A stretch of DNA of 64,000 bases, taken from the NCBI GenBank assembly GCA_001664505.1, contig CP011806.1, positions 782,021 through 846,020 on the forward strand, in the 5' to 3' direction. Below, one piece after another: positions 1-64,000 of this stretch. The stretch comes from Acidobacteria bacterium Mor1. GTDB taxonomy: Bacteria > Acidobacteriota > Polarisedimenticolia > Polarisedimenticolales > Polarisedimenticolaceae. The position numbers and the translations under genes were made by a program. How positions within the stretch are numbered: position 1 is the stretch's first letter; every line of letters starts with the position of its first letter. The notes under the pieces were generated by a model that was given only the letters and a program-made list of their open reading frames with translations, searched no databases and was not told the DNA's origin.

Positions 1-102
1 GCGGGAGCCGGGGGAGCCCCGGGTGCCGAGGGCGCCCAGGCCGCCGGCGGCAGCGACGACGTGATCGACGCGGAAGTCGTCGACGCGGAAGAGAGCAAGT
101 AA
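1..102 (+). CDS. dnaK: DnaK (Hsp70 chaperone), C-terminal tail only
   Basis: The first 33 codons of the window end in TAA at 100-102. They encode a Gly/Ala-rich stretch followed by the acidic ending DDVIDAEVVDAEESK, the typical C-terminal tail of bacterial DnaK (consensus near VIDAEFEE/VVDAE). The ATPase and substrate-binding domains lie off the left edge. DnaK is the cytoplasmic Hsp70 working with DnaJ and GrpE. The next gene, hsp20, is another heat-shock chaperone on the same strand, which supports the call. With only the tail visible the identification rests on the C-terminal motif. Confidence 0.85.
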   Translation, partial: AGAGGAPGAEGAQAAGGSDDVIDAEVVDAEESK

Positions 103-108
103 ACCGGA

Positions 109-134
109 GCGGGCGGGTCCACGGGCCCGCCCGC
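109..134 (+). terminator. GC hairpin after dnaK
   Basis: A perfect 9-bp stem GCGGGCGGG / CCCGCCCGC encloses an 8-base loop, 7 bases after the dnaK stop. No T-tract follows, so it may be a weak terminator, or an mRNA 3'-end stabiliser that lowers hsp20 expression relative to dnaK. Confidence 0.45.
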
Positions 135-170
135 CGTGCTACGGGTCGCTGAAGCGCCCGCGAGGAAGCC

Positions 171-614
171 ATGAAGCAGAACGAGTGGGATCCGCTGCGC
201 GACCTGTCCAGTGTCCAGAAACAGATGAACCGCCTGTTCGAGAGCGCCCTGGCTCGGACGAACTTCGAAACCCCCGGCGGTGTCGACGCCTGGGAACCGG
301 ATGCCGACGTGTTCGAGACGCCGGACAAGCTGGTGATCACCCTCGAACTCGCCGGGCTGCAGCAGCAGGATATCGAGCTGCGGGTGGACGGCGACGACCT
401 CCTGGTCCAGGGGCGCCGCGAGATGCACCTGGACGAGCAGCACGCCTTCCACCGGGTCGAGCGGACCTACGGCACCTTTGCCCGGCGTTTCCCGCTGCCT
501 TCCACCGTCGACCGGCAAGAGGTCGTGGCCTCCTACCGCAACGGAGTGCTCGAGATCGAGCTTCCCAAGCTCGGCGGAGACCGCCCGCACGCCATCAAGG
601 TCCCGATCCGCTAG
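171..614 (+). CDS. Hsp20 / alpha-crystallin small heat-shock protein
   Basis: 147 aa, the usual size for Hsp20. After a short amphipathic N-terminus (res 1-40) the alpha-crystallin domain runs from WEPDADVFETPDKL to the end, with the conserved ELAGL turn, a DDLLVQG strand and the A-x-x-x-NGVLEI signature (ASYRNGVLEIELPK). It ends with a short I-x-V-type C-terminal anchor (IKVPIR). It is an ATP-independent holdase that binds unfolding proteins in the cytoplasm and hands them to DnaK. GAGGAA at 162-167 is a good ribosome site for ATG 171. It lies 68 bp after dnaK and is likely co-transcribed in part. Confidence 0.93.
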   Translation: MKQNEWDPLRDLSSVQKQMNRLFESALARTNFETPGGVDAWEPDADVFETPDKLVITLELAGLQQQDIELRVDGDDLLVQGRREMHLDEQHAFHRVERTYGTFARRFPLPSTVDRQEVVASYRNGVLEIELPKLGGDRPHAIKVPIR

Positions 615-633
615 CGGGCACTCGACGCCGTCG

Positions 634-660
634 TTGGTCGCTCCCGCTGCGTGCTAATAT
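634..660 (+). promoter_or_regulatory. Extended -10 promoter for the sigma-factor gene
   Basis: TGc-TAATAT at 652-660 is a strong extended -10. A weak TTGGTC at 634-639 (15-bp spacer) is the only -35 candidate. Transcription would start near 667, giving a leader of about 15 nt before ATG 682. Confidence 0.5.
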
Positions 661-681
661 TCGCGCGGGAGCTATCCGAGC

Positions 682-1533
682 ATGGACGACGAACGGCGTA
701 AGAGCGAGGCCGGAGGCGAGCCCCTCGACCGCTACCTCCGTGAAATCTCGCGCCTTCCCCGCGTCACCCCAGAAGAAGAACGCGAACTCGGCCGCCGCAT
801 TCAGAACGGCGACAAGGCCGCCCTGGAGAAGTTGGTCGAAGCCAACCTGCGCTTCGTGGTTTCCTATGCGAAACGCTACCGCGGCTGCGGCCTGGCCTTC
901 CTCGATCTGATCAACGAGGGCAACGTCGGGCTGATCGAGGCGGCCAAGCGCTACGACCCCGACAAGAAGGTCAAGTTCATCACCTACGCCGTCTGGTGGG
1001 TCCGCCAGTCGATGATCCACGCCATCTCGGACCAGAGCGGCTCCTTCCGGCTGCCGCAGAAGCAGGCCAACCTGCTATACCGGATCGGCAAGGCCCAGGC
1101 CCAGATGAGCATCGAACTGCGCCGTTCGCCCACCGTCGACGAGATTGCAGGGCGGGTCAAGGCGGAGTCCGAGGACGTCTCCAACCTGCTCCAACTGGCC
1201 CGGGAAAGCGTCTCCCTGAGCGACTCCGGGGACGACAGCGACTACAACCTGGCGGACAAGATCGCCCAGGACCTGATCCCCGATGCCGACCGCAGTCTGG
1301 TCAAGGCCGGCCTGGGCACCGACATCGACTCCGCCCTGGCCGAACTGAACCCGAACCAGGCCAAGGTGGTGCGGCTCCGTTTCGGCCTGGACGGCGAGGA
1401 CCCGAAGACCCTTCAGGAGGTCGGGGAGATTCTCGGGCTCTCCAGGGAGCGCATCCGCCAGATCGAGGCGGACGCCCTGCACAAGCTCAACCGCTCCCAG
1501 CGCAGTCAGAATCTCCGGGGCTATTTGAACTAA
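682..1533 (+). CDS. RNA polymerase sigma factor, sigma-70 family (primary-like, short)
   Basis: 283 aa with sigma regions 1.2 (DRYLREISRLPRVTPEEE), 2 (LRFVVSYAKRYRG, DLINEGNVGLIEAAKRYDP, and the -10-reading helix FITYAVWWVRQSMIHAI), 3 and 4 (LQEVGEILGLSRERIRQIE HTH). Region 1.1 and the nonconserved insert of RpoD are absent, so this is a short group-1/2 type factor. The W-W in region 2.3/2.4 is RpoD/RpoS-like rather than RpoH-like, and I see no RpoH box. Its position directly after dnaK-hsp20 hints at a stress role, but that is context only. It has its own extended -10 promoter. Confidence 0.9.
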   Translation: MDDERRKSEAGGEPLDRYLREISRLPRVTPEEERELGRRIQNGDKAALEKLVEANLRFVVSYAKRYRGCGLAFLDLINEGNVGLIEAAKRYDPDKKVKFITYAVWWVRQSMIHAISDQSGSFRLPQKQANLLYRIGKAQAQMSIELRRSPTVDEIAGRVKAESEDVSNLLQLARESVSLSDSGDDSDYNLADKIAQDLIPDADRSLVKAGLGTDIDSALAELNPNQAKVVRLRFGLDGEDPKTLQEVGEILGLSRERIRQIEADALHKLNRSQRSQNLRGYLN

Positions 1534-1603
1534 TCCGCCGCGCCGCGCACAATGGGGCGGTCCGGGCGCGTCAGGCGCCTTCCCAGGAGATACGGAGCAG
1601 AGC

Positions 1604-2341
1604 ATGGCGCAATGTGAAGTCTGCGGCGGATCCGGGTTCAACATCCGCACCGACGACCAGGGGGTCGCTCGATCCACCCGCTGTAGCTGTGCCGACGGCG
1701 AACGCACCGAGCATCTGCAACGCAACGCGCGGATTCCCCGGCGCTACGACCATTGCGAGTTGGACACCTTCGAGGAGTTCAACGAGACCCTGCGCGAAGC
1801 CCGGGGCCTGGCCGGCGAGTGGCTCGAGAAATGGCCGCGGGTCGAGTCCGGACTGTTGTTCCAGGGACCGCCCGGAACGGGCAAGACCCACCTGGCCGTG
1901 GCGATCGCCAAGGCGCTGGTTCGGGACAAGGGAGCCCGGGTCCTGTTCTACGAGCAACGGGACCTGCTCAAGACCCTTCAGGGGACCTTCGATGAGAACG
2001 CGGCGCGCAAGGAGTCCGAGGTGCTCGGGCCGATCCAGAACGTCGAGGTCCTGGTCCTCGACGATCTCGGCGCGGGACGGATCACCCCGTGGACCCGGGA
2101 CGTGATGCACGACATCATCGCCTACCGCTACAACAACCGTTTGCCGTTGATCATGACGAGCAACCACGCTCCGGGAGAAGACGCTCCGGCAACCACCGGG
2201 GACGCGCAGCCTGCGGCGTTGACGCTCCACGACCGGCTCGGACCGGCCCTGATGTCCCGGCTCTATGAGATGTGCCGGATCGTCTCGGTCCGTGGTGACG
2301 ACTACCGCAAGGGCGTGCTCCACGCCCGGCACCGTTTTTGA
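1604..2341 (+). CDS. DnaC/DnaI-like AAA+ ATPase (putative helicase loader)
   Basis: 245 aa. The N-terminus is a small zinc-finger-like knuckle (CEVCGGSG ... CSC, res 4-28), then an AAA+ core with Walker A GPPGTGKTH, Walker B VLVLDDLG, and sensor 1 PLIMTSN. This is the layout of DnaI/DnaC/IstB-type loaders, which place the replicative helicase on DNA. No transposase is adjacent, so IstB of an insertion sequence is unlikely. DnaI/DnaC is the most economical reading, but a loader role in this organism is inferred. It follows the sigma-factor gene by 70 bp on the same strand. Confidence 0.8.
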   Translation: MAQCEVCGGSGFNIRTDDQGVARSTRCSCADGERTEHLQRNARIPRRYDHCELDTFEEFNETLREARGLAGEWLEKWPRVESGLLFQGPPGTGKTHLAVAIAKALVRDKGARVLFYEQRDLLKTLQGTFDENAARKESEVLGPIQNVEVLVLDDLGAGRITPWTRDVMHDIIAYRYNNRLPLIMTSNHAPGEDAPATTGDAQPAALTLHDRLGPALMSRLYEMCRIVSVRGDDYRKGVLHARHRF

Positions 2342-2355
2342 GGGGGTTCGAGCAG

Positions 2356-3144
2356 ATGGAAGCTCAGATGGGAAACGTCCGCTACGAGGTTCGCGACCGG
2401 GTTGCCTGGATCACCATCGATCGGCCGAAGAAGCTGAACGCGTTGAACCGCCAGACCGTGGGCGAGATCGCCTGTGCGGTGGAGAAGGCCAATGCCGACG
2501 ACGGAGTCGGCGTGTTGGTGCTGACCGGCTCGGGGGAGAAGGCCTTCGTTGCCGGCGCCGACATCGCCGAGATGTCGGCACTGGACGCGACCCGCGGCCA
2601 GGAATTCTCCCGCTTCCTGCACGCGTCCCTCGACCGGGTCGAACGCTCCCCCAAACCGGTGATCGCCGCGATCAACGGCTTCGCCCTGGGTGGCGGCTGT
2701 GAGCTGGCCCAGGCCTGCCACGTCCGGATCTGTTCCGACAACGCCCGCTTCGGACAGCCCGAGGTCAACCTGGGCCTGATCCCCGGCGCCGGCGGCAGCC
2801 AGCGGTTGCCCCGCATCGTCGGCCGCGGCCGCGCCCTGGACCTGATCCTGAGCGGTGAGATGATCGGCGCCGAAGAGGCGCTGCGCATCGGCCTCGTCAC
2901 CAAGGTCGTTCCCGCCGAGGAGCTGGGCGGCACGGTAGCCAAGTACGCCGCGACCCTGAACGAGCGCAGCCCGATCGCCCTGGCCCGTTCCCTCGACGCC
3001 GTCCTGACCGGCACCGAGTCGAGCCTCGAGGACGGCCTGCGTCTCGAGGCCGCGCTGTTCGGTCTGAGCTTCGCCACCGAGGACATGAAGGAGGGCACCC
3101 AGGCCTTCATCGAGAAGCGCAAGCCGGAATACAAGGGGCGCTAG
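2356..3144 (+). CDS. Enoyl-CoA hydratase / crotonase family protein
   Basis: 262 aa from ATG 2356, chosen because AGGGGG at 2341-2346 is correctly spaced; an in-frame TTG at 2338 overlaps the previous gene. Crotonase fold signatures: the oxyanion-hole segments AFVAGADI and INGFALGGG, the first catalytic Glu in GGCELAQ, and the second in PEVNLGLIPGAGGSQRL. Both glutamates are present, so hydration of trans-2-enoyl-CoA in fatty-acid oxidation is plausible, although other crotonases share these motifs. No other beta-oxidation genes are adjacent. Confidence 0.9.
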   Translation: MEAQMGNVRYEVRDRVAWITIDRPKKLNALNRQTVGEIACAVEKANADDGVGVLVLTGSGEKAFVAGADIAEMSALDATRGQEFSRFLHASLDRVERSPKPVIAAINGFALGGGCELAQACHVRICSDNARFGQPEVNLGLIPGAGGSQRLPRIVGRGRALDLILSGEMIGAEEALRIGLVTKVVPAEELGGTVAKYAATLNERSPIALARSLDAVLTGTESSLEDGLRLEAALFGLSFATEDMKEGTQAFIEKRKPEYKGR

Positions 3145-3200
3145 TGGCTCCGTTCCCGCCCATGGCCCGGCCGCCGGCGCTCGGCTAGGAGAGCGCCCGC

Positions 3201-5135
3201 GTGACCCGATTGCGGCTTCTACGACTGCTGCTTCTGGCGCTGCTGCTGCCGTTCCTGGTACTGCTGGCCTTCCAGTTTCAGTCGAAGAGAACGATTCACA
3301 CCCCCGATGTGATCACCCAGCGTGAAGATGCCTCGATCGGCATCGGCGAGGGGATCAAGTGGAAGAAGGTCGTCGACGACGACCACTACTACGAGGGCTG
3401 GGCCAGGGACGTGCGCCAGCTCCCGGGAGGCCGGGCCGAGCTGGACTCGATCCAGCGCCTGGAGGTGCACCGTCCCGGAGCGCCGCCGCTGCTGATCGCC
3501 GCAGACCGGGCAGAGGTCGAGGGGACCGAGGGCAACAGCTTCGTGCGGGTCCTCGGCGGCATCGAGGTCCGTGAAGAGGAGCGGGGCCTGCTGGTCTCCC
3601 TGCGGGAGATGGAGGTCGATCAGATCGCCGGCGAAGCCCGCTCCATCGGGGCGGTGGAGCTGGCCACCGAGATCTATCGCGGGATCGCAGAACGGGTCGT
3701 CTACGGCCTCGACGGGCAACCCACCCGGCTCGAAGTGCTGCAGCTTACCGCCGACGACGGCAGCGGAGTGGTCGCCCGGGAGGGCCTGCTCCACGACGGC
3801 ACCCGGGATATCGAACTCCAGGGAGAGGTTCGGATCGACCGGGGAGACGAGTTCCTTCAGGGGCAGCGAGCGCGGGTCCAGCGAAACGGCGACGGCGTGA
3901 TGCAGCACGTCGAACTCCATGAAGAAGCCCGGGGCAGCGTGCTTACCGCAGGCGAAGGACTGCTCGGCTTCGAGTCCCAACGGGCCGATGTCGACTGGGA
4001 TGCCGAGGGTGAGCCCGAGCGGCTGCACCTGGACGGCGAGGCGGTCTTGACCCGCGGCGCCGAGCGCTTGTCGGCCGGAACGATCCTGCTGACCCGCTCA
4101 CCCGACGATCCCGAGGTTTGGACCTTCGAGGCTCTGGGCAACGTGAGCGCCGTGGGCACCACCGGCGGCCAGGAGCACGCGGTCAGCGGCGACCTGCTCA
4201 GGGGCCGCTTCGCCGGTGCTCAGGGGCTCGAGATCGCGTCGATCACTGGATCGTTCTCCTTCGCGGCGCCGGGGACCCGCGCCGAGGCGGCGGACGCCGA
4301 GATCGTGCCCGGACGGGTGCCGGAGATCGTGATGACCTCGGCGCACCGCCGGCGTGCGCGCCTCGCCCGGGGACGCAACCGGGTCGTCGCCGACCGTATC
4401 GCCACCGACCGGCTCGGCGTCCGGCTGTTGGCCGAGGGCAACCTCGAGGCCACGCTCTTGAGCGACGACGGCAGCGGAGACACGGCGACACCGGGATTGT
4501 TCGAGGCAGGAGAGGCGGTGCACTTCGTCGCCTCGAACCTGGCCAGCGAACAGTCCGGAGACCTGCTGGCCTTCAGCGGTTCGGTCCGAGGCTGGCAGGG
4601 GGAGCGCACCCTGTCCGCCGCCCAGGTGTTCGTCGAACGGGCCAGCGGCAATCTCAGGGCCGTCGGAGACGTGCACACCCGGGTCCCCCGGGAAGAGGGC
4701 AAGGCGGTCTCGGGGGCGGACTTCGTCCAGGTCAGCGCGGCGATCCTCGACTACTCGGGACGGGCCAAGGTCGCGACCTACGAGAACGACGTGCGGATCC
4801 AGCTCGAGGAGGGCTGGATCGAATCCGCCCGGGTCGAGGTCCAGCTCGACGACTCCGGGTCGCTGCTCGAGATTCGGACCTTCGAGGACACCCGTTTCGA
4901 GTTCCGCCAGGAGGACGGCCGCCAGCCGGTCTCGGGCTCCGGCGACCGGGCGGTGTACCGCACCGCAGCGGGAAAAGTGACCCTCTTCGGCGAAAAGACC
5001 CCGGCGACCATCGATCGTGGCGACCAGGGGGTCACCCGGGGCCGAGTCTTGACCTACACCCTCGAGGACGGCACGTTGGAGGTGGATTCGGGGGACAACG
5101 ACCGCGTCAAGATCATCCTCCCGGAACAGTCCTGA
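3201..5135 (+). CDS. LptC-LptA (OstA-like) fusion, periplasmic LPS transport protein
   Basis: 644 aa from GTG 3201, with AGGAGAG at 3187-3193 as ribosome site. A single N-terminal membrane anchor (res 3-25, LRLLRLLLLALLLPFLVLLA) is followed by a long beta-rich region of repeated OstA/LptA-like jellyroll strands (for example ADRAEVEGTEGNSFVRVLGGIEV, LQGEVRIDRGDEFLQGQRARV, and a final AVYRTAAGKVTLFGEKTPATIDRG). LptC (~190 aa) and LptA (~180 aa) are normally separate; here one chain is long enough for an LptC anchor plus several LptA modules, so the periplasmic bridge may be covalent. lptB follows directly, as in classical lptCAB operons. Exact domain borders need a structural model. Confidence 0.78.
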   Translation: MTRLRLLRLLLLALLLPFLVLLAFQFQSKRTIHTPDVITQREDASIGIGEGIKWKKVVDDDHYYEGWARDVRQLPGGRAELDSIQRLEVHRPGAPPLLIAADRAEVEGTEGNSFVRVLGGIEVREEERGLLVSLREMEVDQIAGEARSIGAVELATEIYRGIAERVVYGLDGQPTRLEVLQLTADDGSGVVAREGLLHDGTRDIELQGEVRIDRGDEFLQGQRARVQRNGDGVMQHVELHEEARGSVLTAGEGLLGFESQRADVDWDAEGEPERLHLDGEAVLTRGAERLSAGTILLTRSPDDPEVWTFEALGNVSAVGTTGGQEHAVSGDLLRGRFAGAQGLEIASITGSFSFAAPGTRAEAADAEIVPGRVPEIVMTSAHRRRARLARGRNRVVADRIATDRLGVRLLAEGNLEATLLSDDGSGDTATPGLFEAGEAVHFVASNLASEQSGDLLAFSGSVRGWQGERTLSAAQVFVERASGNLRAVGDVHTRVPREEGKAVSGADFVQVSAAILDYSGRAKVATYENDVRIQLEEGWIESARVEVQLDDSGSLLEIRTFEDTRFEFRQEDGRQPVSGSGDRAVYRTAAGKVTLFGEKTPATIDRGDQGVTRGRVLTYTLEDGTLEVDSGDNDRVKIILPEQS

Positions 5136-5180
5136 TGCGCCGTGCGGCGCCGGGCGGGTCGGCGCTACAATGGAAGCACC

Positions 5181-5999
<819 letters not shown>

Positions 6000-6071
6000 C
6001 CCGCGTTGGCCGCACTCCGCGGCGCCCGCGAGTACACGATCGTCCCGTTCGCTCCTCCCCGGCGGAACCCC

Positions 6072-7505
6072 ATGGCTCTCGAACAGAAGCTGAATCTTCG
6101 ACTCAGCCAACGGCTGGTCATGACCCCTTCGCTGCAGCAGGCGATCAAGCTGCTGCAGATGTCGAAGATCGAACTGGTCGAGGAGATCCAGCAGGAGATG
6201 CTGGAGAACCCGGTCCTCGAGGAAGGGCAGATCGAGACGCCTGCCGACCGGGAGCAGGAGCAGCAGGAAAAGGAAGCCGCCGCCGAGAAGGAAAACGATC
6301 CCTTCGAGGACATCGACTACGAGAGCTACTTCCAGGATGTCGACAGCGGCTACCTGCCGTCGGCGCCTTCGGATTCCGGCGTCGAGCTCCCGTCCTTCGA
6401 AAGCAACCTGGCCGAGACTCCGGACCTGACCGATCACCTGACCTGGCAGCTCGACATGAGTACGTCGTCGCCGATGGTCAAGGAGGTCGGCCGGATGATC
6501 ATCGGCAACCTGAACGAAGACGGTTACCTCCGCGCATCGCTGGAAGAGATCCAGCAGACCACCGGCCATCCGATCGACGTGGTGCGCGACGCCCTGGAAG
6601 TGATTCAGGGCTTCGATCCCGTAGGCGTCGGTTGCCGGGACCTGGTCGAGTGCCTGCTGGTCCAGCTGCGCCACCTTGGCGAAGAGGGGACCGCCGCCGA
6701 GAAGATCGTCCGCTACCACCTGGACAAGGTGCAGAACCGGCAGTTCAAGCTGCTGGCCGAGACCCTCGAGATCGACATGGAGGACCTCCAGGCCGAACTC
6801 GAGATCGTCCGGCACCTCGATCCGCGTCCGGGGCAGAAATACAACAAGCAGGACAGCGCCTACGTCGTGCCCGACGTCTACGTGGTCAAGGTCGCCGACG
6901 ACTACCAGATCATGCTCAACGAGGAAGGCCTGCCGCGTTTGCGGGTCAGCCCGACCTATCGCCGCATGGTGCAGAAGGGTGCCGCGGCCAACCAGTCCGG
7001 CGACGCCAAGGAATACGTGCGCAACAAGCTGCGTTCAGCCTTCAGGCTGATCAAGAGCATCGAGGAGCGCCAGCGCACGATCATGAAGGTCGCCACGTCG
7101 ATCGTGAAGTTCCAGCGGGAGTTCCTCGACTACGGCATCGAGCGGCTCAAGCCGCTGGTGCTGAAAGACGTGGCCGACGACATCAACATGCACGAGTCCA
7201 CGGTCAGCCGCGTGGTCAACAACAAGTACATGCACACCCACCGCGGCCTGTACGAGATGCGGTTCTTCTTCCACAGCGGCATCGCCTCGACCCGGGGCGG
7301 CGACAGCGTCTCGTCGCTGACCGTCAAGGAGAAGATCCGCAAGATCATCGCCGAGGAAGACCCCAAGCACCCGCTGTCCGACGCGGCGATCGTCAAGGTG
7401 CTCAAGGCCGACGGCCTCAAGATCGCCCGCCGCACCGTGGCCAAGTATCGCGAAGAGCTCAAGATTCCGTCCTCGAGCAACCGGAAGCAGGTGTTTCCTG
7501 GTTGA
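6072..7505 (+). CDS. rpoN: RNA polymerase sigma-54 factor
   Basis: 477 aa from ATG 6072. Region I is Gln/Leu-rich (LSQRLVMTPSLQQAIKLLQMSKIELVEEI, the activator-contact region), region II is acidic, and region III holds the core-binding and HTH parts. The RpoN box ARRTVAKYRE that reads the -24 element lies about 25 residues from the end. It directs enhancer-dependent transcription at -24/-12 promoters. The order lptB-rpoN-hpf is the classical proteobacterial one. No AAA+ enhancer-binding activator is encoded in this window. Confidence 0.97.
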   Translation: MALEQKLNLRLSQRLVMTPSLQQAIKLLQMSKIELVEEIQQEMLENPVLEEGQIETPADREQEQQEKEAAAEKENDPFEDIDYESYFQDVDSGYLPSAPSDSGVELPSFESNLAETPDLTDHLTWQLDMSTSSPMVKEVGRMIIGNLNEDGYLRASLEEIQQTTGHPIDVVRDALEVIQGFDPVGVGCRDLVECLLVQLRHLGEEGTAAEKIVRYHLDKVQNRQFKLLAETLEIDMEDLQAELEIVRHLDPRPGQKYNKQDSAYVVPDVYVVKVADDYQIMLNEEGLPRLRVSPTYRRMVQKGAAANQSGDAKEYVRNKLRSAFRLIKSIEERQRTIMKVATSIVKFQREFLDYGIERLKPLVLKDVADDINMHESTVSRVVNNKYMHTHRGLYEMRFFFHSGIASTRGGDSVSSLTVKEKIRKIIAEEDPKHPLSDAAIVKVLKADGLKIARRTVAKYREELKIPSSSNRKQVFPG

Positions 7506-7531
7506 TCGACGCGGCAAAATGGGAGGTATCC

Positions 7532-7885
7532 ATGAACGTCGACATCACCGGCCGCCACCTGGAAGTCACCCCCGAGCTGCGTGAATACGTCGTCGAGCGC
7601 TTGCAGAAGCTGAACAAGCTGCTCGACGTCTCCGAAGCCCATGTCGTCCTCGCCTGCGAGAAGCATCGCCAGCTCGCCGAGGTCGTGCTGCGCGCCCGCG
7701 GGGTGCAGCTCAACGGGCAGGAGGAGACCGACGATATGCGCGCCTCCATCCGGGCCGTCATCGACAAGCTCGAGCGGCAGGCCCACAAGCACAAGGAGAA
7801 GCTGACCGACCATCGAGGCTCCAAGTTCGGCGAGGCGGCGACCCGTCTCGAGGAACAGGCCCTCGAGGAGCAGGAAGCCTCCTGA
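7532..7885 (+). CDS. hpf: Ribosome hibernation-promoting factor / sigma-54 modulation protein (short form)
   Basis: 117 aa from ATG 7532 with GGGAGGT at 7521-7527 as ribosome site. The fold signature MNVDITGRHLEVTPELREYVVERLQKL and the basic face EKHRQLAEVVLRARG match HPF/YfiA. It lacks the long C-terminal dimerisation domain, so it is the short form, which in proteobacteria promotes 100S ribosome formation in stationary phase. It lies 26 bp after rpoN and ends the lpt-rpoN-hpf operon at a strong hairpin. Confidence 0.93.
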   Translation: MNVDITGRHLEVTPELREYVVERLQKLNKLLDVSEAHVVLACEKHRQLAEVVLRARGVQLNGQEETDDMRASIRAVIDKLERQAHKHKEKLTDHRGSKFGEAATRLEEQALEEQEAS

Positions 7886-7906
7886 CCCCGTCACCCCGAT
7901 CCACCC

Positions 7907-7938
7907 GGCTCGAGGCCCCCGTGGGGAGGCCTCGAGCC
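7907..7938 (+). terminator. Strong hairpin ending the lpt-rpoN-hpf operon
   Basis: A perfect 11-bp stem (GGCTCGAGGCC / GGCCTCGAGCC) with a 10-base loop, 21 bp after the hpf stop. It lacks a clear T-run. The next promoter begins 4 bp later. Confidence 0.65.
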
Positions 7939-7942
7939 CTGC

Positions 7943-7971
7943 TTGACCCCTCAAAACCGGACTGGTAGCCT
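7943..7971 (+). promoter_or_regulatory. Sigma-70-type promoter for methylmalonyl-CoA mutase
   Basis: TTGACC (7943-7948), 17-bp spacer, TAGCCT (7966-7971), with the extended-10 dinucleotide TG at 7963-7964. It has the same architecture as the scpA promoter at 25073. Confidence 0.75.
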
Positions 7972-8052
7972 TTTCGGCTGAGCGAGTTACACCCGATTCG
8001 GGATCGAGCGGAAGTGTGCCCTGCACACGGCCTCAACCATGGACGAGCCAAG

Positions 8053-9729
<1,677 letters not shown>

Positions 9730-9769
9730 CCCCCGCGGCCCAGTGGGCCCGGGTAGACACGGGGAATTC

Positions 9770-10180
9770 GTGAACGAGCAACGCAGACTGCGACTCCTGG
9801 TTGGCAAGGTGGGCCTCGACGGTCACGATCGCGGCGCGAAGATCATCGCCCGCGCTTTCCGCGACGCCGGTTTCGAGGTGATCTACACCGGCCTCCACCA
9901 GTCGCCGGACCAGGTTGTGAACACCGCGATCCAGGAGGATGTGGACGCGGTATCCCTTTCGATTCTCTCCGGAGCGCACATGCACCTGTTCGGCAAGGTC
10001 ATCGAACTGTTGCGCGAACGAGATTCCGGAGACATCAAGGTCTTCGGCGGCGGCATCATCCCCGAGGAGGATATTCCGCGGCTGAAGGAGCTCGGCGTCG
10101 TCGAGTTGTTCACCCCCGGCGCCACGACCGAGGACGTGATCTCCTGGGTGCGCGAGAACATTCACCCGCGTGCCGTCTGA
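9770..10180 (+). CDS. Methylmalonyl-CoA mutase small subunit (cobalamin-binding)
   Basis: 136 aa from GTG 9770 (GGGGAA at 9761-9766); a GTG at 9743 would add 9 residues. It has the complete B12-binding signature: D-x-H-x-x-G as LDGHDRG, then the SLSILSGAHM and VFGGGIIPEED loops. The histidine replaces dimethylbenzimidazole as lower ligand of cobalamin. It pairs with the catalytic subunit immediately upstream; the split is common in archaea and several bacterial phyla. The MeaB/ArgK chaperone and the epimerase are not in the window. Confidence 0.94.
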   Translation: MNEQRRLRLLVGKVGLDGHDRGAKIIARAFRDAGFEVIYTGLHQSPDQVVNTAIQEDVDAVSLSILSGAHMHLFGKVIELLRERDSGDIKVFGGGIIPEEDIPRLKELGVVELFTPGATTEDVISWVRENIHPRAV

Positions 10181-10217
10181 CCGGTCGGCGCTCGCCGACC
10201 CGGGAGCCAGAGCCCCG

Positions 10218-11222
10218 ATGCCCAAGACGATTCTGCTGGCCGATGACAGCGTCACCATTCGCAAGGTCATCGAGCTGACCTTTTCCACGACGGATATGCG
10301 GGTCGAGGCGGTCGCCGACGGCGACACCGCGATGGCCCGGATCCAGGAGTTGCGTCCGGACCTGGTCATCGCCGACGTGGTGATGCCCGGCGCCGACGGC
10401 TACGAGATCTGCCGCGTGGTCAAACGCGACCATCCAGGTGTCGGGGTTCTGTTGCTGGCAGGCAGCTTCGAACCCTTCGATGCCGAACGCGCCCGTGAAT
10501 GCGGCGCCGACGGGCACCTGACCAAACCCTTCGACTCCCAGGAGCTGGTCGATCGTGCCCGGGCGCTGCTCGAGGCTCCCGCCGCAGCCCCGGAACCCCA
10601 GGCTGTCGTCGAGGCGCCCCAGGAGCCGCGGATCGTCGCCGAGGAGCGCCCTCTGCTGACCCCGGTGCCCGATCCGGAACCGGCTGCCGCAGAGCCCTCG
10701 CCCCACGGACACCACGGAGAGCAGCCGCCGGACGACGACGAGCCGGTCGGTTTCGAGCTGACGGAGGTCACCGAGGTCACCGGAAGCCAACTGGGCATCG
10801 CGCCGCTTCCCCGGGTGCCCGCCCATCTCGCCGAATCGGATTCGGGGGATGCCGACGAACTCGAAGAGGTGATGGACGATCTGGCGGCCTCCGAGGACGA
10901 GCCGGCGTCGCAGCCGGGCTTCGCCACCCCCATCGACGTCAAGGCGGCGACCTCGACCTACGTCGTCGAGGCCCCGTTGGAAGAATCCGATAGCGCCGAA
11001 CCGCTGGAGGAGCCCCGCCCCGAGTCGGCGGCAGCCCGTCCGGCGGGCGCCGCCGATGGGCCCATTCTCTCCGACGCCGACATCGAAGCGATCGCCGTGG
11101 CGGTGGTCGAGCGGATCTCCGACCAGGTCTGCCGGGAGATCGCCTGGGAGGTGGTCCCGGACCTTGCCGAGGCGATCATTCGTGAGCGGCTCCGCGAGCT
11201 GGAAAGCGAAAGCGAGAGCTGA
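10218..11222 (+). CDS. Response regulator with long acidic C-terminal extension
   Basis: 334 aa from ATG 10218. An N-terminal receiver domain (res 1-122) has the acidic pair in LLADDS, a phospho-acceptor Asp in LVIADVVMPGADGYE, and the conserved Lys in HLTKPFD. The Thr/Ser of the switch lies in LLLAGS. Next is a ~150-residue Glu/Pro/Ala-rich disordered linker, then a conserved-looking terminal helix (LSDADIEAIAVAVVERISDQVCREIAWEVVPDLAEAIIRERL). There is no DNA-binding domain, so it probably acts by protein contacts, as FrzS-type regulators do. No partner kinase is adjacent. The ATG of nadC overlaps its stop codon. Confidence 0.85.
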   Translation: MPKTILLADDSVTIRKVIELTFSTTDMRVEAVADGDTAMARIQELRPDLVIADVVMPGADGYEICRVVKRDHPGVGVLLLAGSFEPFDAERARECGADGHLTKPFDSQELVDRARALLEAPAAAPEPQAVVEAPQEPRIVAEERPLLTPVPDPEPAAAEPSPHGHHGEQPPDDDEPVGFELTEVTEVTGSQLGIAPLPRVPAHLAESDSGDADELEEVMDDLAASEDEPASQPGFATPIDVKAATSTYVVEAPLEESDSAEPLEEPRPESAAARPAGAADGPILSDADIEAIAVAVVERISDQVCREIAWEVVPDLAEAIIRERLRELESESES

Positions 11223-12085
11223 TGCCCCTCGACCCGGCCGAAGCCCTGGACGAGGCAATCGATCGTGCGGTCGCCGCCGCTCTCGATGAGGACCTCGACG
11301 AAGACGGTGACGTCACCAGTCTGACCCTGATCGATCTGGGCACCGTCGGCCGCGCCAGGCTGGTCGCCCGGGAACCCCTGGTGGTCGCCGGCCTGCCCAT
11401 CGCCCAACGGGTGTTCCGCAACATCGATCCGGCGGTCTCCTTCGAGGCCCGGGCCGAGGACGGCGACGCCGTCGAGGGGGGCACCACCCTCGCCGAGGTC
11501 TCCGGAGAGGGCCGTGGGCTTTTGATCGGGGAGCGGACGGCGCTCAACTTCCTGATGCGCCTGTCGGGTGTGGCCAGCCTGACCCGCCGTGCCGTCGACG
11601 AGATCGCCGGAACCGGAGCGCGCATCCTCGATACCCGCAAGACCATCCCGGGGCTGAGGCGGCTGGACAAATACGCCGTAGCCGTCGGAGGGGGCGTCAA
11701 CCACCGCATGGGGCTCTTCGATGCGGCGATGATCAAGGACACCCACCTGGCGCTTCGTCCCGCCATCGAACCGGCGGTGGCGCGGCTCCTCGAGCGGGGC
11801 CTCACCCCGGAACAGATCACCGTGGAGGTCCGCTCCGTCCAACAGCTCGAGGCGGCGATCGCCTCGGGCGCCGGCCGGGCGCTCCTGGACAACATGGATC
11901 TGGAAGGGCTGCGGGCCTGCGTCGCAGTGGGCAAGGGCAAGATCGTGCTCGAGGCCTCGGGTGGCCTGGCGCCGGGCAAGCTGCGGCCCGTGGCCGAAAC
12001 CGGTGTCGATTTCCTGAGCCTCGGGGCCCTGACGCACTCGGCGGTCGCCGCCGACGTGGCGATGGAGATGGAGCTCGGGAGCTGA
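11222..12085 (+). CDS. nadC: Nicotinate-nucleotide pyrophosphorylase (carboxylating)
   Basis: 287 aa, family length. It converts quinolinate plus PRPP to nicotinate mononucleotide, the third step of de novo NAD synthesis. Signatures: N-terminal DEDLDEDGDVTS, the motif ALNFLMRLSGVASLTRRAV, then DTRKTIPGLRRLDKYAVAVGGGVNHR with catalytic and phosphate-binding residues, and ASGG near the end. The usual KDNHI is KDTHL here. The start overlaps the preceding stop codon, and the biotin ligase frame begins at its own stop, so translation is probably coupled. Confidence 0.95.
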   Translation: MPLDPAEALDEAIDRAVAAALDEDLDEDGDVTSLTLIDLGTVGRARLVAREPLVVAGLPIAQRVFRNIDPAVSFEARAEDGDAVEGGTTLAEVSGEGRGLLIGERTALNFLMRLSGVASLTRRAVDEIAGTGARILDTRKTIPGLRRLDKYAVAVGGGVNHRMGLFDAAMIKDTHLALRPAIEPAVARLLERGLTPEQITVEVRSVQQLEAAIASGAGRALLDNMDLEGLRACVAVGKGKIVLEASGGLAPGKLRPVAETGVDFLSLGALTHSAVAADVAMEMELGS

Positions 12086-12156
12086 GCCGCCCGCCCCTCG
12101 ACCGCGAGCGCATCCTGCGGCTCCTGGGTGACGGCGGGCTGTCCCACGAACTGATC

Positions 12157-12888
12157 GTGCTCGACCGGGTCGACTCGACCAACGAGGCGGTCCGCCGCTA
12201 CCGGCGCGCCGGCGCTTCGGACGGCACCGTCGTTCTGGCCCACGAGCAAACCGCCGGTAAGGGACGGATGGGACGGGCGTGGAGTTCCGAGCCCGGGCTG
12301 GGCCTCTACGCTTCGGTGCTGGTCCGCCCCCAGGCTCCGCCCGAGCGGGTCACCCGCTGGACCCTGGGAGCCGCGGTCGCCGCCGCCGAGGCCTGCGCCG
12401 CTCTGGGCTGTCGAAAGGTGCGTATCAAGTGGCCCAACGACCTGCTGGTCGACGGCCGCAAGCTGGCGGGCTGCCTGGCCGAGTACCGTACCCTGGATCC
12501 GGAGCCGCCGGAGTTGATCCTCGGCACCGGGTTCAACGTCCACCACGAGGCGGGGGACTTCCCGCCCGAACTGGCCACCGCCGCCACCTCACTGCGCCAG
12601 GCGCTCCAGGGGAACGAGCCGAACCGGGAGGATCTCGCCGCGGCCTACCTCGAGCGGCTGAGCGGCGTGCTCGCGGCATTGAGCGCCGGCGACTGGGAGA
12701 GTATCGTCGAGCGCTGGCAGCGGCAGGCCCTGGCCCCTGTCGGCGGCCGGGTGCAGGTCCGGCGGGCCAACGGCACCGGCTACGACGCGGTAACCTGTGG
12801 GCTCGACGATGCGGGGGCGCTGATCGTCGAGCAGGAGGACGGTACCCGGGTGCACCTCACCCTGGGCGAGTCCGTACGTTTCGAGTAG
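12157..12888 (+). CDS. birA: Biotin-[acetyl-CoA-carboxylase] ligase (BirA catalytic type)
   Basis: 243 aa from the first recognised start (GTG 12157). The frame plainly continues upstream to 12082 with a BirA-like N-terminus (LDRERILRLLG...), yet has no ATG/GTG/TTG there. Signatures: DRVDSTNEAV, the biotinyl-AMP loop AHEQTAGKGRMGRAWSS (GxGRxG type), KWPNDLLVDGRKLAGCLAE, and a C-terminal SH3-like beta-barrel. It attaches biotin to carboxylases such as acetyl- or propionyl-CoA carboxylase. No N-terminal HTH is present, so it is not a repressor. It lies between nadC and coaX in a cofactor operon. Confidence 0.92.
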   Translation: MLDRVDSTNEAVRRYRRAGASDGTVVLAHEQTAGKGRMGRAWSSEPGLGLYASVLVRPQAPPERVTRWTLGAAVAAAEACAALGCRKVRIKWPNDLLVDGRKLAGCLAEYRTLDPEPPELILGTGFNVHHEAGDFPPELATAATSLRQALQGNEPNREDLAAAYLERLSGVLAALSAGDWESIVERWQRQALAPVGGRVQVRRANGTGYDAVTCGLDDAGALIVEQEDGTRVHLTLGESVRFE

Positions 12889-12912
12889 GCCGTATCCGGC
12901 GGAGGTTCATCC

Positions 12913-13680
12913 ATGTTGCTCGCAGTCGACACCGGTAACTCCCACAGCGTGATCGGCCTGTTCGACGGCCCCGAACGCCGGGCCCACTGGCGCATCGCGA
13001 CCCGCAAGGAGATGACCTCCGACGAGCTCGGCGTGTTGCTGCTGGCGCTGTTGCGCGGCGCAGGCATCGCCGCCGGCGACGTGGACGCGATGATCGTCTC
13101 GTCGGTGGTCCCGGACCTCACCAGCGACCTCGACCGCACCGGCCGGCGCTACTTCGACGTGGAGCCGCTGTTCGTCGGGCCGGGGATCAAGACCGGCCTT
13201 CCGATCCTCTACGACAACCCCCGCGAGGTCGGTGCCGACCGCATCGTGAATGCCGTCGCCGCCATCGAGCGCTTCGGCTCGCCGGTGATCGTCCTCGACT
13301 TCGGCACCGCCACCACCATCGACGTGGTCAACGCGGCAGGGGAGTACCTCGGCGGCGTGATCACCCCGGGCATCGGGGTCTCGGCCGAGGCGTTGTTCCA
13401 GCGGGCCGCCCGACTGAGCCGGGTCGATGTTCGCCGCCCCCAGCGGGTCATCGGCCGCAACACCGCCGAGAGCGTGCAGTCGGGGCTGTTCTTCGGCTAC
13501 GCCTCGATGGTCGAGGGACTGGTCGCACGGGTCCGCGAGGAACTCGCCGAAGACGCTCCGGTAGTCGCCACCGGCGGCCTCGCCGAGGTCTTCCAGGACG
13601 CCCTGTCCTGCCTCCACGCCGTCGACCAGGGTTTGACCCTCGAAGGCCTCCGGTTGATCTGGGACAAGAACCGCAAGTGA
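12913..13680 (+). CDS. coaX: Type III pantothenate kinase
   Basis: 255 aa from ATG 12913 with GGAGG just upstream. It phosphorylates pantothenate, the first step of CoA synthesis, and belongs to the ASKHA fold. Motifs: phosphate-binding DTGNSHSVIGLF at the N-terminus, GADRIVNAVAA, the catalytic VLDFGTATTIDVV, and GGVITPGIGVSAEAL. With birA and nadC it forms a cofactor-synthesis cluster. A small ORF overlaps its stop in a GTGA arrangement. Confidence 0.95.
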   Translation: MLLAVDTGNSHSVIGLFDGPERRAHWRIATRKEMTSDELGVLLLALLRGAGIAAGDVDAMIVSSVVPDLTSDLDRTGRRYFDVEPLFVGPGIKTGLPILYDNPREVGADRIVNAVAAIERFGSPVIVLDFGTATTIDVVNAAGEYLGGVITPGIGVSAEALFQRAARLSRVDVRRPQRVIGRNTAESVQSGLFFGYASMVEGLVARVREELAEDAPVVATGGLAEVFQDALSCLHAVDQGLTLEGLRLIWDKNRK

Positions 13681-13958
13681 GCGAGCGGGGGCTTCACGGC
13701 TACGTCCGCGCCGTCGAACGGGCTCTGGCCGCCCTCGACGACCGGCCGATCGTGCTCTCACCGCGGGAGTGGAACCTGCTCAGCGACTGGTTCGAGCAGG
13801 GGATACCGCTGGCGCTGATCCTCGAGAGCCTCGACGAGCACATGGAGTCCCGCTCCAAGAAACGGATCGGCCGGCCGAAGCTCGGTGCCTTGCGGGAAGC
13901 GGTCGGTGAGGCCTGGTCGGTCATGGCTCAGGATCGCGTCCTCGGCGAAGGGCACTGA
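13677..13958 (+). CDS. Small hypothetical protein, coupled to coaX
   Basis: 93 aa from GTG 13677, overlapping the coaX stop (GTGA), so translation is probably coupled. I do not recognise a family. It is predicted mostly helical, with an amphipathic segment WNLLSDWFEQGIPLALILES followed by a basic patch SRSKKRIGRPKLG, which could contact nucleic acid or a phosphorylated partner. Codon use matches its neighbours (GC-rich third positions) and the frame is intact, so I take it as real. No signal peptide or TM segment. Confidence 0.7.
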   Translation: MSERGLHGYVRAVERALAALDDRPIVLSPREWNLLSDWFEQGIPLALILESLDEHMESRSKKRIGRPKLGALREAVGEAWSVMAQDRVLGEGH

Positions 13959-14024
13959 CCTCGATCCCCATGCCGTGAGGCGCTAGACTCGTCCTGTCCC
14001 GCTTCGCTTCCGGCCGGAGTCTTC

Positions 14025-17000
14025 GTGCAGCGCCGCCTGCTCGTCGATGCCTGGGCCGCCCGCCCTGCGGCTTTGGCCGCCCTCGCCCTCGGAGCGGGGA
14101 TCTGTCTCGGCCGCAAGATTCCACCCGAGGTCGCCGCCGGCTGTCTCGCCGTGGCCTGCGGATTCTGCGTGCTGGCGGCACGCCGGCGACTGCTGGAACC
14201 TGCGGCCGGGGTATGGACCCTGGCTTGCGGATTGGCCGCGGTGTTCCTCGGCGGGGTCGCCTTCGAACTGAGCGACAGGGATCGGGCCGAGCGCCGGAAC
14301 CGGGCTCTCCGCGCATTGACGGCCGGCCCGGCGCCCCGGTCCCTCCAGCTTCGCGGGGTGTTGCTCAGCCCGCCGTCCCCGGACCGCTACGGCCAGTGGC
14401 GCTTCCACCTGCGTGGCGAACCGCTGGAGGGCGAACCTCCCTACATCCTCGCCGTCACCGTCCGGGACACACCCGATGAGGTCCGCCCCCGGCTTGCCCG
14501 GCTACTGCCCGGCACGAGCCTCGAGCTGTGGGGCCGCCTCACGCCGCGCCTGTCGGGTAGCCGCCGAATCGACGGTTACCTCTCGGTCAAGAACGCGCGC
14601 CTGATCGAACGGACCGGTGCCGAAGCGCCCGTCACCCTCAGCCACGGGGTCGATGTTCTGAGAGAACTCCTGCGCAATCGTCTGGATACCGCCTTCCGCG
14701 AACATCCCGAGGCTCGCTCGCTGCTCGCAGCGATGCTGCTGGGAGAACGAGACCGCCTGGCGCCGCGCACCGTGGCGAACTACCGGGACGCCGGCCTGGC
14801 GCACCTACTGGCGATCAGCGGCCTGCACGCCGGCCTGTTGCTCGGACTGCTGCTGGCTTCGGTGCGCCTGGCCGGAGGTGCGCGGCTGTCCGGATTGATC
14901 TTCGGCGCCGGCACCCTCGGGGTCTACGCCTGGACCGTCGGCTCCGGCGCCCCGGTGGTTCGCGCGGCACTGGCCGGAGCCCTCGGCCTGCTCGGGCGCT
15001 GCGTCGGACGGGACGCCGATGGGCTGAACTCCCTCGGCGTCGCGGCCATCGCGCTGCTCATGGCCCGGCCGGCCCTGATCGCCTCGCCGGCCTTCCAGCT
15101 CAGTTTCGCCGCGGTTGCGGGCATCCTGTCGGGCACGGCCCGACGCTCATCGATGGGACCCCTGGGCGCCGCTCTCGACGTTTCCACCCGGGCCTACCTG
15201 GCAACGCTGCTGCTCGTGTTGCTGCACTTCGGACGTCCCGCGCCCGGTGCGCTGCTGACGAATCTGGCGGCGGTTCCGCTGTGCGGCATCAGTCTGGGCG
15301 GCGGCATCGCCGCGATGATCACCGCGCCGCTGCCCATCGGGGGCCCGGTCGCATCCATCGCGGCCTGGGCTCCCGAGCGGCTCAACGACGTGGCCCGTGT
15401 CGCAGCGAACCTCCCGGGAGCGGCGCGAGAGGTGACCGAGCCCCACCCATGGATGCTCGCCGGCTACGTCGCGGCTCTGCTGCTGCACCTGGGTAGCTTC
15501 CGGGTTCGCCGGGCGGCAGCGCTGGCGCTCGCGATCCTGACCGGGTTGCTTCATGCGGGGCCGCCCCCCGGACCGAACCGTCCCCGCATGCACGTCCTCG
15601 ACGTCGGACAGGGCCAGTCGGTGTTGTTGACCCTGGAGCAACGAACGTTGTTGATCGACGCAGGTGGAAGCGCCGGCGGACGCAACGACCGGGGAGACCG
15701 GGTGGTCGCGCCGGAGCTGCGGCGCGCCGGGGTCCGGCGCCTCGACGCGCTGACGCTGACCCATGAACACGACGACCACGTCGGGGGTGCCGCCACGATC
15801 CTCGAACGGGTACCGGTCGGTGAACTGTGGCTGCCCGTGGGATGGCATCGGAACCAGCGACTCCGGCGGCTGGCAGAGCTGGCCCTGGAGCGGAAGGTTG
15901 CCGTTCGGCAGTTACGTGCGGGTGAGTGGATCCGACTGGGAGAGCGGTCGATGCAGGTGCTCCATCCCGCGGCGGAGGATCTCGATCTGGCAGCCAACCA
16001 GCGGTCTCTCGTGCTGCGCCTTCCCGGCGTGGCGCTCCTGCCCGGCGATGTGGAGCGGGAAGGGGAACGCCGGGTCCTGGCTCGCAGCGGCGCGCTGAAC
16101 GCAGCGATCCTCGTTGCCGGACACCACGGTTCCCGGCACGCCGGAGGCGGGCGCTGGCTCGAGCGGGTCGCCCCCCGGCTGGTCGCGATCTCCGCCGGAC
16201 GGCACAACCGCTTCGGGCACCCCCACCCGGAAACCATGAAGCGACTCAGGGGCCGGGGAATCCGCATCCGGCGCACCGACCTCGAGGGGACGCTGGTGTT
16301 CCGTCTCGGGCTCGGTGGTGAACGCACCGAACCATGGGAATGGAATGAAGCAGAACAGAAACATCCCGGCGAGGAGCAGCGCAATCAAGACACGTCCACG
16401 GCCGAGCGGAGTGACTTCATCCATCAGCGGCGGGTGGCGGTCTCTCAGGTACAGCAACACGAACAGCCAAAGCGTGTAGACCGAGGGAACCCACGGTGTT
16501 GTCAGCAACGGAGTGCCGATCACCAATGTGCCGACGGCTGCGATAGAGAACCAGGCCAAGACGCGATGGAGACGACGGGAGACGGCGTAGGCCAGGTGAC
16601 CGCCGTCGAGTTGCCCGACGGGAAACAGGTTGATCGAGGTAATCAACATGCCGAACCAACCGGCCACGTAGAAGTGATCGACGACGACTCCCTCTGGATG
16701 CTGAAACAGGACCATTCCGAGAGGTGTGCCCCCGATCGCAAAACCGATCGAAGGAGCCGAATCCGCCGGGCGAGCACCCATGATGCCCAGAGCCAACATC
16801 GGGAGTGCCACCACGAAACCTGCGATCGGGCCCGCCGCCGCCATGTCGAAGAGGGCCCGGCGATCAGGAATCCGGCCCCGGATCCGAATGACCGCGCCGA
16901 AGGTCCCGAACGGAACGATGCCGGGGATGAAGTAGGGCAAGCTCGCGGGGATACCGTAGAAGCGACACGCGAGGTAGTGCCCCATCTCGTGAGCTCCGAG

Positions 17001-17048
17001 GACCGCCAGGATACTGAGCGAAAAGGGCAGCCCACTGAGCAGCCGTGA
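14025..17048 (+). CDS. comEC: ComEC/Rec2 DNA-uptake channel; frame runs on antisense to the M50 gene
   Basis: GTG 14025 has GGAG at 14016-14019. Res 1-~130 form the N-terminal DUF4131-type region and ~200-500 the multi-TM Competence domain (GLAHLLAISGLHAGLLLGLL). From ~522 there is a metallo-beta-lactamase-like domain (MHVLDVGQGQS, HEHDDH at 580-585, LLPGDVE, GHHGSRHA). It forms the inner-membrane channel for transforming DNA. Recognisable homology ends near res 765 (about 16317; FRLGLGG), the normal ComEC length. The frame has no stop until 17048, and the last ~240 codons are exact antisense of the M50 protease. The true C-terminus is therefore unclear. Confidence 0.88.
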   Translation: MQRRLLVDAWAARPAALAALALGAGICLGRKIPPEVAAGCLAVACGFCVLAARRRLLEPAAGVWTLACGLAAVFLGGVAFELSDRDRAERRNRALRALTAGPAPRSLQLRGVLLSPPSPDRYGQWRFHLRGEPLEGEPPYILAVTVRDTPDEVRPRLARLLPGTSLELWGRLTPRLSGSRRIDGYLSVKNARLIERTGAEAPVTLSHGVDVLRELLRNRLDTAFREHPEARSLLAAMLLGERDRLAPRTVANYRDAGLAHLLAISGLHAGLLLGLLLASVRLAGGARLSGLIFGAGTLGVYAWTVGSGAPVVRAALAGALGLLGRCVGRDADGLNSLGVAAIALLMARPALIASPAFQLSFAAVAGILSGTARRSSMGPLGAALDVSTRAYLATLLLVLLHFGRPAPGALLTNLAAVPLCGISLGGGIAAMITAPLPIGGPVASIAAWAPERLNDVARVAANLPGAAREVTEPHPWMLAGYVAALLLHLGSFRVRRAAALALAILTGLLHAGPPPGPNRPRMHVLDVGQGQSVLLTLEQRTLLIDAGGSAGGRNDRGDRVVAPELRRAGVRRLDALTLTHEHDDHVGGAATILERVPVGELWLPVGWHRNQRLRRLAELALERKVAVRQLRAGEWIRLGERSMQVLHPAAEDLDLAANQRSLVLRLPGVALLPGDVEREGERRVLARSGALNAAILVAGHHGSRHAGGGRWLERVAPRLVAISAGRHNRFGHPHPETMKRLRGRGIRIRRTDLEGTLVFRLGLGGERTEPWEWNEAEQKHPGEEQRNQDTSTAERSDFIHQRRVAVSQVQQHEQPKRVDRGNPRCCQQRSADHQCADGCDREPGQDAMETTGDGVGQVTAVELPDGKQVDRGNQHAEPTGHVEVIDDDSLWMLKQDHSERCAPDRKTDRRSRIRRASTHDAQSQHRECHHETCDRARRRHVEEGPAIRNPAPDPNDRAEGPERNDAGDEVGQARGDTVEATREVVPHLVSSEDRQDTERKGQPTEQP

Positions 17049-17249
17049 AGGATCCGAGAGCAAGCCTTCGAACAGATCCGGCCAGGACCTGGCGTAGTCC
17101 GCCTGGTCCATCAGCGCTCCGGCAATCGTGGTCGTCGCCACCGTGAGCGCCAGCAGCCCCAGGTTGAGCTTCGGGCCGTAGGAACGGCGGCGCCGAGGAG
17201 GCCTGGGCAGCGGCGCCGGATCCGGGGGACCTGCGGGTACGGGTTCCAT
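15912..17249 (-). CDS. M50-family (site-2-protease-like) membrane metalloprotease
   Basis: ATG 17249 is preferred over an in-frame GTG at 17321. A cytoplasmic Pro/Arg-rich tail (res 1-25) precedes TM1. The zinc motif HEMGH is at res 87-91, and the second motif FPVGQLDGGH supplies the Asp ligand; about six TM segments in all. It resembles the FtsH-independent S2P/Rip group that cuts proteins inside the membrane, for example in sigma-factor signalling. Homology ends with LIALLLAGMFLFCFIPFPWFG at about 16330 (res ~306). The frame then continues antisense through comEC to 15912 without a stop of its own. Confidence 0.82.
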   Translation of the reverse strand: MEPVPAGPPDPAPLPRPPRRRRSYGPKLNLGLLALTVATTTIAGALMDQADYARSWPDLFEGLLSDPSRLLSGLPFSLSILAVLGAHEMGHYLACRFYGIPASLPYFIPGIVPFGTFGAVIRIRGRIPDRRALFDMAAAGPIAGFVVALPMLALGIMGARPADSAPSIGFAIGGTPLGMVLFQHPEGVVVDHFYVAGWFGMLITSINLFPVGQLDGGHLAYAVSRRLHRVLAWFSIAAVGTLVIGTPLLTTPWVPSVYTLWLFVLLYLRDRHPPLMDEVTPLGRGRVLIALLLAGMFLFCFIPFPWFGAFTTEPETEHQRPLEVGAPDADSPAPESLHGFRVGVPEAVVPSGGDRDQPGGDPLEPAPASGVPGTVVSGNEDRCVQRAAASQDPAFPFPLHIAGQERHAGKAQHERPLVGCQIEILRRGMEHLHRPLSQSDPLTRT

Positions 17250-17407
17250 CGAGAGAGATTCTGGCAGCTTCCGGCCGTCGCCGCCCGGGGACACCTCTGA
17301 CCGGGCTGGAGGACACTTCACGGCATCGAAAGCGGACCGATGCGTCCCGGAGGCCCGCCACGGTCATGGGCGCCCGGGGAACGGATATTGCATAATTAGA
17401 GGGCGCC

Positions 17408-17413
17408 TACACT
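17408..17413 (+). promoter_or_regulatory. Possible -10 for the PEGA-protein gene
   Basis: TACACT 19 bases before ATG 17432, preceded by an AT-rich patch (17384-17400) that could also serve a divergent promoter for the M50 protease. No well-spaced -35 is visible. Confidence 0.4.
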
Positions 17414-17431
17414 CGATTCCGGGGGTGCCCC

Positions 17432-18589
17432 ATGAACGTCCGAAAGCCCATCGTTCCGATCCTCAGCCTGATGCTCGTGGCCGTTCTCGCCGGCGGCGAG
17501 ATCTTCGCCGGCAAGGCCTCCCGTAGCCGCGGTGGCGGCGGCGGAAAGGCCAAGGGCTCCAGCAGCGCCAGCCGGGGTTCCAGCGGCGGAGGCAGTAGCG
17601 CCTCCCGCGGAGCCAGCCGGGGCGGCAGCGCCCGTAGCGGAAGCCGGGCGGCGATCCGCGCAGGCCGGGGCAGCAGCGGCGTCCGTATCGCTGACGGGCG
17701 CGCCACCTGGCGTCAATGGGGCCGGGGTGGCCGTGGATTCATCTACCGTCCCTACCGTCCGTTCTACGGCGGCTGGGGCTGGGGTGGCCTGGGTTGGGGC
17801 GGCTGGGGCTGGGGCGGACTCGGCTACGGCCACTTCGGCTTCCCGTACTCCAACGCCTTCTGGTGGGGCCGACCCGGGTGGTCCATGGGCTGGGGCCTCT
17901 GGTCCCTCGGCTACTACGACGACGGACGCTACTACGATGACGGACGCGAGACCGTACGGGTCTCGGGCAACCTTCCCTCGGTGATCGAAACCGACGTACG
18001 CCCCAGGCGGGCCACGGTGCTCCTGGACGGCGTCGATGTCGGCCGCGCCCGGGACTACAACGGCACCTGGGACGAACTGGACGTCTCCGTCGGCCAGCAC
18101 GTGATCGAGTTCAGCTATCGCGGATACAAGACCCTTCGCTACCACGTCAACGTGCAGCCGGGCCAGCGCCTGGTGATCTACGAGCGGCTGGAGAAGGGCG
18201 AGGGCCTGGATCCCCGCTCGACCACCGGCCACACCCGGCTGGTGCCTCCCAGACCGGCTCCGGCCGCCGGGCCGACCCCTTCGATGCGAACCGAGGTGGG
18301 AACCCCCTCGGCGGTGGTGCCGGCCCCGAGAGAGGAGTCCCGGGACGAGCCCGCCCTACGGCGAGGCCTGCTGCGGCTCGAAGTCTCTCCCTCGGACGCG
18401 GCGATCTACCTGGATGGCGAGTTCCTGGCCCGGGCCGACGAGCTCTCACGGCTCCACGGCGCTCTACCGGTCGCCACGGGCATGCACACCATCGAGGTGG
18501 TGCGTCCCGGCTACGACAGCCGGACCATCGAATTCGAGGTGGAAGAAGGGGAGCCGACCGAGGTGAACGTGCGCCTCGAGCGCCGCTAG
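17432..18589 (+). CDS. Secreted Gly/Ser/Arg- and Gly/Trp-rich protein with two PEGA-like domains
   Basis: 385 aa. A signal peptide (MNVRKPIVPILSLMLVAVLAGGEIFAG) is followed by a Ser/Gly/Arg low-complexity segment (res ~30-80), then a Gly/Trp/Tyr-rich stretch of GWGWGGLGWGG type (~110-165). Two beta-sandwich PEGA-like repeats follow: one around VRPRRATVLLDGVDVGRARDY, ending in VQPGQRLVIYERLEKGEG, and one around LRLEVSPSDAAIYLDGEFL. PEGA domains occur in surface proteins; binding to peptidoglycan or other surface polymers is assumed for the family. It has its own promoter region and is not in an operon. Confidence 0.8.
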   Translation: MNVRKPIVPILSLMLVAVLAGGEIFAGKASRSRGGGGGKAKGSSSASRGSSGGGSSASRGASRGGSARSGSRAAIRAGRGSSGVRIADGRATWRQWGRGGRGFIYRPYRPFYGGWGWGGLGWGGWGWGGLGYGHFGFPYSNAFWWGRPGWSMGWGLWSLGYYDDGRYYDDGRETVRVSGNLPSVIETDVRPRRATVLLDGVDVGRARDYNGTWDELDVSVGQHVIEFSYRGYKTLRYHVNVQPGQRLVIYERLEKGEGLDPRSTTGHTRLVPPRPAPAAGPTPSMRTEVGTPSAVVPAPREESRDEPALRRGLLRLEVSPSDAAIYLDGEFLARADELSRLHGALPVATGMHTIEVVRPGYDSRTIEFEVEEGEPTEVNVRLERR

Positions 18590-18595
18590 GGGCGG

Positions 18596-18865
18596 CTAGC
18601 TCAGACTGCGCAGGTTCTTGCCCGGCTTGAAGCGGATGGTCTTGCCGGGGGGAATGCGGACCTCCCGGCCCGTCCGGGGGTTGCGCCCGATCCCTTTCTT
18701 GCGGGGCTTGACCTGGAACACGCCGAATCCGCGCAGTTCGATGCGCTCTCCGCGCTGCATCGCGCCCTTCATCGCGTCGAAAACGGCCTCGACGGCCTCG
18801 ACCGCCTTCACCTTCGTGATCTTGGCCTCTTCGGCGACTTTGTTGATGATGTCGGCTTTAATCAT
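18596..18865 (-). CDS. HU/IHF family DNA-binding protein
   Basis: 89 aa from ATG 18865 with GGAGGT (18874-18879 on the complement). It shows the canonical HU fold: MIKADIINKVAEEAKI helix, dimer helix, then GFGVFQVKPRKKGIGRNPRTG with the DNA-inserting Pro arm, and PPGKTIRFKPGKNLR. It bends and compacts DNA. The gene faces der divergently and converges on the PEGA gene. A second, longer HU/IHF paralogue lies after rpsA at 29777. Confidence 0.93.
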   Translation of the reverse strand: MIKADIINKVAEEAKITKVKAVEAVEAVFDAMKGAMQRGERIELRGFGVFQVKPRKKGIGRNPRTGREVRIPPGKTIRFKPGKNLRSLS

Positions 18866-18889
18866 CCGGCCTAACCTCCAGGTCGCGAC

Positions 18890-18918
18890 AGTGTATGGAG
18901 CGCCGGACGGGGTGTCAA
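18890..18918 (-). promoter_or_regulatory. HU promoter
   Basis: On the - strand: TTGACA (18918-18913), 17-bp spacer, TACACT (18895-18890). The hexamers are identical to those of the parA promoter. Confidence 0.8.
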
Positions 18919-18942
18919 GCGATCGCTCCCCCCTAACCCTCA

Positions 18943-18971
18943 TTGAAAGCTACACTTAGCAGTGCTAGCGT
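18943..18971 (+). promoter_or_regulatory. der promoter, close to the start codon
   Basis: TTGAAA (18943-18948), 17 bp, TAGCGT (18966-18971) with TGc extension. The predicted start (18977-18979) coincides with the GTG of der. Confidence 0.65.
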
Positions 18972-18978
18972 CTCGGGC

Positions 18979-20391
18979 GTGACCTCTCCGATCGTCGCCA
19001 TCGTAGGCGCCCCCAACGTGGGCAAGAGCACCCTGTTCAACCGGCTCATCGGTCGCCGTCAGGCGATCGTGACGCCTCAGGCCGGGGTGACCCGTGACCG
19101 TCAATACGGCCATGTCGAGGCCCCGTGGGGCAGCTTCCGGCTGATCGACACCGGCGGCCTGACCCCCGGCGAAGACGCTCCGTTCCAGAAGGAAATCGAG
19201 CAGCAGGCGGAGTTGGCCCTGTCCGAGGCCGACCTGATGTTGTTCCTGGTCGACGCCCGGGCGGGCGGCACCGCCTTCGACCAGGAGCTCGCGGCCCGGC
19301 TGCGCAAGCACCCGCTGCCGCTGATCCTGGTGGCCAACAAGGTGGACTCCGAGCGCCAGGAACCCTTGGTCGACGCCCTCTACGAGTTGGGCCTCGGGGG
19401 AGCGATCCCGATCTCCGCCGAGCACGGCGTGGGCATCGACGAGCTGCTGGACGCCGTCGGCGAGCATCTGGCGGACCGGATCGAGGAAGCCGCGGCGGAG
19501 GAGCCTGCTGCCCCGGAGATCGAGGCCCCCGCGGAAACAGTCGACGAGGAGCCGGCGAGAGAGCCCGGCCCGCCGGCCGAGGGGATCCGGGTCGCCATCG
19601 TCGGCCGCCCCAACGTCGGGAAGTCGTCGATCCTGAACCGGCTCCTGGGCGAAGAGCGGGTGATGGTCAGCGATATCGCCGGGACCACCCGGGATTCCAT
19701 CGATACCGTGCTGGAACTCGACGGCAGGCGCTACATCCTGATCGACACCGCCGGGATGCGTCGTCGCGGACGCCCCAAGGAAGCGGTCGAGGTCTTCTCG
19801 GTCAACCGCGCCCGCAAGGCGATCGAACGGGCGGACGTGACGGTGCTGGTGCTGGACGGCTCCGAGGAGTTCGCCGCCCAGGACGCCCACATCGCCGGAT
19901 ACGTCGTCGATGCCCACAAGCCGATGGTGGTCGCGATCAACAAGTGGGACCTGCTCGAAGACCGGGAACAGAAGGCCAAGGACTGGGAAGAGAAGATCCG
20001 TTGGCGCCTGCGTTTCGTGAAGGAAGCCCCGCTCATGTTGATCAGCGCCAAGACCGGCCAGCGCGTCGACAAGCTGATGGACCATGTCGACCGGCTGTAC
20101 GCCTGTGCCGGAATCCGCGTCCCGACCCCGGAGCTCAACCGCTGGCTCCAACGCATCTCGCGGGCCGAACAGGGGGCGCCGGCCAAGGGGCGGAGCGTGC
20201 GTTTGCTCTACGCGGCGCAGACCGGGGTTCACCCGCCGACGTTCACCCTGTTCTGCAACGACCCCCGGAAGATCCACTTCTCCCTGGAGCGTCATCTGCA
20301 GAACAGCCTGCGCGAGAACTTCGGTTTCGGCAACGCGCCGATCCGGCTCTTTTTCCGCGCCCGGCGGGACACCCGGGAGCGCGGCTCCTGA
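18979..20391 (+). CDS. der: Ribosome-assembly GTPase Der (EngA)
   Basis: 470 aa from GTG 18979. Two tandem G domains: G1 GAPNVGKST with DTGG and NKVD, and G1 GRPNVGKSS with DTAGMRRRG and NKWD, followed by the KH-like C-terminal domain ending FGFGNAPIRLFFRARR. Essential for 50S maturation. The linker between the G domains (res ~165-195) is unusually long and Glu/Pro/Ala-rich. An in-frame TTG at 18943 is part of the -35 box and unlikely as a start. Confidence 0.96.
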   Translation: MTSPIVAIVGAPNVGKSTLFNRLIGRRQAIVTPQAGVTRDRQYGHVEAPWGSFRLIDTGGLTPGEDAPFQKEIEQQAELALSEADLMLFLVDARAGGTAFDQELAARLRKHPLPLILVANKVDSERQEPLVDALYELGLGGAIPISAEHGVGIDELLDAVGEHLADRIEEAAAEEPAAPEIEAPAETVDEEPAREPGPPAEGIRVAIVGRPNVGKSSILNRLLGEERVMVSDIAGTTRDSIDTVLELDGRRYILIDTAGMRRRGRPKEAVEVFSVNRARKAIERADVTVLVLDGSEEFAAQDAHIAGYVVDAHKPMVVAINKWDLLEDREQKAKDWEEKIRWRLRFVKEAPLMLISAKTGQRVDKLMDHVDRLYACAGIRVPTPELNRWLQRISRAEQGAPAKGRSVRLLYAAQTGVHPPTFTLFCNDPRKIHFSLERHLQNSLRENFGFGNAPIRLFFRARRDTRERGS

Positions 20392-20450
20392 CCCTGCTCA
20401 AGTCCCGTATGGAGCCGCCGATGGCTTCCAGATCGGGCTCCCACACATGC

Positions 20451-20479
20451 TTGACCCCCTATGGGGGCGGATATATGTT
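20451..20479 (+). promoter_or_regulatory. Promoter for the MglA-like GTPase gene
   Basis: TTGACC (20451-20456), 17 bp, TATGTT (20474-20479). The leader of about 110 nt contains repeated GGTCGG/CGGCC elements and a T-run that may form a hairpin. Confidence 0.65.
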
Positions 20480-20599
20480 CCGCCAGGGCTGGGATGGTCG
20501 GTCTTTTGATCGACGTCGGCCGATTTTTGGTCGGATCCACGCCCACGCTGCGGTTCGAAATACTTCGTTCATCGCGAACCTGGGGTAGGGGACTGTTTG

Positions 20600-22522
20600 A
20601 TGGTTCTGTTTAACTACGCAACCAAGGAACTTACCGCCAAGGTGGTCTACTACGGCCCCGGTCTCTGCGGTAAGACCACGAACCTCCAGTACATCCACCA
20701 GAACCTGCCCGAGAACATCAAGGGCAAGATGCTGGCCCTGGCAACGAAGACCGACCGTACGTTGTTCTTCGACTTCCTGCCGATCGACTTGGGCGAGATC
20801 CGGGGCATGAAGACCCGCATCCAGCTCTACACGGTCCCGGGGCAGGTCTTCTACAACGAGACCCGCAAGCTGGTGTTGAAGGGAGCCGACGGCATCGTGT
20901 TCGTCGCCGACTCCCAGGAACAGATGCTCGCCGCCAACGTCGAGTCGTTCCGCAACCTCGAAGAGAACCTGCGCGGCCACAAGATGAACCTGGCCGAGAT
21001 CCCGCACGTGATCCAGTTCAACAAGCGCGACCTGCCGAAGCTGGCGGGTATCGAGCAGATGAACGCCGCGATCAACAAGTACAACGCGCCGTTCTACGAG
21101 TCGGTGGCCACCACCGGCATCGGCGTGCAGGACACCCTCAAGGCCATCACCAAGCTGGTGCTGCTGCACCTGACCAAGAAATACGACCCTCAGGCGACCG
21201 CCAGCGGCCGTACGGTGTCGGTCCCGGCGCCCACCGCTGCCGAGCCCGCCGCCCCCGCGGCTCAGGCCGCCCAGCCGGCGAATCCCGCGGCCGCCGACGG
21301 CCCGGCAACCATGGCGATCCCCCTGGCCGACGTGGGCCAGCCCGGCGGCGTACCGCTGTCCGATGTCGCAGGCCCCGCCACGGAAACTCCGGACGTCGCC
21401 GCAGCTCCCAAGTCGCCGCCGCCGCCGCCGCAGTTCCATCACGCTGCCCCGGTGGTAAACGACGAGGAAGAGACCCTCGAGCCCTTCGCCGAGCAGGAGA
21501 TCGACGACCTGGTCGGTGAAGTCGCCGAATCGGCCAGCGACGCCGAAGACGTTCACTTCGTCGATCTGGACGCTCCCGCCGATCCGGTGATCCCCGAGAC
21601 CCCCGCACCGCAGGCAGCCGAGCCGGCCGCTCAAGCGGAGCCGATCGGGGCTGCCCAGTCGGACGTTCCCGAGATCGCGTTCCCGGAACCGGCCGCCGAG
21701 CCGCAGCCGGTCGAGGCGGCAGCCCCGGCCGAGCCGATGTTCGAAGAGCCGGCCCTCGAAGAGCCGGCGCTCGAATCGGAAGCGGCGCCCGAGAACCAGG
21801 AGGCGGACAGCTTCGACCTGTCGGGCTTCGAGTTCGATGACGTCGACAGCAACGACGACGAGGCCCCGGAAGCCGCGGCGACGGAAAGCACCGAGCAACC
21901 GGCCGCTCCGGCCAATCCGATGGTCGCCGAGCCGGCCACCGAGGACATCGGATTCGAGGTGGATACCGACTTCGATCCCGACTGGCAGGTCGAGGTCATG
22001 GACATCGACGAAGACGCCGCTCCGGCCGCCGCCGACGCGCCGGCGACCGAAGAGGACACCCCCGTCGAGCACAGCCTGGACATCGAGCTTCCCGACGCTG
22101 CGGCAGAGATGCCGATGGCGGCGATTCCCGACGCGACGCCCGAGGTGACCGCAGCCGCGGCCCCCGCACCCTCGGTGGGCTCCGCCGACGCAGGCTTCGA
22201 GGCCGACGCTCCGGCCGAAGAGGTGCCGATTCCGATCCAGCACCCCGACGAGAGCGCTCAAGAGGTCGCGGTCGCCGGCGCCGAAGAGGCCGCCGTCGCG
22301 CCATCGGCAGCGGTGAGCACCGAGCATGCGGCCGACGAGGAGGCGATCGTTCTCACCGAGGTGGTCGGCGAGAGCGAGCTGTTCGACGCCCCGGACGTCG
22401 AGGTGACCCACCTGGAGGCCGCCGGCGAGCAGCAGATCGTCGTCCCGATCGTGGTGGGGCAGGGTGATGAAGCCCGACGCTTCAAGCTCTCGATCGCCAT
22501 CAAGCTGGATGACCTGGGCTAG
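20600..22522 (+). CDS. mglA: MglA-family small GTPase with ~440-residue acidic tail
   Basis: 640 aa from ATG 20600, preceded by AGGGGA. Res 1-~198 are a complete MglA GTPase: G1 YYGPGLCGKTTN, the MglA-type switch TVPGQ in place of D-x-x-G, and G4 NKRD. MglA proteins set cell polarity and motility in Myxococcus. The remaining two-thirds is Ala/Pro/Glu/Asp-rich and probably disordered, with a short ordered-looking C-terminal strand (QQIVVPIVVGQGDEARRFKLSIAIKLDDL). Usual MglA is ~195 aa, so the tail is a striking addition. No mglB is present in the window. Confidence 0.9.
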   Translation: MVLFNYATKELTAKVVYYGPGLCGKTTNLQYIHQNLPENIKGKMLALATKTDRTLFFDFLPIDLGEIRGMKTRIQLYTVPGQVFYNETRKLVLKGADGIVFVADSQEQMLAANVESFRNLEENLRGHKMNLAEIPHVIQFNKRDLPKLAGIEQMNAAINKYNAPFYESVATTGIGVQDTLKAITKLVLLHLTKKYDPQATASGRTVSVPAPTAAEPAAPAAQAAQPANPAAADGPATMAIPLADVGQPGGVPLSDVAGPATETPDVAAAPKSPPPPPQFHHAAPVVNDEEETLEPFAEQEIDDLVGEVAESASDAEDVHFVDLDAPADPVIPETPAPQAAEPAAQAEPIGAAQSDVPEIAFPEPAAEPQPVEAAAPAEPMFEEPALEEPALESEAAPENQEADSFDLSGFEFDDVDSNDDEAPEAAATESTEQPAAPANPMVAEPATEDIGFEVDTDFDPDWQVEVMDIDEDAAPAAADAPATEEDTPVEHSLDIELPDAAAEMPMAAIPDATPEVTAAAAPAPSVGSADAGFEADAPAEEVPIPIQHPDESAQEVAVAGAEEAAVAPSAAVSTEHAADEEAIVLTEVVGESELFDAPDVEVTHLEAAGEQQIVVPIVVGQGDEARRFKLSIAIKLDDLG

Positions 22523-22618
22523 TCCCGGTGCCGCGGAGCAGCTCTACCCGTGACCCGTTCCGCCGAGTTCGCGCCGATGCGAATCGATCGGGTATCCTCG
22601 ATACGAGGAGGATATCCG

Positions 22619-23536
22619 TTGGCTCGTGCCTTCATGCTGGTCGCGATGGTGGGACTTCTCTGGAGCCCCGCGGCCGCCGACAAGGAACTCAATCTGTTCG
22701 ACTGGATGGGGCTTGCCCCGATCGTGGTCGACGTCGAGGTGATCGACCCCGGCGGAAAGAACGCTGAGCTCGCCGTGCTCAGCGTGTTGCGCGGAGATCT
22801 GAACGCCGGCCAGGACATCCTCCTGACGATCCGGCGTACCAACCGCACCCGCAGTCTCTACGCGGATCAACTCGAACTCGAAGAGGGGCGCCGCTATCTG
22901 ATGCTGTTGCGCCCCGCAGCGAAGCCCGGCAAGAAACCGACCTTCGATCTGGTTCGAGGGGTCGACGGTGCGCGCCTGGTGCCCTCCGAGGGGGGCAACG
23001 TGCTGGTGGATGCGGCGACCATCCTCGCCGAGATCCAGGACGCGAAGAACGAGAGCGTGACCTGGACGCGAATGCGGGAGCATCTGGAAGAGCGCAACCC
23101 GGAACTGGTACGGACCGCACTGCAGCATCACATCAAGTTCCGCCGCGGCGGCGCGGACGTGATCGGAACGATTCGCCCGCTGCTCGACCACCCGCGGCCG
23201 GACCTGCGCACCGATTGCGCCACCCTGCTCGCGCAACTGCTCGAACGCCATGCTCCGGATCAGGTGCCCGACCTCGGCGTGCTGCTCGGAGAGTTGAGCG
23301 GCAAGGCGCGGCGTGACCCTGCAGTCGAGGTCCGCGTTGCGGCGACCCGCGCCATCGACCGGATCGACCGCGAAGGCACCACCGCGATCCTGCAGGAGAT
23401 CGCCCAGGAAGACCCGGACCAGATGGTGCGCTTCACCGCCGAACAGATTCTGTACGAGCGCAGGCTGGACGCCGCCGCCGAGGACGACAGCACCCCGGCG
23501 AACGGTGACGGCCCTGCGGGAGAGAGACGCCCATGA
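22619..23536 (+). CDS. Secreted HEAT-repeat-like protein of unknown function
   Basis: 305 aa from TTG 22619, chosen because GAGGAGGA (22605-22612) sits at ideal spacing; in-frame GTG 22550 and ATG 22577 have none. Res 1-24 form a signal peptide ending SPAAAD. Next comes a beta-rich domain (~25-125: PIVVDVEVID..., LLTIRR, YLMLLRP), then alpha-helical HEAT-like repeats (~165-290) with the D-x-R-x-x-A-A pattern (PAVEVRVAATRAI, DQMVRFTAEQIL). Likely periplasmic or extracellular. Its stop overlaps the ATG of the cNMP/FHA gene, indicating an operon. Confidence 0.72.
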   Translation: MARAFMLVAMVGLLWSPAAADKELNLFDWMGLAPIVVDVEVIDPGGKNAELAVLSVLRGDLNAGQDILLTIRRTNRTRSLYADQLELEEGRRYLMLLRPAAKPGKKPTFDLVRGVDGARLVPSEGGNVLVDAATILAEIQDAKNESVTWTRMREHLEERNPELVRTALQHHIKFRRGGADVIGTIRPLLDHPRPDLRTDCATLLAQLLERHAPDQVPDLGVLLGELSGKARRDPAVEVRVAATRAIDRIDREGTTAILQEIAQEDPDQMVRFTAEQILYERRLDAAAEDDSTPANGDGPAGERRP

Positions 23537-24432
23537 ACGCCCCTTCGACCTCGTCCGCCAGCCGCCCGGCTCCCAAGGCCCCGGTCAGTCCGTTCCAGAA
23601 CTTCGTCGTCCAGTACGGCGAGGGGGAGCGCATCTACACCGAGGGCGATCTGGGCACGACGATGTACATCGTTCAGTCGGGCAGCGTTCGCCTGTTCCGC
23701 CAGAGCGACGGCACCAAGCGGGTCCTCGGCACCATGGAGAAGGGGGATTTCTTCGGGGAGATGTCGATCCTCGAAGGGCTGCCCCGGACGACCTGCGCCG
23801 AGGCCGAAGAGGATGTCGAGCTGATCGAGATCAACAGCATGACCTTTGACAAGATGATCAAGGGCAACATCGAGATCGCGATCCGCATGCTGCGCAAGCT
23901 TTCGATCCGGCTACGTGAAACCGAGCGCCGGGTCGAAGAACTTCAGGTCAAGAGCCCGGGCAACACTCCCGCGCCCAAGGCTTCCGAGCCGGCCGAGCCG
24001 GCGCAGGTCCAGGAGGAGGCTGCCGCGGTTCCGGGGTTCGCGCCGGTACCCGACGCGGTCGCGGCCGGGTCTGCGACTCCCGACGGGCCGCCGCTTCCCA
24101 ACCCGGCGTTGGGCGGAGCCTGCCGCCTCGAGGGCATCGAGGACAGCTCCCTGTTCGAGTTCAGCGGCGACGAAACCCTGATCGGCCGCTACGATCCCGT
24201 AACCGACCTCAAGCCGGATGTCGACCTGACCAGCGCCGACATCAAGCGCAGCGTGTCCCGGCGCCATGCCCGCATCGTCCGCCAGGGTGGGGGCTACTTC
24301 ATCAGTGAAGAGGTCGGCGCTCTCAACGGCACGTTCGTCAACGGGGACAAGCTCGAAACCGGCCGCAGTCACGCGATCAAGGACGGCGATCAGGTCAGCC
24401 TGGGCATGGTCAAGCTCGTCTTCCGCTGCTGA
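23533..24432 (+). CDS. Cyclic-nucleotide-binding domain plus FHA domain protein
   Basis: 299 aa. A CRP-type cNMP-binding domain (res ~20-135) has the phosphate-cassette region GDFFGEMSILEGLPRTTCAEA. A Pro/Ala/Glu linker follows, then an FHA domain (~200-299) with GRYDP, SRRHARI and LNGTFVNG, the three conserved FHA elements that bind phosphothreonine. There is no HTH, so it is not a CRP-like transcription factor but probably a cytoplasmic adaptor joining a cyclic-nucleotide signal to Ser/Thr-kinase signalling. No kinase is adjacent. ATGA overlap with the HEAT-like gene. Confidence 0.88.
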   Translation: MNAPSTSSASRPAPKAPVSPFQNFVVQYGEGERIYTEGDLGTTMYIVQSGSVRLFRQSDGTKRVLGTMEKGDFFGEMSILEGLPRTTCAEAEEDVELIEINSMTFDKMIKGNIEIAIRMLRKLSIRLRETERRVEELQVKSPGNTPAPKASEPAEPAQVQEEAAAVPGFAPVPDAVAAGSATPDGPPLPNPALGGACRLEGIEDSSLFEFSGDETLIGRYDPVTDLKPDVDLTSADIKRSVSRRHARIVRQGGGYFISEEVGALNGTFVNGDKLETGRSHAIKDGDQVSLGMVKLVFRC

Positions 24433-24441
24433 GCCCACGGG

Positions 24442-24470
24442 TTGTCCCGCCTCCTCGGCTGGGGCAAACT
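24442..24470 (+). promoter_or_regulatory. Possible promoter, close to start codon
   Basis: TTGTCC (24442-24447), 17 bp, CAAACT (24465-24470). The expected start coincides with GTG 24477. Weaker than the other promoters. Confidence 0.35.
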
Positions 24471-24476
24471 GTCTGC

Positions 24477-25076
24477 GTGAGTTCCAAGAAGCTTTGCATC
24501 GCCATCCCGCTGCTGGCGCTGGCACTGGCCGGCCCGGTATGTGCGGCCGATCCGTTCCCGTACCACCTCGCCGTCGACGTCGCGTTCGACCGGGCCGGCG
24601 GACCGGACACCCTGCGCCAGACCGTGCTCTCGGACCTGTTGCTCAAGCTGCGCGCCGACGGTTGCTACAGCGACGTTTCCCCCTACAAGGAGGCGGAGCC
24701 GGCGGACCTGCTGCTGCGGGTGGTCCTCAGCCAGTACGAAGAGCATGTCGAACATGACCTGAGCCTCGGGGCCAGCGTGCAGGCCGACGAGCCGCAGAAC
24801 CGCAACCAGTTCACCGCGATCTTCACCGTCCGGGTCGGTCTCGATTTCCGGCTGGCCGGAGACCCCGGCGAGAGCATTCGCAGCAACCGCATCGCGGTGC
24901 GGACCCAGGCGCGGCCGCGGGGGCTCAGCGAGGACGAATCGATGATGCGGGAACGCGTGCGGGACGAGGGGATCTTCGACCTCGTGCGGAGCGCCGCCCG
25001 GCACGTCTGCCGAGGCTCCCAGAAGAAGCTGGACAAGCAGGTCGCCCAGGCCCGGGAGCGTGCCGGCTCGCGTTGA
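24477..25076 (+). CDS. Secreted hypothetical protein
   Basis: 199 aa from GTG 24477. A clean signal peptide (res 1-22, KKLCIAIPLLALALAGPVCA/AD) precedes a mixed alpha/beta domain (LAVDVAFDRAGG..., DLLLRVVLSQYEEHVEHDLSLGASV, AIFTVRVGLDFRLAG) resembling the periplasmic strand pattern seen in lipoprotein-like LptE/TolB-neighbourhood proteins, but I cannot assign a family. Two cysteines (CYSD, HVCRG) could form a disulfide. Located between the cNMP/FHA gene and scpA. Confidence 0.7.
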   Translation: MSSKKLCIAIPLLALALAGPVCAADPFPYHLAVDVAFDRAGGPDTLRQTVLSDLLLKLRADGCYSDVSPYKEAEPADLLLRVVLSQYEEHVEHDLSLGASVQADEPQNRNQFTAIFTVRVGLDFRLAGDPGESIRSNRIAVRTQARPRGLSEDESMMRERVRDEGIFDLVRSAARHVCRGSQKKLDKQVAQARERAGSR

Positions 25077-25101
25077 CCCCCAGGGGGTGCCGTGGTAGAT
25101 T
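25073..25101 (+). promoter_or_regulatory. scpA-scpB-rluB promoter
   Basis: TTGACC (25073-25078), 17 bp, TAGATT (25096-25101), TG at 25093-25094. The -35 overlaps the stop of the upstream gene. Confidence 0.8.
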
Positions 25102-25107
25102 TCGCGC

Positions 25108-25239
25108 CCGGTCGGTGGTCCGCAACGGACCCCCGGCGCTACCCTCGCGCGGCGCCGGATCGGCCCGCCCCCGCGTGATCTGAAAGCAGAATGACCGGCC
25201 CCGGGAGAGCATTCCGGGCACGGCCAGCGAAGGGAGTCC
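25108..25239 (+). other. Structured 5' leader of scpA
   Basis: About 130 nt from the predicted start to ATG 25240. It includes a perfect 6-bp hairpin GGTCCG-CAA-CGGACC (25118-25132) and a CGGCGC/GCGCCG pairing downstream. It matches no riboswitch class I know. Confidence 0.35.
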
Positions 25240-26088
25240 ATGAGCGAAGAACCGGCCGCCCGTAGCCCCGAACAGAGCACACCCGAGAAACAGGGCAGCT
25301 CTGCCGAGGACTACCGTGTGCGGCTCGAGTCTTTCGAGGGACCTCTCGACCTGTTGCTGCACCTGGTGCGGGCCAACGAGGTCGACATCACCGACATCCC
25401 GATCATCGAGATCACCCGGCAGTACAACGAACACCTCGACCTGATGCGGGAGCTGAACCTCGAGGTCGCCGGGGAATACCTGGTGATGGCGGCGACGCTG
25501 ATGCACATCAAGTCGCGCATGCTGCTGCCCCCCGACCCGACCGACGAGGAAGAGGAGCGCGAAGATCCACGGGCCGAACTGGCCCAGCAGCTCCAGGAGT
25601 ACCAGCGCTTCAAGCAGGCCGCCGAGAACCTGCAGGCGATCGACAGCCTGCGAGGCCTCGTCTGGACCCGAAACGGCAAGGTGGCCGAGGAGTTCGCCGA
25701 CGAGGAGCTGCTCAAGGTCGAGATCTTCGATCTGGTCAGCGCCTTCCGCAAGCTCCTGGGCCGTCTGGGCGACGAGGCCCGGCTGCGTCTCAAGCGGGAT
25801 GACGTCTCGGTCGCCGACAAGATCGCCTGGTTGACCGACCGTCTGGAGCAGAAGGGCTCGATGGAGCTCACCGAGTTGCTCGACGGTCTGGAGACCCGCC
25901 TCGAAGGCATCGGTGTCTTCCTGGCCGTGCTCGAAATGATGCGACTGCGCATGATCGTCGCCTTCCAGCGCAAGCTGTTCGGCGAGATTCGCATTGCCCT
26001 GCGGGAAGACACCGACGAAGAGGCCGGCCCCGACTCCGGCGGCGAGTACTCGGTGGCCGGTGGCGCTTCCACCGAGGAGGAACATTGA
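25240..26088 (+). CDS. scpA: ScpA, kleisin subunit of SMC condensin
   Basis: 282 aa. After a ~25-residue acidic leader comes the ScpA N-terminal signature RLESFEGPLDLLLHLVRANEVDITDIPIIEI, a helical middle with the LMAATLMHIKSRMLLP motif, and a winged-helix C-terminus (FLAVLEMMRLRMIVAFQRKLFGEI). ScpA closes the SMC ring and helps organise and segregate the chromosome. scpB overlaps its stop codon. Confidence 0.95.
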   Translation: MSEEPAARSPEQSTPEKQGSSAEDYRVRLESFEGPLDLLLHLVRANEVDITDIPIIEITRQYNEHLDLMRELNLEVAGEYLVMAATLMHIKSRMLLPPDPTDEEEEREDPRAELAQQLQEYQRFKQAAENLQAIDSLRGLVWTRNGKVAEEFADEELLKVEIFDLVSAFRKLLGRLGDEARLRLKRDDVSVADKIAWLTDRLEQKGSMELTELLDGLETRLEGIGVFLAVLEMMRLRMIVAFQRKLFGEIRIALREDTDEEAGPDSGGEYSVAGGASTEEEH

Positions 26089-26867
26089 GCGACCGCGCAA
26101 CCGAGACTCCGTCCGCCGAAGAGCTGGTGGCCGTCGTCGAGGCCATTCTCTACGCCGCCGGCGAGCCGGTACAGGCCAAGGTGATCTCCCGTTCGCTCAG
26201 CGGGGTCAACGCCGACGACGTGCGTCAGGCGATGAAACAGCTGGACGAGCGGTTCGAGAACGAGGGTGCCGGTCTGCGGGTCGAGCACGTCGCCGGAGGG
26301 GCGCAGATCTCGACCCGGCCGGAGCTCGGCGCCTGGGTCCGCCGCTTCTTTCGCGAGCAGAATCGAACCCGGCTGTCGCCGGCCGCCCTCGAGATCCTGG
26401 CCATCGTGGCCTACCGCCAGCCGGTCACCGGCCCCGAGATCATGGCGATCCGCGGCAAGGACTCCTCCGGGCCCCTGAAGAACCTGCTGGAAAAGAAGCT
26501 GGTTCGCATGATGGGCCGCAAGAAGGTGATCGGGAACCCGATCCTCTACGGCACCAGCAAGGACTTCCTCGTCCACTTCGGCCTCAACACCCTCGGTGAC
26601 TTGCCCGAGATGGAGGAGTTCGAAGAGGTGGTGGGACTGCTCGAAGAGCGTCAGGCCGCGGCCTTCGCCGAGGAAGACGAGCCGGCGGAGACCGATGCTG
26701 CCGGGGAGGCCGGCGAGGCCGCGACGGCGTCCGAGGCGGGCAGCGAGGCGGTCGAAGCCGCGGCCGAACCCGAGGCCGCGCCGGAAGGGGAGTCCGCTCC
26801 CGAGGATCCGGCGATCCCTACCGACCGTGAGCTGCTGGAGTTGCCCCAGGCGGGCCCGGACCACTAG
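26085..26867 (+). CDS. scpB: ScpB, SMC condensin partner
   Basis: 260 aa from TTG 26085, overlapping the scpA stop (TTGA). Two winged helices: AVVEAILYAAGEPVQAKVI and LSPAALEILAIVAYRQPVTGPEIMAIRG, the latter being the family hallmark. The last ~75 residues are a Glu/Ala-rich acidic tail not usual in ScpB. It binds ScpA as a dimer. The rluB start overlaps its stop, so three genes are coupled. Confidence 0.95.
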   Translation: MSDRATETPSAEELVAVVEAILYAAGEPVQAKVISRSLSGVNADDVRQAMKQLDERFENEGAGLRVEHVAGGAQISTRPELGAWVRRFFREQNRTRLSPAALEILAIVAYRQPVTGPEIMAIRGKDSSGPLKNLLEKKLVRMMGRKKVIGNPILYGTSKDFLVHFGLNTLGDLPEMEEFEEVVGLLEERQAAAFAEEDEPAETDAAGEAGEAATASEAGSEAVEAAAEPEAAPEGESAPEDPAIPTDRELLELPQAGPDH

Positions 26868-27607
26868 TGGAACGCCTGCAGAAGATCCTGGCCCGGGCCG
26901 GGATCGCCTCCCGCCGGGCTTCCGAGGAATTGATCTCCTCGGGCCGGGTCACCGTCAACGGGACCGTGATTACCCGCCTGGGTACCCGTGTCGATCCCTT
27001 TGAGGACTCGATCAAGGTCGACGGGAAGCGGATCAAGGGCTTCGAGCGCCCGGTCTACCTGATGCTGAACAAGCCCAAGGGCGTGCTGACCAGCATGGAC
27101 GATCCCGAAGGCCGCCCCACCGTCGCCGGCCTGTTGAAACGCAGCAAGGAGCGAGTCTTCCCCGTCGGCCGCCTGGACATGCAGAGCGAGGGCCTGCTGA
27201 TCCTGACCAACGATGGAGACCTGGCCCGCAACCTGATGCACCCCAGCAAGAAGGTGCCCAAGACCTACCTGGCCAAGGTCCGGGGGGTCCCCGAGGCCAA
27301 CGACCTGCGTCGTCTGGAAAACGGCGTCCGCATCGATGGACGCAAGACCGCCCCGGCCGAGGCCCGTATCGCCCGGCCGGGAACCAACGCGTGGGTCCAG
27401 ATCACGATCTCCGAGGGCCGGAAGCACCAGGTGCGCCGCATGATGGACGCCGTGGGCCACCCGGTTTCGAAGCTCCGCCGGATCCGCCTCGGCGGCGTCT
27501 CCCTGGGCAAGCTGGCGGTCGGCGAAGTGCGCCCCCTGACCGAGGCCGAGGTGGCCCGGCTCAAGCGGGCGGCGGCCACCGAGAAGAAATCGGGCAAACG
27601 GCCGTAA
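26867..27607 (+). CDS. rluB: 23S rRNA pseudouridine synthase, RluB/RsuA family
   Basis: 246 aa from GTG 26867, overlapping the scpB stop. An N-terminal S4 RNA-binding domain (RLQKILARAGIASRRASEELI) is followed by the RsuA-family catalytic core VGRLDMQSEGLLILTNDG, where the Asp is the nucleophile, and GRKHQVRRMMDAVGHPV. The scpA-scpB-rluB order is widespread and favours RluB over RsuA or RluE; the exact target uridine is inferred. Confidence 0.92.
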   Translation: MERLQKILARAGIASRRASEELISSGRVTVNGTVITRLGTRVDPFEDSIKVDGKRIKGFERPVYLMLNKPKGVLTSMDDPEGRPTVAGLLKRSKERVFPVGRLDMQSEGLLILTNDGDLARNLMHPSKKVPKTYLAKVRGVPEANDLRRLENGVRIDGRKTAPAEARIARPGTNAWVQITISEGRKHQVRRMMDAVGHPVSKLRRIRLGGVSLGKLAVGEVRPLTEAEVARLKRAAATEKKSGKRP

Positions 27608-27631
27608 TCCTCTGAAAACGCATCCCTTGTC

Positions 27632-27660
27632 TTGACACATCGCGACCGCTTCTCTAGCAT
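27632..27660 (+). promoter_or_regulatory. rpsA promoter
   Basis: TTGACA (27632-27637), 17 bp, TAGCAT (27655-27660). It is one of the closest matches to consensus in the window, as expected for a ribosomal-protein gene. Confidence 0.8.
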
Positions 27661-27728
27661 GGCTTGTTTGCTGGGCACGGCTAACACGTTTCTAATCACG
27701 TAGTTGGACGTTCCTTTCCGTCTCCACG

Positions 27729-27768
27729 CCGACTGGCGGGAAAACCGGTCGGACCCATTGGGGGGTCC
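27729..27768 (+). promoter_or_regulatory. Two overlapping hairpins in the rpsA leader
   Basis: CCGACTGG (27729-27736) pairs with CCGGTCGG (27745-27752), and GGACCC (27751-27756) pairs with GGGTCC (27763-27768). They share bases 27751-27752, so they compete. GGAGGT (27778-27783) lies just after; the leader is about 130 nt. Autoregulation by S1 is known in enterics; a role here is inference. Confidence 0.4.
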
Positions 27769-27798
27769 GCCGTATCTGGAGGTTGAGACCTAACCCTT

Positions 27799-29736
27799 AT
27801 GGACACCGAGCAGCAGAATCCGAACCCCGAGGCCGTCGTCACCGAAGCGGCCTCCGAAGCTCCCACCGATCAGGCCGCCGCGCCTGAAGTCAAGACCGCC
27901 GCGCCGGCGCAGCACCCTGTCGACGAGTTCGAAGAACTCGCAGACTTCGGCGCCGTCCTCGAGAAGTTCGAGGAGGGGGTCAAGACCCTCAAGGAGGGAG
28001 CGGTCGTCACCGGTACCGTGATGAAGGTGCTGGACAAAGAGGTCATCGTCGACATCGGCTACAAGTCCGAAGGGGTCATCGACATCGATGAGTTCCGCGG
28101 ACGGGGCCGCGATATCGAGGTGAACCCCGGCGACAAGATCGACGTGCTGCTCGAGAAGACCGAGGACGCCGACGGCTACGTCGTGCTGTCCAAGGAAAAG
28201 GCCGAGCGCCTCAAGGTCTGGGACTACGTCGAGAAGGCCTACGAGACCGGCGAGCCGGTCACCGGCCGTTTCGTCGACCGGATCAAGGGCGGTCTCAAGG
28301 TGGATATCGGCCTCCCGGCGTTCCTGCCCGGATCGCTGGTCGACGTCCGTCCCGTACGCAACCTGGAAAGCCTGATCGGCCACGAGTTCCAGGCGCGGGT
28401 CATCAAGGTCAACAAACGTCGCGGCAACATCGTCCTCTCGCGTAAGGCGATCCTCGAGGAGGAGAACGCCGAGAAGAAGAAGAAAACGCTCGAGGACCTC
28501 GAGGAAGGCAAGATCTTCCGCGGGGTGGTCAAGAACCTCACCGAGTACGGTGCGTTCATCGACCTGGGCGGCCTCGACGGCCTGCTGCACATCACCGACA
28601 TGTCCTGGGGCCGTATCAGCCACCCCTCGGAGAAGTTCCAGATCAGCGACGAAGTGGACGTCATCGTGCTCAAGTACGACCGTGAGCGCGAGCGTGTCTC
28701 CCTCGGCTTCAAGCAGCTGCAGGAAGATCCCTGGGAGTTGGTCCCGACCAAGTACCCGGCGGCCCTGCGTATCCGCGGCAAGGTGGTCAGCCTGACCGAC
28801 TACGGCGCCTTCGTCGAGGTCGAGGAAGGGGTCGAGGGCCTGATCCACGTCTCCGAGATGTCCTGGACCAAGCGGGTCAAGCACCCCTCCAAGATCCTCA
28901 ACGTCGGCGACTGGGTCGAGTGCGTCGTCCTCGAGGTGGACCAGGAAGCCCGCCGGTTGTCGCTGGGTCTCAAGCAGACCGAGCCCAACCCCTGGGATCT
29001 GATCAACACCAAGTACCGCATCGGCGACAACATCACCGGTAGCGTGCGCAACATCACCGACTTCGGCGCCTTCGTGGAAGTCGAGGAAGGCATCGACGGC
29101 CTGGTGCACATCAGCGACCTCTCCTGGACCCGCCGGATCAAGCATCCGAGCGAGGTACTGAAGAAGGGAGATGAGGTCGAGGCGGTCATTCTCAAGATCG
29201 ACTCCGAGAACCAGCGCCTGTCCCTGGGTGTCAAGCAGCTGCAGCCCAACGTGCTCGAAGACTTCTTCAAGAGCCACGCGGTCGGCGACGTGCTGCTGGG
29301 CAAGGTGGTTCGCATTACCGAGTTCGGCGCCTTTGTGCAGCTCCACGAGGAGATCGAGGGCCTGGTCCACGTCTCCGAGCTGTCCCAGGACCGGGTCGAC
29401 AAGCCCGAAGACGTGGTGCGGATCGACCAGGAGGTCAAGGTCAAGATCATCAAGATGGATGCCGTCGAGAAGAAGGTCGGCCTGTCGATCAAGGGCGCCG
29501 AGGGTGCCGAAGAAGCCCAGGCCGTCCAGAGCTACGTCGAAGGTCAATCCAGTGACGGCAGCGCCACCTTCGGTGACCTGATGAGCGCCGCGGTGCTGCG
29601 GCCGACCGAGAGCGAAGCATCTGCCGAGGAGGCCCCGGCCGCCGAGGCGGCTGCGGACGCTCCGGCGGAAGCTTCCGCCGAAGAGGCTCCCGCCGAGGAA
29701 GCGGCAGCCGACGACAGCGAAGAGAAGCAGGACTGA
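27799..29736 (+). CDS. rpsA: 30S ribosomal protein S1
   Basis: 645 aa. Six S1 (OB-fold) repeats follow an acidic N-terminus; clear repeat starts are GAVVTGTVMKVLDKEVIVDIG, GEPVTGRFVDRIKGGLKVDIG, GKIFRGVVKNLTEYGAFIDLG, RGKVVSLTDYGAFVEVE, TGSVRNITDFGAFVEVE and LGKVVRITEFGAFVQL. The last three to four show the canonical GAFVE motif; the first two are ribosome-binding type. A ~60-residue Glu/Ala tail closes the protein. It brings mRNA to the 30S subunit. Followed by an HU/IHF-like gene, as rpsA-ihfB in enterics. Confidence 0.96.
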   Translation: MDTEQQNPNPEAVVTEAASEAPTDQAAAPEVKTAAPAQHPVDEFEELADFGAVLEKFEEGVKTLKEGAVVTGTVMKVLDKEVIVDIGYKSEGVIDIDEFRGRGRDIEVNPGDKIDVLLEKTEDADGYVVLSKEKAERLKVWDYVEKAYETGEPVTGRFVDRIKGGLKVDIGLPAFLPGSLVDVRPVRNLESLIGHEFQARVIKVNKRRGNIVLSRKAILEEENAEKKKKTLEDLEEGKIFRGVVKNLTEYGAFIDLGGLDGLLHITDMSWGRISHPSEKFQISDEVDVIVLKYDRERERVSLGFKQLQEDPWELVPTKYPAALRIRGKVVSLTDYGAFVEVEEGVEGLIHVSEMSWTKRVKHPSKILNVGDWVECVVLEVDQEARRLSLGLKQTEPNPWDLINTKYRIGDNITGSVRNITDFGAFVEVEEGIDGLVHISDLSWTRRIKHPSEVLKKGDEVEAVILKIDSENQRLSLGVKQLQPNVLEDFFKSHAVGDVLLGKVVRITEFGAFVQLHEEIEGLVHVSELSQDRVDKPEDVVRIDQEVKVKIIKMDAVEKKVGLSIKGAEGAEEAQAVQSYVEGQSSDGSATFGDLMSAAVLRPTESEASAEEAPAAEAAADAPAEASAEEAPAEEAAADDSEEKQD

Positions 29737-29776
29737 AACCGGCGTCTCAGGACATGACGGGGGAGGGTGAACTCGG

Positions 29777-30142
29777 ATGACCAAGGCGGACCTGGTGGAA
29801 GAAGTCGTCCGCGTCTCGAACGTCAGCAAGAAGCACGCGGAGATCATCGTGAACACGGTGTTCTCGTCGATCGTCGACGCGCTTCAGCATGACGACAAGA
29901 TCGAGCTGCGCGGATTCGGCAGCTTCCGGGTACGCCGCCGGCGCTCGCGTCAGGGGAGGAATCCCAAGACCGGCGACCGGGTGGAAGTGCCCGAGAAGCG
30001 GATCCCGTACTTCAAACCCGGCAAGGAGTTGAAGGACCTGATCAACCACCAGGACGACGACACCCCGTCCGAGGACAACCAGACCGCGACGCCGACCGGC
30101 GGCGAGGCTCCCGCCTACGTCGACCCGGAAAGCAACTCCTGA
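29777..30142 (+). CDS. HU/IHF family protein (IHF-beta-like position)
   Basis: 121 aa. HU fold signatures: MTKADLVEEVVRVSNVSKKHAE, LRGFGSFRVRRRRSRQGRNPKTG (the DNA-wrapping arm), then PYFKPGKELKDLI. About 30 extra acidic/polar residues extend past the usual ~90-aa length. Its place directly after rpsA matches ihfB in proteobacteria, and the Arg-rich arm is IHF-like, but sequence alone does not separate HU from IHF. GGGGGAGGGTG at 29758-29768 precedes ATG 29777. Confidence 0.88.
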   Translation: MTKADLVEEVVRVSNVSKKHAEIIVNTVFSSIVDALQHDDKIELRGFGSFRVRRRRSRQGRNPKTGDRVEVPEKRIPYFKPGKELKDLINHQDDDTPSEDNQTATPTGGEAPAYVDPESNS

Positions 30143-30171
30143 GCGGAGCCCGTCCTCTAGAGAGAAACGCC

Positions 30172-31533
30172 GTGGCCGGAAACGCATCGGACAAGCAGCC
30201 CCAGGGGCGATACTACATCGAAACCTGGGGCTGCCAGATGAACGTCCACGACTCCGAGAAGCTGGCCGGCTCCCTTCACGCCGAAGGCTACACGAAAGCG
30301 GAGTCCGCCGAGGATGCGGACGTGATCCTGCTGAACACCTGCTCGATCCGCGAGAAGGCGGCCGAGAAGATGTTCAGCGACCTCGGCCGTATCCGCGCGA
30401 TCAAGAACCGCCGTCCCGAGCTGCTGATCGGGGTCTGCGGTTGTGTGGCCCAGCAGGAAGGGGAGGCGATCTTCCGCCGGGCTCCCTATGTGGATTTCGT
30501 GATGGGGCCCAGGTCCACCGGCTCACTCCCCGAGACGGTGCGCCGTCTACGCGGTGAGACCGTGCGCAAGCGCACCGTGGACACCGAGTACCGCCGGGAC
30601 TCGATCGAGTTCCCCTTCGACCGGATTCGCCGGGAAGGCCCCCACAGCGCCAAGGCGTTCGTCACGATCATCGAGGGCTGTAACCACCGCTGCACCTACT
30701 GCATCGTGCCGACGACTCGCGGCCGGGAAGTCTACCGGCCCATGGACCAGGTCCTGGCCGAGGTTCGTTCGCTGGCCGAGCGGGGGACCTACGAGATCGA
30801 GTTCCTGGGACAGACGGTCAACGCCTACCGGGATCCGGAGGGCAATACCCTGGCCGAACTGCTCCACGCCGCCTCCGAGGTAGAGGGCATTCGCCGCCTG
30901 CGATTCACCACGTCGCACCCGGCCCAGATGACCGACGCGATCATGGATGCCATGGCCGCCTGCCGGCCGATCGTGTGCCCCTACCTGCACCTTCCGGTGC
31001 AGTCGGGGAGCACCGAGGTGCTCAAGGCGATGCGCCGAGGATACACCCGGGAGCGCTACCTGGAGAAGATCGAGGCGCTCAGGGCACGGATCCCCCAGAT
31101 CACCTTCGGGACCGACATCATCGTCGGCTTCCCCACCGAGACCGAAGAGGACTTCCAGCAAACCCTGTCGCTGCTCCGCGAGGTGGAGTACGACAGCTGC
31201 TATTCCTTCGCCTACTCGCCCCGCCCGGGCACCGCCTCCCTGGAGCTCGTGGACAACGTCCCCCAGGAAGAGAAGGCGGAGCGCCTGGCACGGCTCCAGG
31301 CGCTGCAGAAATCGATTCAGGAGCGCCGTCAGCGCCGCTGGATCGGTCGCGAGGTCGAGGTGCTGGTCGAGGGGCCCTCGAAGACCAACGCCGAGCGCTG
31401 GACCGGCAGGACCCCTGAGAACCGGGTCGTGATCTTCGACGGGGAGACCGCTCCGGGCCGGCTCGAGCGGCTCGAGATCGTGGAGAGCACTCCGTTCTCC
31501 CTGCGGGGGCGCCAGGTCACCCCGGTTTCTTGA
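30172..31533 (+). CDS. miaB: tRNA-2-methylthio-N6-isopentenyladenosine synthase
   Basis: 453 aa from GTG 30172. It has the N-terminal UPF0004 Fe-S domain with three cysteines (TWGCQMN, NTCSIREKA, GVCGCVAQQ), the radical-SAM motif EGCNHRCTYCIVPTTRG, and a C-terminal TRAM domain (EVEVLVEGPSK...). The order and the NTCSIREKA form indicate MiaB, which adds the methylthio group at A37 of tRNAs reading UNN codons, rather than RimO or MtaB. Its stop codon lies inside the -35 of the next promoter. Confidence 0.95.
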   Translation: MAGNASDKQPQGRYYIETWGCQMNVHDSEKLAGSLHAEGYTKAESAEDADVILLNTCSIREKAAEKMFSDLGRIRAIKNRRPELLIGVCGCVAQQEGEAIFRRAPYVDFVMGPRSTGSLPETVRRLRGETVRKRTVDTEYRRDSIEFPFDRIRREGPHSAKAFVTIIEGCNHRCTYCIVPTTRGREVYRPMDQVLAEVRSLAERGTYEIEFLGQTVNAYRDPEGNTLAELLHAASEVEGIRRLRFTTSHPAQMTDAIMDAMAACRPIVCPYLHLPVQSGSTEVLKAMRRGYTRERYLEKIEALRARIPQITFGTDIIVGFPTETEEDFQQTLSLLREVEYDSCYSFAYSPRPGTASLELVDNVPQEEKAERLARLQALQKSIQERRQRRWIGREVEVLVEGPSKTNAERWTGRTPENRVVIFDGETAPGRLERLEIVESTPFSLRGRQVTPVS

Positions 31534-31558
31534 CCCTTCCCCGACCACCCGTAATAAT
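31530..31558 (+). promoter_or_regulatory. Promoter for the DUF151 nuclease gene
   Basis: TTGACC (31530-31535), 17 bp, AATAAT (31553-31558) within TAATAATT. It overlaps the miaB stop. Confidence 0.6.
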
Positions 31559-31635
31559 TGGCCTTCGCAGCGGAGCATAGAAACTCCGGCGGCGAGGCAA
31601 GTACGCCCACAGTGCCGGGGAGGGGACCGAGACCC

Positions 31636-32121
31636 ATGTCGATTCGGATGAAGGTCAAGGGCTTGATGTTCGACCCGGTGTCGAACATGCCGATCATCGT
31701 GCTGCGCGATCAGGAAGGCGCCCAGGTCCTCCCCATCTGGATCGGAATCTTCGAGGCCAACGCCATCGCCCAGCAGCTGGAGAAGGTGGTCTCTCCTCGT
31801 CCGATGACCCACGACCTCCTGCGCAACACCATCGAGGAACTCTCGGCCGAGGTCGAGCGGATCGTGATCACCGATCTGCGCGACAACACCTTCTACGCCT
31901 CGATCCACCTGCGCCAGGGTGACGGGGCGGTGGTGGTGGACGCACGCCCCAGCGACGCCATGGCCCTGGCCCTGCGGGTCGATGCACCGATCTTCGTCGA
32001 GCAGATCGTGTTGGACAAGTCCTCGGGCTCGGGAGGGGACGCGGTCTCGGCCGAAACCGAGCGGCTGCGCCGCTGGCTGGAGCAGGTCGACGCCGACGAA
32101 CTCGGCAAATACGAGATGTAG
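31636..32121 (+). CDS. Bifunctional nuclease family protein (DUF151)
   Basis: 161 aa from ATG 31636, with GGGGA upstream; an in-frame TTG at 31558 lies inside the promoter. Family signatures: VLRDQEGAQVLPIWIGIFEANAIA, PRPMTHDLL, and DARPSDAMALALRVDAPIFVEQ. Relatives (plant and bacterial bifunctional nucleases) cleave RNA and DNA in vitro; the physiological role is not established. It is upstream of parA, with a separate promoter for each. Confidence 0.9.
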   Translation: MSIRMKVKGLMFDPVSNMPIIVLRDQEGAQVLPIWIGIFEANAIAQQLEKVVSPRPMTHDLLRNTIEELSAEVERIVITDLRDNTFYASIHLRQGDGAVVVDARPSDAMALALRVDAPIFVEQIVLDKSSGSGGDAVSAETERLRRWLEQVDADELGKYEM

Positions 32122-32212
32122 CTCGCCCCCAACCGACGGGGAGCTGCGTTCAGCCCCATCGCCCGCTTTGCGACCTCCTAATCGATTTCTTCCAGCGCCG
32201 CCGACATCCGCC

Positions 32213-32241
32213 TTGACACGTCGGCGGGGCCTGTCTACACT
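32213..32241 (+). promoter_or_regulatory. parA-parB promoter
   Basis: TTGACA (32213-32218), 17 bp, TACACT (32236-32241). The leader is about 100 nt and contains a GGGGT/ACCCC hairpin near 32265-32283. Confidence 0.8.
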
Positions 32242-32350
32242 CGTGTCGCGTACTCCCAACATCCTGGGGTTACGGACACCCCGGTGCGCAGCATATGGCG
32301 GTCACCCCTCCAGAAATGCCCCGGGCCGGCACCCCTGACGAGGTCCGCTC

Positions 32351-33112
32351 ATGTCGATGATCATCGCCATCGCCAATCAGAAAGGGGGAGTCGGTAAGAC
32401 GACGACCGCGATCAATCTGGCGGCCGGCCTGGCAAAGAAGAACCTCAAGACCCTGCTGATCGACATGGATCCGCAGGGAAACGCCACCCTCACTTATCTG
32501 GACGCCGAGCAGGTCGACATGTCGATCTACGACCTGCTGGTCGATCCCCAGGTCACCGCGGAGCAAGTGATCCGCACCTCCGAGCTGGCCGAGCTCGACG
32601 TGATTGGCTCACGCATCTCGTTGGCCAAGGCCGAGGCGAAGCTGATCTCGGAGTTCGACAGTCATTTCCGGCTCAAGGACAAGCTCGACGCCGTGCGCGA
32701 TTTCTACGACTACGTGGTGATCGACACGCCGCCGGCGCTGGGCATCCTGACCGTCAACGCCCTGGTCGCCGCGACGCACCTGATCGTGCCTATCCAGTCG
32801 TCCTACTACGCGCTGGAGGGGACCGACGATCTCCTCGACACCTACGAGAAGATCAAGGCGCGCCCCAACCCGGACCTGGAGTTCCTCGGCGTCGTGGTAA
32901 CCCTCCACGACCGCCGTACGGTTCTGGCCCGGGATATCCGAGAGCAGATTCAGAAGGTCTTCGGCTCGAAGGTCTTCCGCACCACCATCAGCAAGAGCGT
33001 GCGGCTCGAAGAGAGCCCCGCCTACAAGCAGAGCATCTTCTCCTTCTCGCCCCGTTCCTCGGGTGCGAGCGAGTACTACAGCCTTTCCGAGGAGGTGATT
33101 GGCCGTGTCTAA
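32351..33112 (+). CDS. parA: ParA/Soj-type partition ATPase
   Basis: 253 aa. Deviant Walker A NQKGGVGKTTTAINLA with the signature Lys, IDMDPQGNAT switch region, and Walker B YVVIDTPPALG. It is a short ParA without an HTH, i.e. the chromosomal/Soj class (type Ib plasmid ParAs are similar). ATP-bound ParA coats the nucleoid and is released by ParB, moving ParB-DNA complexes. parB overlaps its end by 8 bp. It has its own promoter, and the pair ends at a strong terminator. The location beside a dif-like site rather than an origin is unusual. Confidence 0.95.
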   Translation: MSMIIAIANQKGGVGKTTTAINLAAGLAKKNLKTLLIDMDPQGNATLTYLDAEQVDMSIYDLLVDPQVTAEQVIRTSELAELDVIGSRISLAKAEAKLISEFDSHFRLKDKLDAVRDFYDYVVIDTPPALGILTVNALVAATHLIVPIQSSYYALEGTDDLLDTYEKIKARPNPDLEFLGVVVTLHDRRTVLARDIREQIQKVFGSKVFRTTISKSVRLEESPAYKQSIFSFSPRSSGASEYYSLSEEVIGRV

Positions 33113-33986
33113 GCTACGAGGCCTTCCCCAGAAAAAGACCATGCGCCACGACAGCCACTTCGTCGAGGAGATCACCTCACAGCGGTCTCCCTCGATCGGG
33201 CGCATGATCGACATCGAGAGCATCGTCCCCAACCCGCAGCAGCCTCGGCAGCACTTCGGTGACCTGTCTGAGATGGTCAGCTCGATCAAGGAGAAGGGGA
33301 TTCTCGAACCGATCCTGGTACGCAGCCACGAGGGCCGGTTTCAGATCATCGCCGGCGAGCGCCGCTACCAGTCGGCGAAGCTGGCCGGCCTGCACCAGGT
33401 GCCCTGCATCGAGGTCGACGTCGACAACCGGGGCATGCTCGAGATCTCGCTGATCGAGAACCTCCAGCGCAAGGATCTGACCCCGTTCGAAGAGGCCGCC
33501 GCAATCCAGCGCCTCAGCGACCAGTTCCGCTACACCCATGAGGAGATCGCCAAGAAGCTGGGCAAGTCGCGCACGGTGATCACCGAGGCCCTGAGCCTCA
33601 ATCGACTGCCGACAGAGATCCAGGAGCGATGTCGGCAGGCCGACATCACCAGCAAGTCGATGCTGCTCCAGATCGTCCGGCAGCCCACGGTAGAGCGGAT
33701 GCACGCCCTGATCGACAAGATCGACTCCCAGGGCATTACCCGTGAAGAGGCCCGGCAGTACACCCGGGACTCCGGCACCCGGCCCCCTCGGCGGGCCCGG
33801 CACTACACCTACCGCTACAAGCCCGAGGACGAAGACTTCCGCTTCAGCCTGACCTTCCGTAAGCCCGAGGTCGAGAAGACCGAGCTGATCGACGCTCTGA
33901 AGCGCGTGCTGGACCGGCTGGTTTCCGAGACCGAAGCCGAGGCCGCCGGGCCGGTAGAAGCTGAGGCAGGGCAGTCAGACGCCTGA
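33105..33986 (+). CDS. parB: ParB/Spo0J-type CTPase, DNA partition protein
   Basis: 293 aa from GTG 33105, selected because GGAGGTGA (33091-33098) is well spaced; an in-frame TTG at 33099 is too close. The N-terminal CTP-binding domain has GERRYQSAKLAGLHQVPC and the ParB box ISLIENLQRKDLTPFEEA; the central HTH is EEIAKKLGKSRTVITEAL. The C-terminus carries a basic linker and a dimerisation helix ELIDALKRVLDRLVSE. GERRY instead of the usual GERRW suggests divergence from the origin-type Spo0J. The binding site (parS) is unknown. Confidence 0.93.
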   Translation: MSKLRGLPQKKTMRHDSHFVEEITSQRSPSIGRMIDIESIVPNPQQPRQHFGDLSEMVSSIKEKGILEPILVRSHEGRFQIIAGERRYQSAKLAGLHQVPCIEVDVDNRGMLEISLIENLQRKDLTPFEEAAAIQRLSDQFRYTHEEIAKKLGKSRTVITEALSLNRLPTEIQERCRQADITSKSMLLQIVRQPTVERMHALIDKIDSQGITREEARQYTRDSGTRPPRRARHYTYRYKPEDEDFRFSLTFRKPEVEKTELIDALKRVLDRLVSETEAEAAGPVEAEAGQSDA

Positions 33987-34009
33987 CCGCCCACACCAAC
34001 GAATACTCC

Positions 34010-34037
34010 AAGGGCCGCCTTCGGGCGGCCCTTTTTT
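34010..34037 (+). terminator. Rho-independent terminator after parB
   Basis: GGGCCGCC-TTCG-GGCGGCCC (34012-34031), flanked by AA and followed by six Ts (34032-34037). It is the only textbook intrinsic terminator in the window, 24 bp after the parB stop. Confidence 0.95.
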
Positions 34038-34332
34038 GTTGCACTCATCACGACGTCGCTCGTCAGAGTCGCGCCGGGTCGACAGGTACGCGCGCCGGCC
34101 GGGTCGGATGCCGGGAGCTGTTATCGATCCTGAGGCATCTTGGCGTGAGTCAATGAAACACCGTTTCCACCACTCGCAGGACCGACCATTGAGCCACGCG
34201 TCGGTTCGTCGCACGCGTTTCGAGCCCCAGTGATGGAGGTGCAATCCAAGGCACGGACATGAGCTTGAGACCGACCTCCATTTGCTGCCAGCGACCAAGG
34301 GAGGCAAAACAGCTCCCGGTGTCAGAGCTCAC

Positions 34333-34486
34333 TGGTCCCACGGACCACATCAACCGGGCACCGACTCGGGTCGGCAGGCAGACAGTTTGCCAGTCGTCGC
34401 TAGGAAGAGCGCATCCGCCGGCATTGGGCGTCTCGACGGGTCACGCGAGGGGTGGCTCGTAGCCAGGCTGTTTTGGTCTGGCAAAC
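34333..34486. ncRNA. Hairpin cluster, possible structured RNA
   Basis: TGGTCC-CAC-GGACCA (34333-34347), CCGAC-TCGG-GTCGG (34361-34374), and a 9-bp long-range pair GTTTGCCAG (34385-34393) / CTGGCAAAC (34478-34486) enclosing CGTC-TC-GACG (34429-34438) and TGGCT-CGT-AGCCA (34453-34465). No promoter is evident; the pairing could act in DNA or in RNA of either strand. Confidence 0.25.
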
Positions 34487-34725
34487 GCTGTGAGTTGACG
34501 GCCGAGCCGGCCGGCAAGCTCCTTGGCCCGAGGGATCAGAGCAGCGACCAAGGCGACACACGCAGCCATCGGCCCTTGGGATCGAACGCGCTAGATGCAG
34601 GATTGGGCAACGAGAAAGAAGGGGAACTGCGCCTGGGGAGCTTCGTTCACCGAGCGGCCTGGCGATCTCAGAACGACGAGATTCCCTGAGAAAGCCTCCC
34701 CCGGAATCCCAGCCAAATCATGCTG

Positions 34726-34753
34726 AGTTTACATAACATACATTATCGGACGT
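34726..34753 (-). other. Candidate chromosome-dimer resolution site (dif)
   Basis: Read on the - strand: XerC-side arm ACGTCCGATAA, 6-bp centre TGTATG, XerD-side arm TTATGTAAACT. The XerD arm is identical, as I recall the published site, to that of Bacillus subtilis dif. The centre differs from E. coli TGTATA by one base, and the XerC arm keeps the ATAA end. It lies in the only long intergenic region, exactly where gene orientation switches from + to -. XerC and XerD recombine such sites with FtsK to resolve chromosome dimers at division. Confidence 0.85.
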
Positions 34754-34802
34754 AACGTTTATCACTGAGGCGACCCTGCCTCGAGCCCCCCAAGGCGGGA
34801 CT

Positions 34803-34810
34803 CCCTCCCC
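34803..34810 (-). other. KOPS-like octamer pointing at dif
   Basis: GGGGAGGG on the - strand fits the E. coli FtsK-orienting consensus GGGNAGGG and points toward the dif candidate 50 bp away. A single octamer in GC-rich DNA is weak evidence. Confidence 0.25.
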
Positions 34811-35161
34811 AGACAGACGGGCCCGCTCGCGGAGACACTGGCCGGTCTTGTTAGGAAGCGCCAAGTCGCGCCGAACGCTCCTGGTGGGAATGCACGAGGG
34901 AGTGCGCAACTCCGGCCGACCATCCCGGAGATTCCAAGGCCGCGTGCCGCGAGCGAGCGGACGCTGCCAAAGTCGATCGCCGCCAAAGGAATCGGAGAGC
35001 CTGGGCAGCCAGGGATTCAGATCTGAGAACAGGGCAATCTCACCCCAGCCCGGACTCCCCTTTCCCGGCCCCTTTTGGCTACCTACGCGCCACCGCCGTT
35101 GCACCCGGCGTCGGCTCCCCGAGTTCCTCCGAACAGTGCGGCGCCCAGGTTCGCCGGGCGT

Positions 35162-35167
35162 TAAACT
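35162..35167 (+). promoter_or_regulatory. -10 element adjoining lptFG start
   Basis: TAAACT ends 7 bases before ATG 35175, so a transcript from it would be leaderless. No clear -35. Confidence 0.4.
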
Positions 35168-35174
35168 AGCCCCG

Positions 35175-37700
35175 ATGTTCTCGAGCTTCCGCTGGAATCG
35201 CTACGTCTGGTCCGAGTTGGCCGGTCCGACTGCCCTCGGCATGTTGCTCTGGAACTTCCTGCTGCTGATGAACGCGTTCTTCCTGGTGGCCGAGACGGCC
35301 CTGTCGAAGAACCTCGGGTGGGGCCTGACCACCAAGATGTTCGTCCTGCAGATCCCCAGCATCCTGGTCATGACCATTCCGATGGCCGCGCTGTTCGCCA
35401 CGATGATCGCGGTCGGGCGGATGTCGGCAGACCACGAGTGGGTCGCCCTCCAGAGCGCCGGCCATGGTCCCGGCAAGCTGATGCGTCCGGTACTGGTCTA
35501 TGGATTGCTGGGATCGCTGTTGTCGCTCTTCGTCTACTTCGTCGTGGTTCCCCATGCCAACTATGCCGCCCGAACGATCCGCGGCCAGATGATCTTCGCC
35601 TCGAACCTGGCCTCGGACCTGCGCCCGGGCGTGTTTTACGACCAGGTGCGCAACGTGGTGATGTTCGTCGACAACATCGGCAGCGGGGAGAGCAAGAAGC
35701 TCGAAGGGGTGATGGTTCATCTGCGCCGCCAGGGCAGTTCCGGCGCCGAATTGATCCTGGCCCGCCATGGGGACCTGGTTCCCCTACCCGACGGCTCCGG
35801 CAAACTGGAGCTGCACCTCCATGACGGGGTGCTCTACGCCTACGACGAACGGGACACCGACGGTTATCAGATCGTCGACTTCGACCGGCAGGTCCGCCAA
35901 CTCGACGCCGCCACCATGCTGACCCAGTTGCTGGAACCGGATCAGAACCGGGTGGTCACCGACATGACCGCCGGAGAATTGCTCGAGGAGCGCCGCACAG
36001 CCTACGCCCAGAATGCCGACAACCACCTGATGCGGGAAGCCCGTATCCGCACCGTCGAGATCGAATTCCACCGGCGCATCGCTCTGCCGATGGCCTCGCT
36101 CCTGTTCTGCATCCTGGCGGTGCCCCTGGGCATCATCCGGGCGCGTTCGGGCAAGGGCGCCGGCTTCGCCCTCAGCATCGTGGTGATCCTGGTCTACTAC
36201 GTGGTCTTCACCGTGATGATCAAGCAGGCGACCACCGGGCGGATTCCCCCGTGGCTGGGCCCCTGGGCGGCAAGCTTCGTGATCATCCCCTGGGCGGCCT
36301 ACGCTCACTGGCGGTTGCACCAGGCGGTCGGCGGCCGCAGCTGGACCGACCGGGTTCGCGCCATTTTCGCCCGGCGTTCGCCTTCGACACAGCCGGTGCC
36401 GACGGCCCATCCCGCACCCTCGGGTCCCCTTCCCCAGCCGGATGCGGAACTCGAAGTCGCCAGCGACCCGCTGGCCGCCATCGCCGGGACTCCCAGGCGG
36501 TTCTTCCGCCGCATGGACAGCTACGTCAGCCTGCAGTACCTGCGCATGACCGGGTTCTCCCTGGTCGTCGCCTACCTGATCACCGCCATCGTCGAGACCA
36601 AGCGACTGGTCGACGGGGTGATGAAGAACGACCTGGGCTGGGACATCCTGCTCAGCTACCTGGCCTACGCGCTGCCCAGCATGCTGAACCTGGTGCTGCC
36701 CATCGCCTGCCTCATCGGCGGGATGGTGGCGATCACCGTGCTGACCCGGACCGGAGAGCTGACCGCGATCAAATCCAGCGGCGTCTCCATGCGCCGGGTG
36801 ACCCTGCCGGTTCTGTTCCTCACCCTGCTGGTTTGCGGCGGGATGTTCCTGGTGCGGGACAAGGCGGAGCTACCGATCAAGCTGCCCTGGTCCGAGGACC
36901 CGGTGACGGTCGGCTGGGCCATCGTGCCGACCACCAGCCGCAAGGCCGCCGAACTGAAGGACATGATCCTCGACCGCACGCCGATCTCCCGGATGACCGC
37001 AGGAGGACGCTGGGCCTTCGGCACCGGAGGCTCGCGGCTGTACCACTACCGGCTGTTCGACCCGGGCAAGCGGATCTTCCAGGGTCTGAGCGTGTTCGAG
37101 CTGGACCGCTCGGGCAGCCGGCCCCGGATCGTCGAACACCATCAGAGCGATACCGCCCAGTACGTCCCTGACCTGGCAGCCGCGGTGGGAGGCGAGACTT
37201 CCAACTGGAAGCTCCAGGGAGGCTGGTACCGCACCTTCCCCGAGCAGGGCATCGGGGTCAACGAGGCCGGCCCGGACCGAACCCTCGAACTGGATGCCCC
37301 GGCCAACTTCGAACGAAGCGAGAGCCGCAGCATGGGCGGGAGCGGTGACCTCGACGAGCACCTGACCCTGGCCCAGCTCCAGGAGCAGATCGGAGCCCTC
37401 GAGACCAACGGCTACGACACCACCCGGCTCCGGGTCGCGTACTTCGGCAAGTTCGCCCAGCCGCTGACCCCGCTTGTGATGGTTTTGCTGGGACTCCCCT
37501 TCGCCTTCCGGGTCGGCCGGCGGGGTTCACTCTACGGACTGGGGGTCGCCATCCTGCTGGTCATCGTCTACTGGGCGACCTTCGCCATCTTCAACGCCCT
37601 GGGGCTCGAGACCCTGCTGCCTCCCCTGCTGGCCGCCCTGGCGCCCAACGTTCTGTTCGGCCTGATCGGGATCTACCTGCTGCTCTACGTTCCGAGTTAG
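35175..37700 (+). CDS. LptF-LptG fusion, LPS-export permease
   Basis: 841 aa from ATG 35175; the open frame continues upstream without homology or a ribosome site. Two LptF/LptG units in one chain. Unit 1 (res ~1-395) has YVWSELAGPTALGMLLWNFLLLMNAF, a periplasmic jellyroll and LLFCILAVPLGI. A Pro-rich linker (~400-440) leads to unit 2 (~455-841), which starts MDSYVSLQYLRMTGFSLVVAYL and ends with three TM helices (PLVMVLLGLPFAFRVGRR). About 12 TM segments in total. It would form the whole membrane channel with two LptB. Normally lptF and lptG are separate genes. It stands alone, with no lpt neighbour. Confidence 0.9.
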   Translation: MFSSFRWNRYVWSELAGPTALGMLLWNFLLLMNAFFLVAETALSKNLGWGLTTKMFVLQIPSILVMTIPMAALFATMIAVGRMSADHEWVALQSAGHGPGKLMRPVLVYGLLGSLLSLFVYFVVVPHANYAARTIRGQMIFASNLASDLRPGVFYDQVRNVVMFVDNIGSGESKKLEGVMVHLRRQGSSGAELILARHGDLVPLPDGSGKLELHLHDGVLYAYDERDTDGYQIVDFDRQVRQLDAATMLTQLLEPDQNRVVTDMTAGELLEERRTAYAQNADNHLMREARIRTVEIEFHRRIALPMASLLFCILAVPLGIIRARSGKGAGFALSIVVILVYYVVFTVMIKQATTGRIPPWLGPWAASFVIIPWAAYAHWRLHQAVGGRSWTDRVRAIFARRSPSTQPVPTAHPAPSGPLPQPDAELEVASDPLAAIAGTPRRFFRRMDSYVSLQYLRMTGFSLVVAYLITAIVETKRLVDGVMKNDLGWDILLSYLAYALPSMLNLVLPIACLIGGMVAITVLTRTGELTAIKSSGVSMRRVTLPVLFLTLLVCGGMFLVRDKAELPIKLPWSEDPVTVGWAIVPTTSRKAAELKDMILDRTPISRMTAGGRWAFGTGGSRLYHYRLFDPGKRIFQGLSVFELDRSGSRPRIVEHHQSDTAQYVPDLAAAVGGETSNWKLQGGWYRTFPEQGIGVNEAGPDRTLELDAPANFERSESRSMGGSGDLDEHLTLAQLQEQIGALETNGYDTTRLRVAYFGKFAQPLTPLVMVLLGLPFAFRVGRRGSLYGLGVAILLVIVYWATFAIFNALGLETLLPPLLAALAPNVLFGLIGIYLLLYVPS

Positions 37701-37724
37701 CGTCAGGGCGCCCCGCGAGGCGGC

Positions 37725-40718
37725 CTAGCGCGCCCCGTCCAGGTACTCTCGCAGGCCCTGCTGGCGGGGATCGATGCGCAGGGATTCTTCCCAGGTCGCC
37801 CGGGCGTCGGCCTCGCGACCGAGCCGCCGGTAGGCCTCGCCCAGCGGATTGAGCAGCTGGGGCCCGCCGACACCCGCCTGCCGGGCTGCGACGAGATGCT
37901 CGACCCCGGCTTCGAAGTTCCCCTGTTCGAGCTCCAGCATGCCCGCCTGGAACAACGCCCGGGGCCGCGCTCGGGGATCCTCGATCGCACGCCGCAGCTC
38001 CGCCCTGGCCGATGCCCAGTCTCCCCGGTTCCAGTGGATCAACGCCAGGTTCATCCGGGCGTCGCCGTAGTCCGGATCGACCTCGAGGGCCCGGGCCAGC
38101 AACTGCTCGGCGTCCCGGTAGTTCTTCTGGGAGATGCGGACTCCCGCCAGGTTGTTCAGGGGTGAGGCGTAGCCGGGATCGGCCTGGACCGCGCGAATCC
38201 AGAGTTCTGCAGCACGCTCGGTCTCGCCGCGGGCGTAGTGCAGGCTGGCCAGGTTGTTCAGGACCACCGAGTTGTTCGGTACCTTGCCCAGGGCGCGGGA
38301 ATAGAGATCGATCGCACGGTCCAACTCTCCCCGGTCCTGGTAGACCAGAGCCAGGTTGTTGTAGGCGCCGACGTAGTAGGGGTCCGCTTCGATCGCCTCG
38401 AGGAACCAGCGCTCGGCGGAGGCGTCGTCGCCGCGTTCCCGGGCGATGGCCCCCAGGTGGTTGCGGGGCTTGGCGCTATCGGGGTCGAGCCGGGCCGCCT
38501 CCTCGAACTCCCGCCGAGCCTCATCGGGCCGGCCCCGGCCGTCGAGCACCGTGCCCAGGGTGGTGCGAACCGCGGCCGCCTCGGGCTCGACCTCCAACAC
38601 CTTGCGCAGGTAACCCTCGGCCCGCTCCAGCTCACCACGCTCGATGGCCAGCTCCGCCAACACGTGCCCTGCCGACCTGCGGGAGGTGGTGTACCCGAAC
38701 GCCTGCTCGAGGAAGGGCTCCGCTTCATCCCCCTTGCCCTGATAGCGCAGAGCGAGCGCCAGATTGACCAGCAGCGAGGGGTTGTCGGGAGAACCCTGCA
38801 GGTCTTCGCGGAACAGCGCCTCGGCCTCGACGTAGCGTCCCTCTCCCATCAACGCCACCCCTTCGTTGTTCCGTGAACCGCCGCCCTCGGCGCCGGCATC
38901 GGTTCCGATGTAGCCGAGGCCCTGAAGCTTGGCCATCAGGTCGCCGGCGGCTGGATCGTCGATCTGACCGGCCATCAACTCGCGAGGCGGGTCCACCTGG
39001 CGGAAACGAACGGGGTGTTGCTCGAAGAACTCCGGCTCGATGGCCTCACCCAGTACCCGGCCCGGCCAGGAACGGGGTACGGGCTGGCCGAACAGCGCCA
39101 GCAGGGTCGGCGCGATGTCGTAGATGCTGGCCTCGCCCAACCGATGCCCCGGCCGCACATGGGCCCCGGAGAGGATCAAGGTGCCGAAGCGCCGGTGCCA
39201 GTCGGCCGCAGGACCGTGGCCGATCCGCGGGTCGGTGAGCCGGGGGCGTGTCGCGTCGGAGGCGAACCCGTGATCGGAGATCACGATCACCGTCCAGTCC
39301 TCCCCTCGCCCCTCGAGCAACTTGCCGACGTAGGCATCGGCAGTCTCGTAGTAGCGGTCGACCATGGCGTTGAACGATGCGAAGCGTTGGGCGTCGACAC
39401 CCGGCCGGCGAGGCGGCCGGTAAGGCATGAACAGATGGCCGATGGTGTCGGTTCCCTCGAAGTAGACCAGTTCGAGCTCCGGCTCGAACTCCTCGTGGAA
39501 GGCCTGCGCGGTCCGCAGGTAGGTCTCCCCCGAGGCGATCAGGGTTCGCAGGTCGTCGAGCATCTCCTGCTCTTCGGCGGGGAACTGCTCCCGGCGGGTG
39601 CGCGGACCGTCGAGGTAGTGCAGCACCTGCTCCCAGTCGACCTGCTCGGGGTCGACCTGCATCTTCAGCACGTCGTCGTAGAGCTCGGGGGGCCAGGTCT
39701 TGCCCAGGGCGTCTTCGGGGTCCGCCTCGTAGCCGAACAGCTGATAGGCGATACGGTCCGAAACCATGTAGCCGTTGACCGGTTCTGCCGGCCAAGTCGC
39801 CCACCAGGCGTTGACCCCGACGGTGGCGCCGGCGCGGGAGAGCATCTCCCAGACCGCGGCGGCCTTGCGCTGGGCGGCCGTGACCGGCTGGGCGGCTCCG
39901 CCCTGACCGTCGTCGACGAGAAAATCGTGGACGCCGTGGCGGCCGGGTTCGACACCGGTGGCGATCGAGGTCCAGATCACCGGCGAGAGCAGCGGATTGA
40001 TCGAGAGCAGTTTGGCCCGGGTCCCGTTTTCGACCAGCCGGGCCAGGTTCGGTACCCGGCCCGCCTCGATCAACGGGTCGAGGATCTCCCAGTCGGCGCC
40101 GTCGAGACCGATGACCAGCACCCGGGTCGACGGACGCAGCGGCACGTCTGCGTCGTCAGCGACCTGTAGGAAGTCGAGGCCCCGCAGCTCGAACCCGGTG
40201 AGTTCGATACCGAGGGCCTCGAGCCGGGACTCCAGTCCGGTCTCCAGACCGTGGGCCAGCGCCGCGGTGGCCCGGCGCACGCCGCCCTCGCGGTTCAGCT
40301 CGGAGCCGACCTCGTCCAACGCGTCGGCGAGCACCTCGGTCAATGGGCGCCCGCCGGTCTTCTGCTGGACCCGGAGCGGGTGATTGACCTGCAGGCCGGC
40401 CACCCCGCGGAACCCGAAGCGGCTCCCGTCGGGGGCGGGCAGCATCAGCCGTTCGGCGGAACTCAGCGGGAGTTGCAGCGCATGCCGCGGGTAGCGGGTC
40501 AGCGACAACAGTCCCGGCGGCGCCAGGACCAGCGGCCCGTCGACCTCGAAGGCGACCGAGGAGACCAACGGACTGTGCAGGACGCCGACCTCGAGCTCCG
40601 GCTGGAGCGGCCGCAGGCCGGCGAAGAGCCAGACCGCGGCGAGAGCGGCGAGGACCCAGCGGACCCGGCGGCCTGACGGCCGGCCGGGTCGATCGCCGGA
40701 TCGGCCGGAATCAGGCAC
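37725..40718 (-). CDS. Membrane-anchored type I phosphodiesterase/phosphatase with TPR repeats
   Basis: 997 aa from GTG 40718, overlapping the metK stop. One TM anchor (res ~20-38). Res ~45-190 are a beta/alpha domain reminiscent of SPFH/prohibitin. Then comes an alkaline-phosphatase-superfamily phosphodiesterase ([19 protein letters not shown], nucleophile region [22 protein letters not shown], metal site [11 protein letters not shown]). The last ~350 residues hold about nine TPRs ([26 protein letters not shown] type). Nucleotide-pyrophosphatase or phosphonate-hydrolase-like activity is likely; the substrate is unknown. TPRs suggest a protein-bound, possibly periplasmic assembly. Confidence 0.85.
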
Positions 40719-41862
40719 CGACGTGCTTTTGCAGCTTCTCCGCGATCTGGGTCGTCTCCCAGGTGAACCCTTCCTCGTCCCGGCCGAAGTGGCCGTAGGC
40801 GGCGGTCGGACGGTACACCGGGCGGCGGAGCTGCAGGTGCTCGATGATCCCCTTGGGGGTCAGCGGGAAGTGTTCCTGGACCAACTCCGACAGCTTCTCC
40901 TCGGCCATCTTGCCGGTGCCGAAGGTGTTGACCATCACCGAGACCGGATCGGCGACGCCGATGGCGTAGGCAAGCTGCACCTCGGCGCGGTCGGCGAGGC
41001 CGGCAGCGACCAGGTTCTTGGCGATGTAGCGGGCCATGTAGGAGGCGGAGCGGTCGACCTTCGAGGGATCCTTACCCGAGAACGCACCGCCGCCGTGATG
41101 CCCCATGCCGCCGTAGGTGTCGACGATGATCTTGCGGCCGGTCAGCCCGGCGTCTCCCTGGGGACCGCCGATGACGAAGCGGCCGGTGGGGTTGACGTAG
41201 ATCTTGGTGTCGGCGGACATGTACTGCTCGGGAATGATCGGCTTGATCACGCTCTCGCGGACCGCCTCTTCGATCTGCTCGTTGGTCGCGTCCTGATGGT
41301 GCTGGGTAGAGATGACCACCGCGGTCACCTTCTCGGGCACGCCGTCGACGTACTGGACCGTGACCTGGGACTTGCCGTCGGGACGGAAGAAGCCGACGCT
41401 GCCGTCCTTGCGCACCGCCGCCAACTTGCGGGTCAGCTGGTGGGCCAGGGTGATCGGCAGGGGCATCAGCTGCTGCGTCTCGCGGCAGGCGTAACCGAAC
41501 ATCATGCCCTGGTCGCCGGCACCGCCGGTGTCGACGCCCATGGCGATATCGCCGGACTGTTCGTTGATCGTCGACAGCACCGCGCAGGTCTCGTAGTCGA
41601 AACCAAGCGCCGGGTCGTCGTAGCCGATCTCCTTGATCGTGTTCTGCACGATCCCGCGGACATCGACGTATTCCTTGGTCGTGATCTCCCCGGCCACCAG
41701 GCTCATACCGGTGGTAACCAGGGTCTCGCAGGCCACGCGGCCGGCCGGGTCGCCCGCGAGAATCGCGTCGAGCACCGCGTCGGAAATCTGATCGGCGACC
41801 TTGTCCGGGTGCCCCTCGGTAACCGACTCCGAGGTGAACAGCATGCGACCTTTGCCCGTCAT
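40711..41862 (-). CDS. metK: S-adenosylmethionine synthetase
   Basis: 383 aa, family length. Signatures: [18 protein letters not shown] (ATP and Mg/K binding), the hexapeptide GAGDQG in [12 protein letters not shown], and the P-loop-like [17 protein letters not shown]. It makes SAM from methionine and ATP. ATG 41862 has AAGGAG at good spacing and a near-consensus promoter. The leader is only ~65 nt, and I find no SAM riboswitch in it. The downstream phosphodiesterase gene overlaps by 8 bp. Confidence 0.97.
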
Positions 41863-41934
41863 GGAAACTCCTTAACCTACCGTGATTTGCGGCCGAGCAC
41901 GCGAGGCGGGAAACGACCGGGATCGAAGCCGGTC

Positions 41935-41963
41935 ATGCTAACACCCGCACCAGAGCAGTTCAA
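41935..41963 (-). promoter_or_regulatory. metK promoter
   Basis: On the - strand: TTGAAC (41963-41958), 17 bp, TAGCAT (41940-41935), preceded by TGt (extended -10). The -35 lies just 11 bp from the dnaE stop. Confidence 0.78.
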
Positions 41964-41974
41964 TCCGGCCCGGA

Positions 41975-44900
41975 TCAGGCGCTGGGCCCCTCCCGGCGCC
42001 GCCGGAACTCCCTTTCCGGAGCCTTTTTCGGCGGCCCCAGCCGGTAGCGAACCCGCCCGGGACCGAGCAGACCGCTCATCGCCTCGGTGAACTCCTTGGA
42101 AGGGGAAACCCCCAGGCTGGTCTCCGCCCGGGCGATCAGCCGGAAGGCTCCCGGCTTCTGTACCTCGAAGAAAAGGGGCACACTGCCCTTGTGGGCCTCG
42201 ATCATCGCCCGCACCCGGTCCACCATCTCCTCGTCGAGGACACCGTCCAGCTTGACCTGGACCGCATCGGCCCGGGCCTCGCGCATCGCGTCCAGCGGCG
42301 TGACCGCGTCGCCGATGACCTTGATGTTCTCCTCCTCGACCTCGCACTTGCCGCTGATCAGCACCGGGCGGTCGACCTCGAGCAGGTTCTGACACTCCTC
42401 GAAGGCCCGGGGGAAGATCAGCACCTCCATCTGCCCCTCGAGATCCTCGAGCTGCACGATGGCCCACCAGTCCCCCTTCTTGGACTTACGCTTCCGCACG
42501 GCGGTGATGATTCCGGCCAGGGCCAGCTCGTTGGTGCCCTCGCTGTTGTTCTTGAGCTCCGCGGTGCTGTGGGAGGCGAAGTCCTGGACCGCCTGGCGAT
42601 GCCCCTCCAACGGATGCCCCGAGATGTAGAAACCCAGGGTCGCCTTCTCGTGGCTCAACCGGGTCTTCTCGTCCCACTCGGGAACGTCGGGCAGCAACTC
42701 CTGGTACTCCTGCTCCTCGTCGGCGCCGTCGCCGCCCCCGCCGAACAGGCTGCTCTGCCCCGCCACCGCATCGGCCCGGCGCTTCTGGCCGAACTCCAGG
42801 GCTGAGTCGATCACCGCCGCGAGCTGGCTGCGATGATCGGCGAAGCTGTCCAGCGCTCCGGCCTGGATCAACGCCTCGAGCACCCTGCGGTTGACGTGCT
42901 TGCTGTCCAGCTCGCTACACAGGCCGTGGAGCGAGCGGAATTCCCCTTTGCGTTCCCGCGCATCGAGAATGCCCTGGATCGTGCCCTCGCCCACTCCCTT
43001 GATCGCAGACAGGCCGAAGCGGATCTGCTTGTCGGCGGCGACGGTGAAGTCGAGCATCGACTCGTTGACGTGGGGTGGGAGCACTTCGATGCCCATGTCC
43101 CGGCATTCGTTGAAGTACTTGACGACGTTGTCGGTGTTCCCCTTTTCGGTGGTCAGCAACGCCGCCATGAAGTGCACCGGATGGTGTGCCTTGAGCCATG
43201 CCGTACGGAAGGCCACCAGCGCATAGGCCGCCGAGTGCGACTTGTTGAAGCCGTAGCCGGCGAAGTACGCCATCAGCTCGAAGACCTTCTTGGCGTCCTC
43301 CCGTTTGATCCCCGCCTCCTCGGCGCGGCCGGTGAACTTCTCCTCTTCCTTTTCCATCACCTCGACCTTCTTCTTGCCCATGGCACGGCGAAGGATGTCG
43401 GCTTCTCCGAGGGAGTAGCCGCCCATTTTCGAGGCGATCTGCATCACCTGTTCCTGGTAGAGAATCACGCCGTAGGTCTCTTCCAGCACCTCCTTGGTCA
43501 GCGGGTGCGGGTACTTGACCTTGATCTTTCCGTGGCGGCGCTTGATGAAATCGTCGATCAGGCCGCCGCCGATGGGGCCCGGACGGTACAGGGCGTTGAG
43601 GGCGATGAGATCCTCGAAGCGGTCCGGTTTGAGCCGCCGCAGGATGTCCCGCATGCCCTGGGATTCGAACTGGAAGATGCCTGAGGTTCGCGCCTTCTGG
43701 AACAGCTCGAAGACCTTGGGGTCGTCCAGCGGAAGGTTGTCCATGTCCGGACGGGTGCCGGTAACCCGTTCGATCGACTTGACGGCGTCGTCGATCAGGG
43801 TGAGGGTCTTGAGGCCGAGGAAGTCCATCTTGAGGAGGCCCATCTCCTCGACCTCGTCCTTGGCCCACTGGGTCGTGATTTCGTCGGAATCCTTGCTGCC
43901 CCGGTAGACCGGCGCGAACTCGACGATCGGCTTCGGCGCGATCACGACGCCGGCGGCGTGGGTCGAGGCGTGACGGGTCACTCCTTCGAGGCGCTTGGCC
44001 ACGTCGATCAGCTGCTTGACGTCCGGCTCGGTGTCGTAGGCCTGCTTGAGCGCCGGAACCTCTTTCATCGCCCCGTCGATGGTGATATCCACGCCCGGTT
44101 GCGCCGGCACCAGCTTGGCGATGCGATCGACCTCGGCGTAGGGAATCTCGAGGCCCCGGCCCACGTCCCGGATGACGGCGCGGGCGGCCATGGTTCCGAA
44201 GGTGATGATCTGGGCCACGTTCGGGCGGCCGTACTTGTCGGTGACGTACTCGATCACCTTCTCCCGCTTGCGCATGCAGAAGTCGATATCGATATCGGGC
44301 ATCGACACGCGTTCGGGATTGAGGAAGCGCTCGAACAGCAGGTCGTACTGCATCGGGTCGATGTCGGTGATGCCCATGGAGTAGGCGACCAACGACCCGG
44401 CCGCCGAGCCGCGCCCCGGCCCGACCGGGATGTCCATCTCCCGGGCAACCCGCATGAAGTCCCAGGTGATCAGAAAGTACCCCGGGAAACCCATCTCCCG
44501 GATGATCTTGATCTCGACCTCGAGCCGCTTGTCGTACTCCTCGAAGGGGTGCTGCAGGCGGCCGGCAGCCTCCTCGCCCCGCAACTGCTGCTTGCGGGCG
44601 GCCAACCCCTCACGGGCGACGTGCTCGAAGTAGCCGTCCAGGTCGAAGCCCTCAGGCACCGGGAACTCCGGCAGCAGGTTATCCTGGGGTTCGATGTAGA
44701 AGTTGCAGCGATCGGCGACCCGTGCGGAGTTGAGCACCGCCTCCGGAACCCACGAGAAGAGATCGCTCATCTCGTCGTGACTCTTCAGGTAGTGCTGCTT
44801 GCTGTACTGCATGCGGCTGGTGTCGTTGACCGTCTTGCCGGTCTGAATGCAGCAGAGCACGTCGTGGGCGAAGTGATCGTCAGGCAGCAGATAGTGGCTG

Positions 44901-45535
44901 TCGTTGCTAGCCACCACCGGGATGCCCATCTCCTTGCCCAGCTTGACCAGCGGCTCGTTGATCTGCAGCTGCTCGGTCAGCCCGTGATCCTGGAGCTCGA
45001 GCCAGTACCCCCCTTCCCCGAAGACCTCCCGGTACCAGCCGGCCGCCTTCTGGGCCTCCTTGAACTGGTCGCCCATCAACAACTGGGGGATCTCCCCGGC
45101 CAGGCAGGCGGAGAGGCAGGTCAGTCCCTCGGAGTGCTCGGCCAGGATCTCCTTGTCGATCCTCGGGCGGTAGTAGAAGCCCTCGAGGTATCCGGCCGAG
45201 GCCAGCTTGATCAGGTTCTTGTAGCCGGCGTAGTTCTCGGCCAGCAGCACCAGATGGTGGTAGGGCTTCTGCCCACGCTGGCGGGGTGCCTTGTCGAAGC
45301 GGGACTCGGGCGCGACGTAGGCCTCGATCCCGATGATCGGCTTGATCCCGGCCTTCTTCGCCTTCTTCGTGAAATCGATCACGCCGAACAGGTTGCCGTG
45401 ATCGGTGATGGCGACGGCGGGTTGCCCGTCATCGGCAGCCCGCTTGGTCATCTCGTCGATCCGTTGCGCGCCGTCGAGCAACGAGTAGGTCGTGTGGTTA
45501 TGCAGATGAACGAAACGTTCGTTGGCTGAGGCCAT
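41975..45535 (-). CDS. dnaE: DNA polymerase III alpha subunit
   Basis: 1186 aa from ATG 45535; the longer open frame upstream is non-homologous. It starts with the PHP domain (FVHLHNHTTYSLLDGAQ, ITDHGNLFG), continues to the polymerase core with catalytic aspartates in PDIDIDF, then the fingers (GFNKSHSAAYALVAFRTAWLKAHHP), an HhH element (IKGVGEGTI) and an OB-fold near VEVLIFPRAFEEC. It synthesises the chromosome as part of the holoenzyme. GGAGAG precedes the start. The HolA delta subunit is encoded at 54106 in another operon. Confidence 0.97.
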   Translation of the reverse strand: MASANERFVHLHNHTTYSLLDGAQRIDEMTKRAADDGQPAVAITDHGNLFGVIDFTKKAKKAGIKPIIGIEAYVAPESRFDKAPRQRGQKPYHHLVLLAENYAGYKNLIKLASAGYLEGFYYRPRIDKEILAEHSEGLTCLSACLAGEIPQLLMGDQFKEAQKAAGWYREVFGEGGYWLELQDHGLTEQLQINEPLVKLGKEMGIPVVASNDSHYLLPDDHFAHDVLCCIQTGKTVNDTSRMQYSKQHYLKSHDEMSDLFSWVPEAVLNSARVADRCNFYIEPQDNLLPEFPVPEGFDLDGYFEHVAREGLAARKQQLRGEEAAGRLQHPFEEYDKRLEVEIKIIREMGFPGYFLITWDFMRVAREMDIPVGPGRGSAAGSLVAYSMGITDIDPMQYDLLFERFLNPERVSMPDIDIDFCMRKREKVIEYVTDKYGRPNVAQIITFGTMAARAVIRDVGRGLEIPYAEVDRIAKLVPAQPGVDITIDGAMKEVPALKQAYDTEPDVKQLIDVAKRLEGVTRHASTHAAGVVIAPKPIVEFAPVYRGSKDSDEITTQWAKDEVEEMGLLKMDFLGLKTLTLIDDAVKSIERVTGTRPDMDNLPLDDPKVFELFQKARTSGIFQFESQGMRDILRRLKPDRFEDLIALNALYRPGPIGGGLIDDFIKRRHGKIKVKYPHPLTKEVLEETYGVILYQEQVMQIASKMGGYSLGEADILRRAMGKKKVEVMEKEEEKFTGRAEEAGIKREDAKKVFELMAYFAGYGFNKSHSAAYALVAFRTAWLKAHHPVHFMAALLTTEKGNTDNVVKYFNECRDMGIEVLPPHVNESMLDFTVAADKQIRFGLSAIKGVGEGTIQGILDARERKGEFRSLHGLCSELDSKHVNRRVLEALIQAGALDSFADHRSQLAAVIDSALEFGQKRRADAVAGQSSLFGGGGDGADEEQEYQELLPDVPEWDEKTRLSHEKATLGFYISGHPLEGHRQAVQDFASHSTAELKNNSEGTNELALAGIITAVRKRKSKKGDWWAIVQLEDLEGQMEVLIFPRAFEECQNLLEVDRPVLISGKCEVEEENIKVIGDAVTPLDAMREARADAVQVKLDGVLDEEMVDRVRAMIEAHKGSVPLFFEVQKPGAFRLIARAETSLGVSPSKEFTEAMSGLLGPGRVRYRLGPPKKAPEREFRRRREGPSA

Positions 45536-45557
45536 CGACGATGCACTCTCCGTATCG

Positions 45558-45563
45558 ATTGTA
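45558..45563 (-). promoter_or_regulatory. Possible dnaE -10
   Basis: TACAAT on the - strand, 22 bp before the dnaE ATG, next to a GACTCGACTTCGACTCG repeat. There is no good -35. A CCCCCC/GGGGGG hairpin at about 45590-45604 could end the upstream TPR transcript. Confidence 0.4.
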
Positions 45564-45668
45564 CGAGTCGAAGTCGAGTCTTTGGGGGAAGCCCCCCAGG
45601 GGGGCGGCGCCCATCGCGCGCAGCGAGGCGCGAGGGGCCTGATGGTACCACGGTGCGCGGGCCGGTCG

Positions 45669-47063
45669 TCAGTCGATCTGAGTGGCCAGATCCTCGATCG
45701 CCGCGTCCGCGGGGAACAGTTTGCGTGCAACCGTAAGGCGCTCCAGCGCTTCCGCCTTGCGGCCTGCCGCGTTCAGGCTTCGGATCCAACCGGCGTGGGC
45801 ATCCGGCGCCGAGGGGTCCGCCTCGACGGCCCGCTGCCAACCCTCGGCGGCCTCGGCGTTGCGACCCGCCCCGTGGAGCAACCGGGCCAACTCGCGATGT
45901 AGATCCGCGTCGGAGGGGTCGGCGTCGACCGCCCGTTCCAGCAGGCCGATCGCCTCGTCCCGGTCCCGGCCGCCGACGATGAGCGCCAGGTTGTAGAGCA
46001 CCGCCGGCGAACCGCCATCCTCAGCGATCAACTCGCGATAGATTCCCTCGGCCTCGCCGGGGCGCCCCAGCTCGTTGAGAGCCACGGCGAGATTCGTTCG
46101 AGCGGCGACATGTCCGGGAACGTCTTGGAGAATTCCACGAAGGTAGGTCTCACCGACGTCGTACCGTCCGGCGGAAAGTAGCCGCTTGGCCAACTTCAAC
46201 CGCCCTTGCAGGCCGCGGTCCAGCTTCATCAACTCGATTTCATGGGGATCGCTCGGAGCCAACGTGCCGGGCCGGTTCGCAGCAAGGAACGCCTTCGCCT
46301 TTTCCAGGTCGCCGAGATCCCGGTAAGCCATCCCGATCGCGTGGCCGATGCCGGCGCCCTCGGGACGCAGCTCACGAGCCTTCCGGTAGCCGGCAAGGGC
46401 TTCGCGGGGCGCATTCCGTGCGGCCAGGGCGCGCCCCATCCAGTAGTAGGCAGCCGCGGATTCCTCGCTGCTCAGGACGGTCGAGGCGAGCCTCCCTGCC
46501 GTCTCCGCGTCCCCCTGCTCCAGATAGACCGAGGCCAACCAGATCGCCGCGGCATCGTCCCTCTGCAGGGTGACGGCGCGGGCGTAGTGCAGCCGGGCAT
46601 CGTCCAGGCGTTTCTGGCGACGGGCGAGCCGGCCCAGGTAGTAGTGCCAGCGGAAGTCCCGGGGGTTCAGGATCGCCGCGCCTTCCAGCGCGGCTTTCGC
46701 GGCGCTGTCGAACTGGTAGACCAGGTAAACCATCCCCAAGCGGCCCTGGGCCTCGGCCAACTCGCCGCAGCTGCCCGGCTCACCCTGGAGTGTCTCGACC
46801 CGTTCCTGAAGGCCCGTCAGCTGCTCGGCAATCGGAGCGTCCATTCCTTCGGTGGAAACCGGCTCGAGGGGTGGCAGCGGCCACGCTCCCGGGTCCCAGC
46901 TCGAGGCGGCGTCCGGTCCGTTGGGGAGTTTTTCCTCCACCGGCCACGTCCCCGAGAAGGGAACGAACTCCAGAGCCTGATCCGGTGCAGCTTCGCCGCC
47001 GCAACCGGACAGCAAAAGGGTCAGGGCGAACAAACCCGACGCCCATCGGCCGACGACGGTCAC
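45669..47063 (-). CDS. TPR-repeat lipoprotein
   Basis: 464 aa from GTG 47063, overlapping the stop of the upstream FG-GAP gene (GTGA). A signal peptide with lipobox LLSG-C (res ~14-21) gives an acylated Cys. The rest is about nine TPRs (for example YYLGRLARRQKRLDDARLHYARAVTL, YYWMGRALAARNAPREALAGYRKARELRP, LYNLALIVGGRDRDEAIGLLERAVDADP). It is a likely scaffold at the outer or inner membrane. It is the last gene of a three-gene operon with an ASPIC/UnbV lipoprotein and a GT-C glycosyltransferase. Confidence 0.88.
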   Translation of the reverse strand: MTVVGRWASGLFALTLLLSGCGGEAAPDQALEFVPFSGTWPVEEKLPNGPDAASSWDPGAWPLPPLEPVSTEGMDAPIAEQLTGLQERVETLQGEPGSCGELAEAQGRLGMVYLVYQFDSAAKAALEGAAILNPRDFRWHYYLGRLARRQKRLDDARLHYARAVTLQRDDAAAIWLASVYLEQGDAETAGRLASTVLSSEESAAAYYWMGRALAARNAPREALAGYRKARELRPEGAGIGHAIGMAYRDLGDLEKAKAFLAANRPGTLAPSDPHEIELMKLDRGLQGRLKLAKRLLSAGRYDVGETYLRGILQDVPGHVAARTNLAVALNELGRPGEAEGIYRELIAEDGGSPAVLYNLALIVGGRDRDEAIGLLERAVDADPSDADLHRELARLLHGAGRNAEAAEGWQRAVEADPSAPDAHAGWIRSLNAAGRKAEALERLTVARKLFPADAAIEDLATQID

Positions 47064-48880
47064 TCGGCACTCCCCGTGCCCTGCACCAGCGTGTGCCAGG
47101 CGTCGATGGCGGGAGGTTCGAAGCGTTCCTTGCTGCCGTCGGGCCATTCGACCCTCACCCCGGTGACCCCGGATCGCTGCCCGAGCCCGAACAACACACG
47201 CGGGTCGTTGGCCGAACAGTAGGACGCGTCGGAGCGGACCCGGCGCCACAGCGGAGCGAGGCCGTCCCGCTCGACCGCGACCCGGGCACCGAGCTGATCC
47301 CGGCCCCCCTTGCGGTCGATCAAGCGGAGACCCAGCCAGTGGGCACCCGCCGCCGCCTCGTTGATCAGCAACCGCACCGGCCCGCTGTTGTTGGTCAACA
47401 GCACGTCGATGTCGCCGTCGTTGTCCACGTCGCCGAAGGCGGCGCCGCGGGAGACCGCGCTCAGCGCCAGCGCCCCGCCCCGTCCGGTGACCTCGACGAA
47501 CCGGCCTCCGACGTTGTGGAACAACTGGTTCCGCTCATCGAGCGGGTAGGGATCCCCCGCACGAAGCCGGGCTTCGTCGATCTTGACCGCACCGTTGGCC
47601 ACCAGCAGGTCGAGCCAGCCGTCATTGTCCAGGTCGAACCAGGCGGTGCCGAAACCGGTGAAGGGTGCGCTGGGCCCGCCCAGGCCGCTGGGAGCGGTCC
47701 GGTCTTCGAACAGCCCGCCTCCCAGATTGGTGTAGAGGGTGTTGGTCTCCTCGGCGAAGTGGGACATGAAGAGATCTTCGTCGCCGTCGCCGTCGAAGTC
47801 GGCGGCGTCGATTCCCATGCTCGCTTCGGGGGTTCCCTCGAAGTTGAACGCCACGCCTGCCAGCAGGGCGACGTTCTCGAAGGTGCCGTCCTGCTTGTTG
47901 ATCCACATCTGGTTTGCGACCTGATCGTTGGCCACGTACAGGTCTATCCAGCCGTCCCCGTCGTAGTCGGCGGCAACCACCCCGAGGCCGTTGCCGAACT
48001 CGGCGGCCACCCCGCTCTCGAGAGTGCGGTCCTCGAAGCGTCCCTCTCCGAGGTTGCGGAACAGCCGGTCGGGGACCGGCGAGAAGGTCGCCGGCGAGCA
48101 GTAGTCCGGATGATCGCTGGGGGTGCGGCAGACCGTGTGATTGTCGACTCGGAAGGTGGTGTAGTTGGCCACGTACAGATCGAGCAACCCGTCCCGGTCG
48201 TAGTCGAAGAACGCGGCGCTGGAACCGAAGCGGTCGTCACCGGTGCCCGAGGACCCGGTGATGTCCTCGAAGGTACCGTCACCTCGGTTGAGGTAGAGAT
48301 GATTCGGTCCGAAGCCGGTGACGTAGAGGTCGATGTCCCCGTCGTTGTCGATGTCGCCGGCCGCCACGCCCATGCTGTAGTCGCCGGAACCGAGCCCGGA
48401 ACCGACGGTCACGTCGACGAAGCGCAACGTGCCGTCGCTGGAGTCGTTACGGAACAGGCGATCCCGCGGGGCGCCCTGTTCCTTCCAGGGGAAGGTCGCC
48501 TGAGCCGGGGTCTTTGCCGGGTCGAGCATGGCGCCCTGGAGCAACAGGACATCCTGATCCCCGTCGCCGTCGTAGTCGAAGAGCGCCGCGCCCGACCCCA
48601 TGTTCTCGGCGAAGTAGTACTCCCCGGACATCCCGTTGAAGTGGACGAAATCGAGCCCCGCCTCCGAGGCGCGGTCAACCAGGAGCGGACCCTCGGGGAG
48701 GCTGCCCGCCTCGACCGAGGGCAACCCGGCCGGCGGATCGCTCACCGTCGCCCCGTTGTCCTCGGGCTCGGAGGGACATCCGGCCAGCACGAGCGCCAGA
48801 CAGCAGAGCGGCGCCCACTTGCGGGCCGGGCCACCGCGGAAAGGGCCTCTCCGGGAGGTGCGATTCCCTCGACTGCTCAC
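47060..48880 (-). CDS. FG-GAP/VCBS repeat lipoprotein with ASPIC-UnbV C-terminus (CRTAC1-like)
   Basis: 606 aa from GTG 48880 (GTGA overlap with the upstream gene). A lipobox LVLAG-C lies at res ~30-35. Res ~70-500 contain at least seven calcium-binding FG-GAP repeats with D-x-D-x-D-G loops (FDYDGDGDQDVLLLQ, GDIDNDGDIDLYVTG, FDYDRDGLLDLYVAN, FDGDGDEDLFMSH). This is a beta-propeller like integrin-alpha or CRTAC1. The C-terminal ~90 aa match ASPIC/UnbV (LGLRLI...QLGARVAVER, FGLGQRSGVTGVRVEWPDG). It is probably exposed at the cell surface. The function of such proteins is mostly unknown. Confidence 0.9.
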   Translation of the reverse strand: MSSRGNRTSRRGPFRGGPARKWAPLCCLALVLAGCPSEPEDNGATVSDPPAGLPSVEAGSLPEGPLLVDRASEAGLDFVHFNGMSGEYYFAENMGSGAALFDYDGDGDQDVLLLQGAMLDPAKTPAQATFPWKEQGAPRDRLFRNDSSDGTLRFVDVTVGSGLGSGDYSMGVAAGDIDNDGDIDLYVTGFGPNHLYLNRGDGTFEDITGSSGTGDDRFGSSAAFFDYDRDGLLDLYVANYTTFRVDNHTVCRTPSDHPDYCSPATFSPVPDRLFRNLGEGRFEDRTLESGVAAEFGNGLGVVAADYDGDGWIDLYVANDQVANQMWINKQDGTFENVALLAGVAFNFEGTPEASMGIDAADFDGDGDEDLFMSHFAEETNTLYTNLGGGLFEDRTAPSGLGGPSAPFTGFGTAWFDLDNDGWLDLLVANGAVKIDEARLRAGDPYPLDERNQLFHNVGGRFVEVTGRGGALALSAVSRGAAFGDVDNDGDIDVLLTNNSGPVRLLINEAAAGAHWLGLRLIDRKGGRDQLGARVAVERDGLAPLWRRVRSDASYCSANDPRVLFGLGQRSGVTGVRVEWPDGSKERFEPPAIDAWHTLVQGTGSAE

Positions 48881-50400
48881 TCACTCCCCTCCGCGGCGCG
48901 CCGCTCGTAGAGCGTCAACTCGTAGTCCCCGGCCGGGCGCCAGTAGCGGCGCTGGTTGTAGGACGTGCGCCGCTGGTACTCCGCGGCGAAGCGGGGATGA
49001 GCGGCGATCCTTGCATCGATACGGTACCCCGGCTCGACCAGCACGACGAATCGGGGCTCTTGATCGAGAATCCACTCGGGCGGGTAGACCTTGTCCAGAA
49101 AACCACCCGGCGCCCGGGCGACCCGGGGCTCGGTCAGCCCCGAGATATCGATCACCCGCAGGCCTCCGTAGTAGCCGATCAGCCCGATATCCATCACGGC
49201 AACCGAGTCCCCCTCCCGGCCCTCGGCCTTGAGGGTGTCGGCGATCTTGCGGTGGGCGTCCCGGTAGCCCCGGGCGTTGACCTCGAGCCCGTTGCCGCCG
49301 TCGCGAACGACCACCCCGAGGGCGATGCCGCTGGCGATCCAGACCGAGGCGATCGCCGCGATCCAGATCCGCCGCTCCCCGAACCAACGGCGTAACGCTG
49401 CTCCGAAGAGCAGGAAGATGAACGGCAGGCCCGGGACCCAGAAGCGGTGCAGGGACATCCAGTCCCCTCCCTCGAGCACCACCGCCGTACCGAGCGCCGC
49501 CACCACCGCCGCCGGCGTGCGCAGACGCCGCTGCCACAACGCCCAGACCACGAGCCCCGCCAACAACAAGCCGCCCGCAACCGCTCCCGGAACGGTCTCG
49601 CTGCCGAAGGAGGGCACCACCGAGGTGAAGAAGCGTTGGGTGTAGAGCCAGCCCGCCTGAATACGGTCGATCAACGGCGCACCGGTCTTCGCGTAGTAGG
49701 TGTTGGGGAACAGGTCTCCGAAATAGAACCAGCGAAACATCAGGGCCGGAAGGAAGATCAGCCCGATCCCCCCACCCCAGGCGATCAGGCGGCGGAGCCG
49801 CGTCGCCCAGGCACCTGCCTCGCCGGCCGTGAGACGGACCAGGGCCAAGGCCGCGATCAGCAGCGGGGCCTCCGGCCGGGTGATCGCCGCCAAACCGAAC
49901 CAGAGCGCCGAACGCATGCCCCTGCCGCTCTGGAGCTCCCGGAGCTGATCCCGTACGCCGAGCACCAGGCACAGGGTGTAGGGCACGGTCTCGAGGGCGC
50001 CCACGCTCCAGTAGGCGAAGGATGGATGGAATCCGGCCAGCGCAGCCACGAGCCAATCCACCCCGTCCGGCCGATCGCGCCCCCCGAGCCGCGCCGAGAT
50101 CCCCGGCACGATGAGCAGGGCCGCGATCCCCGCCAGGGCCGAGAGGGCCGGCGTGATCAGCGGCAGCGGGACGCCGGCCCAGACCCACGGCACCAGGAGC
50201 AGGGTCCAGGACAGGCAGGTCACCCCCTCGACCCGCTCGCCCTGGTTGTAGACCAGACCGTCGCCGGCCGCGAGATTCTCGGCGTAGCGGTAGATGATGA
50301 AGGCGTCGTCGACCTGCAGCACGGCCAGATAGCCGAACCAGGCCGCGAGGGCGATCAACCCCGGCCAGGCCCAGGTTGCGGGTCGTTGCAAACGCGTCAT
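48877..50400 (-). CDS. GT-C-type membrane glycosyltransferase
   Basis: 507 aa. About ten TM helices (for example PGLIALAAWFGYLAVL, WLVAALAGFHPSFAYWSVGAL, LLLAGLVVWALW, IWIAAIASVWIASGIALGVVV). An acidic motif in the first periplasmic loop (QVDDAFIIYRYAENLAAGDGLVYN) is the DD signature of GT-C enzymes using polyprenyl-phosphate sugars. It resembles arabinofuranosyl/mannosyl transferases of the AftB-like group. A C-terminal soluble domain of ~130 aa follows the last TM. It heads the operon with the FG-GAP and TPR lipoproteins, so it may modify a surface polymer or one of those proteins. Confidence 0.82.
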   Translation of the reverse strand: MTRLQRPATWAWPGLIALAAWFGYLAVLQVDDAFIIYRYAENLAAGDGLVYNQGERVEGVTCLSWTLLLVPWVWAGVPLPLITPALSALAGIAALLIVPGISARLGGRDRPDGVDWLVAALAGFHPSFAYWSVGALETVPYTLCLVLGVRDQLRELQSGRGMRSALWFGLAAITRPEAPLLIAALALVRLTAGEAGAWATRLRRLIAWGGGIGLIFLPALMFRWFYFGDLFPNTYYAKTGAPLIDRIQAGWLYTQRFFTSVVPSFGSETVPGAVAGGLLLAGLVVWALWQRRLRTPAAVVAALGTAVVLEGGDWMSLHRFWVPGLPFIFLLFGAALRRWFGERRIWIAAIASVWIASGIALGVVVRDGGNGLEVNARGYRDAHRKIADTLKAEGREGDSVAVMDIGLIGYYGGLRVIDISGLTEPRVARAPGGFLDKVYPPEWILDQEPRFVVLVEPGYRIDARIAAHPRFAAEYQRRTSYNQRRYWRPAGDYELTLYERRAAEGSE

Positions 50401-50453
50401 GACCCGAGGGTTTTAGCCCGTTCCGGGCTCAGGAGCAACCGCCGGCTTCGTGG

Positions 50454-50459
50454 TATAAA
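50454..50459 (+). promoter_or_regulatory. Extended -10 for the M1-like peptidase gene
   Basis: TGg-TATAAA (50451-50459) without a clear -35. A divergent TATACC for the GT-C operon overlaps on the - strand. An AGCCCG-TTC-CGGGCT hairpin (50415-50429) lies in the leader of that operon. Confidence 0.5.
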
Positions 50460-50500
50460 CGGGTCATATTTGCCTGCAAAGCTCCACGGTGAGGACTCAG

Positions 50501-52558
50501 ATGAAAGCTCTACGCGACCTGACCTGCAGAGCGGCCTGCCTGCTGCTCATCCTCGGTATGCCCGCCACCTTCGCCGACGACGGCCCCGGGGCGATCCTGA
50601 ACGGGCTCTACGACCCCGGCCTCGGTCCCGCCGCGGCCGTGCAGGGTGTTGAACTCAGCGTCGGCCATCTCACGATCAAGCTCGACAACGGATCTGCGGC
50701 GCCGATCCTGGCCGGGGACAAACCGTTGGGCCTGTTCTTCCAGGGCAGCGGCTCCTACACCTATCGCTCGGAAGAACCGATGGATCAAACCGCCTTCGCG
50801 TACATGGCGAACAAGGTATCCAAGTTCGAACCGGCCAAGAAGGGAGATGCGCTACAGGTCGAGGACACCTTCGAGTCCCTGGCCATCATCGGCAGCATCG
50901 ACCTACCCGAGCTCGGCACCGGGGGCGGCGATCTCGGCGAATCCTTCGGAGAGCACCGCAAGTACTTCGACGGCGTCTGGTGGCTTCCCGAACATGCTCT
51001 CGTGCAGCAACTCGCCGACATGCCCCAGAGCCAGGTGGCCTACGCGGAGATCCGCGGTGCCACCGAAGAGGTCACCTATCTCTACGACGGCTCCCGGGAC
51101 AAGGTCGAGCGCTTCTGCAATCACGAGAAGGCGCGCTACCAGGGTGGCCGTGGCTTGCTGTTCGAACAGACCCTCTCGGAGCAACCGGTGGGACGCAACC
51201 GGCTGGATTTCGTCGATCCCGCCTTCTTGCTGACTCATGTCGACCTGGACTTCACGGCCAGCAAGAAAGAAGACGCGCAGATGACCGTGGTGGAGACGAT
51301 CATCCCCCGGGGTATGGCCCGCAGCGTCTTCCGCTTCGATTTCACCCGGGCCCTGGCCGACGCCGAGGGCGATACCCGTCAATACAACATTCGCTCGATT
51401 ACCGACGGGCAAGGAAATGAGCTCGCCTTCGACCATCGCCGCGGCGAACTGCTCGTCCTGGCGGCATCCCCGGTCCCCGCCAACGCGGAGTTGAAGCTGA
51501 CCTTCGAGGTCGACGGGAACTTCCTGATCCGTCCGGGGGGGGATTCCTTCTGGCTGCTGCGCGGCGACGGCCTGCTGCCGAGCCCGCAGGTTCTCGCCGG
51601 CGAGTACTGGACCCTCGACACCCGGGCCAGCGTCGAGAAACCCTGGGTCCCGATTGCCATGGGCGACACGATCGAGCGCACCGAGGGAGAAACCCACAAC
51701 ACCGTCGTGAGCAAGATGAGCCGGCCCTCGCAGCTGCCGATTCTCCTCGGAGGCCGCTACTACATTCACGAGGAATCCTTCGACGACATGACGATCCGGG
51801 TCGCGTCGTACGGCCAGCGCAACAAGCGCGCCTTCCAAAGCCTGTCCCAGCTGGCACACAAGGTGATCGGCTTCTACGAGCAGTTCCTCGGGGACTTCCC
51901 CTACGACGAGTTCAACATCATCGAGATCCACGACACCGGCGCCTGGGGCCAGGCTCCCCCGGCCACCATGTTCATCACCAGCGAAGCCTTCAACCCGCTG
52001 ACCAATCAGGAAGCGGCCCGGGGCGTCAACGAGCGCTTCGCCCACGAGATCGCGCACCAGTACTGGGGCCATGTGGTCAAGATGGGCTCGTGGGACGAGC
52101 AGTGGATCACCGAGTCCTTCGCCGAGTACACCGCCGCGATGGCCATCCGCCAGCTCAAGGGGGATCAGGGCTACAGCAAGATGGTCGGTGAGTGGAAGCG
52201 CCAGGCGGGCCTGGTCAAGGATGCCGGAGCGATTCCGGTGGCGATGCGGCTTGCCGACGCCAGCGTCGACGGCAACCTGGCCCGCTTCAACCTGCTGTAC
52301 AACAAGGGGCCGTACGTGCTCTACGCCCTGCATCAGGAGATCGGCGACGACAAGTTCGCCGCCTTCATGCGCAACTACCAGAAGGGTATGGAGTGGCAGT
52401 TCGGCAACACGCCGAGCATGGTCGGCCTGCTGAAGGCGCTCACCGGGAAGGACTACCAGCCGTTCTTCGACAAGTACGTCTACGGCACGGCGCTGCCCGA
52501 TGCGCCCGATCCGTCCGGCGGCAAGAAGAAGAAAAAGAAAAAGAAGAAGCGGGGCTAG
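50501..52558 (+). CDS. Secreted M1-like zinc metallopeptidase with poly-lysine C-terminus
   Basis: 685 aa from ATG 50501; a GTG at 50489 is the alternative start. Signal peptide ends TFADD. The gluzincin motif HEIAHQYWGH starts at res ~515, with the third ligand Glu exactly 18 residues after the second His (HExxH-x18-E, WITESFAEY). The M1 exopeptidase motif GAMEN is not recognisable; its place reads GAWGQAPPATMF, so true aminopeptidase activity is uncertain. The C-terminus ends in nine consecutive lysines, Arg, Gly. Likely periplasmic or exported. It is a single + strand gene between two - strand operons. Confidence 0.88.
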   Translation: MKALRDLTCRAACLLLILGMPATFADDGPGAILNGLYDPGLGPAAAVQGVELSVGHLTIKLDNGSAAPILAGDKPLGLFFQGSGSYTYRSEEPMDQTAFAYMANKVSKFEPAKKGDALQVEDTFESLAIIGSIDLPELGTGGGDLGESFGEHRKYFDGVWWLPEHALVQQLADMPQSQVAYAEIRGATEEVTYLYDGSRDKVERFCNHEKARYQGGRGLLFEQTLSEQPVGRNRLDFVDPAFLLTHVDLDFTASKKEDAQMTVVETIIPRGMARSVFRFDFTRALADAEGDTRQYNIRSITDGQGNELAFDHRRGELLVLAASPVPANAELKLTFEVDGNFLIRPGGDSFWLLRGDGLLPSPQVLAGEYWTLDTRASVEKPWVPIAMGDTIERTEGETHNTVVSKMSRPSQLPILLGGRYYIHEESFDDMTIRVASYGQRNKRAFQSLSQLAHKVIGFYEQFLGDFPYDEFNIIEIHDTGAWGQAPPATMFITSEAFNPLTNQEAARGVNERFAHEIAHQYWGHVVKMGSWDEQWITESFAEYTAAMAIRQLKGDQGYSKMVGEWKRQAGLVKDAGAIPVAMRLADASVDGNLARFNLLYNKGPYVLYALHQEIGDDKFAAFMRNYQKGMEWQFGNTPSMVGLLKALTGKDYQPFFDKYVYGTALPDAPDPSGGKKKKKKKKKRG

Positions 52559-52561
52559 CCG

Positions 52562-54109
52562 CTACTCCCATTCGATGGTGCCGGGAGGCTTGCTGGTGAT
52601 GTCGTAGACGACCCGGTTGACCTCCCGCACCTCGTTGACGATGCGGCTCGACACCCGCGAAAGGAAGTCCACCGGGAGCCGCGCCCAGTCGGCGGTCATG
52701 AAGTCCTGGGTCTCCACCGCGCGGATGGCCACCACGTTGCCGTAGGTGCGGAAATCTCCCATCACGCCGACGGTGCGGACCGGCAGCAGCACGACGAAGG
52801 CCTGGGAGGTGCTGTCGTAGAGCCCCGCCTCGCGCAGCTCTTCGATGAAGATCGCGTCGCAATCCTGGGCGATGCGGACCCGCTCCGAGGTGATCTCGCC
52901 GAGAATCCGCACGGCGAGCCCTGGCCCCGGGAAGGGATGGCGGCCGACGAACGCCGGATCGAGCCCGAGTTCGTGCCCCAGTTTGCGCACCTCGTCCTTG
53001 AACAGATCCTTGAGCGGCTCGACCAGGTCGAGCTTCATGTGGTCCGGAAGGCCGCCGACGTTGTGGTGGGTCTTGATCGTAGTCGCCGGCCCCTTGATCG
53101 CCGCCGACTCGATCCGGTCCGGATAGATCGTCCCCTGGGCCAGGAAATCCACGCCACCGACCGCCTCGGCTTCCTCGTCGAAGACCTCGATGAACGTTGC
53201 GCCGATGATCTTGCGCTTGCGCTCCGGCTCGGTAACCCCGGCAAGTTTGTCCAGGAACCGTTCGCCGGCTGCCGCGTGGCGCACCTCCAGGTGGTAGCGC
53301 TCGCGGAAATCGCCGAGCACCTGTTCCGCCTCCCCTTTCCGCAGCAGGCCGTTGTCGACGAAGATGCAGGTCAAACGGTCGCCCAGCGCCCGATGGAGCA
53401 ACAGCGCCATCACCGAGGAATCGACCCCGCCGGACAGCCCGCAGACGACCTTGCCGTCGCCGACCTGCTCCCGCACCTGTTCGATCGCCTCGTCGATGAA
53501 GGCGCGCATGCTCCAGTCTCCGGAACATCCGCAGATGCCGTGAACGAAGTTGCGCAGCATCTCGCGCCCCTGGCGGGTGTGATGCACCTCGGGGTGGAAC
53601 TGAAGCCCGAAACGTTGGTTGGCCCGGTCTTCCAGCGCCGAGAAAGGAGCGTTGCGGCTCGAGGCGGTGCGGACGAAACCCGGAGCAGGCTTCGAGATGT
53701 GATCGCCGTGACTGGCCCAGACGAACTGGCGGGCATCGAGGCCGATGAACATCGGGGAATGAGGGTCCTCGATCTCAACCGACGCGGGTCCGTACTCGGC
53801 GCTGTCCGCCGCAACGATCTCGCCGCCGAGGTCCCGCATCATCAGCTGCAGGCCATAGCAGATTCCCAGAACCGGCACGCCGAGGTTGTAGATCTCCGGA
53901 TCCATCGAGGGAGCGTTCTCGTCGTAGACCGACTGGGGCCCGCCGGAGAGCACGATCCCCTTGAGACCCGGACGGCGGACCCGCTCCAGGGCGGCGTCAC
54001 AGGGCAGGATCTCGCTGAACACGTTCAGTTCGCGGACCCGCCGGGCAATCAACTGGGTGTACTGGGATCCGAAATCGAGAATCAGAATGCTTTCGTGTTC
54101 ACCGCTCAT
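52562..54109 (-). CDS. guaA: GMP synthase (glutamine-hydrolysing)
   Basis: 515 aa from ATG 54109; the open frame runs further upstream antisense to nothing conserved. The class-I glutaminase domain has GICYGLQLM (catalytic Cys) and FGLQFHPEVHHT (His). The ATP pyrophosphatase domain has the PP-loop GLSGGVDSSV, and the C-terminal dimer domain ends ITSKPPGTIEWE. It converts XMP to GMP. The start overlaps the holA stop (ATGA); last gene of leuS-lptE-holA-guaA. Confidence 0.97.
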   Translation of the reverse strand: MSGEHESILILDFGSQYTQLIARRVRELNVFSEILPCDAALERVRRPGLKGIVLSGGPQSVYDENAPSMDPEIYNLGVPVLGICYGLQLMMRDLGGEIVAADSAEYGPASVEIEDPHSPMFIGLDARQFVWASHGDHISKPAPGFVRTASSRNAPFSALEDRANQRFGLQFHPEVHHTRQGREMLRNFVHGICGCSGDWSMRAFIDEAIEQVREQVGDGKVVCGLSGGVDSSVMALLLHRALGDRLTCIFVDNGLLRKGEAEQVLGDFRERYHLEVRHAAAGERFLDKLAGVTEPERKRKIIGATFIEVFDEEAEAVGGVDFLAQGTIYPDRIESAAIKGPATTIKTHHNVGGLPDHMKLDLVEPLKDLFKDEVRKLGHELGLDPAFVGRHPFPGPGLAVRILGEITSERVRIAQDCDAIFIEELREAGLYDSTSQAFVVLLPVRTVGVMGDFRTYGNVVAIRAVETQDFMTADWARLPVDFLSRVSSRIVNEVREVNRVVYDITSKPPGTIEWE

Positions 54110-55164
54110 GCGTGTCGAACTCCCCCTGAGCGGCCGGTCATCCGGCTCACCAGCTGTTCCAACACCGCTCCCGGCTCGATGGAGCGGCTCTTCAACGTGC
54201 GATCGGCGTCGAGCAGCAGGCCCGGGAAGGCCATCAACTCCTCGAGCGAGTACCGGCGCAAGCCGGCGATCAAACGATCCTGGATGGCCCACGCCCGGGC
54301 CGCCTGGACGACCTGGCGGGAGGAAGCCCCGTTCTCCATCATCGCCTTGGCCTGGAGCATGGTCCGGATGCGCCAGGCCAGACCGCCCAGGATCGCGATG
54401 GCGTTCTCCCCCCGATCGGTCAGGCGCCGTGCGGCCGCCACGGCGCGGGCGCCGTCCCGCACCAGGATCGCGTCGGCGACCTCCCAACCGGTCATCGTTC
54501 CGGAACCGGCAGCGACCTGCTCGATCACCTCGGGAGTGATCGTGGCGTCCGCATCGTCGCCGAACCAGGCGCGAATCTTGTCCAGCTCGGAGCTGGCGCG
54601 ATACAGATCCCCGCCGCAGAGATCGTCGAGCAGCATCGCCGCGCGACGATCGAGCTTCATGCCCCGTTCTTCCGCGAGGCTGCGTAGGGATCCTTCCTGG
54701 CCGGCGCCCGGCCCCGACGGCTGGGCGAAGACCAGCAGGCTGCCCGCGCCGGCCAGCGCCTTGTGCAGCTTGCGGCGCTGATCCAGGTCCGGCGCCCGGA
54801 CGATCAGGTAGCTCTCCGGCGGCGGGTCGGTGGCGTAGGCCACGATGGCATCGGGCTCCCCGTCGAGGATCTCGATTTCCCGGACGAAGACGACCCGCTT
54901 GGAGGAGAACATCCCCTGGGAGCGGGCCGCGCCGACCACGGTGCCCACACTCACCGACTCATCGGCGAAGACGGTCATCCCGAAATCCGACGCGTCTTCC
55001 GGAGCCAGGGCCTTGAGCAAAGCGGACTGGGCCTGCTGCAGATGGAAGGCGTCATCCCCGCTGAGCACGGTCAAGCCCGGCGGCCAACCCTTGTCGAGCT
55101 GGTCGCGCATCTTGCGCAACACGTCCGCCGCCGAGGGCGCGTTGCGCGCACCCCGTCGAGCCAT
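54106..55164 (-). CDS. holA: DNA polymerase III delta subunit (clamp-loader wrench)
   Basis: 352 aa from ATG 55164. The AAA+-like domain begins LTVLSGDDAFHLQQAQSALL, followed by VVFVREIEIL and LIVRAPDLDQRRKLHKAL in domain I. The lid and C-terminal helical domain are of the delta type (ISRM-like end, GGLAWRIRTMLQAKAMMENG). It opens the beta sliding clamp. Start and lptE stop overlap (TGATG). The leuS-lptE-holA order is conserved in proteobacteria, which supports the call. Confidence 0.92.
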   Translation of the reverse strand: MARRGARNAPSAADVLRKMRDQLDKGWPPGLTVLSGDDAFHLQQAQSALLKALAPEDASDFGMTVFADESVSVGTVVGAARSQGMFSSKRVVFVREIEILDGEPDAIVAYATDPPPESYLIVRAPDLDQRRKLHKALAGAGSLLVFAQPSGPGAGQEGSLRSLAEERGMKLDRRAAMLLDDLCGGDLYRASSELDKIRAWFGDDADATITPEVIEQVAAGSGTMTGWEVADAILVRDGARAVAAARRLTDRGENAIAILGGLAWRIRTMLQAKAMMENGASSRQVVQAARAWAIQDRLIAGLRRYSLEELMAFPGLLLDADRTLKSRSIEPGAVLEQLVSRMTGRSGGVRHA

Positions 55165-55697
55165 CAGAAGCCCTCGAAGATCGACGTGATCAAGGCCAAC
55201 GCCGCACCCCGGCCGATGTCGTCGAGCGCCTGGCCGGTCTGGTCGAAGAACTCCTGCTCTTCGTCGGAGACGTCGAACTGCTCGCGGAAGAGCAGCCCCG
55301 GCTGGCTCCACAGGATCTCGTCGTTGGTCAGGTCCCGCAGGGTCGCCTGGATCGTCACCACCGCCTCGACGCGGCTGGCGCGCCCTTCGTCGGTGAACTG
55401 CACCGGGTTGGTGCGGAACTCGGTGACCACCCCGGTCAGCAGCGCGTTGGCGTCCTCCTTGGCCGACACCAGCTTGAAGCGGCTGCGCTTGGCCAGCTCG
55501 GCGGCGACCTGCTCGGTCACACGCTGCTCTATCTCCGGCTGTTGGGTGCGGTTCTCGAAGGGGTCGACGGCAATCGCCGAGATGTAGTCGGGGATCCCCT
55601 CGATCTTCGTTCCCTGCAGGGCGTAGCCGCAGCCGGCGCACAGCAGCCCGGTGAGGGCCAGCGCGACCAGCGGCAGGCGGCGCCCCGGCCGGATCAT
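55164..55697 (-). CDS. lptE: LptE, LPS-assembly lipoprotein
   Basis: 177 aa. The lipoprotein signal has lipobox LLCAG-C followed by GYALQG, the typical LptE N-terminus (CGYxLxG). An alpha/beta fold follows with FENRTQQPEIEQRVTEQVAAEL and an EAVVTIQATLRDL strand. It plugs the LptD barrel that inserts LPS into the outer membrane; LptD is not in the window. Located between leuS and holA, overlapping both, as in E. coli. Confidence 0.9.
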   Translation of the reverse strand: MIRPGRRLPLVALALTGLLCAGCGYALQGTKIEGIPDYISAIAVDPFENRTQQPEIEQRVTEQVAAELAKRSRFKLVSAKEDANALLTGVVTEFRTNPVQFTDEGRASRVEAVVTIQATLRDLTNDEILWSQPGLLFREQFDVSDEEQEFFDQTGQALDDIGRGAALALITSIFEGF

Positions 55698-58189
55698 CCG
55701 ACCACCAGGTTGAGCAGCTTGTTCGGCACGAAGATCACCTTGCGCATGGTCTTGCCGTCGAGATGGGCCGCGACGTTCGATTCCGCCTGGGCTGCCGCGA
55801 GGGCACCGTCCTTGTCGATGTCCCGGGCGACGGTCACCCGGCCTCGCAGCTTGCCGTTGACCTGCACCACCAGGGTAATCTCATCCTCGACCAGAAGCTC
55901 GGGCCGGAACTCCGGCCAGGCCGCCGTGGCGACCAGCCCCTGGCCTCCGAGCTGCTCCCACAACTCCTCGGCGAAGTGAGGGGCAAAGGGAGACAACAGC
56001 TTGGCCAGCACCTCGAAGGCCTCGCGAAGCGCGAAGGCGGTGCCCGCATCGACGTCGTCCTGCTTCGCCGGCCCGGCCACGGTGTTGATCAACTCCATGA
56101 TCGCCGAGACCGCGGTATTGAAGTGCATGCGCGGGCCGAGATCGTCGGTCACCCGCTGAATGGTCTGGTGGGTCTTGCGCCGCAGGGCCGCCCCGCCGGA
56201 ACTCATGTCGGCGGGCACCGCCGAACCTTCCGCGGCCAGCTTGTCCCGACCCGCGCTGAAGGTGCGCCAGACGCGGCTGAGGAAACGGTAGCAGCCCTCG
56301 ACCCCCTCCTCGCTCCAGTCCAGGTCCCGCTCGGGGGGCGCGGCGAACAGCGAGAACAGACGGGTGGTGTCGGCGCCGTAGCGCTCGACCATGGCGTCGG
56401 GGTCGACGACGTTGCCCTTGGACTTGGACATCTTCGCGCCGTCCTTGATCACCATCCCCTGGGTGAACAGCCGGTCCACCGGCTCGCCCACCTCGACCAG
56501 GCCGAGATCACGCATGACCTTGGTCCAGAAGCGGGTGTAGATCAGGTGCATCGTGGCGTGTTCGATGCCCCCGATGTAGAGGTTGACCGGGAACCAGGGA
56601 TCCGCCGCCGAGCGGGCGAAAGGCTCCCCGTCGTTCTTCGGGTCGACGTAGCGGAAGTAGTACCAGGACGAATCGACGAAGGTGTCCATGGTGTCGGTCT
56701 CCCGCCGGGCAGGCTTGCCGCACCTGGGGCAGTCGACGTTGACGAAGGACTCGACCCGGGAGAGCGGCGAGCCGCCGTCACCGGACAGATCCACGTCCGC
56801 CGGGAGCACCACCGGGAGGTCGCTCTCGGGCACACCCACCGGCCCGCAATCGTCGCAGTGGATCACCGGAATCGGGGTGCCCCAATAACGCTGCCGCGAG
56901 ACCCCCCAATCCTTGATTCGATAGTTGACCGTGGCGTTGCCGAAGCCCTTTTCCTCGGCCTCGGCGGCCATCTTCTTGCGGGCCTCGGCGCTCTTCAGTC
57001 CATCCCACGGCCCCGAGTTTTCGACCACGCCGTAGTCCGGATAGGCCTCTTTCTGAGTCTCCCCATCCAGCGACTCACCGTCGACGGGACGGATCACCGG
57101 CCGAACCGGCAGGCCGTATTTGCGGGCGAAGGCGAAATCCCGTTCGTCGTGAGCCGGAACGCTCATGATCGCGCCGGTGCCGACGTCCATCAGCACGAAA
57201 TTGGCGACCCAGATCGGAACCTTCTCGCCGGAGAACGGCTGGATGGCGTAGCGGCCTGTGAACACGCCGAGCTTGTCGTCCGCCTCGGCGAAGCGGTCGG
57301 CCACGCTCTTGGCCTGCTGCTCGTCGACGAAGGCGGTAACCGCCGCCTCTGTATCGAGTCCCTTGACCAACTCCGCGACCCGCGGATGCTCCGGCGAGAG
57401 CGCCAGATAGGTCGCGCCGTAGATCGTGTCGATCCGCGTGGTGAAGACCTCGATCGGGTCCTCGTCTCCTTCCACACCGAACCAGACCCGGGCGCCGTCG
57501 CTACGTCCGATCCAGTGGCGCTGCATCGAGCGCACCCGGTCGGGCCATTGGTCCAGGCGATCGATCTCCTCGAGCAGCTCCTGGGCGTAGTCGGTGATCC
57601 GCAGGAACCACTGGTCGATCTCCCGCTTGACCACATCCGCGTCGCAGCGCCAGCACTTGCCCTCGACCACCTGCTCGTTGGCCAGGACGGTGGCGCAGTT
57701 CGGGCACCAGTTCAACAGCCGATTGGCCCGGTAGGCGACGCCCTTCTCGAGCATCTTGAGGAAGAACCACTGGTTCCAGCGGTAGTACTCCGGATCGCAG
57801 GTGGCGAACTCCCGGGACCAGTCGTAGCCCCACCCCAGGCGTTGCGCCTGGCCGCGCATGTCCCGGATGTTGCTGTGGGTCCAGCGTCCCGGGTCCTCGT
57901 TGTTCTTCATTGCCGCGTTCTCGGCGGGCAGGCCGAAGGCGTCCCAACCGAGCACGTGCATCACGTCGGCACCCTGCATGCGCTGGAACCGGGAGACGGC
58001 GTCGCCGATCGAGTAGTTGCGCACGTGCCCCATGTGCAGCCGACCACTGGGGTACGGCAGCATCTCCAGGCAGTAGAAACGAGGGCGCTCACCCGGCTCC
58101 GGGGTCGCGAAGGCGCCGGCCTCTTCCCAGCGGCGTTGCCACTTGGGCTCGATCGCCTTCGGATCGTAGTCGTGATTCGATTCGCTCAT
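55694..58189 (-). CDS. leuS: Leucyl-tRNA synthetase
   Basis: 831 aa. Class-I signatures: HIGH as HMGH in PSGRLHMGHVRNY, KMSKS in KMSKSKGNVVDPDAM. The large CP1 editing domain is intact (TRIDTIYGATYLALSPEHP). The C-terminal anticodon-binding and bacterial tail domains are present (LEVDEITLVVQVNGKLRG type). ATG 58189 is 17 bp after nusB, so it may be read from the upstream ribH promoter. Confidence 0.98.
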   Translation of the reverse strand: MSESNHDYDPKAIEPKWQRRWEEAGAFATPEPGERPRFYCLEMLPYPSGRLHMGHVRNYSIGDAVSRFQRMQGADVMHVLGWDAFGLPAENAAMKNNEDPGRWTHSNIRDMRGQAQRLGWGYDWSREFATCDPEYYRWNQWFFLKMLEKGVAYRANRLLNWCPNCATVLANEQVVEGKCWRCDADVVKREIDQWFLRITDYAQELLEEIDRLDQWPDRVRSMQRHWIGRSDGARVWFGVEGDEDPIEVFTTRIDTIYGATYLALSPEHPRVAELVKGLDTEAAVTAFVDEQQAKSVADRFAEADDKLGVFTGRYAIQPFSGEKVPIWVANFVLMDVGTGAIMSVPAHDERDFAFARKYGLPVRPVIRPVDGESLDGETQKEAYPDYGVVENSGPWDGLKSAEARKKMAAEAEEKGFGNATVNYRIKDWGVSRQRYWGTPIPVIHCDDCGPVGVPESDLPVVLPADVDLSGDGGSPLSRVESFVNVDCPRCGKPARRETDTMDTFVDSSWYYFRYVDPKNDGEPFARSAADPWFPVNLYIGGIEHATMHLIYTRFWTKVMRDLGLVEVGEPVDRLFTQGMVIKDGAKMSKSKGNVVDPDAMVERYGADTTRLFSLFAAPPERDLDWSEEGVEGCYRFLSRVWRTFSAGRDKLAAEGSAVPADMSSGGAALRRKTHQTIQRVTDDLGPRMHFNTAVSAIMELINTVAGPAKQDDVDAGTAFALREAFEVLAKLLSPFAPHFAEELWEQLGGQGLVATAAWPEFRPELLVEDEITLVVQVNGKLRGRVTVARDIDKDGALAAAQAESNVAAHLDGKTMRKVIFVPNKLLNLVVG

Positions 58190-58206
58190 CGGCTGACTCC
58201 CGGCGA

Positions 58207-58680
58207 CTAGTCCTCGCCGTTCCCCGCGGCCTCGTCGGCCGCATCCCCTGCCGCCGCGGTGCGGGTCCGCTCCTTGGGACGCAACTCGCGGCGCATGTTG
58301 TCCAGCAACCCGTTGACGAAGCTGCCGGACTGCTCGCTGCCGAACTTCTTGGCAACCTCGATCGCCTCGTCGAGGATCACCGCCGCCGGCGTGTAGGGCT
58401 GGTGCAGCAGCTCGTAGACGGCGAGCCGCAACACGTTGCGATCCACCGTCGACATCCGCTCCAACTTCCAGTTACGGGCGGAGCCGACGATGCGCTCGTC
58501 GAGCTCGGCACGGTGCTCGTGGACGCCTCGCACCAGGTCCTCGGCGAAGTTGCGCTGCTCGTCGAAGCGCTCCTGGTCATCCCAGAAATAGGTGAACACC
58601 TCGTCGGGGGACGAGCCGATCAGGTCGATCTGGAACAACATCTGGAGCGCGAATTCGCGGCCTCGCCTGCGCTGCCCCAA
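58207..58680 (-). CDS. nusB: Transcription antitermination factor NusB
   Basis: 157 aa from TTG 58680, two bases after the ribH stop, so coupling is likely; no ATG or GTG fits. All-helical NusB core: RRRGREFALQMLFQIDL, WKLERMSTVDRNVLRLAVYELLH, and AAVILDEAIEVAKKFGSEQSGSFVNGLLD. It acts with NusE/S10 at boxA of rRNA operons. A ~25-residue basic/acidic tail is extra. The ribH-nusB pairing is near-universal in proteobacteria. Confidence 0.94.
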   Translation of the reverse strand: MGQRRRGREFALQMLFQIDLIGSSPDEVFTYFWDDQERFDEQRNFAEDLVRGVHEHRAELDERIVGSARNWKLERMSTVDRNVLRLAVYELLHQPYTPAAVILDEAIEVAKKFGSEQSGSFVNGLLDNMRRELRPKERTRTAAAGDAADEAAGNGED

Positions 58681-58682
58681 GG

Positions 58683-59153
58683 TCAGGACTCGATCTGGCG
58701 GTGTACGCTCACCATCTCGATGGCGGCCAGGGCCGCTTCCCATCCCTTGTTGCCCAGCTTGCCGCCGGCGCGGTCGGCCGCCTGGTCCACCGTGTCGGTG
58801 GTCAGCACGCCGAAGATCACCGGGAGGCCGGAGTCGTAGGCCACCTGGCCGAGCCCCTTGGCCACCTGGGACGCGAGCACGTCGAAGTGGGGGGTCTCGC
58901 CGCGAATCAGGGTGCCCAGGGCGACGACCGCGTCGAAACGGCCGGTATCGGCCAGTTTCTTGGCGGTCACCGGTAGTTCCCAGGAGCCGGGTACCCGTAC
59001 GACCGTGCGGTCGGCGGCGTCGCCGCCGTGCCGGTCGAGGCAATCCTCGGCACCGGCGAGCAGCCGGCCGGAGACCACTTCATTGAACCGGGAAACCACC
59101 AGAGCGATACGGATACCGCCGGCGTCCAGCTTTCCTTCCAAGACGCGGGTCAC
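58683..59153 (-). CDS. ribH: 6,7-Dimethyl-8-ribityllumazine synthase
   Basis: 156 aa from GTG 59153 with AAGGAG upstream. Lumazine-synthase motifs: VSRFNEVVSGRLLAGA, VPGSWELPVTAKKLA, ALGTLIRGETPHFD (catalytic His), and PVIFGVLTTDTVDQAADRAG with GNKGWEAALAAIEM. It condenses the ribityl-uracil with butanone phosphate, the penultimate riboflavin step, as a 60-mer or pentamer. Own promoter of TTGACC-17-TATACT type. Confidence 0.97.
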   Translation of the reverse strand: MTRVLEGKLDAGGIRIALVVSRFNEVVSGRLLAGAEDCLDRHGGDAADRTVVRVPGSWELPVTAKKLADTGRFDAVVALGTLIRGETPHFDVLASQVAKGLGQVAYDSGLPVIFGVLTTDTVDQAADRAGGKLGNKGWEAALAAIEMVSVHRQIES

Positions 59154-59179
59154 AGGAGCTCCTTCTTCGGAATGGCGGA

Positions 59180-59208
59180 AGTATAGAAACGCCCCCGGAA
59201 GGGGTCAA
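59180..59208 (-). promoter_or_regulatory. ribH-nusB promoter
   Basis: On the - strand: TTGACC (59208-59203), 17 bp, TATACT (59185-59180). The best -10 in the window. It may read through into leuS-lptE-holA-guaA. Confidence 0.85.
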
Positions 59209-59232
59209 GGAAGCCCTCGGAACCGCCCCCGG

Positions 59233-60102
59233 CTACCGGTCCAGGTAGCGCCCGAGAATCGCCTTCAGCCGGCGCCTGGGCTCCTCCCCGATCGCCTCTA
59301 CCGGCGTAATCAGGGCGGTGGCCAGGGCATCGGCGCTGTCACAGTCGAATTCGGTGGGGAAACCCTCGACGACCGCCGAGAGCACCCGGATCGCCATCTC
59401 GCTGTTGGCCTTGAGGTTCTCGAGGACGCTGTCGACGGTCACGTCCCCCTCCTCCTCGTGCCAACAGTCGTAGTCGGTGACCAGGGCCATGGTCGCGTAG
59501 CGAATCTCCGCCTCCCGGGCGAGCCTGGCCTCGGGGATGTTGGTCATCCCGATCACGTCCACTCCGTAGTTCCGGTAGACCTCGGACTCGGCCCGGGTGG
59601 AAAACGCCGGCCCCTGGATGCAGACGTAGGTGCCACCGTCATGGGTGCGGGCCCCCGCCGCCTCGGCCGCCGCGCAAAGCGCCCGACGCAGCGCCGGGCA
59701 GACCGGATCGGCCATCGAGACATGGGCCGCGACCCCGTCGCCGAAGAAGGTCCCCTCACGGCCCTGGGTCCGGTCGATGAACTGGTCGGGAAAGACCAGA
59801 TCCCTGGGGTGGATATCCTCCTTCATCGAACCGACGGCGGAGGCGGAGAGGATGCTGTGGACGCCGAGCAGCTTGAGCGCGTAGATGTTGGCCCGGTAGT
59901 TGATCTCGTGGGGCAGCAGCGTGTGCCGCCGGCCGTGCCGCGCCAGGAACGCCAGCCTCCGCCCGTGGAGGGTCGCCAGCTGGATCGAATCCGACGGCGC
60001 CCCGAAGGGCGTATCGACCCGGACCTCCTCGACCTGCTCCAGCCCCGGCATGGCGTAGAGACCGGAACCGCCGACGATCGCGATCTCCGCCCGGGCGCTC
60101 AT
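59233..60102 (-). CDS. mtnP: S-methyl-5'-thioadenosine phosphorylase
   Basis: 289 aa. PNP/MTAP fold: IVGGSGLYAMPGLEQ, the phosphate loop RHGRRHTLLPHEINYRANIYALK, SAVGSMKEDI, PDQFIDRT, and the MTAP-type substrate pocket GMTNIPEARLAREAEIRYATMALVTDYDCWHE. Asp in TDYDCW marks 6-aminopurine specificity, hence MTA phosphorylase over guanosine/inosine PNP. It salvages the by-product of polyamine synthesis. Its start overlaps the stop of the DUF255 gene. Confidence 0.93.
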   Translation of the reverse strand: MSARAEIAIVGGSGLYAMPGLEQVEEVRVDTPFGAPSDSIQLATLHGRRLAFLARHGRRHTLLPHEINYRANIYALKLLGVHSILSASAVGSMKEDIHPRDLVFPDQFIDRTQGREGTFFGDGVAAHVSMADPVCPALRRALCAAAEAAGARTHDGGTYVCIQGPAFSTRAESEVYRNYGVDVIGMTNIPEARLAREAEIRYATMALVTDYDCWHEEEGDVTVDSVLENLKANSEMAIRVLSAVVEGFPTEFDCDSADALATALITPVEAIGEEPRRRLKAILGRYLDR

Positions 60103-61988
60103 GCTCCCTCCTTGCGCCCGGCCTCGGCCGCAAGCCGGGCGAGGGCCTCTGCCACTCCGCCGACCTGGTCCACCTCCACGCTGCGTCCGACGCGCCGGAG
60201 GGTCAGCTTGCCCGCACCCTCCCCTTCCGACCAGCGGAGCACCTGCCAGGGAACGGACGCGTTGAGCGCCGCCCGCGCCAGGGCACGCCCCTGTCCGGAG
60301 ACCTCGACCACCACCGGCTCGCGATTCAGCTCTTCCAGGGCGAGTCCGAGCTCGATGCCCTGGACCCGGAACGCGGCCACGTCACCCGACAGCGCCGTGA
60401 GGATCCGGGTCGCTCCGGAGCGCAGATCTTCGCCTCGGCCGAGGGCATGGAGCCGGATCAGGGCCCGGGCCAGCCGCACGTTGGCCCGCACCGGACGCCG
60501 GGGCTTGCCCAGGAGCCCCACCTCACCGAGACCGCGAATCCGATCGTGGAGCAGGTCCGAGGCATCGTCGGAAAGGTTGTTCAGCGCGAATCGGGCGATG
60601 TCCTCGGCGGCCTCCAGGTAACGCTTCTCGCCTGAGACCTGATAGGCGTCGACCAGCCCCAACGCGGTATCCGCCTGGGCAACCAGAAAGCGCATCGAGT
60701 CCTTCCGGGGCTCCAGGACATGCTGTACGCCGAGCGCAGGCTGGTAGGCCTGTCGCAGCACCTGATCGATCGCCTCGCGCCCGGCGGCGACCCAGGCATC
60801 CTTCTCGAGCAGCACCCCCGCTCGCATCAGCGCCGCACCGGCCAGGGCATTGGTTCCCGCGAGCGCGAGAGGCTCGATTCCCGGGGCCTCACCGTCTCCC
60901 CGCCAGTAGCCGCCTCCGTCGTCGCTGTTCAGATCGGCCCACTGGCCGATGGAGAAGGTGCCGTCGGGGCGTTTCAGCACGTCGAGCAGGAAGCCGGCGG
61001 TTCGTTCCAGGCTCAGGCTCATCCCGGGATCCGCCTCGGCTCTCAGGGCGAAAACCAGGTCGCGCATCAGATGAGAATTCGGTTCGAGCATCTTCTCGTG
61101 CTCGATGCTCTTCCACTCCGGGGCGCCGGCCATGCGATGGAAGCCCCCGTCACGCTCGTCGAACAGCGGCGAGGCGCACATCTTGCGCAGGCTCGAGCGG
61201 GCGTGAGGTTGCAACGCAGGCGCCAGACGCGAACTACGCAGCGCGGCATACTCGTAGAAGCCGGGCAGAACGAACTTCGGCGCGAGGCCGAAACCACCCC
61301 CCTGCTGGTCGGCGCTCCCGAGCAGCCAGCGCGTCAGGTTGTCCGACGCCTCCAGGCTCGGGCTACCTGCCGGAGGAGGGTCTCCCCCCTCCCGCTCGTA
61401 CCACTCCGCCGCGACCTCCCGCAGCAATCCGGCCCAGCGCCCCCAGTAGACCCCGGCCTCGCCCAGCAGGAACTCCATCTCGTCGACACCCACCGAACCG
61501 ATGACGATCGGCTCCGCGACACCGAGATCGTTGGCCTGGCTCAACATCGGCCGGCCGTCGGGCAGCAGCACCGCGATCACCGGTAGCCCGCCGGTCTGGT
61601 AGCGCTCCTTGACGTCGGGCCTGCGATCCGGATTGACGATCACGCTGACGAAGCCCTCGTTGGCCAGGGCTCGAATCCGCGGATCGGCCATGACCTCGTT
61701 CATCATCCGTTGGGATCCGTGGTTCCAGCGGACCGCCATCACGAACAGCACCGGACGGTTGAACAGGGCCGCGGTGTTGAACGCCGGCACGCCCCAGGGC
61801 AACCAGTAGGCCCGTTCTCGAAGTTGTTGCGGCGGCCACCCGTCGAAGGCCGCCTGGGAGGGGCGATCCAGCAGCCCCCCGGCCGGGTCGGGCAAGGGTG
61901 GGAGACGGTCCTGTTCAACCGCCTGTCCGAACACCGATCCGGAGCCTGCGATCGCAACGATGACTAGGAGCAAGAGGGTTCGCATCAT
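60099..61988 (-). CDS. Secreted DUF255 (YyaL/SPATA20-like) protein lacking the CxxC
   Basis: 629 aa with a signal peptide (MRTLLLLVIVAIAGSGSVFG). A thioredoxin-like domain (res ~65-165) is followed by a long (alpha/alpha)-barrel resembling N-acylglucosamine epimerase folds (~220-600: GGGFGLAPKFVLPGFYEYAAL, GGFHRMAGAPEWKSIEHEKMLEPNSHL). Relatives have a WCHVM-type catalytic Cys pair; here the matching segment reads AVRWNHGSQRMMNE with no cysteine, so redox activity is unlikely. It also differs from most relatives in being exported. Function unknown. Overlaps mtnP. Confidence 0.8.
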   Translation of the reverse strand: MMRTLLLLVIVAIAGSGSVFGQAVEQDRLPPLPDPAGGLLDRPSQAAFDGWPPQQLRERAYWLPWGVPAFNTAALFNRPVLFVMAVRWNHGSQRMMNEVMADPRIRALANEGFVSVIVNPDRRPDVKERYQTGGLPVIAVLLPDGRPMLSQANDLGVAEPIVIGSVGVDEMEFLLGEAGVYWGRWAGLLREVAAEWYEREGGDPPPAGSPSLEASDNLTRWLLGSADQQGGGFGLAPKFVLPGFYEYAALRSSRLAPALQPHARSSLRKMCASPLFDERDGGFHRMAGAPEWKSIEHEKMLEPNSHLMRDLVFALRAEADPGMSLSLERTAGFLLDVLKRPDGTFSIGQWADLNSDDGGGYWRGDGEAPGIEPLALAGTNALAGAALMRAGVLLEKDAWVAAGREAIDQVLRQAYQPALGVQHVLEPRKDSMRFLVAQADTALGLVDAYQVSGEKRYLEAAEDIARFALNNLSDDASDLLHDRIRGLGEVGLLGKPRRPVRANVRLARALIRLHALGRGEDLRSGATRILTALSGDVAAFRVQGIELGLALEELNREPVVVEVSGQGRALARAALNASVPWQVLRWSEGEGAGKLTLRRVGRSVEVDQVGGVAEALARLAAEAGRKEGA

Positions 61989-62062
61989 CTCGGGAGTTCC
62001 TCGCGAGGAGCCGCCGCGTGCCCACGAAACGCGGTAGAGCGTGCGTGACGAGGCGGCCTGGG

Positions 62063-62092
62063 ATTATCGACACCCGCTGCGAAGACTGTCAA
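62063..62092 (-). promoter_or_regulatory. Promoter for the DUF255-mtnP pair
   Basis: On the - strand: TTGACA (62092-62087), 18 bp, GATAAT (62068-62063). Leader about 68 nt to ATG 61988. Confidence 0.65.
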
Positions 62093-62193
62093 GGCGCCCC
62101 GGCTTTCCGGGTTCGTCGGGGTTTTCCGCTGTTGTTCCGCGGTTTTTCTGTCTGTTACGCATTGAATCTGGATGGGTCTCCCGTAGCTTCGCT

Positions 62194-63489
62194 ATGGACG
62201 TGCAGAAGTACACCCACAGAGAAGCCTCAAAGACACATATGCGTCACGAGAATCGGCGCATGTTCGCGGCCCTGGCCGCGGGCCTGGGAGCGGTCTGCCT
62301 CGGCTTCGCGGCTCACCACACCGGTCTGCTCGACGGCGCAGCCCACGCCGGCTTCCCTCCTTCGCTGGTGGTGCTTGCGGCGGCCCTGATGGCCATGGCC
62401 ACCGCCGTAGGGATCGCACACCTGCATCACACACGTCGAGAATTCCGGCGGGTCCGCCGGGGTCTCGTCGCCCGCAGTCGTCAACTGGCCTCCCTGCACG
62501 CCCTGGGTCAGGACCTTGCAGCCGCACGGGACCCGGAGGTTCTGGCCCGTCTGGCCGTCGACGCGGCCCGCAGCCTGACCGAGACCGACGCCGCCGGGTT
62601 GACCCTGGTCACCGAGCCATCGGGTGAGCTGGCGACCGCGGCCTCGGTCGGCGAGCCGGAGCGCGAGGCGGTCGAGTCGGTGGCCCGCTCGATCTTTGCC
62701 GGCCGAGCTCCCCGCGAGTTCCGTGGCCTCGCGGCCCCGTTCCGGGGCGCCCTGGCCGTACCGCTGTGGGTCGACCGGGAGATCACCGGGGTCCTCTCGG
62801 TCTGGTCGCGCCGCGCCGAGACCATCCGCTCCGGGCAGCTGGAGCTCCTCGGCACCGTGGCCCAGCAGGCGGCGGTCGCCCTCGAACGGGCGCGCCATTT
62901 CGAGGCGGCGAGCACCGACTCCCTGACCGGCCTCGCCCAACGAGAAGCCTTCTTCCAACAGGTCCACGCAGAGTTCGAGCGCGCCCGGCGCTACGGGGGC
63001 GACTTCGCTCTGCTGATGCTGGACATCGACCGATTCAAGTGCATCAACGACACCCACGGTCATCTGGCGGGAGACGCCTACCTGATGGAGGTCGGAAGCG
63101 TGGTCACCGCACGCCTGCGGGCCGCCGATGTTGCCTGCCGCTTCGGAGGTGACGAACTCGCCCTGCTGCTGCCCGAGACCGGCCGCAAGGGAGCGGCGCG
63201 CTTCGCCGAGCGGCTGCGCCGCGATCTGGCGGCGCTGCGGGTGCCCTACGCCGAGGCCGAGATCGGCTCCAGCGTGTCGATCGGCGTGGCGACTTATCGC
63301 TCGATTCGCCCGGAGGAGCTGGCGGACCTGCTCGGTGCCGCGGACGAGGCGCTCTACCGGGCCAAGAGCCGCGGGCGCAACGCGGTCGCCATGGCCGGGT
63401 CGCGATTCGCCGAACTGTCGGTGAGTACCGGGGAAGGCGCGGGCCGGGTGGCCGCGCAACCGGCCAAGAAGCTCTCTCGAGGGCATTGA
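62194..63489 (+). CDS. GAF-GGDEF diguanylate cyclase, membrane-anchored
   Basis: 431 aa from ATG 62194 (ATG 62239 is possible). Two TM helices in res ~20-75 (MFAALAAGLGAVCLGFAAHHTGLL and FPPSLVVLAAALMAMATAVGIAHL). A GAF domain (~95-240) is followed by GGDEF (~245-405). The active-site motif reads FGGDEL (GGDEF variant). RxxD in RAADVACRFGGDEL, five residues before, is a complete inhibitory I-site for c-di-GMP feedback. Signature DSLTGLAQREAFFQ opens the domain. It makes c-di-GMP in response to a ligand or redox cue sensed by GAF. Single gene, followed by a hairpin at 63504. Confidence 0.9.
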   Translation: MDVQKYTHREASKTHMRHENRRMFAALAAGLGAVCLGFAAHHTGLLDGAAHAGFPPSLVVLAAALMAMATAVGIAHLHHTRREFRRVRRGLVARSRQLASLHALGQDLAAARDPEVLARLAVDAARSLTETDAAGLTLVTEPSGELATAASVGEPEREAVESVARSIFAGRAPREFRGLAAPFRGALAVPLWVDREITGVLSVWSRRAETIRSGQLELLGTVAQQAAVALERARHFEAASTDSLTGLAQREAFFQQVHAEFERARRYGGDFALLMLDIDRFKCINDTHGHLAGDAYLMEVGSVVTARLRAADVACRFGGDELALLLPETGRKGAARFAERLRRDLAALRVPYAEAEIGSSVSIGVATYRSIRPEELADLLGAADEALYRAKSRGRNAVAMAGSRFAELSVSTGEGAGRVAAQPAKKLSRGH

Positions 63490-63503
63490 CCGGCGCCTGA
63501 ACA

Positions 63504-63539
63504 GAAGACGCCCCCGGAGCAGGAGGAGGGGCGTTCTTC
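63504..63539 (+). terminator. Hairpin after the GGDEF gene
   Basis: GAAGACGCCCC (63504-63514) pairs with GGGGCGTTCTTC (63528-63539), with one unpaired base and a 13-base loop. A short mixed CT run follows. Possibly a two-way terminator for the gene on the other strand. Confidence 0.55.
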
Positions 63540-63670
63540 TGGCTCCGGAGGCGTCGGAGGGGCCACTCATCCCCTCGCACTTAGTTAAACGTGCCGGAAG
63601 CCAAAAAGGTCACCATGAATTTCGCCCGCGCTGCATTTTGTCCGCGGTGAACTTTTACAGCCCTTTACAA

Positions 63671-64000
63671 CTACGCGGACGGGTCATCCGCCTCGGCGGC
63701 GGCCTCGGCGATAACCTCCTGAACGCTGCGCCCGGTGCGGCGGAAGAAGCGTTCGGCCAGCGACGGCAGCCCACCGCTGGAACGGTCGAGCAGCATCTTC
63801 TCGACCCGGATCATCGGGACGAACAGCATCGACGGCCCGGCGACGCTCGGCTCCTCGCGCTCGACCTGGGCGACCCAGTCGTCGAAGGACGCCAGGTCGA
63901 TCCCCTCGATGGTCGCGCCCGACGCATCGAGCCGGCGCAACACGCCCCAGATCTTCTCCTGGGGTTCACGGAGATACAGCAGCACCGCGCTGCCGGCGCT
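63671..64000 (-). CDS. Hypothetical protein, 5' end off the window
   Basis: At least 109 codons are open to the right edge; the first in-frame GTG is 63985 but the frame continues beyond it. The visible part is alpha/beta (AVLLYLREPQEKIWGVLRRLDASGATIEGIDLASFDDWVAQ), then a hydrophobic strand SMLFVPMIRVEKMLLD and a helix rich in Ala/Glu at the end (FFRRTGRSVQEVIAEAAAEA). This looks like a conserved regulatory or RNA-associated domain, but I do not recognise the family. The 180-bp gap before its stop holds an AT-rich stretch (63590-63668) with no gene. Confidence 0.65.
   Translation of the reverse strand, partial: SAGSAVLLYLREPQEKIWGVLRRLDASGATIEGIDLASFDDWVAQVEREEPSVAGPSMLFVPMIRVEKMLLDRSSGGLPSLAERFFRRTGRSVQEVIAEAAAEADDPSA

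Follow-up and report, generated by a model that had tools for sequence, protein, structure and literature searches.

The chromosome of Acidobacteria bacterium Mor1 carries a second pair of partitioning genes, parA2 and parB2, followed by a short near-palindrome and a fused permease gene. ParA and ParB genes normally lie near the start of replication, and the established task of Par systems is to move origins. The near-palindrome resembles dif, an ordinary bacterial feature at which joined sister chromosomes are cut apart at the end point of replication. The features of the locus are listed below, numbered in the window, that is, the whole 64-kb stretch of DNA that was analysed.

32213 to 32241, + strand: predicted sigma-70 promoter of parA2 (TTGACA, 17 bp, TACACT), picked out by eye; similar boxes occur in relatives.
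32253 to 32270: operator-like dyad 1, CTCCCAACATCCTGGGGT, in the parA2 leader; a candidate ParA2 or ParB2 site.
32285 to 32302: operator-like dyad 2, TGCGCAGCATATGGCGGT, spaced 32 bp from dyad 1, against 31 bp in same-order relatives.
32351 to 33112, + strand: parA2, a ParA/Soj-type ATPase with a KGGVGKT Walker motif.
33099 to 33986, + strand: parB2, a second chromosomal ParB with ParB_N and HTH_ParB domains.
34010 to 34039, + strand: inverted repeat and T run after parB2, resembling an intrinsic terminator.
34050 to 34720: single-copy DNA that separates the parB2 terminator from dif, with no counterpart in most relatives.
34696 to 34703 (genome 816,716), - strand: candidate KOPS octamer CGGGGGAG, the first minus-strand copy at the polarity switch.
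34726 to 34753 (genome 816,746-816,773), - strand: the 28-bp candidate dif site, ACGTCCGATAA TGTATG TTATGTAAACT.
34726 to 34736, - strand: XerD-type arm TTATGTAAACT; class consensus TTATGTNAACT, mean 1.70 bits over 26 loci.
34737 to 34742, - strand: 6-bp central region TGTATG; variable, mean 0.96 bits over 26 loci.
34743 to 34753, - strand: XerC-type arm ACGTCCGATAA; class consensus RCGTCCGATAA, mean 1.72 bits/base over 26 loci.
35175 to 37700, + strand: fused lptF-lptG permease gene (lptFG), the usual neighbour of dif on its far side.

The true start of parB2 is probably the GTG at 33105, because its relatives begin VSK. The lptFG gene is a single 841-aa frame, with the LptF model at residues 8-379 and the LptG model at 578-838, and similarly long fused genes are found in relatives of the class. 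These relatives belong to the Acidobacteriota, and one of them is named Candidatus Polarisedimenticola. The gene order in the class is scpA-scpB-rluB-S1-HU-mtaB-BFN-parA2-parB2-(dif)-lptFG, followed by genes on the opposite strand, and the wider synteny is kept class-wide from scpA to metK beyond lptFG. An intergenic gap as wide as 1.19 kb is a peculiarity of this genome; in most relatives, parB2 and dif are 35-205 bp apart. About 670 bp of the gap (34050-34720) hold no recognisable genes. A repeated element was considered for this DNA and ruled out, as it is single-copy, and no Rfam elements were found between BFN and lptFG.

What identifies the 28-mer as dif? On the + strand it reads AGTTTACATAA CATACA TTATCGGACGT, and it has the architecture of a chromosomal dif, with 11-bp arms in partial dyad symmetry around 6 bp. 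By analogy, the arms can be matched to XerC (ACGTCCGATAA) and XerD (TTATGTAAACT). As expected of dif, the full 28-mer is present once in the 5.985-Mb single-contig genome when up to three mismatches are allowed, and not in the several copies that the original prediction had named as the outcome at odds with it. Within the 64-kb window, the core ATAATGTATRTTATGTWAA has one match at up to three mismatches, and at the same tolerance it is absent from 100 dinucleotide-preserving shuffles. The dif motif score at the site is 42.5, against a best score of 3.7 across 40 control stretches from the same genome.

The site shares with the dif sites of E. coli and B. subtilis (served by XerCD and CodV-RipX, respectively) the 28-bp length with 11-bp arms and a 6-bp centre, the TTATGT core and ATAA end, a single copy, a position at the terminus, and the accompanying XerC, XerD, and FtsK-gamma genes. 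The XerD arm is identical to what we take to be the XerD half of B. subtilis dif, and the centre TGTATG is presumably one base off that of E. coli dif. In contrast to these well-known sites, the left arm ACGTCCGATAA is the Acidobacteriota form, the neighbourhood is parAB2-lptFG, and the associated octamers are other than GGGNAGGG. Using a Firmicutes profile, dif was previously predicted in three of three Acidobacteria (Kono et al. 2011, PMC3025954), and the site described here is likewise closest to the B. subtilis form. For the three acidobacterial genomes, that paper does not mention ParB, synteny, or neighbouring genes (PMC3025954).

Among class relatives, a 28-mer of this type was found 3' of the homologous parB wherever the contig continues. 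Across the 26 class loci the two arms are kept at 1.72 and 1.70 bits/base, the centre at 0.96, and the flanks hardly at all (0.26 and 0.20), as would be expected of dif. A pair of recombinase arms about a freely changing centre leaves just this pattern, and the 28-mer has therefore been filed as dif. A dif-like site with similar arms is present in most other Acidobacteriota sampled, and GTCYGATAA N6 TTATGTNAACT is a usable consensus. Five genomes have several dif-like sites each (G074, G044, G059, G042, and G094); there are about 14 in G074, many of them TTCCGATAACGGCC..TTATGTCAATT, and the multiple sites of these genomes are possibly mobile dif modules.

The position of the site in the chromosome was determined relative to dnaA and to GC skew. 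The dnaA gene is at 3,665,301, and dif lies 2.85 Mb from it, or 47.6% of the circle. The canonical parB is located at 3.640-3.641 Mb, together with a parA and with three parS sites of the TGTTCCACGTGGAACA type (parS-like sites at 3,641,203-3,641,371). GC skew was sampled genome-wide as 20 kb per 75 kb, and the region from 640 to 980 kb was analysed contiguously. In the sampled data, skew stays positive as far as about 700 kb, is negative for the most part between about 750 kb and 3.83 Mb, and is mostly positive after that. Cumulative skew has its maximum at 744,001 (in the contiguous 640-980 kb) and its minimum at about 3.83 Mb, which puts dif 73 kb, or 1.2% of the genome, from the maximum and in the terminus. 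This offset is a point against the dif reading, although it falls within the published one-sigma range of 0-1.39% between dif and skew shift-points (Kono et al. 2011, PMC3025954), and the skew extremum that the original prediction had expected near the site is in place. Its statement that the site sits exactly at the gene-strand switch needs correction: lptFG (35175-37700), to the right of dif, is still on the + strand, and the switch therefore comes about 3 kb further on, near 37.7 kb. An origin at this locus, a reading prompted by the nearby parAB genes, was considered and rejected: the search for a DnaA-box cluster gave two one-mismatch matches, which is the chance level, and dnaA is 2.85 Mb distant. 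At window positions 1850-2173 (+ strand), about 33 kb from dif, a possibly Hda-like open frame of 270 codons gives another match to the DnaA domain, a weak one (23.2 bits).

Octamer polarity was examined as well. The sampled 1.6 Mb served to rank octamers by their leading/lagging bias, and the leading:lagging counts there are 103:9 for GCAGGGGA, 102:12 for CGGGGGAG, and 131:42 for GAAGGGGA; the octamers were picked using the ori/dif split, which makes this overall bias partly circular, but not the fine position of the switch. For GCAGGGGA and CGGGGGAG together, the best orientation switch point in the contiguous region (C1:640001-980000) is 811,779-816,716, just beside dif. When the three octamers are pooled, 108 of 119 sites fit a switch at dif, and 83 of the 119 fit one at the skew maximum; of the 29 copies that lie from 744 kb up to dif, 27 still have the + orientation. 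A single CGGGGGAG copy 22 bp from dif faces away from the site and counts against the dif reading. As with KOPS and SRS, these are strand-biased, G-rich octamers that converge on dif, but they differ from the KOPS sequence GGGNAGGG; GAAGGGGA has GAAGGG in common with what is presumably the SRS of B. subtilis. All three are candidate KOPS of this lineage, with a strong strand bias that switches at dif.

The proteins expected to act at dif are also encoded. The XerD gene at 772,144 scores 367 bits, above the curated cut-off, and an FtsK with a gamma domain is found at 868,611 (FtsK-gamma, 94 bits); dif is flanked at a distance by the two, with xerD 45 kb and ftsK 52 kb away. A second strong Xer gene, at 3,623,193, scores 296 bits against the XerD model and, called solely from this match, is probably XerC, which would complete the set of XerC, XerD, and FtsK-gamma. 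We infer that the 28-mer is bound and cleaved, that dimers are resolved there, and that FtsK reads the octamers. In the proposed scheme, an odd number of crossovers would leave sister chromosomes joined as a dimer. FtsK, presumably septal, would translocate along the DNA, steered by the polarised octamers that converge on dif; its gamma domain would activate the XerD at TTATGTAAACT, leaving XerC at ACGTCCGATAA to finish the exchange of strands over the 6-bp centre.

Could the 28-mer be something other than a chromosomal dif? Attachment sites of integrative elements (IMEX) and mobile dif modules mimic dif, and the relatives with several dif-like sites (G074, G044, G059, G042, and G094) lend this idea some substance. 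However, the site is single-copy and at the skew and octamer switch, the housekeeping genes on either side of it keep their order class-wide, and the neighbours examined include no integrase or phage genes. A tRNA attachment site was sought as well, and there is no tRNA in the 64-kb window. An origin as an integrative element is thus very improbable. Even less credit can be given to a chance AT-rich near-palindrome or a promoter remnant, for which the A+T richness of the site speaks and nothing further; the absence of the core from all 100 shuffles, the score of 42.5 against 3.7 in controls, and the class-wide conservation oppose it. Judged by sequence and context, the candidate 28-mer at 34726-34753 is almost certainly the chromosomal dif of Acidobacteria bacterium Mor1, and the original reading as dif agrees with architecture, single copy, terminus position, skew, octamer switch, Xer and FtsK genes, and arm conservation. 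This provides a well-supported dif, with a consensus and candidate FtsK-guiding octamers, for a little-studied phylum, and locates the terminus with greater precision than GC skew.

The ParAB2 pair beside dif is the part of the finding that could matter more than dif itself. The genome has exactly two genes with ParB_N, one near the origin and the other parB2, and the latter adjoins a ParA-type ATPase and has ParB_N and HTH domains, as in ParABS systems. Among 291 good Acidobacteriota genomes, 168 have ParAB2. In the tree, ParB2 forms a group apart from canonical ParB (100/99 support) with subgroups by class, and therefore looks vertically inherited. By all appearances inherited vertically, the parA2-parB2 pair is a genuine second Par system and is linked to dif. 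ParB-like genes are more numerous in two draft genomes of more than 8 Mb, with 10 in G087 and 16 in G098.

Does ParB2 bind the same DNA as its relatives? Like the canonical ParABS at 3.64 Mb in the same genome, ParAB2 has the ParA Walker motif, ParB_N, HTH_ParB, and GERR and ENLQR motifs. The CTP-pocket motifs are retained almost throughout the group (GERR in 56/56, ENxQR in 53/56), as in ParABS. By contrast, ParAB2 lies at the terminus by dif, its parS-contact residues are replaced, and there is no canonical parS in the 64-kb window at up to three mismatches. The replacements are Q162 to H, N178 to E, and R204 to L, with H162, E178, and L204 found in 30/30 class ParB2 proteins, and G201 is mostly K or R; a DNA site of its own is therefore implied. 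Noc, the ParB paralogue of B. subtilis that binds NBS, is likewise a paralogue with altered DNA specificity. Unlike Noc, ParB2 has its own ParA, carries R173 (56/56) where Noc has Q173 of the NBS-specificity set Q173/K179/K184/R201, and has lost the contacts common to ParB and Noc (Q162, N178, and R204); it scores 159 bits against a Noc-model cut-off of 315 bits. Binding of ParB2 to parS or to the Noc site is unlikely.

Candidates for the cognate site of ParB2 are limited to the parA2 leader. Right after the predicted -10 box of parA2 lie paired 18-bp dyads (consensus ACCnCAAnATnTTGnGGT), 31-32 bp apart, which are seen in the nine sequences examined from the order, weakly in some. Their log-likelihood is 60.6, compared with at most 31.3 in shuffles (width 16). 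The pair is absent outside the order and its scores are level with the genomic background, and it was rejected as a genome-wide parS2. An operator is the best reading of the pair, which in this genome lies 2.4 kb from dif and is possibly a ParB2 site. No exact palindromes are enriched within 25 kb of dif relative to the rest of the sampled genome.

How tightly is ParAB2 linked to dif? Within the class, dif is 35-739 bp downstream of parB2 in 26 of the 26 loci with a continuing contig. Outside it, where neighbourhoods were read within 1.5 kb of dif or parB2, dif is at most 2.5 kb from parB2 in 14 of 26 ParB2-bearing genomes, and 6 and 13 kb away in two more. In six of the 14 (G095, G071, G066, G075, G063, and G098), ParB2 is present with lptFG undetected in the approximately 1.5 kb past dif. 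Linkage alone is no proof of function, because lptFG or BFN also adjoins dif without ParAB2 (L019, L025, L031-L035, L037, L251, and L256; BFN in two), and in G050 and G083 parB2 is 62-73 kb from canonical parB, on a contig other than that of dif. No report of a ParAB pair beside dif was found in the open papers searched. The retention of a second Par system by dif over deep divergence makes terminus partitioning by ParABS directly testable.

The most ambitious reading is that ParA2-ParB2 is a dedicated terminus partition system of Acidobacteriota, with a specificity for neither parS nor NBS, which positions or separates sister termini at dif or licenses their resolution, in parallel to the origin ParABS. 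If true, this would put a ParABS to work at the end of the chromosome that lies farthest from the origin. ParB2 would act as a CTP clamp loading near dif at its own site (parS2), and ParA2 would position or separate sister termini, or hold dif at the septum for FtsK/XerCD, which would resemble the part that MatP plays in E. coli. The likeness to MatP/matS would be a functional analogy, hypothetical for ParAB2; the protein families are unrelated, and no matS-like repeated site was found. A functional coupling of this kind is compatible with the dif reading, and several observations point towards it: the presence in 168/291 genomes as one group apart from canonical ParB (100/99), the adjacency to dif in 26/26 class loci and 14/26 outside the class, the persistence of ParB2 in the six genomes with lptFG undetected, the retained CTP pocket, the changed parS contacts that imply an own site, and the operator-like dyads, these last in one order. 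Against it stand the search for repeated palindromes, none of which is enriched out to 25 kb from dif, the restriction of the dyads to one order, the off-contig parB2 genes of G050 and G083, the many Acidobacteriota that have dif without ParB2, and lptFG, which is kept by dif without an obvious functional link, even in genomes without ParB2. Both the coupling to dif and the dedicated partition system are accordingly tentative, and rather doubtful on present evidence.

Since lptFG also widely adjoins dif, ParAB2 may sit there through positional inertia, as part of an old mtaB-BFN-parA2-parB2-dif-lptFG arrangement that is held together by the mostly symmetric character of rearrangements about the terminus. 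On this view, ParAB2 would have its site of action away from dif or would serve as a second Par system of a generic kind. This explanation is fairly probable. It accounts for the class-wide synteny from scpA, scpB, rluB, S1, HU, mtaB, and BFN to lptFG and metK, and for the lptFG or BFN genes that remain at dif where ParAB2 is missing, but it fits poorly with the adjacency of ParB2 and dif in several genomes in which lptFG was not found by dif, where the divergence of ParB2 is deep (40-50% identity). It has also to be considered that a secondary replicon (chromid) fused with the chromosome and left ParAB2 and dif as its remnant, as ParAB pairs are typical of plasmids and two Par systems are present in one chromosome. 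This is improbable: the dif is the sole one in the genome and at the chromosomal terminus, class ParB2 proteins form one group, as expected under vertical inheritance, and the neighbours examined include no replication-initiator gene.
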